Assembly (NCBI GenBank): GCA_002256145.1
Contig: NKIP01000006.1
Coordinates: forward strand, 1-64,000
Direction of reading: 5' to 3'
DNA from: Comamonadaceae bacterium PBBC1
Lineage (GTDB): Bacteria > Pseudomonadota > Gammaproteobacteria > Burkholderiales > Burkholderiaceae_C
DNA length: 64,000 nt
The notes under the pieces: generated by a model
Databases searched by the model: none
Told to the model about the DNA's origin: nothing
What the model saw: the letters and a program-made list of their open reading frames with translations, nothing else
Shown here: in pieces, positions 1-64,000 of the stretch
How the letters are laid out: each line of letters starts with the position of its first letter
Numbering within the stretch: the stretch's first letter is position 1
Made by a program: the position numbers and the translations under genes

Positions 1-99
1 AATCTCTCGAACGGTGAACTTCTGGAAATGGAGACTGGCCAGGGTCACACGCTCTTCGGGTTGGATCTGTTTGTAGTGCTTGAGTGGAGTGATTTGCAT
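1..99 (-). CDS. IS30-family transposase, N-terminal fragment (runs off left edge)
   Basis: Reverse complement of 1-99 reads MQITPLKHYKQIQPEERVTLASLHFQKFTVREI, resembling the N-terminal HTH of IS30-type transposases; not in the ORF track because it is short and truncated. Confidence 0.65.
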   Translation of the reverse strand, partial: MQITPLKHYKQIQPEERVTLASLHFQKFTVREI

Positions 100-124
100 C
101 TGCGGACCTTACAGGGTTGGCAGG

Positions 125-178
125 TGTCACTTTTCGGCATAAAGGAACCAGCTGTTTTCGGCATATAGGAGCCAGCTG
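125..178. repeat. IS21 left terminal repeats (two TTTTCGGCATAWAGGARCCAGCTG units)
   Basis: CTTTTCGGCATAAAGGAACCAGCTG followed by TTTTCGGCATATAGGAGCCAGCTG. Confidence 0.85.
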
Positions 179-219
179 CAAGCGCTCAAACTGACATCTT
201 TCGGGTTTGGATTTTGCCC

Positions 220-1011
220 TTATTTGGCGTCTTTTTGTGGGTTTGAATTCTTGCTTTTTGTCACCGCCGTGGTCGGCATTTGGCGCGGCGTCCGGTACGA
301 CTGCCCATCCAGCGTCAAGCAGTAAGCGTTGTGCCTGAGCCGGTCCAGCGTGGCCGAGGCCAGCAGCGGGTTGCTCGGGAAGGCCTGATCCCACTCACTG
401 AAGTCCAGATTGCTGGTAATGATGGTCGCCGTGCGCTCGTAGCGCTCGGCAATCAGCTCGTGCAAGTCCTCATCCGCCGGTGACCTCAGGGGCTTGAGGC
501 CAAAGTCATCAATGATCATCACCGGGATGCGGCTGAGCGCTTGCAGTTTGCGCTCATAGGCGTTGGTCGCCCGCGCCGCGTGCAGCGTCTGCGTCAGGGC
601 CGAGCAGCTGGTGAACAGCACATCCGTGCCCTGGCGCACCGCGCAGTGACCCAGCGCCTGAGCCAGGTGGCTTTTGCCGGTGCCGCTGGGCCCCACGATC
701 AGCACGGGCGAGCACTCGCGCACGTAGCGCCCCGTGGCCAGATCGTGCACCAGGGCCCGGTTGAGTTGGGGCAGCCGCTCAAAGTCAAACTGCTCCAGCG
801 TCTTGGTGGACCTGAATTGGGCTTTGCGCAAGCGCATGCCAAAGCTGTTTTGCTCACGGCGGGCGACCTCATCACCCATCAAGATGGCCAAGAACTCGGT
901 GTAGGCCAACTTGGACTCGATGGCCTGGCGGTTTCGTGCCTCCAGCGAGTCCAGGATGCCAGACAGGCGCAGCTGCTTCAAATGGGGAACCAGTTCGGGG
1001 ATAGGGTTCAT
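220..1011 (-). CDS. istB: IS21-family helper ATPase IstB
   Basis: 263 aa; Walker A GPSGTGKSHLAQALG, Walker B VMIIDDFGLKPL; directly downstream of istA. Confidence 0.95.
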   Translation of the reverse strand: MNPIPELVPHLKQLRLSGILDSLEARNRQAIESKLAYTEFLAILMGDEVARREQNSFGMRLRKAQFRSTKTLEQFDFERLPQLNRALVHDLATGRYVRECSPVLIVGPSGTGKSHLAQALGHCAVRQGTDVLFTSCSALTQTLHAARATNAYERKLQALSRIPVMIIDDFGLKPLRSPADEDLHELIAERYERTATIITSNLDFSEWDQAFPSNPLLASATLDRLRHNAYCLTLDGQSYRTPRQMPTTAVTKSKNSNPQKDAK

Positions 1012-1031
1012 GGGATGCTCTCCTTTGGGGG

Positions 1032-2612
1032 TTAATGCAGCAGGTCTTGCTGCGGGTGGTGGGAATGGGTGCGGGCATCAGGGTCGGCAAACAGGCTGGC
1101 GGCATCACGCACAAACCGGGTCTTGGTGTAGACCGCAGCGGTGCTGGTCTGGGGCATCGGCAGCTGATCGGCGTTGGTGCTCAGGATGGTCTTGACGGTG
1201 CGGTAATAAGGACTGCCGTGGGCCATGGCGCGGTGGCAGGCCGCCTCCAATCGGCTGTGCCCATAGGTCTTGGCCAAGCCGATAACGCCTTGTGCGGCGC
1301 GCAAGCGCTCCACAATCTTGTCGCTGAGCAACCAGTCGATGACCTGCTGGCAGTGGGGTCCGACCTCGCTGGCTTGCTCGTCCAGCCACTGGCGGTCACG
1401 GCCAAAGAACCACTGCGCCTGGGGTGGCAAGTGGTCGGGGGTGGTCACGCGCTGGCCCTTGCGCTGTCCGCGCGGGTGGGTGGCCACCAGCACATGGCCC
1501 TCATACAGGGCTACACAACCGTCGTTGGCGCGCAGCCACAGCGCCTTGCCCACCAGGGCAAACGGGGCCGAATACATCACATGCTCGAACTTGACGTGGC
1601 AGTCCCGGTGCGGGGTGACGGGGTGCCAAACCCCCAAGTCCGGTACTTGCGCAGGCAGGGGTTTCAAAAACGCCTGCTCCAGCGCAAACAGCGCCAGGGG
1701 CTGCTGGCGTGTGGTGCCGTGGGTACGCTGTCCCGCCTCGTGCTGCACCCAGCTCTTGGCCTGGGCGTTCAGCTCGGCCAGGTCGCGGAACTCACGGGTG
1801 GCCAGGAAGTTGCCTTTGACGTACTTGACGCCCGACTCGACGATGCCCTTCTTCTGCGGGTCATGGGGCGGGCACGGGTCAATCTTGAAGTCATAGCCTT
1901 CGGCGCACTCGGCATACGAGCGCTGGACCTGGGGGTCAAAGCGACAGGCTTTGATGATGGCGCACTTGGCGTTGTCGATGATGACGCGCTCGGGCACCCC
2001 GTTGAACCACTCAAAGGCGCGGCGGTGGCAGCCCAGCCAAGTGGCCACGGTCTGATCCCAGACGAACTCCAAGTACTGGTGGCGCGAGTGGCACAGCGTC
2101 ATGACAAAGGCCCAGGTGCGGCGCATCTGGCCATCGGGGTGCATCAAGAAAGGGCCAGCGCCAAAGTCGACCTGTGCGGCCTCGCCGGGCTTGAAGGACA
2201 AGCGCACGGTCAGATCGGTGCGGGGCAGCTCCTGTGCGATGTCCTGCATGAGGCGATAGACGGACGAGTAGCTGCCTTGAAACTGGTGCTCGCGCACGAG
2301 GGCGGCGTGGATGGCTTTGCCCTCAACGCCAGCGGCCATCCAGCGGGTGACCGCCTCGCGCCAGGGCTGGGCTTTGGAGACGGTGCTGGCGGCGCGCTTG
2401 GGTTTTGGGGCCAGGCTTTTGGCGATGGTGGGCACATCGGGCAGTGGCGCGGAGGGCTCAAGCCAGCCCATGCTGAGCGCCAGAGCGCGAAACTGGGCAA
2501 CTTTGACGCGGCCCATGAGGCCCAGGCGTGCGATCTCGCGGTCACGGTCGCCTGCGCGCAGGCGAATGAGGACGTTTCGGAATTCATGCATCTCGATCTT
2601 TCTGCGGTCCAT
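1032..2612 (-). CDS. istA: IS21-family transposase IstA (DDE)
   Basis: 526 aa; AAQVDFGAGPF, VIIDNAKCAI and KGIVESGVKYVKGNF motifs typical of IstA/rve integrase core. Confidence 0.95.
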   Translation of the reverse strand: MDRRKIEMHEFRNVLIRLRAGDRDREIARLGLMGRVKVAQFRALALSMGWLEPSAPLPDVPTIAKSLAPKPKRAASTVSKAQPWREAVTRWMAAGVEGKAIHAALVREHQFQGSYSSVYRLMQDIAQELPRTDLTVRLSFKPGEAAQVDFGAGPFLMHPDGQMRRTWAFVMTLCHSRHQYLEFVWDQTVATWLGCHRRAFEWFNGVPERVIIDNAKCAIIKACRFDPQVQRSYAECAEGYDFKIDPCPPHDPQKKGIVESGVKYVKGNFLATREFRDLAELNAQAKSWVQHEAGQRTHGTTRQQPLALFALEQAFLKPLPAQVPDLGVWHPVTPHRDCHVKFEHVMYSAPFALVGKALWLRANDGCVALYEGHVLVATHPRGQRKGQRVTTPDHLPPQAQWFFGRDRQWLDEQASEVGPHCQQVIDWLLSDKIVERLRAAQGVIGLAKTYGHSRLEAACHRAMAHGSPYYRTVKTILSTNADQLPMPQTSTAAVYTKTRFVRDAASLFADPDARTHSHHPQQDLLH

Positions 2613-2680
2613 CCATCGCTCCTGAACAAAAGGTTCAGAAGGTAGCGATGGGCAGGGTTCGAGATGTCTGTTGAGCGCTG

Positions 2681-2810
2681 CAGCTGGCTCCTATATGCCG
2701 AAATTCAGCTGGCCTGTAAGTGCCGAAAACGCACTGGCTCCTATATGCCGAAAACGGGGTGGCTCCTAAATGCCGAAAACGGTTTGGCCTCTATATGGTG
2801 AAAAGTGACA
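2681..2810. repeat. IS21 right terminal repeat array (five related ~25-bp units)
   Basis: Successive units CAGCTGGCTCCTATATGCCGAAA / CAGCTGGCCTGTAAGTGCCGAAAAC / CACTGGCTCCTATATGCCGAAAAC / GGTGGCTCCTAAATGCCGAAAAC / TTTGGCCTCTATATGGTGAAAAG. Confidence 0.85.
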
Positions 2811-3097
2811 GCAGGTGTTGCACTTCGCTTTTGAATCCGCCCCTCCTGTCCGCTCAATCAGTTGTGGGACTGTTTACGCTATCTTCACTATAGCCACATT
2901 AAGAAAAATATTACTTCTTTTTTATCCTATTGTTGTACATTGGTCACTCCGTGCGGAGAGGGGCAAGGCGTCGCCCAAGGACATGAGTGAAGCTTAGGTA
3001 ATGGCATTTTGACCATTCTGGCCGCCGACCGGCAGGTGTCCGGCTGCTCACATAACCAGGTACTGTCGGCCTTGCTCTTTTTGTATAAAGACGTACT

Positions 3098-4183
3098 TCA
3101 GAGCGGCAACACTTTTTGCGCCCCACCCCGCTCCACCCACTCCCCAAACTCATCCGCCATCTGCTGCGCCGCGTTGGCAGCCGCATTCCACACCTTCACC
3201 CGCCCCGCCAAATCGCGGTCGTAGGTCATGAAGTCCTTGCGGTCGGGCAATTTGCCGTTCGGCAGGGTTTTGACCCATTCGGGGTTGGGGGCCAGCACGA
3301 TGGTGTTGTCCAAGAACGCCGTCGCCCCGTGCCGCCACTTGAGCGCTTTGTCGAGCCAGCCGGGCACCACGTTTTGCTGGAAGTGCGGGTACAGCACGAT
3401 GGTGCGTTCGGGGCCTTGGGTGGGCGCGGTCCAATTCAGGTGCAGGTGGTAGTCGGTGATGCCGCCGTCCCAATAGGCGCCAGTGGGTGCGCCGGGGATG
3501 TCGTGCACGGCTTTCAGGGCAAAGGGGATGGAGCAGCTGGCTTGCAGCGCGGGCATGAAGTTGCCTTCGGTCAGGCCCACGGCGCGGGTGCGAAAGTCTT
3601 GCGCGTCAAACGGCAAAGCCGCGCCCTGCCCTGAAAACACCACCCGCTCCAGCCAGCCGCCCAAGGCCCGGCGGTGCACGGCGTTGCTCAAAAATGCGCC
3701 CGCATAGCCCAGAGGCGTGGCCAGCGGGTGCTCGCGGTGCAACACATGCCGCCCGCGTGAGGTGACGATGTGCAGGCGGTAACGGGGGTGGTTCAATACC
3801 TCAGCGATGCGGCCGCCATAAAAGGCCTGCAGGCTTTGACCAAACGCTTCACTCACCTGCTCGGCGCTCACGCGCTTTTTGCCGGGCATCGGTTCGTAAT
3901 GCTGGTGGATGTAGTCGTGTTCCAGCCGTTCAAATGCGGCCACCGGCTCATTCAGGCAAGCCGTGGCCATGCGCCAAGCGCCAATCGATGCGCCCACCAG
4001 GTCCACGGGCTGGCTGCTTTGGGCCAGCCACTCGCCGAAGATGAAGCGGTCGAGTGGACCGAGGATCAGGCCTTTGGGGCCACCGGCAGCGCCCGGAATC
4101 ACGCCAATGTGCTCGGGCCGAAGGCCATGTTCGCGGATGTGGGCCAGGGCCTTGGGGCCGGCGTGGATGTGAAGGGCTTGCAT
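3098..4183 (-). CDS. Patatin-like phospholipase family protein
   Basis: GAAGGPKGLILG, serine motif GASIGAW, and DGGITDYH. Confidence 0.75.
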   Translation of the reverse strand: MQALHIHAGPKALAHIREHGLRPEHIGVIPGAAGGPKGLILGPLDRFIFGEWLAQSSQPVDLVGASIGAWRMATACLNEPVAAFERLEHDYIHQHYEPMPGKKRVSAEQVSEAFGQSLQAFYGGRIAEVLNHPRYRLHIVTSRGRHVLHREHPLATPLGYAGAFLSNAVHRRALGGWLERVVFSGQGAALPFDAQDFRTRAVGLTEGNFMPALQASCSIPFALKAVHDIPGAPTGAYWDGGITDYHLHLNWTAPTQGPERTIVLYPHFQQNVVPGWLDKALKWRHGATAFLDNTIVLAPNPEWVKTLPNGKLPDRKDFMTYDRDLAGRVKVWNAAANAAQQMADEFGEWVERGGAQKVLPL

Positions 4184-4210
4184 GGTGGGGTCAGTGGCTC
4201 ACAGTGGTGT

Positions 4211-4591
4211 TCAGTGCACGGGGCTTCGGTAGGCGCGGCCCAAGCGCTCAGCCAGGGCATCAAGGCGCTGGTCAAGCGACCACAGCACGGCCCCTTGACT
4301 CAGGCAGGTGGCGGCCAACAGTTGCAGGTCAACCCAGCCGCAACCACGCCCAAAAAGCTGTTCGCGCTCGATGAAATCCAGCATCTCCGGCAAGCTGGCT
4401 TGTTGGGCAGCTTGCAGCGATGCCAGATCGGCCAAGGTTTGAGCACGCCGGGGCGGCGTGCCGCAAGCGATTTCGCCCAGGATGCAGGGATGGATCAACA
4501 CACGATCCTGCACCAGCAACTGCACCAAGGCCTCATTGCCGCGCCTGAAGTGGTCCACCCACACCGAGGTGTCCACCAAAACAGGCGTCAT
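4211..4591 (-). CDS. vapC: PIN-domain ribonuclease toxin, VapC family
   Basis: [20 protein letters not shown]-terminus; C-terminal [15 protein letters not shown] / [11 protein letters not shown]; overlaps upstream vapB-like gene. Confidence 0.85.
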
Positions 4592-4803
4592 GCGGGCAAG
4601 TCCTGCGCACGTCGGGGAATGTCGGGCATATCCACTTGGGTACCGCCCAGTGCGGCCAGGCGTTTGGCCGCTTGCGTGCGGACAAAGGCCTTGATGGCCT
4701 CGCGAAACAAATCGGCCTTGTCCATGGACGGATCGGCCACTTCCAAAGCCCTTTGGTAGAGCTGGTCGTCAATGGTCACGGTGGTTCGCATCACAGGCTC
4801 CAA
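4588..4803 (-). CDS. vapB: VapB-family antitoxin
   Basis: [42 protein letters not shown]; 4-nt overlap with vapC. Confidence 0.85.
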
Positions 4804-4812
4804 TCATCAAAT

Positions 4813-4832
4813 AAGGTGCAATTATGCATCTT
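4813..4832. promoter_or_regulatory. Candidate vapBC autoregulatory operator
   Basis: Inverted repeat AAGGTGCA-ATTA-TGCATCTT (7/8 arm match), about 10 bp upstream of the vapB start. Confidence 0.5.
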
Positions 4833-4866
4833 AGTGGATGACTTGGAGGGATCAGAGTGAAGGCGC

Positions 4867-7230
4867 TTATTTCTTCAAGCCCTGCAGCTTGGCAAAGGCG
4901 CTGGCCATGGCCGAGCCCGAACCGGCTGCGGGGGGTGAGGTGTAGCCACCACCGCCGCCACGCTGCCGGTTGTCCCGCCCTGCCCCTTCAAACTTGTTGT
5001 CACGGGGGCCATCGCGCCGGGCAGGCGCAGCGTCGAGCTTCATGGTCAGGCTGATGCGTTTGCGGGCCACATCGACTTCGAGCACCTTGACCTTGACGAT
5101 GTCGCCCGTCTTGACCACCTCGCGGGCGTCGGTGACGAACTTGTTGGCCAGCTGGCTCACATGGACCAGGCCGTCCTGGTGCACACCCAAATCAACAAAC
5201 GCGCCAAACTGGGCCACGTTGCTCACGGTGCCTTCCAAGGTCATGCCCTCTTTCAGGTCCTTGATGTCCTCCACGCCGTCGGCCAGGCGGGCCACTTTGA
5301 AGTCAGGGCGGGGGTCGCGGCCGGGTTTTTCCAACTCGCCCAAGATGTCTTTGATGGTGATCGCACCGAATTTGTCGTTGGCAAACAGCTCGGGCTTGAG
5401 AGTTTTGAGCACGTCCGAGCGGCCCATGATCTCTTGAATGGGCTTGGCGGTTTTGACGATGATCTGCTCGACCACCGGGTAGGTTTCGGGGTGCACGCCC
5501 GTCATGTCCAAGGGGTTGTCGCCGCCGCGAATGCGCAAAAAGCCAGCGCTTTGCTCGAAGGTCTTGGCGCCCAGGCCGGTCACTTTGAGCAAATCCTGGC
5601 GGGTTTTGAACACGCCATTGGCATCACGCCAGCGCACGACCGACTTGGCCACGCTGGCCGACAAACCCGACACGCGGGTGAGCAGCGGGACGCTGGCTGT
5701 GTTCAGGTCCACGCCCACCGAGTTCACGCAGTCTTCCACCACGGCGTCCAGCGTTTTGGCCAGCTCGCTTTGGTTCACGTCGTGCTGGTACTGGCCCACA
5801 CCAATCGCTTTGGGGTCGATCTTGACCAGCTCAGACAGCGGGTCTTGCAGGCGGCGGGCAATGGATGCTGCGCCGCGCAGGCTCACGTCCACATCGGGCA
5901 TCTCTTGGCTGGCGAATTCGCTGGCCGAGTACACCGAAGCGCCCGCCTCGCTGACCACCACTTTCTGGATCTCCACCCCGTCACGAAGGCGGGCCAGTTG
6001 CTTGATCAGGTCACCCGCCAGCTTGTCGGTCTCGCGGCTGGCGGTGCCGTTGCCAATGGCGATCAGGTTGACGTTGTGCTTTTCGCAGAGCTTGGCCAGG
6101 GTGAACAGCGAGCCTTCCCAGTCCTTGCGAGGCTCGTGGGGGTACACCGTGGAGGTGTCCACCAGCTTGCCCGTGGCATCCACCACGGCCACTTTCACGC
6201 CCGTGCGGATGCCTGGGTCCAGCCCCATGACCACGCGGGGGCCTGCGGGCGCGGCCAGCAGCAGGTCACGCAGGTTGTCACTGAAGACCTTGATGGCGAC
6301 TTTTTCGGCCTCCTCGCGCAGGCGGGCAAACAAATCACGCTCGGTGGAGAGGCTCAATTTGACACGCCAGGTCCAGGCCACGCATTTGCGGATCAGGTCG
6401 TCCGAGGGGCGCGCCGCATGACTCCAGCCCAGGTGCATGGCGATCTTGCCTTCGGCGATGCTGGGTTTGCCGGGCTCGGGCTCCACGGGCAAAACCAACT
6501 TGGCGTCCAGCATTTCAAGTGCACGGCCACGGAACACGGCCAAAGCGCGGTGGCTGGGCACGCGGCCAATCGGCTCGTCGTAGTCAAAGTAATCACGGAA
6601 CTTGGACACATCGGCGTTGTTCTCGTCCTTGCCGTCGGCCAGCTTGCTTTTGAAAAGGCCTTCGTTCCACAACCATTCGCGCAGGGCTTGCACGAGTGAT
6701 GCGTCTTCGGCCCAGCGCTCGCTCAGCAAATCGCGCACGCCGTCCAGCACGGCAGCCGTGGTGGTGAAGTCGGCGCCTTCGATTGCACCTGGGGCCAGCA
6801 CAAAGGCGGCAGCCTCGGCGTGCGGGTCGAGCGTGGGGTCGGCAAACAGCTTATCGGCCAAGGGTTCCAAGCCGGCTTCGCGGGCGATCATGCCTTTGGT
6901 GCGGCGCTTGGGCTTGAAGGGCAAATACAGGTCTTCCAGCTCTTGTTTGGTGGGCGCAGCGTCGATGGCGGCCAGCAATTCGGGCGTCATCTTGCCCTGC
7001 TCGGTGATGCTCTTGATCACGGCGGCACGGCGGTCTTCCAGCTCGCGCAAATAACCAAGACGCGACTCCAGCTCGCGCAACTGGATGTCGTCCAGGCCGC
7101 CGGTCACTTCTTTGCGGTAACGGGCGATGAAGGGGACGGTGGCACCGCCATCGAGCAGCTCCACGGCGGTCTTGACCTGGTCAGGGCGGATACGGATTTC
7201 TGCGGCCAGTTGGGCCAGGATTTTCTGCAT
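4867..7230 (-). CDS. tex: Tex-family RNA-binding transcription accessory protein
   Basis: 787 aa; MGLDPGIRTGVKVAVVD, LNTASVPLLTRVSGLS, S1 domain GTVSNVAQFGAFVDLGVHQDGLVHVSQL. Confidence 0.95.
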   Translation of the reverse strand: MQKILAQLAAEIRIRPDQVKTAVELLDGGATVPFIARYRKEVTGGLDDIQLRELESRLGYLRELEDRRAAVIKSITEQGKMTPELLAAIDAAPTKQELEDLYLPFKPKRRTKGMIAREAGLEPLADKLFADPTLDPHAEAAAFVLAPGAIEGADFTTTAAVLDGVRDLLSERWAEDASLVQALREWLWNEGLFKSKLADGKDENNADVSKFRDYFDYDEPIGRVPSHRALAVFRGRALEMLDAKLVLPVEPEPGKPSIAEGKIAMHLGWSHAARPSDDLIRKCVAWTWRVKLSLSTERDLFARLREEAEKVAIKVFSDNLRDLLLAAPAGPRVVMGLDPGIRTGVKVAVVDATGKLVDTSTVYPHEPRKDWEGSLFTLAKLCEKHNVNLIAIGNGTASRETDKLAGDLIKQLARLRDGVEIQKVVVSEAGASVYSASEFASQEMPDVDVSLRGAASIARRLQDPLSELVKIDPKAIGVGQYQHDVNQSELAKTLDAVVEDCVNSVGVDLNTASVPLLTRVSGLSASVAKSVVRWRDANGVFKTRQDLLKVTGLGAKTFEQSAGFLRIRGGDNPLDMTGVHPETYPVVEQIIVKTAKPIQEIMGRSDVLKTLKPELFANDKFGAITIKDILGELEKPGRDPRPDFKVARLADGVEDIKDLKEGMTLEGTVSNVAQFGAFVDLGVHQDGLVHVSQLANKFVTDAREVVKTGDIVKVKVLEVDVARKRISLTMKLDAAPARRDGPRDNKFEGAGRDNRQRGGGGGYTSPPAAGSGSAMASAFAKLQGLKK

Positions 7231-7461
7231 GTCTCAGGTCACATCACTAGATAGAAAGCGGGCGAGTTTGCCACAAAGCTTGCCCTGCTCAGCCGCCTCA
7301 AAGGCACACACGAACGAACAGTCGTCAAAATCGATAAAAGAGAAATTTGATACATTTTGATAAATTTCACCAAATTTATTGACAAAGTTGACAATTGCAA
7401 AGAGAATAAACACATAAACACACAAATTCATCTACAATCGTCAACCAAGAGATCACTCTTT

Positions 7462-7854
7462 ATGAAATTCGTTGAATCTAAGCTTCGCTTCTGTGGCAAC
7501 CGACTTCTCCGCACCCTGGCCTTGGTGGTCTCGGCGGTGGGAATCAGCGCGTGCACCAGCGTGCCATCACAAAACATTTCATCCAATGAGTTCAACGCAT
7601 TCAACGCCATGCCGACCCAAAATCGGATCATGAACAACGTGCGGATCAAGTGGGAAATTCGGGACGACGTGGCGCAGTACTGTGCGCGTGCCTATCAGAT
7701 GGGGCGTGAACAAGCTTATTTGACACCCCCTCTGGCCTGCGCCATGTGGGATGCCGTCAAGGCCGAATGCACCGTGGTCACTGGCCCCGTGACCACCCAT
7801 GTGGCCTTGGGCCACGAGGTTCGGCATTGTTTTGAGGGGCACTTTCACCGTTGA
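7462..7854 (+). CDS. Small lipoprotein with C-terminal HExxH motif
   Basis: Start chosen at 7462 (MKFVESKLRFCGNRLL..., lipobox VGISAC); C-terminus VALGHEVRHCFEGHFHR. Confidence 0.7.
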   Translation: MKFVESKLRFCGNRLLRTLALVVSAVGISACTSVPSQNISSNEFNAFNAMPTQNRIMNNVRIKWEIRDDVAQYCARAYQMGREQAYLTPPLACAMWDAVKAECTVVTGPVTTHVALGHEVRHCFEGHFHR

Positions 7855-7872
7855 AGCGGTGAAAGCCCAAAA

Positions 7873-8778
7873 TCAACTTTCGCGCAAGGCCTTGCGCAAA
7901 CCCTCGCCCACTTCAGGGCGAGCGGCAAAGGGGTCCGGCGGGTTCAAGCCCTGCACAATCGCCTCCATTCGGCTTTGCACATTGCCCAGCGCCTGCGGGT
8001 GGCTGTAGATGTAAAACTGACCACTGGCCACGGCATCAAACACTTTTTGCGCCACATCGGCCGCTGACACCTTGCCACTGCCAACAGCTTTATCACTTTG
8101 CGCCTGTCCTATCAATTGGCTGGCTGTGGGCTTGTCGGCCGCCAGGTCCACAGGTCGGTTTCGGTGGCTCTGGCTGATGCCAGTGGGCACAAAGTAAGGG
8201 CACAAGACACTGGCGCTGACTTGGTCACTCACCAGTTGCAAGTCTTGGTACAAAGTCTCGGTCAGTGACACCACCGCATGTTTGCTCACGTTGTAGATGC
8301 CCATATTGGGGGGCGTCAACAGACCGGCCATGCTGGCGGTGTTGACGATGTGGCCTCGGTAAGCCGGGTCGGCCTTGGCGGCTTCAAGCATCATGGGGGT
8401 GAACAGGCGCACGCCGTGCACCACGCCCCAGAGGTTGACACCCAGCACCCATTCCCAATCGGCCACTGAGTTTTCCCAGACCAAGCCCCCTGCCCCCACG
8501 CCCGCGTTGTTGAACACGAAGTGCGGTGCGCCAAAACGGGCTTTCACGTCGGCAGCCAGCTGCTCCATGGCCTGGGCATTGGACACGTCGACCTTGCGGG
8601 CCAACACCTGCACGCCTTGGGCGGTCATTTCGGCCTCGGCTTTGTCCAAAGCGTCTTGCTGCACGTCGACCAGCACCAGGTTCATGCCCAGCCGGGCACC
8701 AATGCGGGCGCATTCCAGCCCGAAGCCTGAACCCGCGCCCGTCAGCACAGCGGTTTTGCCTTTGAAATCGTCGATCAT
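7873..8778 (-). CDS. SDR family oxidoreductase
   Basis: TGAGSGFG NAD(P)-binding motif, NNAG, YNVSKHA. Confidence 0.9.
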   Translation of the reverse strand: MIDDFKGKTAVLTGAGSGFGLECARIGARLGMNLVLVDVQQDALDKAEAEMTAQGVQVLARKVDVSNAQAMEQLAADVKARFGAPHFVFNNAGVGAGGLVWENSVADWEWVLGVNLWGVVHGVRLFTPMMLEAAKADPAYRGHIVNTASMAGLLTPPNMGIYNVSKHAVVSLTETLYQDLQLVSDQVSASVLCPYFVPTGISQSHRNRPVDLAADKPTASQLIGQAQSDKAVGSGKVSAADVAQKVFDAVASGQFYIYSHPQALGNVQSRMEAIVQGLNPPDPFAARPEVGEGLRKALRES

Positions 8779-9710
8779 GCGGATACCTTTTTGAGTGTGA
8801 ACCCGACACGCGGGAAATGAACATGGACCGTGCCCGCACGGTCATCGGTGCGACGCAGGGTGTAACGGGTGCGGGTGGCCGCGATCAACTCGCCCTCGGT
8901 GGGCTCCAAGCCGAAGTTGTCGGCCGCCACCAGCACCGGGCTGCCCAGGGCAATGCCGTGCTCGTCTTGAAACACGTCGCCCGGCTCGGTGGCGGGCGTT
9001 GAGTTGCGGGCCACTTGCAAGGCTTCTTCGGCGCTGCATTTGCCAGCCGTGCCGTGACCAATGGCCTGCATTCGGGCCATCCAAGCCTGGATCTCGGGCG
9101 TGGCGTCAAAAATGCCCGCCAATGCAGGCGTGCGCTCTTGGGTGAACCACAGTGGGTGATAGACCGCAAAATCGGCCACCCCAGGCTGCTCGCCGAACAA
9201 GAAGTCCTGACCGTGCAACATGTTGGCGATGCGGCGCAGATAACTCTTGTAGGTGCCCGTGGCGTCCGCAGACGCCATGCGGGATGCGCCCCCGCGCATG
9301 GCGGTGCGGTCAGCGACAAAAGCCTGCACGCCTTCAGCGGGTGCACCCGCAAAAACTTGCGCCACCCCGGCGGGCTGAAAGTTGTAGGCCATGGCGGCGG
9401 TGAACAAGGCGCTGTCGGCCCACTGGGCCACGATCCTGGCCGCACCTTTCACTGCGTCTGGATAGATCGTTGGCGTGGGGGCCAGATGCTCCAGCACATC
9501 GCAGATCAAGGCGGTGTCGCAGTAAATGTCGGCTCCGATCTGCAGCACCGGCGTTTTGCGGTAGCCGCCCGTCAGGGCCGTCAAGTCGGGCTTGGGCATG
9601 ATCATGGGGATGAACACGCTCTTCCAGGCCAATTGTTTGTAGCCCAGAATCAGCCGGATTTTTTCAGCAAACGGCGAAGTCGGGTAGTGGTGCAAGATCA
9701 GATCGGACAT
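8775..9710 (-). CDS. Glutathione S-transferase family protein
   Basis: N-terminal HHYPTSPFAEKIRLILGYKQLAWKSV thioredoxin-like GST fold; 4-nt overlap with SDR gene. Confidence 0.85.
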   Translation of the reverse strand: MSDLILHHYPTSPFAEKIRLILGYKQLAWKSVFIPMIMPKPDLTALTGGYRKTPVLQIGADIYCDTALICDVLEHLAPTPTIYPDAVKGAARIVAQWADSALFTAAMAYNFQPAGVAQVFAGAPAEGVQAFVADRTAMRGGASRMASADATGTYKSYLRRIANMLHGQDFLFGEQPGVADFAVYHPLWFTQERTPALAGIFDATPEIQAWMARMQAIGHGTAGKCSAEEALQVARNSTPATEPGDVFQDEHGIALGSPVLVAADNFGLEPTEGELIAATRTRYTLRRTDDRAGTVHVHFPRVGFTLKKVSA

Positions 9711-9720
9711 GCGCCTGGCC

Positions 9721-10737
9721 TCAGATCAGTTTGACCAACTGCTTGCCAAAGTTTTTGCCTTTGAGCAGACCGAGGAAGGCTTCTGGGGCAGCGGCCAGGC
9801 CTTGGGCCACGGATTCGCGGGGGCGCAGCTTGCCGGTGCCCACAAGTGTGCCCAGTTCGTTCAAAGCCTCGGGCCACACTTCCATGTGCTCGCTGACGAT
9901 GAAGCCTTCGATCTTCATGCGGTTGATCAAAATGAGCGCAGGGTTGCTCATGGGCAAAGGCGCACCATCGTAGCCGGCGATCATGCCGCACACCGCAATG
10001 CGGGCAAAGGCGTTGGTGCGCAGCATGACCGCGTCCAAAACCATGCCGCCCACGTTCTCAAAATGGCCGTCGATGCCGTTCGGGCAAGCTTCACGCAGGG
10101 CTTTGGACAGGCTCAGGTAGTCCTTGTGCTCTTTGTAGTCGATGCAGGCGTCAAAGCCCAGTTCATTGACCACGTAATCGCATTTGTCTTTGCCACCGGC
10201 AATGCCGACCACGCGGCAGCCACGGGCCTTGGCCAGTGCGCCATAGGCGCTGCCCACTGCACCGCTAGCGGCGCTCACCGTGACGGTCTCGCCCGCTTTG
10301 GGGTTGATGATCTTGACCAGGCCATACCAAGCGGTCACGCCGGGCATGCCGACTGCGCCCAAGTAATGCGACAAGGGCACATGGGTGGTGTCCACTTTGC
10401 GCAAAGCACCCAATACATTGGCATCGACCACGCTGTACTCTTGCCAGCCGCCCATGCCAACCACTTGGTCACCCACTTTGAACTTGGGGTGCTGGCTGTC
10501 CACCACCTCACCCACGGTGCCGCCAATCATGACCTGGCCCAGCGGCTGGGGCACGGCGTAGCTTTTGCTTTCGTTCATGCGGCCACGCATATAAGGGTCC
10601 AGGCTCATGAAATGGTGTTTGACCAAGACTTGACCGTCTTGCAGGGCAGGAATGGCGGCTTCAACCAGTTTGAAGTTGGCCACAGTGGCTTCGCCTTGGG
10701 GGCGGTTGTCGAGCACGATTTGGTGGTTGAGGGTCAT
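9721..10737 (-). CDS. NADP-dependent oxidoreductase (MDR superfamily, CurA/leukotriene B4 dehydrogenase-like)
   Basis: HFMSLDPYMRGRM, ETVTVSAASGAVGSAYGALAKARGCRVVGIAGG. Confidence 0.88.
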   Translation of the reverse strand: MTLNHQIVLDNRPQGEATVANFKLVEAAIPALQDGQVLVKHHFMSLDPYMRGRMNESKSYAVPQPLGQVMIGGTVGEVVDSQHPKFKVGDQVVGMGGWQEYSVVDANVLGALRKVDTTHVPLSHYLGAVGMPGVTAWYGLVKIINPKAGETVTVSAASGAVGSAYGALAKARGCRVVGIAGGKDKCDYVVNELGFDACIDYKEHKDYLSLSKALREACPNGIDGHFENVGGMVLDAVMLRTNAFARIAVCGMIAGYDGAPLPMSNPALILINRMKIEGFIVSEHMEVWPEALNELGTLVGTGKLRPRESVAQGLAAAPEAFLGLLKGKNFGKQLVKLI

Positions 10738-10790
10738 GAAAAGGTCTCCAGTCGTTGGTAAAAAAATCGAGGCAAATGACCGCTGAGAGC

Positions 10791-11243
10791 TCAGTCGGTG
10801 GCTGTGGGAAGTGTTTCGCGGTGGGGCACATATTTGAAGGTGCCCGTGGCCATGGCACAGAGCTGCCCTTGGTCGTCGTAGATCCGTGCCTCGGTGAAGG
10901 CCATGGACTTGGTGCGGTGCTGCAGCAAACCTTGGCCGACCAAGTGCTGACCCGATCGCGCGATGGCAGGCCGCATGAAACTTGTTTTCATCTCAATGGT
11001 GACCACGCCAAAACCTGGATCGACACTGCGTGCCGCAGTGGCCATGACCACATCCAAAAACGTCATCACAGCCCCGCCATGGGTCACATCGAATGAATTG
11101 AGGTGTTCGGGACGGGGGGCAAAATGCAACTCGGATCGGCCCCCCTCAAAAACTTCCAGGCTGAAGCCCAGGTGGTCCACAAAGGGAATCTTGACGCCAA
11201 ACGGAATGCTCATGAATGCCCGGCTCCCGTGCTCAACCGCCAA
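10791..11243 (-). CDS. PaaI-family thioesterase (hotdog fold)
   Basis: HLNSFDVTHGGAVMTFLDVVMATAA. Confidence 0.8.
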   Translation of the reverse strand: MAVEHGSRAFMSIPFGVKIPFVDHLGFSLEVFEGGRSELHFAPRPEHLNSFDVTHGGAVMTFLDVVMATAARSVDPGFGVVTIEMKTSFMRPAIARSGQHLVGQGLLQHRTKSMAFTEARIYDDQGQLCAMATGTFKYVPHRETLPTATD

Positions 11244-12024
11244 TGATGGCGCTCACGCCACCGTCCACCGCCATCCACTGGCCTGTGATGTGCTTGCCAG
11301 CGTCCGAGGCGTACAACAAAGCCAGACCTTTGAGGTCTTCGTCGTCGCCCAAACGACGCAGCGGAGCGCCCTGAGCCATTTTGTCGGCCCCCAGCTTTTC
11401 GAGCAGGCCATAGGTCATTTTGCTGGGGAAAAAGCCGGGGCAAATCGCGTTCACAGTGATGCCGTGTTCACCCCACTCACCCGCCAAGGCGCGGGTGAAG
11501 TTGATCACCGCACCTTTGGAGGTGTTGTAGGCGATGGTTTTCATCTCCGAGGGGTTGCCCGCCAGCCCGGCAATCGAGGCGACGTTCAAGATGCGGCCCT
11601 TGCCACGGGGAATCATGCAACGCTTGGCCACCTCTTGCGAAAGGATGAAATAGCCACGCACGTTCAGGTTCATGACCTTGTCCCAGGCTTCAACCGGGTG
11701 GTCTTCGGCCGGGGCACCCCAGGTGGCACCTGCGTTGTTGACCAAAATGTCGATCGGGCCCATGCGTTCGATGGTCTCTGCCGCCAAACGGCGAATGTCG
11801 TCTTCTTTGCCGCAGTCGGCCGCAATCCAGCGGGCGTCAATGCCTGCGGCTTGCAATTCGGCAGCCGCTTGCTCCAGATCAGCGGCTTTGCGCGAACTGA
11901 GCATGATCTTGGCACCGGCTTCGCCCAAGGCGTGGGCCATTTGCAAGCCCAGGCCACGAGAGCCGCCTGTGACCAAGGCGACTTGTCCGGTCAGATCAAA
12001 AAGTTGTTGAATGGTGCGAGCCAT
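11233..12024 (-). CDS. SDR family oxidoreductase
   Basis: VTGGSRGLGLQMAHALGEAGA, NNAGATW, YNTSKGAVINFTRALA. Confidence 0.9.
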   Translation of the reverse strand: MARTIQQLFDLTGQVALVTGGSRGLGLQMAHALGEAGAKIMLSSRKAADLEQAAAELQAAGIDARWIAADCGKEDDIRRLAAETIERMGPIDILVNNAGATWGAPAEDHPVEAWDKVMNLNVRGYFILSQEVAKRCMIPRGKGRILNVASIAGLAGNPSEMKTIAYNTSKGAVINFTRALAGEWGEHGITVNAICPGFFPSKMTYGLLEKLGADKMAQGAPLRRLGDDEDLKGLALLYASDAGKHITGQWMAVDGGVSAIIGG

Positions 12025-12037
12025 GATGTGGGTCCTT

Positions 12038-12343
12038 TTATTCGACGTTGAAATCCATGCAGCGGCGTTCTTTCACGACCGCATTCATGAAGGGTTTGAT
12101 GGACAGATGTTGCGGGTGATTTTGGTAAGCCGCTAGCACCTGCGCGTCATCGAGCAGCATGTGGAGCACCAAATCATTCGTGCAGTCCATGCCGGGTGTG
12201 GCGGTGGCGACTTCAAAAGCACAGATGCCGGGGACCACCTGGGCGCATGACAGCAGCAGCGCTTTGGCTTTGGCCAAATTGGTGGCCTTGTCGGCTCCTT
12301 CGGCCTGCTCGTGCAGGTTCCACATCACGATGTGGCGGATCAT
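12038..12343 (-). CDS. Dabb family (stress-responsive alpha/beta-barrel) protein
   Basis: Start trimmed to MIRHIVMWNLHEQAEGADK...; TGATG overlap with upstream acyl-CoA dehydrogenase stop. Confidence 0.75.
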   Translation of the reverse strand: MIRHIVMWNLHEQAEGADKATNLAKAKALLLSCAQVVPGICAFEVATATPGMDCTNDLVLHMLLDDAQVLAAYQNHPQHLSIKPFMNAVVKERRCMDFNVE

Positions 12344-14184
12344 CAGAAGGCGTCCTCGGGCAAGTCGGCGCAGGTCGGGTCGCGACTTTTGACCACATTG
12401 AGCCAAGCGCCGATTTTGGGCAATTCGTAGCGAAAGAAATACCGGCAGGCAGCGCGACGGCCCTGCGCGGCAGGGGTATTGTTGCCGTCCAGGCTGGCGG
12501 CGACATCCAACCAGATCCAGGCGATCACGGTGTGGCCAAAGGCCTGCAAATACGGCACGGCATTGGCCAGCGCCTGCGCGGGCTCGGCACCGGCCCAGGC
12601 TTGTTGTGTGGCTTGGCCGATTTGCTTGAGCGCGTCACGCAAAGCTTCAGCTTCAGGACTCCAACTGGCTTGCGCCTTGTTCGCGGTGGACAACATGCGT
12701 TCGGCCAACAGTTGCAGGCCCCGGCCGTTTTCCATCAACACCTTGCGGCCCAGCAAGTCCATGGCCTGGATGCCGTGGGTGCCCTCGTGGATCATGTTCA
12801 GGCGGTTGTCACGCCAGTATTGCTCGACCGGAAAGTCACGCGTATAGCCGTAACCCCCATGGATCTGGATCGCCAGGCTGTTGGCTTCCAGGCACCATTC
12901 GCTGGGGAAGCTCTTGACGATGGGCGTCAGCACTTCGAGCAGCAAACGCGCCACATCGGCGTCTTCGGCCGTGCCGGTGTGTTGCTCGTCCACCAAACGG
13001 GCACTGTACAAAGCCAGGGCCAGAGCGCCCTCGCTGTAAGCCTTTTGCGCCAATAACATGCGCTTGATGTCGGCGTGCTCGATGATGCGCACCTGTGGGC
13101 GGCTGGCGTCTTTGCCCCCTGCCCCTGTGGGCCTGCCTTGCGGGCGGTTTTTGGCGTAGTCGAGGCTGGAGTAATAACCGGCCATGCCCAGCATGGTGGC
13201 GGCCATGCCCACGCCAATGCGGGCCTCGTTCATCATATGAAACATGCAGCGCAGGCCTTCGCCAGGCTTGCCGACGAGGTAGCCCACGGCGCCGCTTCCG
13301 GCACCGTCCAGGCCCCCGCCGGATTCACCACGCACCGGGTACTTGCCTTCGCCAAAGTTCAGCAGCGTGTTGGTGGTGCCGCGCCAGCCGCATTTGTGGT
13401 TGAGCCCCGCCAGCGCCACGTCGTTGCGTTCACCCGTCAGCTGTCCATTCGTGTCCACCATCTTTTTGGGCACGATGAAGAGCGAAATACCTTTGACGCC
13501 CGGCACCAGCTGGCCATTGGCATCGGGAATTTTGGCCAAGACCAAATGGATGATGTTCTCAGAGAGCTCATGCTCGCCGGACGAAATCCACATCTTGTTG
13601 CCCTTGAGGCGGTAGCGTGCGCCCAAAGCGTCCTCTTCAAAGCCTTCGCCATCGGGCGTGGCGCGGGTGGTCACGTCACTGAGCGAGGAGCCCGCTTGCG
13701 GTTCACTCAGGCACATGGTGCCTGAGAAGCGCCCCGAAAATTCGTTGGCGGCAAACACCTGCTTTTGCAAATCGGTGCCGTGCACCATGAGCAAATTGGC
13801 GTTGCCACTGGTGAGCATGCCCGATCCGATGCTGACCGAGGCCATGGCAAAAAACGCGTTGGCGGCCGCTTCGACCGTGTAGGGCAGTTGCATGCCGCCG
13901 ATCTCGTAGTCTTGCGCGGCGCTCAGCATGCCCGACTCGGCATAGGCCTTGTAGGCGTCGTGAGTGGCCTGAGGCAGGATGACTTTTTCGCCATCAAAGT
14001 GCGGCTCTTGCGTGTCGACCAAGCGGTTGAACGGGGCGTACTTCTCGCGGGCGATGCGCTCGCAGGTGTCGAGCACGGCGTCAAAGGTTTCGCGCGAGTG
14101 GTCTGCAAAACGTTCGCGGGACTGCAGGCTTTCCACCTTCAGCCAGTCGTGCAGCAAAAAATCAACGGTGGGGCGCAGGCTCAT
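12343..14184 (-). CDS. Acyl-CoA dehydrogenase
   Basis: 613 aa; MCLSEPQAGSSLSDV, KMWISSGEHE, QIHGGYGYTRDFPVEQYWRDNRLNMIHEGTHGIQ. Confidence 0.93.
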   Translation of the reverse strand: MSLRPTVDFLLHDWLKVESLQSRERFADHSRETFDAVLDTCERIAREKYAPFNRLVDTQEPHFDGEKVILPQATHDAYKAYAESGMLSAAQDYEIGGMQLPYTVEAAANAFFAMASVSIGSGMLTSGNANLLMVHGTDLQKQVFAANEFSGRFSGTMCLSEPQAGSSLSDVTTRATPDGEGFEEDALGARYRLKGNKMWISSGEHELSENIIHLVLAKIPDANGQLVPGVKGISLFIVPKKMVDTNGQLTGERNDVALAGLNHKCGWRGTTNTLLNFGEGKYPVRGESGGGLDGAGSGAVGYLVGKPGEGLRCMFHMMNEARIGVGMAATMLGMAGYYSSLDYAKNRPQGRPTGAGGKDASRPQVRIIEHADIKRMLLAQKAYSEGALALALYSARLVDEQHTGTAEDADVARLLLEVLTPIVKSFPSEWCLEANSLAIQIHGGYGYTRDFPVEQYWRDNRLNMIHEGTHGIQAMDLLGRKVLMENGRGLQLLAERMLSTANKAQASWSPEAEALRDALKQIGQATQQAWAGAEPAQALANAVPYLQAFGHTVIAWIWLDVAASLDGNNTPAAQGRRAACRYFFRYELPKIGAWLNVVKSRDPTCADLPEDAF

Positions 14185-14220
14185 GTCGCATCATCCCGGT
14201 TCAGAAAAATAAAACAGACA

Positions 14221-14255
14221 AAGAAAAAGGCGGTCAGCTGCAAACCGACCGCCTT
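14221..14255 (-). terminator. Rho-independent terminator between thiolase and acyl-CoA dehydrogenase genes
   Basis: Minus strand AAGGCGGTC-GGTTTGCAGCT-GACCGCCTTTTTCTTT: 9-bp stem plus T-tract. Confidence 0.8.
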
Positions 14256-14286
14256 GGTGTTGATCAGGCGTCAACAGCCACGGGCA

Positions 14287-15462
14287 TCACAGCACTTCAA
14301 AAATGCCGCAAGCGCCCATGCCGCCACCAATACACATGGTCACTGCCACGCGCTTGGCACCACGGCGTTTGCCTTCGATCAGGGCGTGGCCCGTCAGGCG
14401 CTGGCCCGACACACCGTAGGGGTGACCCACGGCAATCGCGCCGCCGTTCACGTTCAAGCGATCTGCCGGAATGCCCAGCTTGTCGCGGCAGTACAGCACC
14501 TGCACGGCAAAGGCTTCGTTCAGTTCCCACAGATCAATGTCTTGCACTGTCAGGCCCAGACGCGCCAAGGCTTTGGGCACGGCATAAACGGGGCCAATGC
14601 CCATTTCGTCAGGCTCGCAACCGGCCACGGCAAAACCCAGGAAGCGACCCAGGGGCTTCAAGCCGCGTTGCTCGGCCAGCTTTTCGTCCATCAGCACGCA
14701 AGCGCCTGCGCCGTCCGAAAACTGGCTGGCGTTACCCGCTGATACCAAACCACCGGGCAACGCAGAGCGCAGGCCGCTGATGGCTTCCACGGTGGTGCCT
14801 TCGCGCAGGCCTTCGTCCACGCTCACGGTCACTTGTTTGGTGGTCATGCCCATGACCTTGTCGATCACGCCTTGTGTGACGGTGATGGGGGCGATTTCGT
14901 CGTTGAACAAACCAGCGGCTTGCGCAGCGCAGGCCTTTTGCTGGCTGGCCGCACCATACGCGTCCATCACGTCACGGCCGATTTTGTAGCGCTTGGCCAC
15001 TTGCTCGGCGGTTTGCAGCATGTTCCAGTAAATCTCGGGCTTCATCTTGGCCAGGGCCAAGTCTTGCAGCATGTGGGTGTTCATCTCTTGCTGCACGCAA
15101 GAAATGCTTTCCACGCCACCGGCCACATAGACCTGGCCTTCGCCCGCGATGATGCGTTGCGCAGCCAAGGCAATGGTTTGCAGACCGGACGAGCAAAACC
15201 GGTTGACGGTCATGCCCGACACAGAAATCGGCAAACCGGCCTTGAGGGCGATCTGACGGGCGATGTTGGCACCGGTGGCCCCTTCGGGCGTGGCGCAGCC
15301 CATGATCACGTCTTCGACTTCGGCGGCATCAATGCCAGCGCGGGCCACGGCGTGTTGCACCGCGTGGCCGCCCAAAGTGGCGCCATGGGTCATGTTGAAA
15401 GCGCCCTTCCAGCTCTTGGCCAGAGGGGTGCGGGCGGTCGATACGATAACGGCGTTGGTCAT
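14287..15462 (-). CDS. Acetyl-CoA C-acyltransferase (thiolase)
   Basis: [52 protein letters not shown]. Confidence 0.93.
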
Positions 15463-15609
15463 TTTGAATCCTTGTTTTGGCTCGTTGAGCGTTGAGTGTC
15501 AGGCGTTGATGGGTGATCGTCTGGCGTTGAGCGAGCAGTGAAGTGGTCTTTTGACACGCAACACTGAACTCTCAAACTGCAACACAGAACCCTCAACGCC
15601 CGATGACAC

Positions 15610-17721
15610 TCAGTTGAATGTCTTGCCTTCGGCCACCAAGCGTGCCAACAAGGGCGCGGGTTGCCAGAATTGGGCGTCGTCATGGGGGTTTTTGGCAAAG
15701 CGCTTCATGGCTTCGGCCACGTTGAACAAGCCAATCGTGTCGGCGTAGTTCATGGGGCCGCCGCGCCAGAACGGGAAGCCGTAGCCGGTGATGTAGACCA
15801 TGTCGATGTCGCTGGCCTTGCTGGCAATGCCTTCTTCCAGAATGTGGGCGGCTTCGTTGACCAGCGAGAACACCAGGCGTTGCACGATTTCGTCGTCCGA
15901 AATTTTGCGTGGGGTGATGCCCATGTCAGCGCGGTGCTTTTCGATCATCTCGACCACCACGGCGCTGGGGATCGCGTCGCGTTTGCCCGCTTGGTAGTCG
16001 TACCAGCCTGCGCCAGTCTTCTGACCATAACGGCCCATTTCGCACAACAAGTCAGCGGTTTTGCTGTACTTGAGGTCGGGCTTTTCGGTGTAACGGCGCT
16101 TGCGGATCGCCCAACCGATGTCGTTGCCCGCCAAGTCGCCCATGCGGAAGGGGCCCATGGCAAAGCCAAACTTTTCAACGGCTTTGTCCACCTGTGCAGG
16201 AGTGCAGCCTTCTTCGATCAGGAAACCGGCCTGGCGGCTGTACTGCTCGATCATGCGGTTGCCGATGAAACCATCACACACGCCCGAGACCACCGAGGTC
16301 TTTTTGATCTTCTTGCCAATCGCCATCACGGTGGCCAGCACGTCTTTGCCGGTTTGGGCACCACGCACCACTTCGAGCAGCTTCATCACGTTGGCCGGGC
16401 TGAAGAAGTGCATGCCGATCACGTCTTGTGGACGCTGGGTGAAGCTGGCGATCTTGTTCACATCCAAGGTGGAGGTGTTGGACGCCAAAATCGCGCCGGG
16501 CTTCATCACTTCGTCGAGCTTCTTGAAAACGACTTCTTTCACGCCCATTTCTTCAAACACGGCTTCGATGACCAAGTCGGCCTGGCCGATGTCGTCGTAG
16601 CTCAGCGTGGTGCTCAGCAAAGCCATGCGTTGCTCGTATTTGTCTTGCTTGAGCTTGCCTTTTTTGACTTGGGCTTCGTAATTTTTGCGGATGGTGGCCA
16701 CGCCACGGTCCAGCGCGTCTTGCTTCATTTCCAAAATCTTGACCGGGATGCCCGCGTTCAGGAAGTTCATGGAGATGCCACCGCCCATGGTGCCGGCACC
16801 AATGACCGCGATGCTCTGGATGTCTCGCTTGGGGGTGTCGGCGGGCACATCGGGGATCTTGCTGGCTGCACGGTCGGCCATGAAGATGTGACGCAAAGCA
16901 CGGCTTTCGGGCGTGAGCATCAGGTTCATGAAGATCTCACGCTCAACGACCATGCCGTCTTCAAACTTCTTCTTGGTGGCGGCTTCGACAGCGTCCACAC
17001 ATTGGGCAGGGGCTGGCAGGTTTTTGGCCATGCCTTTGACCATGTTGCGGGTGAACTGGAAGTACGCATCGCCTTGAACGTGCTTGCAAGGCAAATTGCG
17101 AACCAAGGGCAATGGTGAACCATCGGCGTGGGCTGCGGCCACTTTGCGGGCCAGGCCCAAGGCTTCTTCAGGCAGGCTTTCCACCGATTGGGCCATGGCA
17201 TCAAACAGCTTTTGACCGGGCAACATGGCCAGCATTTCGCTCTTGATGGCTTCACCGCTGACGATCATGTTCAGGGCCGCTTCCACGCCAATCACGCGGG
17301 GCAGGCGCTGTGTGCCGCCCGCGCCGGGGATCAGACCCAGCTTGACTTCGGGCAGCGCAATCGAGGTGCCAGGCGCTGCAATGCGGTAGTGGCAACCCAA
17401 GGCCAGCTCCAAACCACCGCCCATGGCCACCGAATGAATGGCCGCCACCACCGGCTTGGCCGAGTTTTCGCAAGCGCGAATCACGCTCAGCAAATTGGGT
17501 TCTTGGATCGCTTTGGGCGAGCCGAATTCACGGATGTCTGCGCCACCGGAAAAGGCCTTGCCGCCGCCCGTGATGACAATGGCTTTGACAGCCGCGTCGT
17601 TGTTGGCTTTTTCCAAACCATCGGTGATGCCGATGCGTGTGGACAGACCCAAACCGTTGACCGGCGGGTTCATCAGGGTGATGACCGCGACATCGCCGTG
17701 GACTTTGTATTCAGCTGTCAT
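15610..17721 (-). CDS. Bifunctional enoyl-CoA hydratase / 3-hydroxyacyl-CoA dehydrogenase (FadB/FadJ-like)
   Basis: 703 aa; AIHSVAMGGGLELALGCHYRIA and VIGAGTMGGGISMNFLNAGIPV. Confidence 0.93.
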   Translation of the reverse strand: MTAEYKVHGDVAVITLMNPPVNGLGLSTRIGITDGLEKANNDAAVKAIVITGGGKAFSGGADIREFGSPKAIQEPNLLSVIRACENSAKPVVAAIHSVAMGGGLELALGCHYRIAAPGTSIALPEVKLGLIPGAGGTQRLPRVIGVEAALNMIVSGEAIKSEMLAMLPGQKLFDAMAQSVESLPEEALGLARKVAAAHADGSPLPLVRNLPCKHVQGDAYFQFTRNMVKGMAKNLPAPAQCVDAVEAATKKKFEDGMVVEREIFMNLMLTPESRALRHIFMADRAASKIPDVPADTPKRDIQSIAVIGAGTMGGGISMNFLNAGIPVKILEMKQDALDRGVATIRKNYEAQVKKGKLKQDKYEQRMALLSTTLSYDDIGQADLVIEAVFEEMGVKEVVFKKLDEVMKPGAILASNTSTLDVNKIASFTQRPQDVIGMHFFSPANVMKLLEVVRGAQTGKDVLATVMAIGKKIKKTSVVSGVCDGFIGNRMIEQYSRQAGFLIEEGCTPAQVDKAVEKFGFAMGPFRMGDLAGNDIGWAIRKRRYTEKPDLKYSKTADLLCEMGRYGQKTGAGWYDYQAGKRDAIPSAVVVEMIEKHRADMGITPRKISDDEIVQRLVFSLVNEAAHILEEGIASKASDIDMVYITGYGFPFWRGGPMNYADTIGLFNVAEAMKRFAKNPHDDAQFWQPAPLLARLVAEGKTFN

Positions 17722-17746
17722 GCTGGACTTCCTTTGCGTGAAAAAT

Positions 17747-17776
17747 TAAAAAAGAACGACCGTTCGTTTTTTGCCA
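17747..17776. promoter_or_regulatory. Candidate TetR-family operator upstream of the fadB-like gene
   Basis: Near-palindrome AAAAAAGAACGACCGTTCGTTTTTT about 30-50 bp upstream of the start at 17721; resembles AACGNNCGTT-type TetR sites. Confidence 0.5.
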
Positions 17777-17866
17777 TTTTAGACAGAAAAACCGAGCCAA
17801 AACGAAATTTTGTCGCGATTGAGACGGGCCAAGCCAGAGCCAAGTGGGCCATTCGCCCACCTCAGC

Positions 17867-18562
17867 TCAAACTTCCAGCCACTCCTTGCGGATGTAACTG
17901 TTGGCCCGCAACTCATCGGGTGTGCCTTGGAAGACGATGGAGCCATGGCCCATGACCAAAGCGCGGTCAGAAATGCTCATGGCAATGGTCAATTTTTGCT
18001 CAATCAGCAAGACCGAGACCCCTTTGGCCTTCAGGCTGTGCAGAAATTGCCCCACCAACTCCACAATTTTGGGGGCCAGGCCCTCGGTGGGCTCGTCAAT
18101 GATGATCAGGTCCGGGTCGCCCATGAGGGTGCGGCACAGCGTGAGCATTTGTTGCTCGCCGCCTGACAACACACCGGCTTCGGTGTGCTCACGCTCTTTC
18201 AAGCGCGGAAACATGGCAAACATGTCCTCAAAGGACCAGCGGCCGTTTTTGCCGCTGCGTTTTTGACCCAGTTGCAGGTTTTGGCTGACGGTGAGTTTGG
18301 GAAAGATGTCGCGGTTTTCGGGCACATAGCCCAGGCCCAAGTGGGCGATTTCGTAAGCTTTTTTGCCCTGTATCGACTGGCTTTTCCAGTCAATGCGCCC
18401 TTCGCACTCGACCAGTCCCATGATGGCCTTGGCGGTGGTGGAGCGACCCGAACCATTGCGCCCGAGCAAGGCCACGATTTCGCCTTGCCCCACCTCGAAA
18501 TCAACGCCGTGCAACACATGGCTTTTGCCGTAATAGGCGTGAAGGTTTTCGATTTTCAACAT
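17867..18562 (-). CDS. livF: Branched-chain amino acid-type ABC transporter ATP-binding protein (LivF-like)
   Basis: LLGRNGSGRSTTAKAIMGL, LSGGEQQMLTLCRTLM, LIIIDEPTEGLAP. Confidence 0.92.
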   Translation of the reverse strand: MLKIENLHAYYGKSHVLHGVDFEVGQGEIVALLGRNGSGRSTTAKAIMGLVECEGRIDWKSQSIQGKKAYEIAHLGLGYVPENRDIFPKLTVSQNLQLGQKRSGKNGRWSFEDMFAMFPRLKEREHTEAGVLSGGEQQMLTLCRTLMGDPDLIIIDEPTEGLAPKIVELVGQFLHSLKAKGVSVLLIEQKLTIAMSISDRALVMGHGSIVFQGTPDELRANSYIRKEWLEV

Positions 18563-19335
18563 CAGTGGGCTCCCGCTTGGCTGTCCGCAACCGGAGAGCC
18601 CAAATAGGCCTCCTGCACCTTGGCGTTGGCCCGCACGGCTTGGGGTGTGTCAAAAGCGATCACTTCGCCATACACCACCACCGCGATTTTGTCGGCCAAA
18701 CCGAACACCACCCCCATGTCGTGTTCCACCGTGAGCAAGGTTTTGCCCACCGTGACTTCCTTGATGAGTTGGATGAAACGCGAGGTTTCGCTCTTGCTCA
18801 TCCCGGCCGTGGGTTCGTCCAGCAAGATCACATCCGAGCCACCGGCAATGGTCACGCCAATCTCCAGCGCCCGCTGTTCGGCATAGGTCAAATTCACCGC
18901 CAGCACATCCCGTTTTTTGTCCAAACGGATCATGTTCAGCAGCTGATCGGTCCGCTCGTTGGCGTCTTTCAGGCCTGACAGGAACTTCAAGAAGCTGTAT
19001 TTGTAGCCCAGGCTCCACAGCACCGCGCAGCGCAGGTTCTCGAACACACTCAGCTTGGGAAAGATGTTGGTGATCTGGAAGCTGCGCGACAGCCCCATGC
19101 GGTTGATCTCGTAAGGCGTTTTGTGCTCAATGGCTTGGCCATTGAGCAAAATCTCGCCGCTTGTGGGTCCAAAACGGCCGCTGATCAGGTTGAACAGCGT
19201 GGACTTGCCCGCGCCGTTGGGGCCAATCACGGCCACGCGTTCGCCAGGCGCGACCGCCAGGTTCACGCCCCGGATGATTTCGGTCTTGCCAAAATTTTTG
19301 CGAAGGTCTTTGAGTTCAAGTGCATTGGTGCTCAT
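18562..19335 (-). CDS. livG: ABC transporter ATP-binding protein (LivG-like)
   Basis: VIGPNGAGKSTLFNLISG, LTYAEQRALEIG, VILLDEPTAGM. Confidence 0.92.
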   Translation of the reverse strand: MSTNALELKDLRKNFGKTEIIRGVNLAVAPGERVAVIGPNGAGKSTLFNLISGRFGPTSGEILLNGQAIEHKTPYEINRMGLSRSFQITNIFPKLSVFENLRCAVLWSLGYKYSFLKFLSGLKDANERTDQLLNMIRLDKKRDVLAVNLTYAEQRALEIGVTIAGGSDVILLDEPTAGMSKSETSRFIQLIKEVTVGKTLLTVEHDMGVVFGLADKIAVVVYGEVIAFDTPQAVRANAKVQEAYLGSPVADSQAGAH

Positions 19336-20624
19336 GCTGCGTTCTCCCGGCGCTTGATTTCTTTTTCAATGTCGGTCTGAATCTCGCCCCAGTCACGCGC
19401 AAACTGCCTGCGGGCCAACTCAAACAAGCCCAAACCGGTCAGCATGACAAAGGCCGAGCCAAACCAGCTGTCCAAGCTCTTGGCATTCAGCGTGGCCCCC
19501 ATGAACTTGACCGTGTCACCCAAAGCCGAGTTGAGCTGCAAGTGATAAACCATCTCGATCATGGCCCCGGCACCCGCCAGCATGACGATGGCCGTGAGAC
19601 CCAAGCCCAAATAACTGGTCCAGATCTGGCGCAGTTTGCCGAACTTGGCGACCCGCAGGTTCATCATGATCAAACTGGCAATGCCGCCCGGTGCATACAT
19701 GACCATGAACAGGAACACCAGGCCCAGATAAAGCAGCCAGGCCTTGGTCAACTCGGACAGCAGCACAAAGGCAATGATCATCAAGATCGCGCCGATGATG
19801 GGGCCAAAAAAGAAGGTGGCTCCGCCCAAAAAGGTGAAGAGCAAATAAGCGCCCGAGCGCCCTGCCCCGACCACCTCGGCCGTCACGATTTCGAAGTTGA
19901 GTGCGCCCAAGCCCCCCGCAATGCCCGCAAAAAAGCCCGCAATGATGAAGGCCATGTAGCGCACGCGCTGGGTGTTGTAGCCGATGAACTCCACGCGCTC
20001 AGGGTTGTCGCGCACCGCATTCAAAATGCGGCCCAGCGGCGTTTGTGTGAAGGCATACATGAGCGCCACACTCACAAAGGTGTAGATGGCAATCAGGTAA
20101 TACACCTGAATCTGTGGGCCGTAGGTGATGCCAAAAAAGGCTTCACCCGCCACCCGGTTGCCCGAGACGCCCGCCTCACCCCCGAAAAACTCCGAGAACA
20201 TGAGTGACATGGCAAACACCAGTTCGGCCACGCCCAGCGTGATCATGGCAAACGGCGTGCCCGATTTTCGGGTGGTCACCCAGCCCAGCAAAATGGCAAA
20301 GCCCATGCCTGCCACGCCACCCACGATGGGCAGCAGGCTGACCGGGATGTTCAACTTGCCGCCACTCACGGCATTGAGCGCGTGAATCGCCATGTAAGAG
20401 CCCAAGCCGGTGTAAACCGCATGGCCAAAGCTCAACATGCCGCCTTGCCCCAACAAGATGTTGTAGGACAGGCAAGCAATGATGGCGATGCCCATTTGCG
20501 CCAGCATGGTCACCGACAGGTTGCTGGTAAAAACCAGCGGCGCAGCCAGCAAGACCAGGGCGAACAGGCTCCAGATGACCCAGCGGCCCACGTTGTAAGG
20601 TTTGAATTTGTAAACAGCAGCCAT
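19332..20624 (-). CDS. livM: ABC transporter permease (LivM-like)
   Basis: NILLGQGGMLSFGHAVYTGLGSYMAIHAL; multiple TM segments. Confidence 0.92.
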   Translation of the reverse strand: MAAVYKFKPYNVGRWVIWSLFALVLLAAPLVFTSNLSVTMLAQMGIAIIACLSYNILLGQGGMLSFGHAVYTGLGSYMAIHALNAVSGGKLNIPVSLLPIVGGVAGMGFAILLGWVTTRKSGTPFAMITLGVAELVFAMSLMFSEFFGGEAGVSGNRVAGEAFFGITYGPQIQVYYLIAIYTFVSVALMYAFTQTPLGRILNAVRDNPERVEFIGYNTQRVRYMAFIIAGFFAGIAGGLGALNFEIVTAEVVGAGRSGAYLLFTFLGGATFFFGPIIGAILMIIAFVLLSELTKAWLLYLGLVFLFMVMYAPGGIASLIMMNLRVAKFGKLRQIWTSYLGLGLTAIVMLAGAGAMIEMVYHLQLNSALGDTVKFMGATLNAKSLDSWFGSAFVMLTGLGLFELARRQFARDWGEIQTDIEKEIKRRENAA

Positions 20625-20627
20625 GTC

Positions 20628-21662
20628 TTAACCCTCGCGTGTGCCCAAAAGACCCTTGGGTCGGAAGATCAGAATCAACACCAAAAACAGGTAGGGCAAG
20701 ATGGGCGCGACCTGCGACAGCGTGAGCTTGGCAAAGGAGTTTTCCTGCGTAGCGGCCGACAAGGCCCAGCCCATGTCTTTGGCCAGCGTCAAGAAGGAAT
20801 AGTCAATGGCCACGGCAAAAGTCTGGATCACACCGATCAGGATAGACGCCAAAAAGGCCCCCGACAGCGAACCCATTCCGCCCACCACCACGACCACAAA
20901 AATGACCGAACCCACGGTGGCGGCCATGGCGGGCTCCGTGACGAAAGTGCTGCCGCCAATCACGCCGGCCAAACCGGCCAGGCCTGTGCCCGCACCAAAC
21001 ACCAGCATGAACACGCGTGGCACGTTGTGACCCAGCGACTCCACCATTTCGGGGTGGGTCAACGCGGCCTGAATGACCAAACCGATGCGGGTGCGGGTGA
21101 GCAAAAGCCACAAAGACATCAGCATCAACAGCGCCACCAGCATCATGAAGCCGCGTGTGGCCGGAAACGGTGAGCACACCACACGAATGGCGGCATCGGC
21201 TGCACTGCACATCTCGGCAGGCGCAGCGCCCCAGACCACACCCAGGCCGTTGACCGAGTGGTTGATCAGGGTAAAAGCTGAGCTGCGCAAAATTTCAGGC
21301 GGGGGAAACTCCACCGCAGTGCGGCCCCACACCAGCTGCACCAATTCCAGCACCACATAAGACAGGCCAAACGTGACCAGCAGTTCGGGCACATGGCCGA
21401 AGGGGTGGACTTTGCGCAAGGTGACACGCTCAAAAACGGCACCACAAGCCCCGACCAAGAGGGGGGCCACAACCAAGGCAGGCCAAAAGCCGATCCACCC
21501 GGTGAGGGTGTAACCGAAATAGGCCCCGATCATGTAAAAACTGGCGTGCGCAAAGTTGAGCACACCCATCATGCTGAAAATCAGCGTCAGCCCGGAGCTG
21601 AGCATGAAGAGCAACAGTCCGTAACTGAGACCGTTGAGCATGGAGATGATGAAAAACTCCAT
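20628..21662 (-). CDS. livH: ABC transporter permease (LivH-like)
   Basis: Start trimmed to MEFFIISMLNGLSYGLLLFMLSSGLTLIFSMMGVLNFAHASFYMIGAY. Confidence 0.9.
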   Translation of the reverse strand: MEFFIISMLNGLSYGLLLFMLSSGLTLIFSMMGVLNFAHASFYMIGAYFGYTLTGWIGFWPALVVAPLLVGACGAVFERVTLRKVHPFGHVPELLVTFGLSYVVLELVQLVWGRTAVEFPPPEILRSSAFTLINHSVNGLGVVWGAAPAEMCSAADAAIRVVCSPFPATRGFMMLVALLMLMSLWLLLTRTRIGLVIQAALTHPEMVESLGHNVPRVFMLVFGAGTGLAGLAGVIGGSTFVTEPAMAATVGSVIFVVVVVGGMGSLSGAFLASILIGVIQTFAVAIDYSFLTLAKDMGWALSAATQENSFAKLTLSQVAPILPYLFLVLILIFRPKGLLGTREG

Positions 21663-21754
21663 AAAAACTTTCCAGACCCTCTGGGGTCTAACAACGTTAC
21701 CGAAAGTGGGTTTGAACACTCAAACCCCAACCACACCCAAGGCACAAGCCCATG

Positions 21755-21786
21755 AAAAAGCCCGATGAACATCACGTTGATCGGGC
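21755..21786 (-). terminator. Intra-operon terminator/attenuator between substrate-binding protein and permease genes
   Basis: Minus strand GCCCGAT-CAACGTGATGTTC-ATCGGGCTTTTT. Confidence 0.7.
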
Positions 21787-21865
21787 CTGAACCCTCTCAT
21801 CTTGCACAGAACAGAACCACAGGCTCTGTGCTGCACAAGACTGGCCGCCAAGCGGCACCCTTTGA

Positions 21866-23098
21866 TTAGCCAGGGCGTTTCATCTGGCAGCTGGTAGGCG
21901 TGCTGGAGACGTAAGACGGGAACTCCTTGACCGGGGCCAAGGTCATGCCGGTGTTCTCGGGGCTGTAGGGGTACTTTTTGTCCGCCTTTTGCCACACGGT
22001 CATCCACAAAGGCTGCTGCATTTGGTGGTCAGTCTTGCGCATTTCCACATCACCGTGGTAGCTCTTGAACTTCAGACCCGACAAAGCTGCGGCTACTTTG
22101 ACCGGGTCGGTCGACTTGGCTTTGGCCATGGCTTCACCCAAGGCGCTGTAAATCGTGACCACAGAACCTGTGTAGAAGTCGTCGTTGAACTTTTGCTTGA
22201 ACTCGGCCATCCACTTGCCCATGTCACCACCCATGTTGTAGTGGTTGTAGGCAATTTGATAAACACGACCTGCACCGGTTTGGCCCAAAGCCGTTGGTGT
22301 GCCCGTCACGCCTGTGTAGTAGGTGTAGAACTTGCCGGTGTAGCCGCCTTCGTTGGCCGCCTTGACCAGCAAGGCCAGGTCAGAGCCCCAGTTGCCGGTG
22401 ATCACAGTGTCGGCACCCGAGGCCTTGATTTTGGCAATGTAGGGCGAGAAGTCACGCACTTGGGCCAAGGGGTGCAGGTCTTCACCCACGATTTGCACAT
22501 CGGTGCGCTTGCGGGCCAGGTTTTCCTTGGCGAACTTGGCGACCTGGTGGCCGTGCGAGTAGTTCTGGTTGAACAGGTACACCTTCTTGATGTCTTTGTC
22601 GTCCTTCATGAAGGTGGTCATGGCCTCGATCTTCATCGAGGTGTCGGCGTCAAAGCGGAAGTGCCAGTAGCTGCACTTGCTGTTGGTGAAGTCCGGGTCC
22701 ACCGCAGAGTGGTTCAGGAAAATGATTTCCTTGCCGGGGTTGCGCTCGTTGTGCTTGTTGACCGCTTCGATCAAGGCACCAGCCACCGAAGAGCCGTTGC
22801 CTTGGGTGATGTAACGCACGCCTTGGTCCATGGCGGCTTTGAGCGCGTTCAAGCTTTCAGCGGGGCTCAACTTGTTGTCGATGCCAATCACCTCAAACTT
22901 GACACCTGCGGGGTTGGTCTTGCTGAATTTTTCAGCGAAGAACTGAAAGCTCTTGAGCTGGTTGCTGCCCACAGGGGCCATCAGGCCAGACAGCGGATCG
23001 ATCCAGGCGATCTTGACGGTTTCGCCCTTTTGCGCATAAGCGCCCATGGAGCAAGCGGCCAGGGCTGCGGCTGCGATCAGACGGGTGGTGGTTTTCAT
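21866..23098 (-). CDS. ABC transporter periplasmic substrate-binding protein (LivK-like)
   Basis: Signal peptide MKTTTRLIAAAALAACSMGAYAQ; VKIAWIDPLSGLMAPVGSNQLKSFQF. Confidence 0.9.
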   Translation of the reverse strand: MKTTTRLIAAAALAACSMGAYAQKGETVKIAWIDPLSGLMAPVGSNQLKSFQFFAEKFSKTNPAGVKFEVIGIDNKLSPAESLNALKAAMDQGVRYITQGNGSSVAGALIEAVNKHNERNPGKEIIFLNHSAVDPDFTNSKCSYWHFRFDADTSMKIEAMTTFMKDDKDIKKVYLFNQNYSHGHQVAKFAKENLARKRTDVQIVGEDLHPLAQVRDFSPYIAKIKASGADTVITGNWGSDLALLVKAANEGGYTGKFYTYYTGVTGTPTALGQTGAGRVYQIAYNHYNMGGDMGKWMAEFKQKFNDDFYTGSVVTIYSALGEAMAKAKSTDPVKVAAALSGLKFKSYHGDVEMRKTDHQMQQPLWMTVWQKADKKYPYSPENTGMTLAPVKEFPSYVSSTPTSCQMKRPG

Positions 23099-23237
23099 TC
23101 AAGGTCTCCTGCGTGGTTAATCGGAACAGCTTCAGGGTAACCGCTGCGGCAACAAATGCGCTCGGGGTTTGCCCCTAAGGCTTATCACCCGTGCGACTTC
23201 ATCATGCAAGTCGACTCGCACACGGGTATCTTTCGGC

Positions 23238-24908
<1,671 letters not shown>

Positions 24909-24983
24909 TGTGCACCGGCAACACAGCGCGACCCCAGTTAAAACCCGCCAAACAGCGGGTGCTTGTCAAGGGCGTGACAATCG

Positions 24984-26537
24984 GTGCCCATGTCATCTGC
25001 CCCTTTGGAAACCCCCACCAGTCCTGCCAGCCCCTTGCCCGTGCTGGACTGGACACACCGCCTGACCCAATTGGGCCCTCGTTTTTTCACGCCCCTGCAG
25101 CCCACGCCTGTGGCCGCGCCACGCTGGGCCGCCCGCAACGATGCTTTGCGGTCCGAACTGGGCTGGCCCACACAACTCTTTGACGACGACCACCTGCAAG
25201 CCTTCGCGGGCAACGCACTCATGGTGGGCTCCCAGCCGATGGCCACGGTGTACAGCGGGCACCAATTTGGCCAATGGGCCGGGCAGCTGGGCGACGGGCG
25301 GGCCATCTGGCTGGGCGAGGCCCAATCTGTGCAAGGCCCGCAAGAGATTCAGCTCAAAGGCGCGGGCCGCACACCCTACTCGCGCGGCGGCGATGGCCGG
25401 GCTGTGCTGCGCTCCAGCATCCGCGAATACCTGTGCAGCGAAGCCATGCACGGCCTGGGCATTGCCACCACCCGGGCGCTGTGCCTGGTGGCTTCGCCCG
25501 AACCCGTGCGCCGCGAAACCCTCGAAACCGCCGCCATCGTCGCCCGCGTCGCCCCCAGCTTTTTGCGCTTTGGCCACTTCGAGCATTTTTCAGCCCAAGG
25601 CGACACCGACAGCCTGCGCACCCTGGCCGACCACGCGATCGCCCACCACCTGCCCGAATGCCTCGAACGCGCCGAGCGCTGGCAAGGCAATGTGTACGCC
25701 GCCCTGCTCGATGAAGTGCAAGAGCGCACCGCCCAATTGCTCGCCCAATGGCAGGCGGTGGGCTTTTGCCACGGCGTCATGAACACCGACAACATGAGCC
25801 TGCTGGGCTTGACCATCGACTACGGCCCCTTCCAGTTCATGGACAGCTTTGACCCCGGTCACATCTGCAACCACTCGGACCACCAAGGGCGCTACGCCTA
25901 CGGACGCCAACCCAACGTGGCCTATTGGAATTTGTACTGCCTGGCGCAGGCGCTGGCCCCCTTGATCGATGACCACGACATGACGCTGCAGGTGCTGGAG
26001 GGCTATAAAACCCTGTTCCCCCGCTACTTGGGCGATGCCATGCGGGCCAAACTGGGCTTGACCGGCGACTTGGCCCCCGAATCCGAGCGCGAAGCCGACT
26101 GGACCCTCGTTGAAGACCTGATGCAACTCATGGCGGCAGAAAAAGTCGACTTCACCCTGTTTTGGCGGCAACTGAGCCAAGCCGTGGTGCATCAATCCAA
26201 GGCCACGACACTGACCGATGCGGGCTGGAGCGCCGTGACCGATCTGGTGCTGGACCGCCCTCGCCTGCTGGCCTGGCTGGCCCGTTACACCACACGGGCG
26301 GGGCAGTCAAATTTGGCGGCCATGGGCCAGCACATGCTGCAAACCAACCCCAAGTTTGTGCTGCGCAACCACCTGGCCGAAATGGCCATTCGCCAAGCCC
26401 AAGCGGGTGACTTCTCGGAAATTGAGACCCTCCACAACTTGTTAAAGTCCCCCTTCGACGAGCATCCTGGCATGCAAGCCTATGCCGATTTGCCGCCCGA
26501 CTGGGCGACCCAACTGGAAATCAGCTGTTCATCATGA
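24984..26537 (+). CDS. selO: Protein adenylyltransferase SelO (YdiU family)
   Basis: [84 protein letters not shown]. Confidence 0.95.
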
Positions 26538-26941
26538 GCAAAATCACCAAAACCGACCAAGAGTGGCGCGAGCTGCTGGCCGCCAAAGGGGCAGAGCCTG
26601 TGGCCTACGCCGTCACGCGCCAGGCCGCCACCGAGCGCCCGTTCACCGGCAAATACGAGGGCCACTGGTCCAGCGGCATTTACCGCTGCATCTGCTGCGA
26701 CGCTGAACTCTTCAAATCCGACACCAAATTTGACGCCGGCTGCGGCTGGCCCAGCTTCTCACAAGCCTCGACCGACGGGGCCATCGAAGAGCGCGTGGAC
26801 AACAGCCACGGCATGCGACGGGTCGAAACCGTGTGCGCCCAATGCGGCGCGCACCTGGGCCATGTGTTCGAAGACGGCCCTGCGCCCACGGGCCTGCGCT
26901 ACTGCATGAACTCCGCCTCGTTAGACTTCGAGGCTTCCTGA
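26534..26941 (+). CDS. msrB: Peptide-methionine (R)-S-oxide reductase MsrB
   Basis: [58 protein letters not shown]; overlaps the selO stop. Confidence 0.96.
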
Positions 26942-26984
26942 TCCCAACCGGCTGCCCTTTTGGTGCAGCCTACGCACCCATTTC

Positions 26985-27527
26985 ATGAAATTCATCCTCG
27001 ACTTTTTCCCCATCCTGCTGTTTTTTGGCGCTTACAAGATGGGCGACATCTACACCGCTACGGCGGTGCTCATGGGCGCCACCGTGCTGCAAACGGCCAT
27101 CATTTACAAAATGGACGGCAAACTGCAGACCATGCACAAGATCACGCTGGTGCTGGTGCTGGGCTTTGGTGCCCTGACCCTGGGCCTGCATGACGAGCGC
27201 TTCATCAAGTGGAAACCCACGTTGTTGTACTCGGGCCTGGCCATTGCTTTGGCCGTGGCGCATTGGTTTTTAAAGAAAAACTTCCTGCACATGCTGCTGG
27301 GCACGCAACTGCAGCTGCCCCATGCCGTGTGGAACCGCCTGAACCTGTCGTGGATGCTGTACTGCGTTTTCATGGCCACCATCAATGCCTACGTGGCGCA
27401 CTATTTCAGCACCGAAGACTGGGTGAACTTCAAGCTCTGGGGCTATGTGTTCCCAGTGGTGTTCATCTTGGGTCAAGGGCTCTACATCTCGCGCTTTTTG
27501 CCCAAAGACGAGGACAAGCAGCCATGA
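26985..27527 (+). CDS. yciB: Septation protein A / YciB family inner-membrane protein
   Basis: [30 protein letters not shown]..., [19 protein letters not shown]. Confidence 0.92.
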
Positions 27528-27796
27528 ACCAGGCCACTTTGCCCCTGAGCGCCCAAATCCACGCCCGCCTGACCGAGCGTTTGCAACCTACTGAACTGCG
27601 TGTCACCGACGAGAGCGCTGCACATGCCGGCCACATGGGGGCCAACGACAGTGGCCAAGGCACCCACATGCGGGTGTGCATTGCTTCACCTTTGTTTACA
27701 GGCATCAGCCGCGTTCAGCGCCATCGCCTTGTGTATGATGCGCTGCAAGATTTCATTGACCAGGGCTTGCATGCCTTGGCCATCGAGCTGATCTGA
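27524..27796 (+). CDS. BolA family protein
   Basis: ATG at 27524 overlaps yci[41 protein letters not shown]...[17 protein letters not shown]. Confidence 0.88.
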
Positions 27797-27800
27797 ATCC

Positions 27801-27836
27801 GGGCCGTCACCCACATCGGTGGCAGCCCCTTTTTTT
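27801..27836 (+). terminator. Rho-independent terminator after BolA gene
   Basis: GGGCCGTCACCCACATCGGTGGCAGCCCCTTTTTTT. Confidence 0.65.
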
Positions 27837-27881
27837 GAACCCTTCACTTACACCTGACACAACGTCATTGAGGAAAAAAAG

Positions 27882-28655
27882 ATGAAAAAGCAAATGCTCA
27901 GCGCCGCTTTGGTGGCCCTGTTGGCGGTACCCGCCATGGCACAAAACTTGGCCGTGGTCAACGGCAAGCCCGTGCCATCTTCGCGCGTCAAAGCGCTGCA
28001 GCAGCAAGTTGAAGCCTCTGGCCGCCCGGTCACCCCCGAAGTGCTGGCCCAGATCAAAGAAGAGCTGATCGCCCGCGAAGTGTTCATGCAAGAAGCCCGC
28101 AAGCGCGGCCTGGACGCCAGCGACGATTACAAAACCCAGCTGGAACTGGCCCGTCAAACCATCTTGATCCGCCAGTTGTTTGCCGACTTTCAAAAGAAAA
28201 ACCCCGTCACCGATGCCGACATCAAGGCCGAATACGACAAGTTTGCTGCGGCCAACGGTGGCAAGGAATACCGTGCACGTCACATTTTGGTCGAGACCGA
28301 AGCCGACGCCAAAGCCCTGATCGCCGAAATCAAAAAAGGCGGCAGCTTTGAAGAGTTGGCCAAAAAAGCCTCCAAAGACCCAGGCTCTGGCGCCAACGGT
28401 GGTGACCTGGATTGGGCCGCAGCGGGCAGCTACGTGCCCGAGTTCTCGGTTGCCATGACCAAGCTCGAAAAAGGCCAAATGACCGACACGCCCGTCAAGA
28501 GCCAATTTGGCTTCCACATCATCCGCGTTGACGACGTGCGTGAAGCCCAGTTGCCCAAGCTCGACGAGGTCAAACCCCAGATTTCACAGCAGCTGCAACA
28601 GCAAAAACTGGCCAAGTTCCAGGAAGACCTGCGCAGCAAAGCCAAGATTCAGTGA
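27882..28655 (+). CDS. Periplasmic parvulin-type peptidyl-prolyl isomerase
   Basis: Signal peptide; EYRARHILVETEADAKALIAEIKKGGSFEELAKKASKDPGSGANGGDLDW. Confidence 0.93.
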   Translation: MKKQMLSAALVALLAVPAMAQNLAVVNGKPVPSSRVKALQQQVEASGRPVTPEVLAQIKEELIAREVFMQEARKRGLDASDDYKTQLELARQTILIRQLFADFQKKNPVTDADIKAEYDKFAAANGGKEYRARHILVETEADAKALIAEIKKGGSFEELAKKASKDPGSGANGGDLDWAAAGSYVPEFSVAMTKLEKGQMTDTPVKSQFGFHIIRVDDVREAQLPKLDEVKPQISQQLQQQKLAKFQEDLRSKAKIQ

Positions 28656-28681
28656 TCTGAGTTCTTGCTGCTTGCAACCCC

Positions 28682-28707
28682 AAAACGCGGCTTCGGCCGC
28701 GTTTTTT
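28682..28707 (+). terminator. Rho-independent terminator (TTCG tetraloop)
   Basis: AAAACGCGGC-TTCG-GCCGCGTTTTTT. Confidence 0.92.
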
Positions 28708-28733
28708 CTTTCAAGCTGGGATAATCGCACCCC

Positions 28734-30704
28734 ATGCAGCCCCACCACCTCGAACTCCTCGCCCCCGCCCGTACCTTCGACATCGGCATCGAAGCCATCA
28801 ACCATGGGGCGGACGCGGTCTACATTGGCGGCCCGTCTTTTGGGGCGCGCTCCACGGCGGACAACAGCATCCAGGACATCGCCAAGCTGGTGCAATACGC
28901 GCACCGCTTTCACAGCCGGATTTTTGTCACGCTCAACACCATCTTGCGTGATGACGAGCTGGAAGGTGCGCGCAAGCTGGCATGGCAGCTGTACGACGCG
29001 GGTGTGGACGCGCTGATCGTGCAAGACATGGGTTTGCTGGAGATCGACATGCCGCCGATCCAGCTGCACGCCAGCACCCAAACCGACATTCGCACGCCCG
29101 AGAAAGCCAAGTTTTTGCAAGACGCAGGTCTGTCGCAAATCGTATTGGCCCGTGAACTCACATTGCCACAGATCAGTGCCATCCGCGATGTGATCGACAC
29201 CGAACGCACCGTGATCGAATTCTTCGTGCACGGCGCTTTGTGCGTGGCCTACAGCGGCCAATGCTTCATCAGCCACGCCCACACCGGCCGCAGCGCCAAC
29301 CGGGGCGATTGCTCGCAAGCGTGCCGCCTGCCCTACGAGGTCAAAGACGCGCAAGGCCGCATCGTGGCGCACGACAAGCATGTGCTGAGCATGAAGGACA
29401 ACAACCAGAGCGAGAACCTGCGCGATCTGGTGGACGCGGGCATCCGCAGCTTCAAAATTGAAGGCCGCTACAAGGACATGGCCTATGTGAAAAACATCAC
29501 GGCCCATTACCGCAAGCTGTTTGACGAAGTGCTGAGCGAGCGCCCGGAGTTGGCTGCCGCCTCACACGGCCGCACCACCTTCAGCTTCGAGCCCGACCCG
29601 AACCAGAACTTCAACCGCGAGTTCACCGACTACTTTGTGCAGGGCCGCAAAGAAGACATTGGCGCGTTTGACACACCCAAAAACCCCGGCCAGCCGATTG
29701 GGTGGGTCAGCAAGGTCACGCCCGAGCACGTCGAAATCACCACCGACGACCCGACCACCGAACTGCACAACGGCGATGGCCTGTGTTACTACGACCTGCA
29801 AAAAGAACTGGTGGGCCTGCAAATCAACCGCGCCGAAGCGCAAAAAGCCAAAGGGGTTTGGCGACTGTTCCCCAAAGACCCGATGGACGGCTTCAAAGAT
29901 TTGCGCCAAGGCGTGCAGGTCAACCGCAACCGCGACATGAGCTGGGTGCGCACGCTGGACAAAAAATCGGCTGAGCGCCGCATGGGTGTGTGGATGCAAC
30001 TGGCAGAAAACAAAGATGGGCTGCAACTGACCCTGACCGACGAGGTCGGCCACAGCGCCACGGCGCACATGGCCATCGCCTGGCAAGCCCCCAAAGATGC
30101 CGCCCAAGCCGAGGACAAACTCAAAACCGCCTTGGGCAAACTGGGCGACACCTTGTTTGAACCGCTGGATGTTCAAGTCGCCCTGCCCCGCCCCTGGTTT
30201 GTGCCGCCCTCTCAGCTCAACGCCTTGCGCCGCGACGCCGTGCAGGCGCTGGAAACGGCACGCGCTCAAGGCCTGCACCGCCTGCCGCGTGCCGTGCCGG
30301 TGGAGCCGCCCGTGGCTTACCCCGAAGACACGCTCACCTATTTGGCCAATGTGTTCAACCAAAAAGCCCGCGATTTTTACGCCAAACACGGCGTGAAGGT
30401 CATCGATGCGGCCTATGAAAGCCAGGAAGAATTGGGCGAAGTGAGCCTGATGATCACCAAACACTGCGTGCGCTTTAGCCTCAGCCTGTGCCCCAAACAG
30501 GCCAAAGGCGTGACGGGCGTGCAGGGCACCGTGAAAGCCGAGCCCATGCAGCTGATCAATGGCAAGGAAAAACTCACCCTGCGTTTTGACTGCAAACCCT
30601 GCGAAATGCATGTGGTGGGCAAGATCAAAAAATCGGTGCTCAACGCCGTGCCGGAAAGCCCGGTGCAGTTTTACAAGACACGGCCTGTGGTGGGACTGCA
30701 CTGA
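28734..30704 (+). CDS. U32 family peptidase-like RNA-modifying protein (RlhA/YdcP-like size)
   Basis: 656 aa; U32 signature EFFVHGALCVAYSGQCFIS...NRGDCSQACRLPYEV; FKIEGRYKDMAYV. Confidence 0.9.
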   Translation: MQPHHLELLAPARTFDIGIEAINHGADAVYIGGPSFGARSTADNSIQDIAKLVQYAHRFHSRIFVTLNTILRDDELEGARKLAWQLYDAGVDALIVQDMGLLEIDMPPIQLHASTQTDIRTPEKAKFLQDAGLSQIVLARELTLPQISAIRDVIDTERTVIEFFVHGALCVAYSGQCFISHAHTGRSANRGDCSQACRLPYEVKDAQGRIVAHDKHVLSMKDNNQSENLRDLVDAGIRSFKIEGRYKDMAYVKNITAHYRKLFDEVLSERPELAAASHGRTTFSFEPDPNQNFNREFTDYFVQGRKEDIGAFDTPKNPGQPIGWVSKVTPEHVEITTDDPTTELHNGDGLCYYDLQKELVGLQINRAEAQKAKGVWRLFPKDPMDGFKDLRQGVQVNRNRDMSWVRTLDKKSAERRMGVWMQLAENKDGLQLTLTDEVGHSATAHMAIAWQAPKDAAQAEDKLKTALGKLGDTLFEPLDVQVALPRPWFVPPSQLNALRRDAVQALETARAQGLHRLPRAVPVEPPVAYPEDTLTYLANVFNQKARDFYAKHGVKVIDAAYESQEELGEVSLMITKHCVRFSLSLCPKQAKGVTGVQGTVKAEPMQLINGKEKLTLRFDCKPCEMHVVGKIKKSVLNAVPESPVQFYKTRPVVGLH

Positions 30705-30785
30705 ACGGCTGAGATCGTTCAGCTCTAGGGGGCAACAAGGCGCATGCCTTGATGGTCGTTTTAAATTTGTTCATTCCATGCTTAA

Positions 30786-30812
30786 ATTGATAAAAATTTT
30801 ATTTTTATCAAT
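30786..30812. promoter_or_regulatory. Perfect AT-only inverted repeat upstream of histidine kinase
   Basis: ATTGATAAAAAT-TTT-ATTTTTATCAAT (12-3-12), ending 12 bp before the ATG at 30825. Confidence 0.55.
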
Positions 30813-30824
30813 AAATGACCCAGC

Positions 30825-32261
30825 ATGGCTGCCTACAACGTCCAAAGTCTATTCATCTTCTTTGGGCTGGTTTCCTTGCTCGGGGGTCTGGCGGCAAGTT
30901 TGTTTTTTTATCGCCTTGACGCCTCGGCCCGCTATTGGACGGTGGCGGCGTTGCTTTGGGGTGTGACCGGCATACCCACTGTTTTTCGCGATGTTTTGCC
31001 TCCGCTGTGGTCTTACAGCATCCCCATCGGTCTCAACAGCGCCAGTTTTGTGTTGATGGGCTTGGGGATCGCACGGCTGTATAACCACTCACCCCAACTT
31101 CGCCGCTTGATGGCCCTGGCCGCAGGCACGGCGGTGTTCATTGTGCTCATGGAGTGGTGCCGCATCCACCTGGGGCCCAAGGCCAGCTTGTTCTTGTCGG
31201 TCATGGCGTTCGGGATTCCCTCTGTGCTGTCGATTTGGCCCGCCCGACAGGTGTACCGCCAAACCAGCAACCCTTTTGCTTGGCACATGCAATGGGTGCT
31301 GGGCGGCTTGGGCTTGCTGCATTTTGTTCGGCTTCAGGCCTGGATAGCCCCGTGGCGCATCGAAACCTTCACCCAGGACCATTGGACACTGGCCTTGTGG
31401 TCACTGATTTTTGTGTTCGGACTTTTACGCTACGTGATGTATGTGGCCATGCGCATTCAGGAACAAGCCCAAGATTTGTCACAAAAGGCCCTGGAAAGTG
31501 CCCGCTTGCAGGCCAACCGCCGCTTGCTTGAAGAGTTGTCACAACACGAACGACAGCGCAGTTTAGGTTTTATTTCGGGTGCCATATGCCACGAATTGAA
31601 CCAACCCTTGACGGCCATTCAAGGGTACGCGGAGCTGGCGCAGCACCGGGTTCAGACCCAAATGCTGAACGACCCCGCCCTGTCCCAGTGTCTTGAAGGC
31701 ATTGTCCATGCCAACCAAAGGGCCAGCGAGATGGTGCGAAGCATTCGCCAATATGCCTCACCGGCCTGCCATGCCACAGAGCGCATCAGTTTGCGCGACA
31801 CGCTGAACAGTGCCTGCACCTTGCTTCACATCGAAGCTCAAGAAAATGGCGTCACGCTTCAAAAGCCCTTCAACATGCCACAGGCTTGGATTCAGGCCGA
31901 TGCGCTGCAGCTGACACTGGTCTGGCAAAACCTGATGCGCAACGCCATCACAGCCATGGCGCATTCAACGCAGCGGCAGCTGACCATCACTTGGTTGCCA
32001 GAAGGCTCAAATGGGGTTTTGAGCTTTCAAGACACCGGCCCGGGGTTTCCAGCCGACGCTGAAAAATTTGTCATGATGCCCTTCACCAACGATCGGTCCC
32101 CGGGCTGGGGCGTGGGACTGTCCGTGGCCCGCCACATCATTGCAGGTGCAGGCGGAAAACTCTGGTTTCACAACCTTCCAGGCGGCGGTGCCTGTGTCAG
32201 GGTGCAGCTGCCCATTGACGAGTTATCCTTGCCCATGGATGCGCGGCACCCGCAAGCTTGA
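30825..32261 (+). CDS. Membrane sensor histidine kinase
   Basis: N-terminal multi-TM region; H box ICHELNQPLTAIQGYAEL; N box LVWQNLMRNAITAM; G box DTGPGFP. Confidence 0.9.
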   Translation: MAAYNVQSLFIFFGLVSLLGGLAASLFFYRLDASARYWTVAALLWGVTGIPTVFRDVLPPLWSYSIPIGLNSASFVLMGLGIARLYNHSPQLRRLMALAAGTAVFIVLMEWCRIHLGPKASLFLSVMAFGIPSVLSIWPARQVYRQTSNPFAWHMQWVLGGLGLLHFVRLQAWIAPWRIETFTQDHWTLALWSLIFVFGLLRYVMYVAMRIQEQAQDLSQKALESARLQANRRLLEELSQHERQRSLGFISGAICHELNQPLTAIQGYAELAQHRVQTQMLNDPALSQCLEGIVHANQRASEMVRSIRQYASPACHATERISLRDTLNSACTLLHIEAQENGVTLQKPFNMPQAWIQADALQLTLVWQNLMRNAITAMAHSTQRQLTITWLPEGSNGVLSFQDTGPGFPADAEKFVMMPFTNDRSPGWGVGLSVARHIIAGAGGKLWFHNLPGGGACVRVQLPIDELSLPMDARHPQA

Positions 32262-32346
32262 GCCCGATCCATCACCCATAAGAGAGGCAGTCACAGCGTC
32301 AGTGCCAACAAGAAGCGGCAAAACCCAACGCATTTGTTGTCGCCAA

Positions 32347-33411
32347 TCACTTTGAATTGGCCAAAGCGGGCAATGAAGACAGCGACGCTTCAAATTGGGC
32401 ACGCAAGCTGGCATCGGACACCTCCAGATACCGCATGGCCGATTTGACATCTTTCCAACCCACATAGGCCATGAGCGCCTTGAGGTCCCAGCCGCTGTCT
32501 CGGGCCCAGCCGGCAAAGCCCCGGCGCATGGAATGGCTGCTGTACGCCTCTGAGCCTTCGATGCCCACCTCACAAAACAGACTGCGCAGCAGAGGAATCA
32601 AGCTGTCGGCGTTCAAACCCTGCGCGGCAACACGGCCCCAACGGTCAATTTTTCGGTACACCGGCCCTTGGCTCAAGTTGGCCAAAGTGACCCAAGCCTG
32701 GTAGGCGCTCACCGGGCACAGTTGCGACAAGGCCGGGCAACTGTGATGTCGCCCAATGCTTTGACGGTCGGTTTTGCTGCTGCCCAAGTAACACACTAGC
32801 CCCTCGCCTGCCGTCATTTGGACATTTTCCACGCGCAAGTTGACCAGCTCATCCGAGCGAAATCCACGCCAAAAACCCAGCAACAAGAGACTTCGGTTGC
32901 GGGTATGCCGCAGCAACGCCGCCATGTCTTGCATGGTCTGGGCCTGTTCAATGCGCTCACCCAGCCACTGGTCAATGCGCTGAACCACCTCGATCTCGAG
33001 TGGGCGGGCTCTTTTTTCGGCCACCCCATGCAGCGAGCGTATGCCTTTGAACACCTGGCGCACTTTGCTGGCCTTGGTCGGATCAGCAAAGCCATGGTCC
33101 ATATGCCAGCGCGACAGGGCAGCCAATCGCTGGCGAAGGGTGTTGATCGCCAAGCTGCCCGCGTGATCGGCCAGGTATCGGCAGATCTCGTCGCTGGTGG
33201 TGGGCAACAAGCCACGCCACTCGACTTCGAAATGGCGCACTGCCGCCGCGTAGCTTCTGCGGGTGTTTTCTCGTTCGGCTGCGGCCAGGTACTGCTCGAC
33301 ACGGTCCACGTTCTCTCCTGTTGTGATGGGGGTTGCGCGGTGACCATGACTTGGCATGTTATTTGGGCTTTTGCTGCGGCTGACCCGTTTGGGCCATGGC
33401 GTGATGCGCAT
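32347..33411 (-). CDS. Tyrosine recombinase / site-specific integrase (TnpS-like by context)
   Basis: Catalytic residues readable: GFWRGFRSDELVNL (R), SSHSMRRGFAGWA (HxxR), AMRYLEV (Y); start may be 33357. Confidence 0.88.
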   Translation of the reverse strand: MRITPWPKRVSRSKSPNNMPSHGHRATPITTGENVDRVEQYLAAAERENTRRSYAAAVRHFEVEWRGLLPTTSDEICRYLADHAGSLAINTLRQRLAALSRWHMDHGFADPTKASKVRQVFKGIRSLHGVAEKRARPLEIEVVQRIDQWLGERIEQAQTMQDMAALLRHTRNRSLLLLGFWRGFRSDELVNLRVENVQMTAGEGLVCYLGSSKTDRQSIGRHHSCPALSQLCPVSAYQAWVTLANLSQGPVYRKIDRWGRVAAQGLNADSLIPLLRSLFCEVGIEGSEAYSSHSMRRGFAGWARDSGWDLKALMAYVGWKDVKSAMRYLEVSDASLRAQFEASLSSLPALANSK

Positions 33412-33474
33412 CCATGCCCAAAACCGCTATTTTTTCCATTTTTCCAAGATCTAAAAGGCCGTGTTGACGATCAT

Positions 33475-33503
33475 ACATGGGGTAATCCGCCATTACCCCA
33501 TGT
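33475..33503. promoter_or_regulatory. Perfect inverted repeat between recombinase and KfrA-like gene; candidate recombination core or operator
   Basis: ACATGGGGTAAT-CCGCC-ATTACCCCATGT (12-5-12). Confidence 0.6.
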
Positions 33504-33543
33504 TAAATATTTTTTATTTTAAAAATTTTACAGGTAAATTTAG

Positions 33544-33564
33544 TATGTAATATCATATTACGTA
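33544..33564. promoter_or_regulatory. Palindrome upstream of KfrA-like gene; candidate operator/accessory site
   Basis: TATGTAATAT-C-ATATTACGTA (one mismatch), 22 bp before the ATG at 33587. Confidence 0.55.
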
Positions 33565-33586
33565 GTACGTTACATTAAGGCACACC

Positions 33587-34696
33587 ATGGCAAGATCAGG
33601 CATTTACAAGGCAGAAGTGCTGCGGGCACGCGACGCGCTCGTGGCTGCGGGGCGGCATCCATCGATCGATGCGGTGCGCGAAGAACTGGGGCACACCGGC
33701 TCAAAAAGCACGATTCACCGCTTTTTGAAGGAAATTGAAGAGGAAGAAGGCCCCCAAACAGGTTCGCAAGCGAACCTGAGCGAAGCCCTGCAAGACTTGG
33801 TGGGGCGCTTGGCCGCACGCTTGAACGAAGAAGCCCAAGAACAAATCAGCCGGGCGCAAACCGAACACACCGAGCAAATGGGTCGCGTTCTGCAAGAACT
33901 CAGCGCACTGAAAACGCAAAACGCCCACACACACCAGGAATTGCAGCAAACGAACAAGGCCTTGGCCTCTGAAAAAACGACGCACGCCAAAACCCATGAC
34001 GCGCTGAACGCCAGAAACCTCGAATGCACCAAATTGACCCAGCAGGTGCTGGACCTTCAGGCCCAAATCGAGGGCCAGGGCAAACACATTCAATCGCTGG
34101 AAGAAAAACACCAGCACGCCCGCATGGCCCTTGACCACTTCAGGGAGTCAAGTCAAGCCCAAAGAACACAAGATCAGCGCAAGCATGAACAACAAGTTCA
34201 ATACCTTCAAACCGAATTAAGAACACTCAACGAAGCGTTGTCGGGCAAACAGCAAGAAGTCCTGCACCTGAGCCAGGAAAAAACACGCTTGACCACTGAT
34301 TTGTCGCGTAGCCAAAACGATTGGCTGCTGTGCAAAGAAGAGATCGAGGCCTTGCTGCCTTTGAAGGCATTGCTGGAGCAATCACGCCGAGACCAAAAAG
34401 CGCTGGGCCAACGGGTGGCCGAGTTGGAACTTTTGCACCAGCAATCTGAGGCCTCGGGTCAGGCCTTGCGCGAACGGATGGAGACCTTGAACGCTCAAAA
34501 ACAGCAGTCAGACTTGAGCCAGGCCATGCTCCAAGCCGCCTTGACGGTCCAAGAGCAAATGGTGTCAAGTTTGCTGGCCAAAATGACGGCCCTGCCCGAG
34601 TCGCATCCAGAACTGGCTCAAGAGCAGACTCAAGAAAAACCCCAAGATCAGGCACCAGAACACCCCTTGTCACAGTCACCCGCCTCCAAGCCATAA
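33587..34696 (+). CDS. KfrA_N-domain DNA-binding protein with long coiled coil (TnpT-like by context)
   Basis: MARSGIYKAEVLRARDALVAAGRHPSIDAVREELGHTGSKSTIHRFLKEIEEEEG followed by about 300 aa of Q/E/K-rich heptad sequence. Confidence 0.82.
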   Translation: MARSGIYKAEVLRARDALVAAGRHPSIDAVREELGHTGSKSTIHRFLKEIEEEEGPQTGSQANLSEALQDLVGRLAARLNEEAQEQISRAQTEHTEQMGRVLQELSALKTQNAHTHQELQQTNKALASEKTTHAKTHDALNARNLECTKLTQQVLDLQAQIEGQGKHIQSLEEKHQHARMALDHFRESSQAQRTQDQRKHEQQVQYLQTELRTLNEALSGKQQEVLHLSQEKTRLTTDLSRSQNDWLLCKEEIEALLPLKALLEQSRRDQKALGQRVAELELLHQQSEASGQALRERMETLNAQKQQSDLSQAMLQAALTVQEQMVSSLLAKMTALPESHPELAQEQTQEKPQDQAPEHPLSQSPASKP

Positions 34697-34827
34697 GGCG
34701 CCACCACCCCTGCGGGCGGCACGTGGCATTCATATGCGGGGCCTCTTGAGGTGCTGTGATGGATCCGGCTCGGTGAAGTTTGAATTGCCTTCCTGTTGGT
34801 CAGCCCTGCAGCCATATTTTGTTGTAA

Positions 34828-34918
34828 GAGCCTACCCCGGTCAGCGATGGCTTGCAGGGCCAATTCAAGGGGGTGTTCCACGCCCATCGCTCACGAGGTG
34901 GGCTCCCACAAAAAGGCG
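34828..34918. repeat. REP-like imperfect inverted repeat
   Basis: TTGTAAGAGCCTACC ... GGTGGGCTCCCACAAAAAG arms enclosing AGCGATGGCTTGCAGGGC.../...GCCCATCGCT. Confidence 0.5.
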
Positions 34919-35054
34919 CAGGTCACAGACCCCATGGCAGTAGCGCCTGCGTACGCAGATGAACACTTGTTGACATTCTTTTGAACAACTTTGCTTGCAC
35001 GCGCAAGTGGGCTGCTAGCATGGACGTTGACCGATATTTCAGGCCTTGGTGCAC

Positions 35055-35528
35055 ATGCAAAAAATGACCCCTCCAAAACCGACCCGTAAGGCCGTGGCCT
35101 GCTTGCTGGCCAGCATGATGCTGATCGGATGCGCCAGCACCCAAAGCGTCAGCCAAAGCGCCCCCGTGCTCTACCCCAATGTGGCTTACAAAAGCATGGG
35201 CGAACAAGCCGCCAAACAGCATTTGAACCAGTGTCTTGCCCAAGCCCAAGCCAGTGGCTTGAGCCCTGCCGAAAACCGAAATGCGGCGGCATCCGGTGCC
35301 ACAAAAGGCGCAGCCGTGGCGGGGGTGACCGGGGCGGTCACCGGCTTGGTCTTGGGACGTGGCAATTTGAACGATGCCCTGAAATACGGGGCTCAAAGTG
35401 CCGTCATTGGGGCAGCCGCCGGCGGCACCCGGGGAGCCATGAGCGAAGAAAAAGCCAACCCGATATTTCGGCAATTCGTGCAGCGCTGTGCTGCAGAACG
35501 GGGCTTGGAGGTGATTGGCTGGCAATGA
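35055..35528 (+). CDS. Glycine-zipper-containing lipoprotein
   Basis: MQKMTPPKPTRKAVACLLASMMLIGCAS lipobox; GATKGAAVAGVTGAVTGLVLG...GAAAGGTRGA. Confidence 0.75.
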   Translation: MQKMTPPKPTRKAVACLLASMMLIGCASTQSVSQSAPVLYPNVAYKSMGEQAAKQHLNQCLAQAQASGLSPAENRNAAASGATKGAAVAGVTGAVTGLVLGRGNLNDALKYGAQSAVIGAAAGGTRGAMSEEKANPIFRQFVQRCAAERGLEVIGWQ

Positions 35529-35639
35529 GCGGTCAGCGCCCTGCCGGCCCAAGCATCCACCGAATGCACCCAAAGCGCCCATTGCACCCCTTGCCGGTAG
35601 CCGCCCCCCGCATCCAGCGGGCGTTGGCACCAGCCTGAT

Positions 35640-38600
35640 TCAATCGCCCAGCGGCTTGAACAACTCGTTCAAATCGGCTTCGCCAAACAAGGGCTCTTTG
35701 CGCTTTACAGCCCCCTCGTACATGTCTTTGGCCAACTGGGCTTTTCGGTCTTGCAAAGCCAGCATGCGCTCTTCAATCGTGCCTTGGGCGACCAACTTGA
35801 CCACCCAAACACTTTGCGTCTGGCCCAGGCGGTGTGCCCGGTCGGTGGCCTGGTTTTCCACGGCCGGATTCCACCAAGGGTCGTAATGGATGACGGTGTC
35901 GGCTTGCGGCAAGTTCAAGCCCACGCCCCCGGCCTTCAGACTGATCAGAAACAGCGGCACCTGCCCACTCGTGAATTGGTCAATGATGGCATCGCGGTTT
36001 TTACTTTGCCCAGTCAATTTGACCCACGGGATGTTCAAGGCGGGCAAGGCCTGTTCAATCAAACCCAGCATTTCGGTGAACTGCGAAAACAGCAAAATCT
36101 TTCGGCCTTCGGCCACCATTTCGGGCAGCATGTCGAGCAATTGCGCGAGTTTGGCGGAGGTCTTGACCTGCAAGCCGGTGTTCATCTTGAGCAAACGGGG
36201 ATCGCAGCAGACCTGACGCAATTTGAGCAGCGCATCGAGGATGGTGATTTGGGATTTGCCCAAACCTTGCGTGCTGAGGGCCTCACGCACGGTTTTTTCC
36301 ATGCCCAAGCGAATGGTTTCATACAGGTCCGCTTGTGGCCCTGACAACAAGACCGGCATCAAGGTCTCGATCTTGGGTGGCAGTTCGCTGGCGACCAGGT
36401 CTTTGGTGCGCCGCAACATGAAGGGCGTGATGCGGTCGCGCAGCTGCGACATTCTCTCGGCGTTTCCATGGCGCTCAATCGGGTTGCGAAACAGTTCGGT
36501 GAAGCGTTTTTGACTGCCCAAAAAACCGGGCATCAAAAAGTGAAACTGGCTCCACAACTCGCCCAAATGGTTTTCAATGGGTGTGCCCGACAAACACAGG
36601 CGGTGCTGTGCAGGAATTTCAGACACCGTTTGGGCGGCGTAACTGTTGGCGTTTTTGATGTTTTGGGCTTCATCCAGCACCAATACGTGCCACGGGATGC
36701 TGACCCACATGTCACGGTCACGCGACAGCAAGGAATAAGCCGTGATCACCACGTCGTAAGCCTTCAAGTCGGCCACCTCGTCGTGACGCAACAAACCATG
36801 GTGAACGTGGGTGCTCAAGGCGGGGCAAAAGCGCGCGGCCTCGCGTTGCCAGTTGCCCAACAAGCTGACCGGGGCCACGATCAAGGCCGGCTCGCTCAGC
36901 CGTCCAGCCTGCTTTTCGGTCAGGATGTGGGCCAGGGTTTGCAAGGTTTTGCCCAAGCCCATGTCATCCGCCAAAATACCGGCCAAACGGTGCTCACGCA
37001 AAAACTGCAACCAATTGAGGCCTTGCTGCTGGTATGGCCGAAGGGTGGCTTGCAGGCCTTGCGGACAGGGCACTTCGGGCAGCGTGTTTTGGCCGCGCAT
37101 TTGCAGCATCATGTGCTGCAGGTGCTGTGCGCCCTGCCAAACAGCGCCTTCGCCCAAAGAGGCGGCACAACGCAAGGCATCCATGCGTGACAAACGAAGC
37201 ACGTCACCGTCCCAGTCCCGACCGCGCTCCCCGTGCAGCTCCATCAAGGTGGCCAACCAGGGTCGGATCGTGGCCGTGGGCAGCTTGACGTACCCAGGCC
37301 CGTGCAAATCGGGCAGGTAAAGAAAAGGGGCCAATTCCGGGGGTTCAGCGGTCTCGTCACCCTCAAAGGCCGCGGAAGCCACAGCGGAAGTGCGGGCCAG
37401 CACCGCCACAATGGCGGGCACCCAAGGCAAGATGTTGACCCTTTGCCCGTTCAAATCCATGCCCAAAGACAAATCAAACCATGGCGAGGTGTCGTCGATG
37501 TCGTTCGGGTCGGTCAAATTGACCTGCACGTTTTGCGCTTTGCGCAGCCACAGGTCCATGCCATCGAGCTTGCGAATCTGCAGCCCGGCTTGGCGTAAAA
37601 CGGCAAAATCAGACTCCAGCCATTGCAGCCAACGCTCCAAACCCACAGGCCCCCGCATGGCCAGAACATCGTTGTCCACGCGTTCAAAACCCAGCGCTTT
37701 CAGTTGCGCTCCAATGTCTTGCTCTGCGGCCAGGTCCCGAACCAGAATGCGCGACTGCCCGGCCTGCCGCACCACCACACGTGTGGGTTGTGTTGGCCAG
37801 TGGCCCTCGCAGCCGTCGTAGCTGAAGGTCAACTTGGCCTCAAATGGGCCTTCTTCTGCACGCACAGCCGCAGGCAAAGCGGTGAAGGTGAGCACGCCTT
37901 GGGGCAGCACACCTCGGATTTCGGGCATCTGCGCGATCACGGGCGGCAAGGGCAAGCCCCCCAGGCGCGTCATCAATTGCTGCTGAAACTTGACGGCGAC
38001 ACGCTCTGGCACCACCGGGGACTGGGTGAGCAACACCAATTGGTCTGCGCTCAGGCCCTGGGTGTCAAGCAAACCGCACACGCCGAGTTCGGGATCCACA
38101 TACATGGGCGGGTCATTGAACGCATGGACCACCCCCTCTTTTTCAGCATGCAACTGCAACTGCCAACCGGCAGGCTGGAGGTCTTGCGCCGCCGTGGCTT
38201 GCCAACGACCGTGCACCGGCACGCTCTCGTCTGTCCACTGCAAGGCCTGCAAGTGCCGCCCTCCCTCCCACATGAGCCGTCCGGTTTGGCTGCACATTTT
38301 GAGCAGCAATTGGGCGGCCAGCCCTTGCAACTTGACGGCGCTGTGAAAGCCATACGAGCTGAAACTGTTGGTCGCCGGGCAGGCTTTGAAGAGGTCAAAA
38401 ATGCCCCGTTCCATGGGTGCGCATGTGCGCCAGACCGGGTCGTGCGGCAAAGGTTCGCTGCTGACTTTTTTGGGCTTGCTCCACTCGCCGTCGCGTTTGA
38501 GGCTGGCGCGGGTGATGGTCAGGTGAAAAACAGGTCTGTGCCCCAGCGTGGCCGCCGACAACACGTATAAAAAGTGTTCAGCCGTGCTCGACGGCACACT

Positions 38601-39074
38601 GAATCCATGCGAGACATGGGCTGTTTCAAGCCGCTCAAGCCATTCGTGCACCTGCTGCTCTGATTGCTGCAAGGCGTTTTCCAGGCGCTGCTGGTGCTGA
38701 AGCTCAGCATCGTCGTCAGACAAAGTGGCATCTTCGGGTTGTGCCAGCATGCCAAAACCCTGCATGGCCGCGTGAATGCCCAATGCGGCACCGTGACGGC
38801 ACATGCGGCCCACAGCACAGGTGCAGGTCGAGCGCCATGCCTGCAAATTGCCGCCATCGGACACCCGCACATGGGCTTTGACCTGAAAAGGGGTCAGCTC
38901 ACGCCCCTCTTGAACTTGGGCTTGCAGCAACCAGCCCTCAGCCTCGGGCGTCATCTGCGCCGAGACCACCTCGTTTTGCAGGTACAGCGCCGTGCCTTTG
39001 GCCCAAGAGTTGGAGTCAAAGTAAAACGCCAACTGCGAGGGCGGGAACCATTTTTCAGAAACCACTGATTTCAT
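35640..39074 (-). CDS. SNF2-family DNA/RNA helicase with N-terminal SWIM zinc finger
   Basis: 1144 aa; SWIM CTCAVGRMCRHGAAL; DDMGLGKTLQTLAHI; LDEAQNIKN; LSGTPIENHLGELWSQF; C-terminal TDRAHRLGQ. Confidence 0.93.
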   Translation of the reverse strand: MKSVVSEKWFPPSQLAFYFDSNSWAKGTALYLQNEVVSAQMTPEAEGWLLQAQVQEGRELTPFQVKAHVRVSDGGNLQAWRSTCTCAVGRMCRHGAALGIHAAMQGFGMLAQPEDATLSDDDAELQHQQRLENALQQSEQQVHEWLERLETAHVSHGFSVPSSTAEHFLYVLSAATLGHRPVFHLTITRASLKRDGEWSKPKKVSSEPLPHDPVWRTCAPMERGIFDLFKACPATNSFSSYGFHSAVKLQGLAAQLLLKMCSQTGRLMWEGGRHLQALQWTDESVPVHGRWQATAAQDLQPAGWQLQLHAEKEGVVHAFNDPPMYVDPELGVCGLLDTQGLSADQLVLLTQSPVVPERVAVKFQQQLMTRLGGLPLPPVIAQMPEIRGVLPQGVLTFTALPAAVRAEEGPFEAKLTFSYDGCEGHWPTQPTRVVVRQAGQSRILVRDLAAEQDIGAQLKALGFERVDNDVLAMRGPVGLERWLQWLESDFAVLRQAGLQIRKLDGMDLWLRKAQNVQVNLTDPNDIDDTSPWFDLSLGMDLNGQRVNILPWVPAIVAVLARTSAVASAAFEGDETAEPPELAPFLYLPDLHGPGYVKLPTATIRPWLATLMELHGERGRDWDGDVLRLSRMDALRCAASLGEGAVWQGAQHLQHMMLQMRGQNTLPEVPCPQGLQATLRPYQQQGLNWLQFLREHRLAGILADDMGLGKTLQTLAHILTEKQAGRLSEPALIVAPVSLLGNWQREAARFCPALSTHVHHGLLRHDEVADLKAYDVVITAYSLLSRDRDMWVSIPWHVLVLDEAQNIKNANSYAAQTVSEIPAQHRLCLSGTPIENHLGELWSQFHFLMPGFLGSQKRFTELFRNPIERHGNAERMSQLRDRITPFMLRRTKDLVASELPPKIETLMPVLLSGPQADLYETIRLGMEKTVREALSTQGLGKSQITILDALLKLRQVCCDPRLLKMNTGLQVKTSAKLAQLLDMLPEMVAEGRKILLFSQFTEMLGLIEQALPALNIPWVKLTGQSKNRDAIIDQFTSGQVPLFLISLKAGGVGLNLPQADTVIHYDPWWNPAVENQATDRAHRLGQTQSVWVVKLVAQGTIEERMLALQDRKAQLAKDMYEGAVKRKEPLFGEADLNELFKPLGD

Positions 39075-39086
39075 GCATTCAGACGC

Positions 39087-42000
39087 TTAAGCGACCCACT
39101 TGCGGGCGTTTTGCCACACGCGCAGCCAGGGGCTGGTGTCGGCCACATTGCCGCTGGTCCAGCTCATCTGCACATTGCGGAACACCCGCTCGGGGTGCGG
39201 CATCATGGCCGTGAAGCGTCCGTCGGCCGTGGTCACGGCCGTGAGGCCGCCCGCGCTGCCGTTGGGGTTGAAGGGGTACTGCTCGGTGGCTTGGCCGTGG
39301 TTGTCCACAAAACGCATGGCCCCCAAGGCTTGGGCCGCATTGCCCCGGTGCTTGAAGTTGGCATAACCCTCGCCGTGCGCCACGGCAATCGGCAAGCGGC
39401 TGCCCGCCATGCCTTGCAAGAACAGGCTGGGAGATTCCAGCACCTCGACCATGGACAGGCGGGCTTCAAAGCGCTCGCTCTGGTTGGTGGTGAAACGCGG
39501 CCAATCTTGCGCACCCGGGATGATGTCGGCCAATTCGGCAAACATCTGGCAGCCGTTGCACACGCCTAGACCAAAGGTGTCTGTGCGGCCAAAAAAGCCC
39601 TTGAACTGCTCGGCCAAAGCCGGGTTGAAAGTGATGGAACGCGCCCAGCCGATGCCTGCACCCAAGGTGTCGCCGTAGCTGAAACCGCCGCAAGCCACCA
39701 GGCCTTTGAAATCGGCCAGCTTGGCGCGGCCAGACTGCAAATCGGTCATGTGCACGTCGTGCGACTCGAAACCGGCTTTGTGGAAGGCGTAGGCCATTTC
39801 TACATGCGAGTTGACGCCCTGCTCGCGCAAGATGGCGACTTTGGGGCGCGACAGGTTGAGGAACGGCGCGGCCACGTTGTCGGCCGGGTCAAAGCTCAGC
39901 GCCACATGCATGCCGGGGTCGTCGGCGCGGCCTGCGGCGGCGTGCTCGGCATCGGCGCAAGCGGGGTTGTCGCGCTGCTGGCAAATCTTCCAGCTCACGC
40001 TGTCCCAAACCAGGTGCAGGTCTTCCAGCTTGGCGGCAAACACCTCTTTGGTGTCGCGCCAGATGCTGAGCTCGCCCACGCCTTTTTGAATGGTGGATTG
40101 CGTTGGACGGGTTTTGCCAATCACATGCGTGTGTTTGGATAAACCGTGCTCGCGCAAGGTTTGCAGCACCGCGTTGCGCTCGGCCGTGCGCACTTGCAGC
40201 ACCACGCCCAGCTCTTCGTTGAACAGGGCTTTGAACGTGAGTTCTTCGCGGCGGGCGCTGACCTGCCCCGCCCAGTTTTTGGCATCGCCATGGTCGGCGC
40301 GGCTGTCAGAAATGCCGTCGCCTTCGGTGACCAGCATGTCCACATTCAGGGCCACGCCCACATGGCCGGCAAATGCCATTTCGGCCACAGCGGCGAGCAA
40401 GCCGCCGTCGCTGCGGTCGTGGTAGGCGAGGATCTGGCCTTGCGAGCGCAGCGTGTTGATGGCTTTGACCAAATTGACCAGCGCTTGCGGGTCTTCGAGA
40501 TCGGGGACTTGGTCGCCAAACTGGCCCAGCACTTGCCCCAGCACGCTGCCGCCCATGCGGTTTTGGCCTTGTCCCAGGTCGATCAAGAGCAAGCTGGTGT
40601 CATCGGTTTTTGCGTCCAGCTGCGGCGTGAACGTGCCGCGCACGTCGCTCAGGCTGGCAAAGGCGGTGATGATCAGGCTGACGGGGGAGGTGACTTTGTG
40701 GGTTTCACCCTTGTCGGTCCACTGCGTGCGCATCGACAAACTGTCTTTGCCCACAGGGATCGAGATGTCAAGCGCCGGGCACAGTTCCATGCCCACGGCC
40801 TTGACGGTTTCGTACAAAGCGGCGTCTTCGCCCGGCTCGCCGCAAGCGGCCATCCAGTTGGCCGACATCTTGACGCGGGGCAGCTCGATGGGCGCGGCCA
40901 GCAAATTGGTGATGGCCTCGGCCACGGCCATGCGGCCAGATGCTGCCGCGTTGAGCGAGGCCAGCGGCGTGCGCTCGCCCATGCTCATGGCTTCACCTGC
41001 AAAGCCTTGGTAGTCGGCCAGGGTCACAGCCACGTCGGCCACGGGCACCTGCCAAGGACCGACCATCTGGTCGCGGTGCGTGAGGCCGCCCACGGCGCGG
41101 TCGCCGATGGTGATGAGGAAACGCTTGGACGCCACGGTGGGGTGGCTCAGCACGTCGATCACGGCTTTTTGCAAACTCACGCCCGTCAAGTCCATCGCGG
41201 GCGACTGGCGCACGACAGTCTTGACATCGCGGTGCATTTTGGGCGGCTTGCCCAGCAGCACGTCCATGGGCATGTCCACGGGTGATTCATGGCCTTTGTC
41301 TTCCAGCACCAGCTGGCGCTCGTCTGTGGCCACGCCGATCACCGCAAACGGGCAGCGCTCGCGCTCGCAAAAAGCGGTGAACTGCGCCAACGATTCGGGC
41401 GCGATCGCCATCACATAACGTTCTTGGCTTTCGTTCGACCAGATTTCTTTGGGCGACAAGCCAGATTCTTCGAGCTTGACGGCACGCAAATCGAAGCGTG
41501 CGCCACGGCCTGCGTCGTTGGTCAGCTCGGGGAAGGCGTTGGACAAACCACCTGCGCCCACGTCGTGGATCGCCAGAATCGGGTTGTTGGCGCCCTGTGC
41601 CCAGCAGTGGTTGATGACCTCTTGCGCACGGCGCTCGATCTCGGGGTTGCCGCGCTGCACCGAGTCAAAGTCGAGGTTGGCGGCGTTGGTGCCGGTGGCC
41701 ATGGAACTGGCCGCGCTGCCGCCCATGCCGATGCGCATGCCGGGGCCACCCAATTGAATGAGCAAGCTGCCGGCAGGGAATTCGATTTTTTTGGTTTGAT
41801 CGGCGTCGATCTGGCCCAGACCTCCCGCGATCATGATGGGCTTGTGGTAACCACGCACCACACCGTCCACCGTTTGTTCGTATTCGCGGAAATAGCCCAA
41901 CAAATTGGGGCGGCCAAACTCGTTGTTGAAGGCCGCGCCACCCAGCGGGCCTTCGGTCATGATCTGCAAGGGGCTCGCGATGTGCTCGGGCTTGCCGCCC

Positions 42001-43073
42001 GCTTGGTCCGACATGCCACCCCAGAGTTTGGACACGGTGAAGCCCGACAAACCCGCCTTGGGCTTGGAGCCGCGACCGGTTGCGCCCTCGTCGCGGATCT
42101 CGCCGCCCGCGCCTGTCGATGCGCCGGGGAAAGGCGAAATCGCGGTCGGGTGGTTGTGGGTTTCGACCTTCATCAGCACATGGTGCAGGGCTTGCTCGGC
42201 TTGGTAAGCCGCGCCCTGCTCCGCTGTGCGTGCGACGAAGCGCTCAACCGTGTGGCCTTCCATCACCGAGGCGTTGTCCGAATAAGCCACCACCGTGTGC
42301 TGGGGGCTCAGCTGGTGCGTGTTGCGGATCATGCCGAACAGGCTCTTGGGCTGGGCCACGCCGTCGATGGTGAACTCGGCGTTGAAAATCTTGTGGCGGC
42401 AATGCTCGCTGTTGGCCTGCGCGAACATCATCAATTCCACATCGGTGGGGTTGCGCTTCAGACCCGTGAACGCCGTGACCAAATAATCGATTTCGTCTTC
42501 GGCCAGGGCCAGGCCCCAGGTCTTGTTGGCTGTTTCAAGTGCAGCGCGGCCACCGCCCAGCACGTCCACATGGTCCATCGGTGCAGGGTCAAGTGCCGTG
42601 AACAAGGCCGCAGCCTCATCGCGGCTGGGCATGGCCGACTCGGTCATGCGGTCGTGCAACACGGCCGCGACTTGGCCCAGTTGTTCGGCGGAAAGTTTGG
42701 CGCTGCTGAACAAGCCCGACTTGAGCGTCAACCGGTATTCGGTCAGGCGCTCGACGCGGCGCAGCTCAAAACCGCAGTTGTGGGCGATGTCGGTGGCCTT
42801 GGAGGCCCAAGGCGACACGGTGCCCAAGCGGGGGCTGACCACGATCACGGGGCCGTCAACAGATCCGGCATAGGGTTCGCCGTAAGTCAACAATGCAGCA
42901 AGAGTCTTCTTTTGGGCCTCAGCCAAAGGCGCGATTGTGGCGACCAAGTGGACAAATCTGGCTGAAATGCCCTGAATTTGCGGCGAAATGGTTGCTAATC
43001 GTGGCAAAAGCTGGGCAATGCGAAAGTCGCTGAGGGCGCTGGCGCCTTCAAAAGTCGTGATGTGCAGGGACAC
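39087..43073 (-). CDS. purL: Phosphoribosylformylglycinamidine synthase
   Basis: 1328 aa; [61 protein letters not shown]-type glutaminase region. Confidence 0.98.
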
Positions 43074-43262
43074 GGGGTGGCCTTGTAAAGAGACGGAAAA
43101 CCGTTGTTCCGGGGCCGCTGACTGGGGCTGTCCGGCAAAGGCGGTATTTTAACGGGGGAAACCCTGACAAAACCCTCATCACAACAGCACTTCAAGATGT
43201 TTTGCATCAGGTCTGAACAGCTTCAAAAGAGCACAGGCCGTTGAAGTTGTCCTTGATTTGGA

Positions 43263-43284
43263 CTGAATTTGGGTATAAATTCAG
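43263..43284. promoter_or_regulatory. Candidate operator of Phd/RelE-type TA locus
   Basis: Perfect inverted repeat CTGAATTT-GGGTAT-AAATTCAG overlapping a TATAAA -10-like hexamer, 22 bp before the ATG at 43307. Confidence 0.55.
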
Positions 43285-43306
43285 ACCCACACCAGACGGA
43301 CACCAC

Positions 43307-43588
43307 ATGCAAGCCTTGCAACACATCAAATCCATTTCTTACTTGAAGAGCCATGCGGCCCAAATTGCAGAATCCCTGGACATGAATGGCACACCTTTCA
43401 TCATCACCCAAAACGGCGAAGCCAGCATGGTGATTGAAGGCATCCAGCAATATCAGGACAAAGAAAACCTGATTGCCATGCTCAAAGTGGTGGCCATGGG
43501 TGAAAAAGACAGATTGGCAGGTCAGGGTCAAAGTGTGGAAGAAGTTCGCGCATTGCTGGCGCAAAAGCGAACTGAACGCAAAGCATGA
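43307..43588 (+). CDS. Phd/YefM-family type II antitoxin
   Basis: MQALQHIKSISYLKSHAAQIAESLDMNGTPFIITQNGEASMVIEGIQQYQ. Confidence 0.85.
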   Translation: MQALQHIKSISYLKSHAAQIAESLDMNGTPFIITQNGEASMVIEGIQQYQDKENLIAMLKVVAMGEKDRLAGQGQSVEEVRALLAQKRTERKA

Positions 43589-43908
43589 GCATCGTCATCC
43601 TGCCCGATGCGAGGGAAGACTTGTTGACGCTACAAGGCTACATGCTCGATCGTTGGACAGAGGCCCTTTGGCTAAAAGCCGAAGATGAAATCTTTCAAAA
43701 GCTCGCTGAGTTGGACAGTGGTTTTTTATCCGGCAGTGTCGTCCAAGCATTTGCTGATGTCGGCATTTTTGACTACAAAACCAGCGTCACCTCACACCAT
43801 CGAATCTTGCACCGAAAAATCGACGACACGCTTTACATCTACGCCATAGCAGGTCATCAACAGGATTTTCAAACCCTGTTGATGAGGCGTCTGTTTAACC
43901 ACCGATAG
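43585..43908 (+). CDS. RelE/ParE-family toxin
   Basis: MSIVILPDAREDLLTLQGYMLDRW...HRILHRKIDDTLYIYAIAGHQQDFQTLLMRRL; 4-nt overlap with antitoxin. Confidence 0.85.
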   Translation: MSIVILPDAREDLLTLQGYMLDRWTEALWLKAEDEIFQKLAELDSGFLSGSVVQAFADVGIFDYKTSVTSHHRILHRKIDDTLYIYAIAGHQQDFQTLLMRRLFNHR

Positions 43909-43944
43909 CGGTCTCTGCAGAGGATTGAGCGCATCGAATCAAGC

Positions 43945-45288
43945 TCAGCCCAGCACCGAAGTCGCCTCCATCTCGCGCCGGATTTTGTAGGCGTGGGTGC
44001 TGGTGTCCATGGCCACGTCGTCCCAAGTGAGGCTTTGGCCTTTGGCCACGGGGCGAATGACTTTCACGCCATGTGCCAAGCCCAGTGGCACGCCACCCAT
44101 GCGCTTGGAGGTGGCAGCAGGCAGCAGCTTGCCCCAGACGGTGTAGCCGCCCTCGCCGTCCAGCATGTCGCCGGGCTTCAAGTCGCGCTTGGCGGTGGCC
44201 ACCACGTCGGCGTTCCAGCCGATGGCCACGCCCGTGGGTTCGTTGCGCAGGGCGACACTCGCCACACTCACGCCCACTTCGAGGCCAATCAGGTGCCAAC
44301 GTTTGTACAAGGTGAAGTAACGGCCCGACGGGTCGGTGTGGGCGTTGTACTCTTCAAAGCAGTTCTTGATGTAGTCGGTCTCGGCCTCCACCGTGACCCA
44401 CACGCCCATGCGGATGTCGTAGGGGATTTTTCGGCCATCGGTCTCCAGGCTCGAGATCACCTCGACCATGCCCTTGCGCTCGAGCACACCACCTTCCGAG
44501 ATGGGCCGGGTGACGTAGGGGATGTCTTCCACGCTGGCGGGCGGGTAGAGCAAGCCATTGCTCGGCACACCCAAGCCGGTGGCATTGGACACCGCCGTGC
44601 TCTCGATCGAAGGCTTGGAGCCGTCCAAAAAGCTGTTGAACATTTTGGGGTTGAGCCCGCCGCGCTCGGCTTGCTCGGGCGTGAGGCCGTAATAGCCCCA
44701 CACGGTTTCGGGCGTGGATTCGCAAAAGTGCGGCAACCACTTGTGGCCCCGGCCTGCGGCCACGACTGGAAAGCCGCAGGTGCGGGCCCAGTCCACCAAA
44801 TCGCAAATGAGCGCGGGCTGATCGCCAAAGGCCAACGAATACACCACACCTGCCAGTTGCGCACGGGTGGCGAGCAAGGGGCCGCAAAAGGCGTCGGCCT
44901 CTACCGTGACGTTGACCACATGCTTGCGGTTTGCAAAAGCTTCCAGGATGTGGTCGACCGCGTGGAGGGGCGAGCCCGTGCATTCCACGATCACGTCCAC
45001 CGCCGGGTGGCGCACCAGGCTTTGCCAGTCGTCACCCACATGGGTGGTGCCGTTTTTGACGGCATCGTCCAAACTGCTGGCCGTGAGGCGCTCAGGGTTC
45101 CAGCCCACGCGTGCCAGATTGGTACGGGCGTTGTCGGGTGACAGATCAGCAATGCCCACCAGGTGCACGCCGGGGGTGCGCGGAATCTGCGCCAGGTACA
45201 TGGAGCCGAATTTCCCCGCGCCGATCAGGCCGATGCGGATGGGGCGGTTTTCAGCGGCGCGTTTCAGGAGTTTGGCGTGCAGGTTCAT
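43945..45288 (-). CDS. SAF-domain NAD(P)-binding oxidoreductase (Gfo/Idh-like / homoserine dehydrogenase-like)
   Basis: IRIGLIGAGKFGSMYLAQI Rossmann motif; C-terminal SAF-like KRDLKPGDMLDGEGGYTVWGKLLPA; start trimmed to MNLHAKLL. Confidence 0.82.
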   Translation of the reverse strand: MNLHAKLLKRAAENRPIRIGLIGAGKFGSMYLAQIPRTPGVHLVGIADLSPDNARTNLARVGWNPERLTASSLDDAVKNGTTHVGDDWQSLVRHPAVDVIVECTGSPLHAVDHILEAFANRKHVVNVTVEADAFCGPLLATRAQLAGVVYSLAFGDQPALICDLVDWARTCGFPVVAAGRGHKWLPHFCESTPETVWGYYGLTPEQAERGGLNPKMFNSFLDGSKPSIESTAVSNATGLGVPSNGLLYPPASVEDIPYVTRPISEGGVLERKGMVEVISSLETDGRKIPYDIRMGVWVTVEAETDYIKNCFEEYNAHTDPSGRYFTLYKRWHLIGLEVGVSVASVALRNEPTGVAIGWNADVVATAKRDLKPGDMLDGEGGYTVWGKLLPAATSKRMGGVPLGLAHGVKVIRPVAKGQSLTWDDVAMDTSTHAYKIRREMEATSVLG

Positions 45289-46157
45289 GCGGCTTCTTTC
45301 AAAACATCGAGCGAGGTTTTCAGGGCGCTTTCGGGCATGCCGCCCTTCCAAGGCAAGTCCACCGGGTAGCTGTTGACCAAGCAGTCGTCGGGCAGGCAGC
45401 TGATGGGCGTGAAGTCACGGTGGGCAATGTATTCGGGGCGCTTGTGGCGGCGGATGTGGTTGGACACGGCGCACAGGCTCAGGTACACACTGACCCGATT
45501 CCAGGGCGAGAGGTTGCTGGCCGAGGCGTGCACCAAGCAGCTGTGGAACAGGATCATGGAGCCCGCAGGCCCGGTGGGGCTGACGATGCCGCCCTCTTTG
45601 CCGCCTGCACGCTCGACCAACTGGGCAATCAGGTCGTTGTCCACCGTCCACAGCGGATAGCTGGTGGTCGACAGGTCGTGTTTGGCCTCGACCACGCCCT
45701 TTTTGTGGCTGCCGGGGATGAACATCAGCGGGCCGTTGAAGGGGTTCACGTCGTCCAGAAAAATCGCCACGTTCATGGCCCGCTCGGTGGGCATCAGGTC
45801 GTCGTTGAGCCAGGTGCCGTAGTCCTGGTGCCACTGCCACACATCGCCCTCAAAAGCCATCTTGCCGTTGATCTTGAACTGGTGCATGTACAGCTCTTCG
45901 CCAAACAGGTCTTGCACGGGCTCGATCATGCGGGGGTGGCGGGCCAGCTTGGCAAAGGGCTCGCTGTACATGTGCGCTGCAAAGTTGGTGCGCACGGCGT
46001 CGCTGCCTTTTTCGCGCACGTTGTAGGCCTCGCGGCGGCTGTACAACTCGGGCACGGCATCGGTCAGGTTTTTGGTTTCTTCGGGCGTGAACAGTCCTGG
46101 GAAGAACAAATAACCGTCGCGGTCAAATTGTTCCAATTGTTCGGGGGTCAGTCTCAT
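45285..46157 (-). CDS. Phytanoyl-CoA dioxygenase (PhyH) family protein
   Basis: DGYLFFPGLFTPEE, WHQDYGTWLNDD, MILFHSCLVHASASN; ATGA overlap with the SAF oxidoreductase gene. Confidence 0.87.
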   Translation of the reverse strand: MRLTPEQLEQFDRDGYLFFPGLFTPEETKNLTDAVPELYSRREAYNVREKGSDAVRTNFAAHMYSEPFAKLARHPRMIEPVQDLFGEELYMHQFKINGKMAFEGDVWQWHQDYGTWLNDDLMPTERAMNVAIFLDDVNPFNGPLMFIPGSHKKGVVEAKHDLSTTSYPLWTVDNDLIAQLVERAGGKEGGIVSPTGPAGSMILFHSCLVHASASNLSPWNRVSVYLSLCAVSNHIRRHKRPEYIAHRDFTPISCLPDDCLVNSYPVDLPWKGGMPESALKTSLDVLKEAA

Positions 46158-46840
46158 GCTTGTGCTCCTGTTTTGAGGTGTTGAATTTGTTCGGAAAGTC
46201 GGGCCGTGAGTTGCACGCTGGCCTCGTGGGCGTGTTCTTGCACCAGGCTCACTGCCTCATCGGCGTCGCCTGTAGCAATGGCTTGGGCAATGGCTTCGTG
46301 TTCGTCCCACACCGTTTGGCGCTGGTGAGACGACTGCAGCACCGCGCCCATGACGCGCTTGAGGTGGTGCCAATGCAGCTCAATGCTTTGCGCGATGAGG
46401 GGGTTGCCCGAGGCTTGGTAAATGGCGCGGTGAAAGGCCAAATCGGCCTGGATCATGGCTTGCACATCACGCGTTTGATGGACCTTTCGGCCTTGGCGCA
46501 TGACCTCTGGGTCGATCTTTGCGCTCCGCTCGGCTGCCAAACGCACAGCCAAAGCGTCCAGACTGCCACGCACTTGGTACACCTGGGCGATCCAGTTCAC
46601 ATCGAGTTGCGTGACTTGCACGCCTCGGCCGGGAGCGTCTTCCACAAAGCCGTCTTTTTTGAGCAAACGCAGGGCTTGCAACACAGGTTGCCGTGAGACA
46701 GAAAAGCGATGGGCCAAATCGTCTTGCGTCAAGCGCTCACCCGGGGCCAAAGTGCCCTCGCTGATGGCGTCCAGCAAACGTGCATAAATTTGCTCCACCA
46801 GATCGGGGGCTGTGGTCAGTTGAAGGGGTGAGGAGCTCAT
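46154..46840 (-). CDS. GntR-family transcriptional regulator (FCD domain)
   Basis: GERLTQDDLAHRFSVSRQPVLQALRLLKKDGFVED; C-terminal FCD-like helices; 4-nt overlap with PhyH gene. Confidence 0.88.
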   Translation of the reverse strand: MSSSPLQLTTAPDLVEQIYARLLDAISEGTLAPGERLTQDDLAHRFSVSRQPVLQALRLLKKDGFVEDAPGRGVQVTQLDVNWIAQVYQVRGSLDALAVRLAAERSAKIDPEVMRQGRKVHQTRDVQAMIQADLAFHRAIYQASGNPLIAQSIELHWHHLKRVMGAVLQSSHQRQTVWDEHEAIAQAIATGDADEAVSLVQEHAHEASVQLTARLSEQIQHLKTGAQA

Positions 46841-46981
46841 GTCTGTATACAGAATACAAAGATTCAAAGCGATCTTGAATGGGTGGTTACCCGAAGTTCA
46901 ACGCTGAAACGGCTTCTTTGGCATGACCGCGTTTGGCCATGACCTCTCTTTGACGGAGCCCGATTTTTTGTGGGCCCTGCA

Positions 46982-47186
46982 TTTTGTGGGAGCTCAGCCC
47001 TCGGGGCGATCATCGTGGCCTTTGTAGATGCTTGCCCTGCAAGCGATCAACCGTCACATCCAACAACCTTCGCCATCGCCAGCAGGGCTGGCTCTTACAA
47101 AAAACCTTGACCGTTGCTGCCTTTGTAGAAGCTTGCCCTGCAAGCGATCAATCGTCGCCATCAGGGCTGTCTCCTAAACAAAGGGG
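46982..47186. repeat. REP-like repeat cluster with two near-identical units
   Basis: CCTTTGTAGAWGCTTGCCCTGCAAGCGATCAAYCGTC at 47019 and 47120; preceded by TTTTGTGGGAGCTCAGCCCTCGGGGCGATC. Confidence 0.65.
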
Positions 47187-47288
47187 GCTGTGCACAGACC
47201 CACGGGCCTCATTTGTAGAGACCCCCCACAGGGTTGATTGACGCTTGCGACACGCACACAAAGGCCTCAATGGGATAATCTGGCCCCT

Positions 47289-48116
47289 ATGACGATCACC
47301 CTCAAAACCGCCCAAGACATCGAAGGCATGCGCGTGGCTTGCCGCCTGGCCTCCGAAGTCCTCGACTACATCGCACCGTTCATCAAGCCGGGCATCACCA
47401 CCAACGAGATTGACAAGCTCTGCCACGACTACATGGTCGATGTGCAAGGTTGCATTCCCGCCCCTCTGAATTACGCGCCGGGGGGTTACAAGCCTTACCC
47501 CAAGTCGATCTGCACCTCGATCAACCACCAGGTCTGCCACGGCATTCCCAACGACAAGCCGCTCAAAAAAGGCGACTCGGTCAACATCGACATCACCACC
47601 ATCAAGGACGGTTGGCACGGTGACACCAGCCGCATGTTCCATGTGGGCGAGGCCTCGATTGCGGCCAAACGCCTGGCCACCGTGACCTACGAAGCCATGT
47701 GGAAAGGCATTGAGCAGGTCAAGCCCGGTGCCCATTTGGGCGACATTGGCCACGCCATTCAAAAGTTTGCCGAAGGCCACGGCTTTTCGGTGGTGCGTGA
47801 GTTTTGTGGTCACGGCATTGGCCGGGGCTTTCACGAAGAGCCGCAAGTGCTGCACTACGGCAAGCCCGGCACCCTGGTCGAGTTGGTGCCCGGCATGGTC
47901 TTCACCATCGAGCCCATGATCAACGCGGGCAAGCGCGACATCAAGGAAATGGGCGACGGCTGGACCATCGTGACCAAAGACCATTCGCTCTCGGCCCAAT
48001 GGGAGCACACGGTGGTGGTGACCGAAACCGGCTACGAGGTCTTGACCTTGTCTGCAGGCAGCCCCGCCGTCCCGGCATTCATCCAGCCCGTCATCATCGA
48101 CCAAGCCACCGCCTGA
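47289..48116 (+). CDS. map: Methionine aminopeptidase type I
   Basis: [67 protein letters not shown]. Confidence 0.97.
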
Positions 48117-48117
48117 G

Positions 48118-50793
48118 ATGAGCGCTCAGGCCTCCTCCACAGACCCCGCAAGCCCTGAGGGGCTCTCGCCTTTGGCCGACCTGGCCCAGCTGCGCGAGAC
48201 CTACAAGCACGACAAAGCCGCCGTTTTGCACAACTTGGCGCACAGTGGTGCCGTGGCGCGAGGGCTCAAGCAAACCCTTCGTCAACTGTCCATCTTGGCC
48301 GATGGCCTGCTGATTCAGTTGTGGCAAAACGCGGGATTTGCGCCGGATGTGTGTCTGGTGGCGGTGGGTGGCTTTGGGCGGGCCGAGCTGTTTCCCTCTT
48401 CGGACGTGGATGTTTTGGTGCTCTTGCCCGATGGCCAATCGCCCGAGTCCTCGCCCGAATTGCAAGCGCAGCTGGAGCGCTTCATTGGCAGCTGCTGGGA
48501 CACAGGCCTGGAAATCGGCTCCAGTGTGCGCACCCTGAGCGAGTGCCTGGCCGAGTCGGCCAAAGACATCACGGTGCAAACCTCGCTGCTGGAGTCGCGC
48601 CGCGTGACCGGCAACACCCGCTTGTTCACCGAGTTTCAAAAGCAATTCCAGGCGGCCATGGACCCGCAGGCTTTTTGGGTGGCCAAAACCCTGGAAATGC
48701 GCCAGCGCCACACCAAATACGAAGACACGCCTTACGCCCTGGAGCCCAACTGCAAGGAATCGCCCGGCGGGCTGCGCGACTTGCAGGTGATTTTGTGGGT
48801 GGCCCGCGCTGCAGGCTTGGGCCACAGCTGGGACGAACTGGCCCGCAAAGGGCTGGCCACGCCCTTGGAGGCGCGGCAAATCAAGCGCAACGAAGCCCTG
48901 CTGGGCCTGATCCGCGCCCGCTTGCACCTGCAAGCCAAACGTCGCGAAGACCGGCTGGTGTTTGACCTGCAGACCAATGTGGCCGAATCGTTTGGCTATG
49001 CGTCAGACGTGACGCCCGAGGGCCGCTTGGCCCTGCGTGCCAGCGAAAAGCTGATGCGCCAATACTATTGGGCCGCCAAGGCGGTGACCCAGCTCAACCA
49101 GATTTTGCTGCTCAACATCGAAGACCGGCTGCAAGCCGACCGGGGTGAATCGGTCACCGATTTCCGGCCACTGAACGAACGGTTTTTTGAAAAAGCCGGG
49201 CTGATTGAAGTGGCCAGCGACGACCTGTACCAAAAGCACCCCCACGCCATCTTGGAGACCTTTTTGCTCTACCAAGCCACACCGGGCGTGAAGGGCTTGT
49301 CGGCCAGAACACTGCGTGCGCTGTACAACGTGCGGTCCATCATGAACGGGCGCTTTCGGGCCGACCCGGTCAACCGCCAGACCTTTTTGCAAATCCTGCA
49401 AGAGCCTCAGGGCATCACGCACGCGATGCGTTTGATGAACGAGACCTCGGTGCTGGGGCGCTATTTGTGGGTGTTTCGGCGCATCGTGGGCCAGATGCAG
49501 CACGACCTGTTTCATGCCTACACGGTGGACCAGCACATCCTGATGGTGCTGCGCAATGTGCGGCGCTTTTTCATGGCCGAGCACGCCCATGAATATCCGT
49601 TTTGCTCGCAACTGGCTGGTGGCTGGGACAAGCCCTGGATTTTGTACACCGCCGCCTTGTTTCACGACATTGCCAAAGGCCGTGGCGGCGACCACTCCAA
49701 GCTGGGCATTGCCGAAGTGCGGACCTTCTGCCGCCAGCACGGGGTCGACAAAGCCGACGCCCAGTTGGTCGAGTTTTTGGTGGGGGAACACCTGACCATG
49801 AGCCATGTGGCCCAAAAAGAAGACCTGAGCGACCCCGAAGTCATTGGCCGCTTTGCGCAGCGCGTGGGCAACGAGCGTCGCCTGACTGCGCTGTATTTGC
49901 TCACCGTGGCCGACATTCGCGGCACCAGCCCCAAGGTCTGGAACGCCTGGAAAGGCAAGCTGCTGGAAGACCTGTACAAATCCACCCTGCGTGTGCTGGG
50001 CGGCCGCGCACCGGACGCCAACGCCGAAGTCGAGGCCCGCAAGCGCGACGCCCTGATCGAGCTGGCCCGCCACAGCGAACCGCACGAAGGGCAAAAGGCC
50101 CTGTGGGACACGCTGGATGTGGGCTACTTCATGCGCCACGACGCGTCGGACATCGCCTGGCACGCCCGCCAACTCTCGCGCCATGTGGCCAAACCCGCCG
50201 ATGGCCCGGGCAAACCCATTGTGCGTGCCCGCATATCGCCAGTGGGCGAAGGCTTGCAAGTGCTGGTTTTCTCGCCCGATCAACCCGACTTGTTTGCCCG
50301 CATTTGTGGTCATTTTGACCAGTCAGGCTTCAGCATTCTGGACGCCAAGATCCACACCACCCGCACTGGCTGGGCGCTGGACACCTTCCAGATCGTCACG
50401 CCCATGCTGCCCGAGCACTACCGTGAACTGCTGAGCATGGTCGAGTCCGGTCTGACACAAACCCTGGAAAAACAAGGCCCCTTGCCCGCCCCCACCCGCG
50501 GACGGGTGTCACGCCGCGTGAAAAGCTTCCCGGTCACCCCGCGCGTGAGCCTGAACCCCGACGACAAGGCCCAAAGCTGGCTGCTCAGCATCTCGGCCAG
50601 TGACCGCATCGGCCTGCTTTACAACATCGCGCGCGTGCTGGCCAAACACGGCCTGCATTTGCGGCTCGCCAAAATCAGCACCTTGGGCGAACGCGTGGAA
50701 GACACCTTCCTCATCAGCGGTGCCGAGTTGCAACAAAACAAAGCACAAATCGAAATCGAGACAGAGTTGTTGGGGGCGCTGCAGTCGGCTTGA
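48118..50793 (+). CDS. glnD: Bifunctional uridylyltransferase/uridylyl-removing enzyme (PII)
   Basis: 891 aa; [21 protein letters not shown] nucleotidyltransferase motif; HD domain [16 protein letters not shown]; two C-terminal ACT domains. Confidence 0.97.
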
Positions 50794-50885
50794 TTTGGCG
50801 TTTTTGATCGAACATTTGTTGGCTTTTAACGTTTTCCGATCGCCTGTGTGGCTCATCCTCGAGCGCTTTTCATCCTTGTAGGTTT

Positions 50886-50955
50886 GTCATCCTCGGGCTT
50901 GACCCGATGGTCCATGGCTGATTGAACATGGATTCCGGGACAAGTCGGGAATGAC
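50886..50955. repeat. Dispersed palindromic element of GTCAT...ATGAC type
   Basis: GTCATCCTCGGGCTTGACCCGATGGTCCATGG...CATGGATTCCGGGACAAGTCGGGAATGAC imperfect inverted repeat. Confidence 0.7.
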
Positions 50956-51041
50956 GAACTCTGCAATTCAAACTTCATGCGGCCGAATCTATAACTTGTC
51001 ACCGTTGTGCTCAGGCCAGGCCCCCAGACAAGCATCACAGA

Positions 51042-51668
51042 CTACAAGGATCGCGGTGCGTGTGGCGCAGATGGCTGCACCTTTTTAGCCCAAGCAGGAG
51101 GCCGGGGCACCTGCCAATGCCACACACCGTGACGCCAGCGCGCCACCAGTTTGGGGCCGGAAATCCCGTTGCGGCCCACACCGGATGTGTCGTACAGCAA
51201 AGCCAAATCGGCCAAAGGCATGGCCTGCTGCAAATGCTGCAAGGTGCGTGGATAGCGTGCCAAGATGCGCTCTGGCGGCACATCGTGCCCACCTTCGGCC
51301 ACCCGTTGCGCCACCCGGCCCAGCAACTGGCGCGGATCGTTGACACACACCACCAGCAACACCACCGCAAAGCCTGCGGCTCGGGCCTCTTGCATCAAAG
51401 TCAGCTTGGACGGGTGAGAAAACACCGTCTCGCTCACAAACGACAGCCCTTGCGCCAAACAAGCCGCACGACGGGCATCGGCCCAAGTCCGCGCCTGAGC
51501 CGAACGGGCTTGTGGATCGGTGATGTGCTGCAAGGCAGCGGCTTCGTGCAGGTCCGCATTCACAAACTCCGCCCCGGCCGGAAGCAAGCCCGATGAGACG
51601 GCAGAGCGGTACAGCGTGGATTTGCCCGCCCCGTTGGGGCCGGCCAGCAAATAAAAAACGGGTTTCAA
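51042..51668 (-). CDS. Zeta-toxin-like P-loop kinase (probable TTG start)
   Basis: LKPVFYLLAGPNGAGKSTLYRSAVSSGLLPAGAEFVNADLHE; ETVFSHPSKLTLMQEARAAGFAVVLLVVCVN; overlaps the antitoxin stop. Confidence 0.78.
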   Translation of the reverse strand: MKPVFYLLAGPNGAGKSTLYRSAVSSGLLPAGAEFVNADLHEAAALQHITDPQARSAQARTWADARRAACLAQGLSFVSETVFSHPSKLTLMQEARAAGFAVVLLVVCVNDPRQLLGRVAQRVAEGGHDVPPERILARYPRTLQHLQQAMPLADLALLYDTSGVGRNGISGPKLVARWRHGVWHWQVPRPPAWAKKVQPSAPHAPRSL

Positions 51669-51681
51669 ACGAGGCCGTTGC

Positions 51682-52020
51682 TCAGGCGGCCTTGACCACC
51701 TGACGGCGGTTGCTCTGCACCGTCTGGCGCACGGCCTGGGCCAGGCGGCCGGTGCTTTCGGCGGCCACAAAATCCGCCTCAATGGCGTCCAGTGGGTCGG
51801 CCGCAGACACCGTGGTGGTTTGACGCACATCGTAGAGTGCGATGGCTTCTCGGGCCTCAGAGATGGTCAAACCCGAAGCTTCGGCAATGCGCCCCAGCGT
51901 GGCCCAGTACTCGATTTGCCCCGCCACCGAGCGGCGCATGGGCGTGGCCGCTTCGCGGGCTTGGCTGACCAAACCGGAAGGCAATTTGACAGATGCAAAC
52001 GAAGAAGGTGATGCAGACAT
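51682..52020 (-). CDS. ParD-like family antitoxin
   Basis: MSASPSSFASVKLPSGLVSQAREAATPMRRSVAGQIEYWATLGRIAEASGLTISEA. Confidence 0.75.
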   Translation of the reverse strand: MSASPSSFASVKLPSGLVSQAREAATPMRRSVAGQIEYWATLGRIAEASGLTISEAREAIALYDVRQTTTVSAADPLDAIEADFVAAESTGRLAQAVRQTVQSNRRQVVKAA

Positions 52021-52272
52021 GAGACGCTCCTTTATGGCGCATTTTGCGCCAAAACGGACGCATCTGGCCATCTGGCGTGAACAAATCCTCATCGACACGG
52101 GAAAAACACCTGCATCCATCCACACCACCCGTGCCCAAGGCTGTGGATAAACCCCGGAACAAGTGCCCAAAGGCGCATGCCTATTGGGCTGGCGGCGTGC
52201 GCTTAAAAAACAGGCAAGAATGAAGATTGAATGCGGCCAGTGAGCGGGACTGCCGCGATGCCCCTCCTGAAC

Positions 52273-52640
52273 TCATCGGGCCACCACATCAAGGCGGGGA
52301 ACGACCTCATCGTCATCATCGCCATCGTCGTGCAGCAACTCAAAGGCCTTGAAGACCGCGCGCTCAACGCGCTTGACCAAACCTTCGTCGCTGAAAACCC
52401 CAGGGTAGGTCTTGCGCAGCTTGGCGCTGACTTTCAGGTTCGTCACCAAGGATCGAATGATCGTCGCATAGTCCTCGTCGCGGCCCTCAATGATTTCCTT
52501 CAGGCTGCCTACCGCGATGTCGTAGCGCCGCAGGTACACCGCCTCGTCCTTGAGCCCATGCAAAATCGAGTGACGAATGACGACGACCAGGTATTCAGAC
52601 TGGAATGTGAGATCAGCATATCGCCAAGTGGCTAAGCCCC
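52273..52640 (-). pseudogene. C-terminal remnant of a Fic-family protein
   Basis: EYLVVVIRHSILHGLKDEAVYLRRYDIAVGSLKEIIEGRDEDYATIIRSLVTNLKVSAKLRKTYPGVFSDEGLVKRVERAV resembles the C-terminal winged-helix tail of Fic proteins; no HxFx(D/E)GN core present. Confidence 0.5.
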
Positions 52641-52664
52641 GATGGAACCTGATTGGCCTGATTT

Positions 52665-52686
52665 TTGGTATCTCTGATAATACCAA
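52665..52686. promoter_or_regulatory. Inverted repeat overlapping candidate promoter of PIN toxin gene
   Basis: TTGGTAT-CTCTGATA-ATACCAA (7-8-7), abutting the ATG at 52688. Confidence 0.55.
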
Positions 52687-52687
52687 T

Positions 52688-53110
52688 ATGACTTTTAACC
52701 CCCGCATCGTCATCGACACGAATGTGCTTTACAGCGCGTTGCGTTCACAGCTGGGGGTGTCTTATCGGCTGTTGAGCATGGTGAGGCAAGCGCGATTTTT
52801 GCCGCAGGTGTCAGCGCCACTGATTGCCGAATACGAAGACGTCCTCAAGCGCGGGCAACTGGCATTGAGCCACGCCCAAATTGACGATGTCATCGACTAC
52901 TTATGCGCCCAAAGTGAACACCACCGGATTTTTTACCTCTGGCGACCCTTGCTCAAAGACCCCAACAACGACTTTATCTTGGAGCTGGCCGTCAAGGCCC
53001 AAGCCAGCATCGTGACTTGGAACGTGGCTGACTTCAAAAAAGCTGCGAGCCTCCATGTTCAAGTCATGAGCCCCCGACAACTGCTAGAAATTCTGGAGAA
53101 ATCATCATGA
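52688..53110 (+). CDS. Putative toxin component, PIN family (COG1569-like)
   Basis: MTFNPRIVIDTNVLYSALRSQLGVSYRLLSMV...DPNNDFILELAVKAQASIVTWNVADF. Confidence 0.85.
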   Translation: MTFNPRIVIDTNVLYSALRSQLGVSYRLLSMVRQARFLPQVSAPLIAEYEDVLKRGQLALSHAQIDDVIDYLCAQSEHHRIFYLWRPLLKDPNNDFILELAVKAQASIVTWNVADFKKAASLHVQVMSPRQLLEILEKSS

Positions 53111-53343
53111 GCACCATCAGCATTCGCCTGCCCGACTCGCTGCACAGCATGGCCAAAACCATGGCCAGCCAGGACCATGTGTCCATGAACCAGTTCATCG
53201 CCAGCGCCGTGGCAGAAAAAGTCTCGGCTTTGGCCACAGAAACCTACCTCAAGGAACGCGCCGAACGGGCCAGCGTGGACAAGTTCAAGGCTGCATTGGC
53301 CGCTGTGCCAAAGCAGCCACCGGATGCACATGACGCCCTCTGA
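53107..53343 (+). CDS. Ribbon-helix-helix antitoxin paired with PIN toxin
   Basis: MSTISIRLPDSLHSMAKTMASQDHVSMNQFIASAVAEKVSAL; 4-nt overlap with toxin. Confidence 0.82.
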   Translation: MSTISIRLPDSLHSMAKTMASQDHVSMNQFIASAVAEKVSALATETYLKERAERASVDKFKAALAAVPKQPPDAHDAL

Positions 53344-53379
53344 GGCCACAACAGCGCCCGCGCCACCCTCGCGCTGACC

Positions 53380-53610
53380 TCACACCAAGCCAGAACTGCG
53401 CGACCCACGGCGTGCGCGGCTTGGCTGGTTGAACCTTTTTGGCCCAAGCTTGGGCCAGACGGCCCAAAGTCGCCCAATGCCCGATCTGCCCGGCCACCGA
53501 ACGGCGCATGCTTGAGGCCGCGTCACGGGCCTGATTGACCCAACCAGAAGACAACTTGTCGGATGAGGACGAAGACGAAGACGACGATGCGGACAGGAGG
53601 CTCTCCATTT
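53380..53610 (-). pseudogene. Fused remnant of a second ParD-like / zeta toxin locus
   Basis: LSSGWVNQARDAASSMRRSVAGQIGHWATLGRLAQAWAKKVQPAKPRTP joins the antitoxin N-terminus (cf. SVAGQIEYWATLGRIAEA) to the zeta C-terminus (cf. PPAWAKKVQPSAPHAP). Confidence 0.7.
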
Positions 53611-53844
53611 GGCGCATTTGGTGCCATAAAAAGCCAAAACGGCCATGCAACGCTCAAAAAACCATGGCTCAAACCGTGAAAAAAAGCATCCACACCCAGC
53701 GTGTTCAAGCCTGTGGATAAGCCCTAGGACAACTGCGCCAAGGCGCATGGGGACTGTGCTGGCGAGGAGCGCCTAAAAAATAGGCAAATCAATAACCGCC
53801 TGAGACCCCAGAATAATCAGTGCCCAATCAACGGAAGTTGAAAG

Positions 53845-56229
53845 TCAGCCTTTTTTGCGTGGCGGCAACCCCGTGTGCTGAGTCAGCAACTGCCCCTTCT
53901 TAGGCTGCCCCATGCGCTTGGGCGCTGTCGACAAAGACACCGACGACTTCGCCCCTGCACCCGTGCTGTTTTTGCGGCGGGCGCTTTTGTAACCGTCTTC
54001 GGCCAACGGCTGCCAGTTGGGGATCAAATGGTGTTTGCCATTGCCGATCAAATCGGCCCGGCCCATGGCCTTGAGCGCTTCGCGCAACAGCGGCCAGTTG
54101 TTCGAGTCGTGGTAGCGCAAAAACGCTTTGTGCAGGCGGCGGCGTTTGTCGCCTTTGACCACGTCCACTTTTTCGCTGTCGCGGGTGATTTTGCGCAGCG
54201 GGTTGCGGGTGGAGTGGTACATGGCCGTGGCCGTGGCCATGGGGCTGGGGTAGAAGGTTTGCACCTGGTCGGCCCGGAAACCGTTCTTTTTGAGCCAGAT
54301 GGCCAGGTTCATCATGTCTTCGTCGCTGGTGCCCGGGTGGGCGGCGATGAAGTACGGGATGAGGAACTGCTTTTTGCCGACCTCTTCGCTGTACTTGTCG
54401 AACATCGACTTGAAGCGGTCGTAGGTGCCGATGCCCGGCTTCATCATCTTGGACAGCGGGCCGCCCTCGGTGTGCTCGGGTGCAATCTTGAGGTAGCCGC
54501 CCACATGGTGCTGCACCAGTTCTTTCACATATTCGGGCGACTGCACGGCCAGGTCATAGCGCAGGCCAGAGCCGATCAGGATCTTCTTGATGCCCTTGAG
54601 GTTGCGTGCCCGGCGGTACATGTTGATCAGCGGGCCGTGGTCGGTGGTCAGGTTCTGGCAGATGCCGGGGAACACGCAGCTGGGTTTGCGGCAGGCCGAT
54701 TCGATCTCGGGGCTGCGGCAGCCCAGGCGGTACATGTTGGCCGTGGGGCCGCCAAGGTCAGAGATGACGCCGGTGAAGCCTTTGACCTTGTCGCGGATGT
54801 CTTCCACCTCGCGGATGACCGATTCTTCGGAGCGGCTTTGGATGATGCGCCCTTCGTGCTCGGTGATGGAGCAAAAGGTGCAGCCGCCAAAGCAGCCGCG
54901 CATGATGTTCACGGAAAAGCGGATCATTTCCCACGCGGGGATTTTGGTCGCGTGGTCATGGCTGCCGTTTTCGTCGGCGTAGCGCGGGTGCGGGCTGCGG
55001 GCATACGGCAGGTCAAACACATGGTCCATCTCGGCGGTGGTGAGCGGGATGGGCGGCGGTGTGATCCACACGTCGCGGGCGGTGTGGCCTTCACCGTGCG
55101 CTTGCACCAGGCAGCGGGCGTTGCCGGGGTTGGTTTCCAGGTGCAGCACGCGGTTGGCGTGGGCATAGAGCACGGCGTCTTGCTTGACCTGCTCGTAGCT
55201 GGGCAGGCGGATCACACTCTTGTCGCGGGGCGGGACTTTGTGGGTGCCTTTACCACGCAGCGCAGGGTTGGGCACAAAGGTGAGCGGCTGGATGATGGGC
55301 TCAATAGCGGCTTGCACGGTGCGGGCCTGGGCCACGGCGGCGGACAAGTCGGCTTCGACGTTTTTGGCGTTGTGGCCCTCGGCCACTTCTTTGGCTTCTT
55401 CCTCACGCGCACAGGTCGCGCCCTGCTCCCGCGCCTGATCCGAAATCATCAAATACGGGTTGATGTGGGCCTCAACGTGGCCGGGCGTGTCCACACTGGT
55501 GGAGTCAATCTCGAACCAGCCTTCTGGCGTCTCGCGGCGCACAAAAGCGGTGCCGCGCACGTCGGTGATCTGCTGCACCGGCTCCCGGGCGGCCAGGCGG
55601 TGGGCGATTTCGACAATCGCCCGCTCGGCGTTGCCATACAAGAGCAAGTCGCACTTGCTGTCCACCACCACCGAGCGGCGGACTTTGTCAGACCAGTAGT
55701 CGTAATGCGCGATGCGGCGCAAGCTGCCTTCGATGCCGCCGAGCACGATGGGCACTTCGGGGAAGGCTTCGCGGCAGCGCTGGCTGTAGACGATGGCCGC
55801 ACGGTCGGGCCGCTTGCCACCCACGTCGCCCGGGGTGTAGGCGTCATCGGTTCGGATTTTGCGGTCCGCTGTGTAGCGGTTGATCATGGAGTCCATGTTG
55901 CCGCTGGTCACGCCCCAAAACAGGTTGGGTTGGCCCAGGGCCTTGAAGGCTTCGGCGCTGGTCCAGTCGGGCTGGGCGATGATGCCGACCCTAAAACCTT
56001 GGTTCTCCAGCATGCGGCCGATCACGGCCATGCCAAAACTGGGGTGGTCTACATAAGCGTCGCCCGTGACCAGCACGATGTCGCAGCTGTCCCAGCCCAG
56101 TTGGGTCATTTCCTCGCGGCTCATCGGCAAAAACGGGGCCGTGCCAAAGCGCTGCGCCCAGTATTTGCGGTAACTGGTCAGCGGTTTGGCGTCACGCGGG
56201 AAGAAAGAGACGTCGACAAAAGCGTTCAT
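53845..56229 (-). CDS. YgiQ family radical SAM protein
   Basis: 794 aa; [25 protein letters not shown] radical SAM Cx3Cx2C. Confidence 0.95.
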
Positions 56230-56442
56230 GGGCTGGGCACTCGGGATAACCCGCTAGTGTAGGGGTTTGGGGGTGGGCTCACGGGGCTGGTGGGTATTGC
56301 CGACCATTCGGCCCTACCGTAAAGCCCGTAGCTGCTTGACCTTATTGATCCGACTCTTTGGAGATGGAAGTGAATGCCTGTCTGGGACTTAACAGTCAGC
56401 GATGCCACCTTTGTGGAATCCCTGCTCTCAAGGAGTGCCCGC

Positions 56443-56527
56443 CTTTTGTGGGAGCCCCGCCCCCGGGGCGATGGGTGGTGGTCTGCGAGGCTCCTTCGCG
56501 GCGAGGGCGCCGCTCCCACAAAAAAGC
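56443..56527. repeat. REP-like inverted repeat
   Basis: CTTTTGTGGGAGC (56443) ... GCTCCCACAAAA (56512) with internal GC hairpins. Confidence 0.7.
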
Positions 56528-56616
56528 ATTCATACAAACATCATGGGGGCGAATCAATAAAACAAGGCCTCCAACCCAGTGCGTGGTGAAGCACTTGGAG
56601 TGGGACAATCCCAAAC

Positions 56617-59600
56617 TTGTTCATCCAGAAACAAAAAATGACGACTCACAGGGAATGGTGGCTGGGCCTCACACGGCGGCTCCACACGGGGCGTGTGCCC
56701 AAAATCTTGGCCTGTTTGCTCGCAGGCTGGGTCTTGCTCTTGGCCTTGGGCTATTTTGTGTTGCCGCCGCTGGCCCGCTCGGTGTTGGCCACGCAGCTGG
56801 GCAAGGCCTTGGGGCGCGATGTGGCCATCGACCGTGTGACGATCAACCCTCTGGATTTGTCGGTGGATGTGCTGGGGCTGTCCATCAAAGACCAGGCTGG
56901 CGCGGAGCAGTTGGGCTTTGCGCAACTGCACATCGACCTGTCGAGCGCTTCTGTGACGCAAGCGGGCATCGTGGTCGATGAAGTTCACTTGCGTGCCCCG
57001 CGTGTGGCCGTCACGCGTCTGGCCGATGGGCGCTACGACATCTCGGACTGGCTGGACCGCTGGGCCAGCAGGGCTGAAACCGACTCGGGCCCCCTGCCCC
57101 GCTTTTCATTGAACAACATCCAGATCACGGGCGGCCAGTTGGTGTTCGACGACCGCCCCAAGGGGGTTCGGCACACGGCCGAGGCGGTGACGTTCAGTTT
57201 GCCTTTCATCTCCAGCCTGCCTTACAAGGCCGATGTGTTTGTGTTGCCCGCCTTGTCGGCGGTGGTGGATGGCTCGCCCTTGGCGCTGCAGGGGCGCAGC
57301 CTGCCCTTTGCCAAGTCGCACAGCAGCTCGCTGAAGATCGAGCTCGACAAGTTCGACCTGTCCCAACTTCAAGCTTATTGGCCCAGCAGCCTGCCCTTGC
57401 GCCTGAAATCGGGCCAGCTGGCCACCCGCTTGAGCGTGGACTTTGCACAATTGGCCGATGGCGCACCTTCGCTGAGCGTGAGTGGTACGGCGCAATGGCA
57501 GGGGCTGGCCATGACAGACGCCGCGGGCAAGCCCTGGCTGGGGCTGGAGTCGCTCGATGTGCAACTTGAAACATCCAACCCCTTGCAACAGCTGTGGCAG
57601 CTGGCGCAATTGGAGGTGCGGGGTTTGCGCCTGGGTCAAGACACACCCGATGCACCTTTGCGGGTACAAAGCCTGTCGGCCCGGCAAGTGCAGGCCAACC
57701 TGCAGGCCCATCGCATCGATGCCGAGTCGCTGCAAGGCTCGGGCATCAAGGCCCGCATGTCCCGGGCTGCCGATGGCACCTTGGCCTGGCTGCCTGCGCC
57801 CGGCTCAAACAGCGCCGATGCTAGGGCGACACCGGCCGACAAGTCGGGCAGTCCTGTCTGGTCGGGCCTGGTGGGTCAACTGAACCTGGATGAAGTTGGG
57901 CTGCGCTTTGAAGACCACACTTTGTCGCCTGCGGCGGTACAAGAGCTGACACAAGCGAGCTTGTCGGCCACGCAACTGGACATCCACCCCGGGCGCGAAA
58001 AGGCCTTTGCACTGAACGCCACGCTCAACCAGACCGGCCAAATCAAGGCCAGCGGATCGGTGCAGCTGCAGCCACTGACGGTGCGTCTGGCGCTGGAAAC
58101 CCAGGCTTTGCCGGTGGTGCCAATGCAAGGCTACGTGGCGCCCTACCTGAACACATCCATCGCGCAGGGCATGTTCTCCAACAAGGGCACCTTGGAGGTT
58201 CGCCAGCCCGCCGACAAGCTCTGGGTCAGCTACAAGGGCGGACTGACGCTGGGCCAGTTTCGCGCTGTGGACCAGGCCAACAGCACGGATTTTTTGAGGT
58301 GGAAATCGCTGTACTTTGGCGGTGTGGACTTTCAGCTGGAACCCGCTCGGCTGAACATCGGCGAAATCGCTCTGTCCGACTTTTACTCGCGGCTGATCCT
58401 CAACCCGCAAGGACAGCTCAACCTGGCAGGCATTCTGCGCAATCCGGCCAGCCCCGACACTGGCACCAGCCGGCCTGCCGCATCACCCCCCGCTGTGGCC
58501 ATGCCCATTCAGATCGCCAAAGTCACCCTGCAAAACGGGCGCGTGGATTTTTCTGACCGCTTCGTCAAACCCAACTACTCGGCCACCGTCACCCAGCTGG
58601 GCGGCAGCGTCAAGGGCTTGTCTTCAGCGCCCGACACCCTGGCCGATCTGGACCTGCGTGGCCACTACGCCAGCAACGCACCGGTGCAAATTGCGGCCCG
58701 CTTCAATCCGCTGACAGAGAAAAAGTTCTTGGACCTTCAGGCCAAAATTTCCGACATCGATTTGGTCGATTTCTCGCCGTATGCCGGCAAATACGCGGGC
58801 TACAACATCAGCAAAGGCAAGCTGTCCATGGACGCCACTTACAAGCTGCAGGACCGTCAGCTCACCGCACAAAACCGGCTCGTGATTGACCAACTGACCT
58901 TTGGCGACAAGGTAGAAAGCCCGGATGCCACCCAGTTGCCCGTGCAGTTGGCCATCTCCTTGCTCAAAAACAACCGGGGGCAAATCGACATCCAGTTGCC
59001 AGTTGCCGGCTCGCTGGACGACCCCCAGTTTTCGATCGGTGGCTTGATTTTCAAGGTGATTGGCAACCTCTTCGTCAAAGCCGTCACCTCACCCTTTGCA
59101 CTGCTGGGCTCGCTGTTTGGCGACAGCCAAGAGTTGTCGCAGCTGAGCTTTGCCCCCGGCCGCGCCAGCCTGGACGAGGCCGCGGTGCAAAAGCTGCAAA
59201 CCCTGTCCAAGGCCATGCGTGAACGCGAAGGGTTGAACCTGGAAATCACCGCTGGCAGCGACAGCGCCATGGACCCGGAAGGCCTCAAACGGGCCCTGCT
59301 GGAGCGGGCTGTGCTCAGCGAAAAACGCAAAGACATGAGCCCATCACAGCGCGAGAACATGCCCTTGGCCGACATGCGACTGGACGGCAGCGAGTACCCG
59401 ACCTACCTGGCCCGCGCCTACCAACAAGCCAAGTTCCCCAAACCCCGCAACGTGCTGGGCCAGACCCAAGTGCTGTCGGTAGAGGACATGGAAAAGCTGA
59501 TGTTGGCGAACCTGGCGGTGGGCGATGAAGAATTGCGCACCCTGGCCACACGCCGAGCGCAGGTGGTGCAAGGCTGGCTGGTACAACAAGGCCAAGTCCC

Positions 59601-59697
59601 TTTGAGCCGGATTTTTCTCTTGCCCATCCAAGTCAACACCTCGGCCAAGGGCGGCAATGACACGGGCTACCACCGTGTGAATTTTTCCTTGCGCTGA
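56617..59697 (+). CDS. DUF748 domain-containing (AsmA-like) protein
   Basis: 1026 aa; N-terminal TM; GRDVAIDRVTINPLDLSVDVLGLSI; VDFSDRFVKPNYSATVTQLGGSVKGLSS. Confidence 0.85.
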   Translation: MFIQKQKMTTHREWWLGLTRRLHTGRVPKILACLLAGWVLLLALGYFVLPPLARSVLATQLGKALGRDVAIDRVTINPLDLSVDVLGLSIKDQAGAEQLGFAQLHIDLSSASVTQAGIVVDEVHLRAPRVAVTRLADGRYDISDWLDRWASRAETDSGPLPRFSLNNIQITGGQLVFDDRPKGVRHTAEAVTFSLPFISSLPYKADVFVLPALSAVVDGSPLALQGRSLPFAKSHSSSLKIELDKFDLSQLQAYWPSSLPLRLKSGQLATRLSVDFAQLADGAPSLSVSGTAQWQGLAMTDAAGKPWLGLESLDVQLETSNPLQQLWQLAQLEVRGLRLGQDTPDAPLRVQSLSARQVQANLQAHRIDAESLQGSGIKARMSRAADGTLAWLPAPGSNSADARATPADKSGSPVWSGLVGQLNLDEVGLRFEDHTLSPAAVQELTQASLSATQLDIHPGREKAFALNATLNQTGQIKASGSVQLQPLTVRLALETQALPVVPMQGYVAPYLNTSIAQGMFSNKGTLEVRQPADKLWVSYKGGLTLGQFRAVDQANSTDFLRWKSLYFGGVDFQLEPARLNIGEIALSDFYSRLILNPQGQLNLAGILRNPASPDTGTSRPAASPPAVAMPIQIAKVTLQNGRVDFSDRFVKPNYSATVTQLGGSVKGLSSAPDTLADLDLRGHYASNAPVQIAARFNPLTEKKFLDLQAKISDIDLVDFSPYAGKYAGYNISKGKLSMDATYKLQDRQLTAQNRLVIDQLTFGDKVESPDATQLPVQLAISLLKNNRGQIDIQLPVAGSLDDPQFSIGGLIFKVIGNLFVKAVTSPFALLGSLFGDSQELSQLSFAPGRASLDEAAVQKLQTLSKAMREREGLNLEITAGSDSAMDPEGLKRALLERAVLSEKRKDMSPSQRENMPLADMRLDGSEYPTYLARAYQQAKFPKPRNVLGQTQVLSVEDMEKLMLANLAVGDEELRTLATRRAQVVQGWLVQQGQVPLSRIFLLPIQVNTSAKGGNDTGYHRVNFSLR

Positions 59698-59733
59698 ACA
59701 CTTCACGCATTTTTTTGCACACTTGACCTGTCC

Positions 59734-60333
59734 ATGGCCTTCTCTCTCGCTCAAACTGCCCACCACGAACTGGTCATCAAGAAAAGCCGCTTCATCGCCT
59801 GCGTCGAACCCGTGGCTGGCCGCGAAGAAGCCCAAGCCCGAGTGGCCCAGCTCAAAGCCGAGCACCCGGACGCGGCCCATGTGTGCTGGGCACTGCTGGC
59901 TGGGGGCCAGTCGGCGGCCAACGACGATGGCGAGCCCGGCGGCACGGCTGGACGCCCGATGCTGGACGTTCTGCGACACCAGGACCTGCAAGGCGTGATG
60001 GCCTCGGTGGTGCGTTACTTTGGTGGCGTCAAGCTGGGCGCGGGTGGTCTGGTGCGGGCGTACACCGATGCGGTGGCGCAGGCGCTGCTGACGGCCGAAA
60101 AAATCCCCTTGATTCAAAAAACGGAACTTGCCTGCAGCGTGCCCTATGCACTGGAAGGCCTGGTGCGCCGCGAGGTCGAACTGGCCCAAGCCCAGCTGCA
60201 AGAGGTCACGCATGGCAGCGTTGTCACTTTGCGCTTTGCCCTGCCCGCCTCTGACGCAGCAGCACTGATGCACCGGCTGAGCGAAAGCGGCCGGGGACAG
60301 CTGGTGTGGCTCAGGGATGACACCTTGGCATAA
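59734..60333 (+). CDS. YigZ/IMPACT family protein
   Basis: HHELVIKKSRFIACVEPV; NDDGEPGGTAGRPMLDVLRHQDLQGVMASVVRYFGGVKLGAGGLVRAY. Confidence 0.94.
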   Translation: MAFSLAQTAHHELVIKKSRFIACVEPVAGREEAQARVAQLKAEHPDAAHVCWALLAGGQSAANDDGEPGGTAGRPMLDVLRHQDLQGVMASVVRYFGGVKLGAGGLVRAYTDAVAQALLTAEKIPLIQKTELACSVPYALEGLVRREVELAQAQLQEVTHGSVVTLRFALPASDAAALMHRLSESGRGQLVWLRDDTLA

Positions 60334-60413
60334 GCCCCTGCAAACACCCTCCTGCACTGCCACGGGCAAGCATTGGCCCATGCCCACTCAAGCGTGGTGA
60401 ATTCACACACCCC

Positions 60414-60461
60414 GGTCGCCCAAGTCATGGCATCGGCAAGCGATGTGTGACTTGGGCGACC
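60414..60461. repeat. Long hairpin in convergent intergenic region
   Basis: GGTCGCCCAAGTCA (60414-60427) / TGACTTGGGCGACC (60448-60461), perfect 14-bp arms; loop contains CATCG-GCAAG-CGATG. Confidence 0.75.
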
Positions 60462-60481
60462 TTGCGTGGAGCAAGATCAGC

Positions 60482-63400
60482 TCATGAAGCCGCTCCCGAC
60501 CCCTGGTCGGCCGCAGGAGCCTCAGCAGCCGAAGCCGCAGGCTGAACCCCATCCAGAGAAGCCTCAGCCAAAGCCTGCTCCGCAGAGTTCGCTGGTTTCA
60601 CGGTGCCCGATTTGGCCTCGAGATCGCTCAGGGGCTTGTCCGACTTATTCAAGCAGATGACAGGCTTGCCCTGCTCAAACTCTGGCTCTTTGGACACCCA
60701 AGCTTTCGCCTTGACAGACTCGGTCTTGTTGCGCAAGACCTGCGCCTCTGTCGGCGTCTGCTTCAGCTGCACTGCTGCGACCTCGCGGACCGGATCAAGA
60801 ACGGCAGCCTTGCTGGAAGGCGAACCCACTGGAGCAGAAGAGTCTGGTGTGGACACCTTGGTCGACGGCTCAGCACTTGCATGGGCAGCTTGGCGCTCAG
60901 CGAACGAGCGTTGGGCCCAACTGCTGAGCATGTCTCCACCAAAGACGTCTTCGCGTGACAAGGTGCTGGACAAGCGCAAAGCGGCGTCCAGCAAAGTGGC
61001 GGTGTCGTGCAAAGAGCCACTGGTGTCCATCGGCGAGTCGCCAAAGGCACCGCCTGCGCCCAATGCACGTCCGAAGCTGCGAGGTTGGCTGCTCAGGCTT
61101 GACGCCCGTGCAGACAGTGCCTCACGCGCTGAAGCGCCTTGCACCTGCTGTGTCCAGTCCCGCGCCAACTGGGCATTGAACATGTCCAAAGAGTCCTCAT
61201 TGACCGCGCTGTGGACGGCCGGTGGTGGGGTGTAGAACACATTGGCGTTGAACATCTCACGGGCTGGCAAAACATCCCGCGCAATGATGGTCTTGCCACT
61301 GATGCGGGCCACACGCCCCCCTTCAGCGCTTGGCGTGTTACCGGTCACGCGCCCGGCAGGGCCGGACATCAGCACCATCCAGCCATCGTCGGAGTCCGAA
61401 TGCACGGAACCCAAGTTCAGACCCTTCCAGCCAGAAATCACCACATCGCCAGCATCGCCGTTCTGCACAGACAAGCTGTTGACATCCACAAAAAGTCGAC
61501 CGAACAGGTCTGCACCAATGCCCGTGCCTGCAGACACCGACAAATCGCCAGCCGTGACAATTTGAGGCGCACCATAGTGACCCGTCACGCTCACCGAGAG
61601 CTGCGCCTGCAGCGACAAGTCGCCCGTGGCGGACTCCATGCGGCTGATCTGCACGTCGCCGCCCGCTTTGACCGTGATGGTGCCTGCATCTGTTCGCAGG
61701 GTCTGACGACCGACCATCAACACATCACCCGCCGCGTCAATCTCAATGGCCCCGGTTCCCTGGTGAACTTCAAGACCCGAGTCCTGGTAGTCGAACATGA
61801 CGTCATCCACAGCGGAAACAGAAATGTTGCCGGTGACAGCATCGATCCGGTGGATCTCTGCCGTGGCCCCCGTGTTCAGGCGAATGTCGCCACTTTGGCT
61901 TTGGAGGAACAAGACCTTGGCGTTGGCTTCAGCGGCAACAGAAATGTCCCCACTTTGAGTAGAGATGAAGGACACCCAAGCTTGTCCCCCCAGCATCACC
62001 GACACATCACCGCTGTCACTGAGCATGCGGTTGACAAAGCCAGCGCCTTGGGCCAAGACACGGATGTCACCGCTGACCGTGCTCATCACACTGCCCGCCA
62101 TCATGCTCAAGGAATCACGCAGCGTGATCGTGATCGAACCACTGTCATCGGTGATCTGACCACCAGACTCTTGGGTGAGTGAGGACGCCTCCAGACCCAC
62201 CGCACCGAGGATGTTGTCGATGTTCCTGACCGTGGCATCGCCTGCAGCGGTGACGGCAATGTCACCGTGGGTGTTCGAGATCTGGTTAATCTCCATGTCT
62301 CCACCCGAACGTGCGTCAATGCGGCCCGCGACACTGACCACTCGGCTGATTTGCACCGCACCTGCGGCATCGATCAGGATGTTTCCGCTGTCCGATTGCA
62401 CCGAGCTGCCGGCCTCCATGGCCAAGTCACCACGCAATTGAACGCGGGTCAAGCCAGACACATTGCTCACCAGCCCCCCGTCCAACAGGGTGAGCGAGGC
62501 GGCTTCCACCACAATCGCGCCTTGTGTGTTGTCGATGCGATGAACAAAGGCGTCGCCCATGGCGGTCAATGACACATCCCCTTGCACATCGCTGACCTGA
62601 CCGATGTCCATGCGCCCACCCGACTCCAAGCGGATGTCACCACTGATGCTGACCACGCTTGAAGTCGCCATGTCGCCGCCCGTCTGCAAGGAAACAGAAC
62701 CGGTCGACGTGCTCACGCTCGACTGGGTTTGCATGCCCAAATCGCCGCTGACCTGCAAAGTGATGCTGCCGGCACCCTCGCGCACGCTCAAGCCTTCGCG
62801 CACCAGCGTCACATTGCCATCGTGTTTGAGGAACATGTCGCCCGTCTGGCTGCTGACCGACAGCGTTTTGACCACCGCCTCGAGCGGGTTGGCTGCACTG
62901 CCCACGCCTTGCGCAATGGCCAGTTGCAGATCGTCCGCCCGCACCTGGCTCATGCCGGATACAGGCCAGGCCAAGGTCTGGCCGGTCATCTTGAGAGCCG
63001 ACACATCCAAACGGAGGGTCGAGGCACCAGAGGGTGGTGTCAGGCCCAAATCCTGGCCATCGATCACCAAGGACGGCAACGACTGCCCCATCGTGGCCGA
63101 AGCCAGTGACAAGTTGCTCACCCCGGTGAATGAGACCGAGTCCGAACCACCGACCACCAGGCCTTGGCTGAAGCTCAAGCTGGAACCTGGGCCAGCTTGG
63201 GCACCTCTGAAGACCAGCACGGGTTCGCCCGTGTCAGACTTCACACCCCCGAGGAACTCCACTTCGGCAGCGTCGTTGATGAACAACTGACCGCCTCCAC
63301 GCAGAACCACGCTGTCCAAGAAGACCACCTTGCCGGTGGCAGTGATGGTCACATCGCCATCCACAAAGACTTTGTCGTTAAAAGTCACATTTCGAGCGGT

Positions 63401-64000
63401 AGAGACCGTCAGGCCCTCCAGATCGTTGACGCCGGTGACCTCCAGCACAGCCCCATAGAGTTCCTTCTGGTTGAAGGTCAGGCGGTCACCCACCTTGTAG
63501 CCCTTACCGGGAGAGAACAGGCGCACATCGCTCAACACGCCACCACTGACCGTCACGCGAGCCGTGGCGCCTGAACCACTGCCGCCACTGAGGCCCACAC
63601 GCAGATCGCCTTCACCGTAAATGCCATCGACCAAGCCAGCGCCTGCTGTGACGATGTTGACAGTGCCCACACCATCGCCCACGCTGCCCTCAATGGTGAT
63701 GTCACCGCCCTGAGCTGCCAGGCTCAGGAAGTCGGCATCACCCGTGCTGCCGTTGAGTCGGCCCGTCACCAGCATGTCGGCACCGGCATTGGCCGTACCC
63801 ACCGCCAAGGTGACTTGGCCCACGATGCGCACTGAGTCGTTGATCGACAAGCCTTCGGTCATCGTGACCGTTCCCGAGCTGAAAGTGGTCGTGTTCCCAG
63901 GACCATAGATCTCGAGCAAGGTACCTGTCAGATCGCCCTGAATAGCGATCTTGCCGTTCTCGCCCTGCGCCTGAATGACCAGAGGCACTGGCACGATGAT
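60482..64000 (-). CDS. Large repetitive beta-helix adhesin / filamentous-haemagglutinin-like surface protein, C-terminal part (truncated by right edge)
   Basis: More than 1170 aa of GDIxVxAxGDxxVxxI rungs, no internal stop to the window edge; low-complexity A/E/S tail. Confidence 0.8.
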   Translation of the reverse strand: MIVPVPLVIQAQGENGKIAIQGDLTGTLLEIYGPGNTTTFSSGTVTMTEGLSINDSVRIVGQVTLAVGTANAGADMLVTGRLNGSTGDADFLSLAAQGGDITIEGSVGDGVGTVNIVTAGAGLVDGIYGEGDLRVGLSGGSGSGATARVTVSGGVLSDVRLFSPGKGYKVGDRLTFNQKELYGAVLEVTGVNDLEGLTVSTARNVTFNDKVFVDGDVTITATGKVVFLDSVVLRGGGQLFINDAAEVEFLGGVKSDTGEPVLVFRGAQAGPGSSLSFSQGLVVGGSDSVSFTGVSNLSLASATMGQSLPSLVIDGQDLGLTPPSGASTLRLDVSALKMTGQTLAWPVSGMSQVRADDLQLAIAQGVGSAANPLEAVVKTLSVSSQTGDMFLKHDGNVTLVREGLSVREGAGSITLQVSGDLGMQTQSSVSTSTGSVSLQTGGDMATSSVVSISGDIRLESGGRMDIGQVSDVQGDVSLTAMGDAFVHRIDNTQGAIVVEAASLTLLDGGLVSNVSGLTRVQLRGDLAMEAGSSVQSDSGNILIDAAGAVQISRVVSVAGRIDARSGGDMEINQISNTHGDIAVTAAGDATVRNIDNILGAVGLEASSLTQESGGQITDDSGSITITLRDSLSMMAGSVMSTVSGDIRVLAQGAGFVNRMLSDSGDVSVMLGGQAWVSFISTQSGDISVAAEANAKVLFLQSQSGDIRLNTGATAEIHRIDAVTGNISVSAVDDVMFDYQDSGLEVHQGTGAIEIDAAGDVLMVGRQTLRTDAGTITVKAGGDVQISRMESATGDLSLQAQLSVSVTGHYGAPQIVTAGDLSVSAGTGIGADLFGRLFVDVNSLSVQNGDAGDVVISGWKGLNLGSVHSDSDDGWMVLMSGPAGRVTGNTPSAEGGRVARISGKTIIARDVLPAREMFNANVFYTPPPAVHSAVNEDSLDMFNAQLARDWTQQVQGASAREALSARASSLSSQPRSFGRALGAGGAFGDSPMDTSGSLHDTATLLDAALRLSSTLSREDVFGGDMLSSWAQRSFAERQAAHASAEPSTKVSTPDSSAPVGSPSSKAAVLDPVREVAAVQLKQTPTEAQVLRNKTESVKAKAWVSKEPEFEQGKPVICLNKSDKPLSDLEAKSGTVKPANSAEQALAEASLDGVQPAASAAEAPAADQGSGAAS
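62009..62638 (-). repeat. Two tandem 105-aa (315-bp) repeats inside the adhesin ORF
   Basis: DIRLESGGRMDIGQVSDVQGD...VVSVAG (62638-62324) and RIDARSGGDMEINQISNTHGD...MLSDSG (62323-62009), both exactly 105 codons. Confidence 0.75.

Follow-up and report, generated by a model that had tools for sequence, protein, structure and literature searches.

A stand-alone TnpS/TnpT/rst-like recombination module on a Limnohabitans-group chromosome

Introduction

A divergent gene pair in Comamonadaceae bacterium PBBC1, taken together with the short region between its genes, is by sequence almost certainly a TnpS/TnpT/rst module, and the best explanation of its origin is a TnXax1/Tn4651-type Tn3-family transposon from which the transposase and both terminal repeats have disappeared, along with the C-terminal extension of TnpS. 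It is probable that function has been retained, and we lean towards reading the locus as a stand-alone, functionally maintained module that would resolve two rst copies in one molecule. The parts are already known; what is new is the transposon-free chromosomal setting. The window referred to throughout is the whole 64,000-nucleotide stretch of DNA that was analysed (contig NKIP01000006.1, positions 1 to 64,000 of the forward strand, assembly GCA_002256145.1).

Published accounts place a core site for TnpS and an accessory site for TnpT between the divergent genes (PMC7157771, PMC4619425), and the details of the Tn4651 rst used below are drawn from these secondary papers. In three P. putida strains that lack the Tn4652 transposase, a review lists tnpT and tnpS as parts of the transposon (PMC3056050).

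Results and Discussion

The original prediction described a complete tyrosine recombinase gene and a KfrA_N gene in divergent orientation, and both open reading frames are intact (Table 1). The recombinase matches Phage_integrase in Pfam over the full domain (8e-14), and its partner matches KfrA_N (8e-27). The called ATG of the recombinase is at 33411; a GTG at 33309, behind AGGAGAG, is the start kept in relatives, and because they start there we favour it as the likely true start, which gives a protein of 320 aa. In an alignment with the relatives of the recombinase, the catalytic residues R151, K179, H259, R262, W285 and Y294 (numbered from GTG 33309) are invariant, and the best structural match of the predicted model is Cre.

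Table 1. Features of the module and its flanks, in window coordinates
Feature	Position	Strand	Basis
Flanking sensor histidine kinase	30825..32261	+	Pfam HisKA/HATPase_c; left side of empty site
tnpS-like Cre-type tyrosine recombinase	32347..33411	-	Pfam Phage_integrase, catalytic residues, predicted Cre fold, TnpS clade
Presumed rst core	33475..33503		12-bp inverted arms, 100% complementary, 5-bp centre: ACATGGGGTAAT-CCGCC-ATTACCCCATGT
Candidate tnpT promoter	33527..33556	+	Overlaps accessory dyad; 10/12 consensus matches; consensus scan alone, weak
Presumed rst accessory dyad TAGTATGTAATATCATATTACGTAGTA	33541..33567		13-bp arms, 85% complementary (repeat search)
tnpT-like KfrA_N protein	33587..34696	+	Pfam KfrA_N; alignment with TnpT of Tn4651 and TnXax1; structure model
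Flanking glycine-zipper lipoprotein-like gene	35046..35528	+	Weak Gly-zipper match, synteny; right side of empty site

A tree of 63 rows joins TnpS of the window with those of Limnohabitans sp. WS1 and two further genomes, G071 and G069, in one clade (support 100). This clade sits beside seven transposon-borne TnpS (support 92, not starred), and the larger TnpS clade around both groups mixes transposon-borne and stand-alone genes (support 99, starred). The closest plasmid matches in tblastn are likewise TnpS proteins, several of which adjoin Tn3 transposases; identities are 70% for the Variovorax RA8 plasmid, 58% for Azospira and 54% for TnXax1 of pXAC64. Outside the Limnohabitans group, the nearest relatives are 69–71% identical and adjoin Tn3 transposases. 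The grouping within the TnpS clade, the lack of a tRNA in the window and the housekeeping neighbours speak against a phage or ICE integrase, the class that had been named as the alternative. A XerC/XerD-type assignment was also rejected, with NCBIfam scores of 28 bits for XerC (cut-off 335) and 25 bits for XerD (cut-off 330).

The C-terminal ends of these proteins vary in length. Between 130 and 144 residues follow the catalytic Tyr in transposon-linked TnpS of the window's branch, as against 17–30 in stand-alone TnpS. In the TnXax1-like branch, tnpA-linked TnpS carry 105–115 extra C-terminal residues that stand-alone TnpS do not have (L057, L059, L060, L264-L271, L282). It is possible that the extra residues are a link to the transposase.

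The partner protein aligns with TnpT of Tn4651 and of TnXax1, both of which also carry KfrA_N. Its structure model has a small N-terminal helical DNA-binding head followed by one long coiled-coil helix (residues 61-333). A KfrA-like gene recurs as the divergent neighbour of tnpS in relatives, so that the proposed survey of synteny finds the same pairing in other genomes. A second, shorter KfrA_N protein is encoded elsewhere in the window's genome (contig C11, L122:6188-6790), near integrase-like and UmuC-like genes, perhaps on a plasmid or island.

The two dyads that had been noted between the genes were recovered; the length given for this region, roughly 180–230 bp, becomes 175 bp from the called ATG or about 277 bp from GTG 33309. 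The core pattern, with three mismatches or fewer, occurs once in the window versus none in 100 shuffles, and it is a single copy in the whole 4.59-Mb genome. The core is kept in WS1, G071, G069, TnXax1 and Pseudomonas. The TnXax1 core ACGCGGGATAATCTAGAATTATCCCGCCT and the window core read in the tnpS direction, ACATGGGGTAATGGCGGATTACCCCATGT, are both 29 bp long with a 12-5-12 layout and similar inner sequence. The GTATGTAA repeats of the accessory dyad recur beside tnpT in WS1, TnXax1 and Tn4651, and both dyads are conserved while the remaining intergenic sequence diverges. By analogy with the published systems, the core is presumed to be the site of TnpS binding and strand exchange, and the accessory dyad the TnpT site. 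The consensus scan that suggested the tnpT promoter gave one match versus 0.7 expected. The place in the TnpS clade, the TnpT homologue and the match of the dyads to the TnXax1 rst bear out the view of the locus as a relative of the Tn4651-type TnpS/TnpT module.

The absence of a Tn3 transposase, which the original prediction gave for the window, extends to the whole genome: no PF01526 match was found in this draft of 60 contigs, in which a collapsed copy is possible. The same search recovers the Tn3 transposase in E. coli as a positive control, and it was negative in 15 further genomes in which related TnpS loci occur. The sister transposons share a terminal repeat, GAGGGTCGGCAGGGATTCATGTAAAA..., with 0–5 mismatches at the transposon ends; around the module, and likewise in WS1 and G071, the best repeats of this type have 16–18 mismatches in 38 positions, the same as in shuffles. 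Inverted pairs found across the module were rejected as terminal repeats, being unlike transposon ends. With neither a linked tnpA nor terminal inverted repeats (GGGG or GAGG start), the locus falls outside the Tn4651 subgroup of Tn3 transposons and is, as had been proposed, stand-alone.

The genes on either side adjoin, with the module absent, in three genomes (G072, G078 and G083), and on this comparison of gene order the module was most likely inserted between the kinase and glycine-zipper genes. The complete set was found in four Limnohabitans-group genomes (the window's, WS1, G071 and G069); it is absent from most genomes of the genus and is therefore dispensable there. Among 401 genomes of the window's family, 17 carry a close TnpS, about half of them adjoining tnpA. 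Elsewhere in the window, positions 2684-2808 hold about five copies of a 25-bp imperfect tandem repeat (CTGGCTCCTATATGCCGAAAACG...).

WS1, G071 and G069 have the module together with additional rearrangements. Between tnpT and the glycine-zipper gene, WS1 has a 40-kb block containing trmB, rluA and other genes, a circular permutation of the G072 order; G071 has the tnpS-tnpT-trmB-rluA block in inverted orientation. No second rst copies or half-sites were found at the rearrangement ends. WS1 is also a mosaic, window-like on the kinase-tnpS side and G069-like on the tnpT-trmB side. Recombination at rst was rejected as its source, as the best breakpoint (33582-33658) lies at or just inside the tnpT start and off the core; homologous recombination suffices to explain the mosaic, and we therefore do not read it as proof of activity. 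As separate observations, the 20–40 kb blocks that separate tnpT from the glycine-zipper gene in WS1 (L145-L148) and G071 (L108/L109) show the ancestral order circularly permuted, and repeat arrays occur near several rearrangement breakpoints (WS1, G071 and also L149-L150 of the window's genome, contig C5).

Stand-alone divergent tnpT-tnpS loci also occur in Roseateles, Vogesella, other Comamonadaceae, Pseudomonas and one Burkholderia contaminans megaplasmid. A close TnpS (E up to 1e-60) is present in 223 of 300 Pseudomonas species genomes; the best 150 of these 223 matches show 73% identity or more to the query, and most genomes contribute a single match. Sixty loci drawn from these best-scoring 150, a sample in which the about 70 more divergent copies are not represented, all have tnpT and tnpS in divergent orientation next to ahpC-ahpF and, in most cases, with gor as the opposite neighbour; all 60 TnpS have the catalytic set intact. 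No tnpA was found within 10 kb of any of the 60. The core motif is present in 57 of the 60 intergenic regions, and the 1.18 Mb of flanking sequence hold no other copy. The 21 single-contig Pseudomonas genomes with dnaA at their start all have the locus at 0.440–0.557 of the chromosome, opposite oriC, and in 19 of these tnpS is co-directional with the replication fork, taking the midpoint as the terminus. Since the 21 genomes share ancestry, this position counts as one evolutionary fact and not 21, and it may reflect common descent of the ahpCF region. A dif search reaching 10 kb from the Pseudomonas locus found none. Full-text searches, covering mainly open-access papers, brought up no earlier description of the ahpCF locus or of its conservation. 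Apart from these loci, two Pseudomonas TnpS relatives have no tnpT and overlap an upstream co-directional gene (L021:4769-6936, L025:4935-7008), which in L021 encodes 414 aa with no Pfam match; such relatives perhaps use a different partner.

Across the four Limnohabitans-group genomes, dN/dS is 0.08–0.14 for TnpS, 0.17–0.35 for the neighbouring kinase and 0.22–0.34 for TnpT. TnpS is under purifying selection. These values bear on the reading of the locus as a transposon relic. In that case only the half for resolution would remain of a Tn3-family element, now without tnpA and ends and drifting to decay with no role. The sister TnpS genes are all transposon-borne, the C-terminal extension has been lost, presence in the genus is patchy, and TnpT has diverged fast (62% identity between the window and WS1, versus 97% for TnpS), all as a relic would have it. 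However, both proteins are intact in the compared genomes, dN/dS of TnpS is lower than that of the kinase, the dyads are conserved amid diverging intergenic sequence, and the locus is retained genus-wide in Pseudomonas, and we consider a relic unlikely. Of the two histories that the original prediction left side by side, domestication fits better than decay because TnpS has a dN/dS of ∼0.1 and intact catalytic residues, and because the arrangement is kept in four related genomes and, separately, in Pseudomonas.

A maintained locus might instead act as a local regulator, in which TnpT and TnpS would retain only DNA binding, for autoregulation or for control of the neighbours (the kinase here; ahpCF and gor in Pseudomonas). 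The predicted tnpT promoter does overlap the accessory dyad, and the neighbours in Pseudomonas are fixed. But every checked copy keeps all catalytic residues, which binding alone would not need, and the neighbours differ between lineages, which leaves this reading quite improbable.

Slightly more improbable still is gene capture, in which rst would be an attachment site where TnpS and TnpT integrate rst circles, with cargo building up between tnpS and tnpT: it has in its favour the 1.6–7.9 kb of other genes between tnpT and tnpS in several relatives with and without tnpA, the variable region described at this place in TnXocp1 (PMC4619425), the tnpT and tnpS gene numbers 8–19 apart in the three P. 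putida strains without Tn4652 tnpA (PMC3056050) and the large block moved beside the module in WS1 and G071, but rst is without cargo in the window, WS1, G071, G069 and the 60 Pseudomonas loci, the WS1 block adjoins the tnpT end and not rst, with no second rst left, and the WS1 mosaic breakpoint is off the core. Loci with cargo between tnpT and tnpS comprise transposons (L009, L010, L264, L266, L346) and loci without tnpA (L274, L277, L278, L281).

We thus return to the stand-alone resolution module. By homology with Tn4651 and TnXax1, from which we infer DNA binding and resolution, TnpT would bind the accessory dyad and probably repress its own promoter, while TnpS would bind the core dyad. 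In a DNA molecule with two directly repeated rst copies, the cores would be synapsed by a TnpS tetramer, and Cre-like strand exchange, biased by TnpT, would excise one rst copy. As there is one rst per genome, the substrates would be rst-duplicated molecules, namely dimeric chromosomes or cointegrates formed with incoming elements that bear an rst; the single site and the map position in Pseudomonas both point to this substrate class, which we put forward tentatively. The window's genome also encodes a XerC/D-like recombinase, so that a further system for resolving dimers would be redundant and the role may be auxiliary. No dif was found in the window or in contig C4, the GC skew of which is ambiguous in this draft assembly. 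More speculative, and on balance doubtful, is the proposal that Pseudomonas and the Limnohabitans clade separately recruited TnpS/TnpT/rst to resolve chromosome dimers or termini alongside XerCD/dif, the single site being opposite the origin in Pseudomonas.

Comparison with known systems places the module closest to TnXax1 (pXAC64) and its sister transposons (Variovorax RA8 plasmid, G218, G253). With these it shares a TnpS 54–71% identical, a 12-5-12 core with a GATAAT-N5-ATTATC centre and the GTATGTAA accessory repeats, and with TnXax1 the divergent KfrA_N partner; unlike them, it has no tnpA, no terminal repeats and none of the 105–115 C-terminal TnpS residues, and it is chromosomal and common to a small clade. 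Tn4651 (pWW0) and the Tn4652 relatives in P. putida have the divergent pair, a short-form TnpS and a KfrA_N TnpT, but Tn4651 has tnpA at its far end, its TnpS is about 51% identical and its core is only loosely alike. The Pseudomonas ahpCF locus is likewise stand-alone and divergent, with the same core architecture and no tnpA, whereas its TnpS forms a clade separate from that of the window in the tree, it is near core in its genus and its neighbours are others.

Outside the Tn3 family, XerS/difSL and XerL/dif each pair one tyrosine recombinase with a single chromosomal site near the terminus (PMC2731167, PMC9765430). The module likewise has one tyrosine recombinase and a single site, XerS is linked to its site as tnpS is to rst, and the position of the Pseudomonas locus opposite oriC resembles that of both systems. 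Unlike XerS and XerL, however, the window recombinase is not Xer-type by sequence, and it has a TnpT-like partner and an accessory site. Cre/loxP of phage P1 offers the best structural match, a palindromic core and, by analogy, a use in resolution; identity to Cre is only about 20%, and by homology with Tn4651 the module would need its partner and accessory site.

Conclusions

The resolvases of the Tn3 family are regarded as belonging to transposons. A locus without tnpA that is kept at a constant place in many Pseudomonas species (all 60 sampled, with a close TnpS in at least half of 300 species) and that arose a second time in Limnohabitans points to more than one domestication of a resolution system for use by the cell. 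If this reading is true, a bacterial genus that is among the best studied would have a transposon-derived, domesticated resolvase close to its core gene set, and automatic annotation, for example as a site-specific integrase or a Tn4652 resolution protein, would conceal a conserved chromosomal locus. Whether a second, Cre-like and TnpT-assisted system acts on the chromosome of these bacteria is a question that can now be tested.
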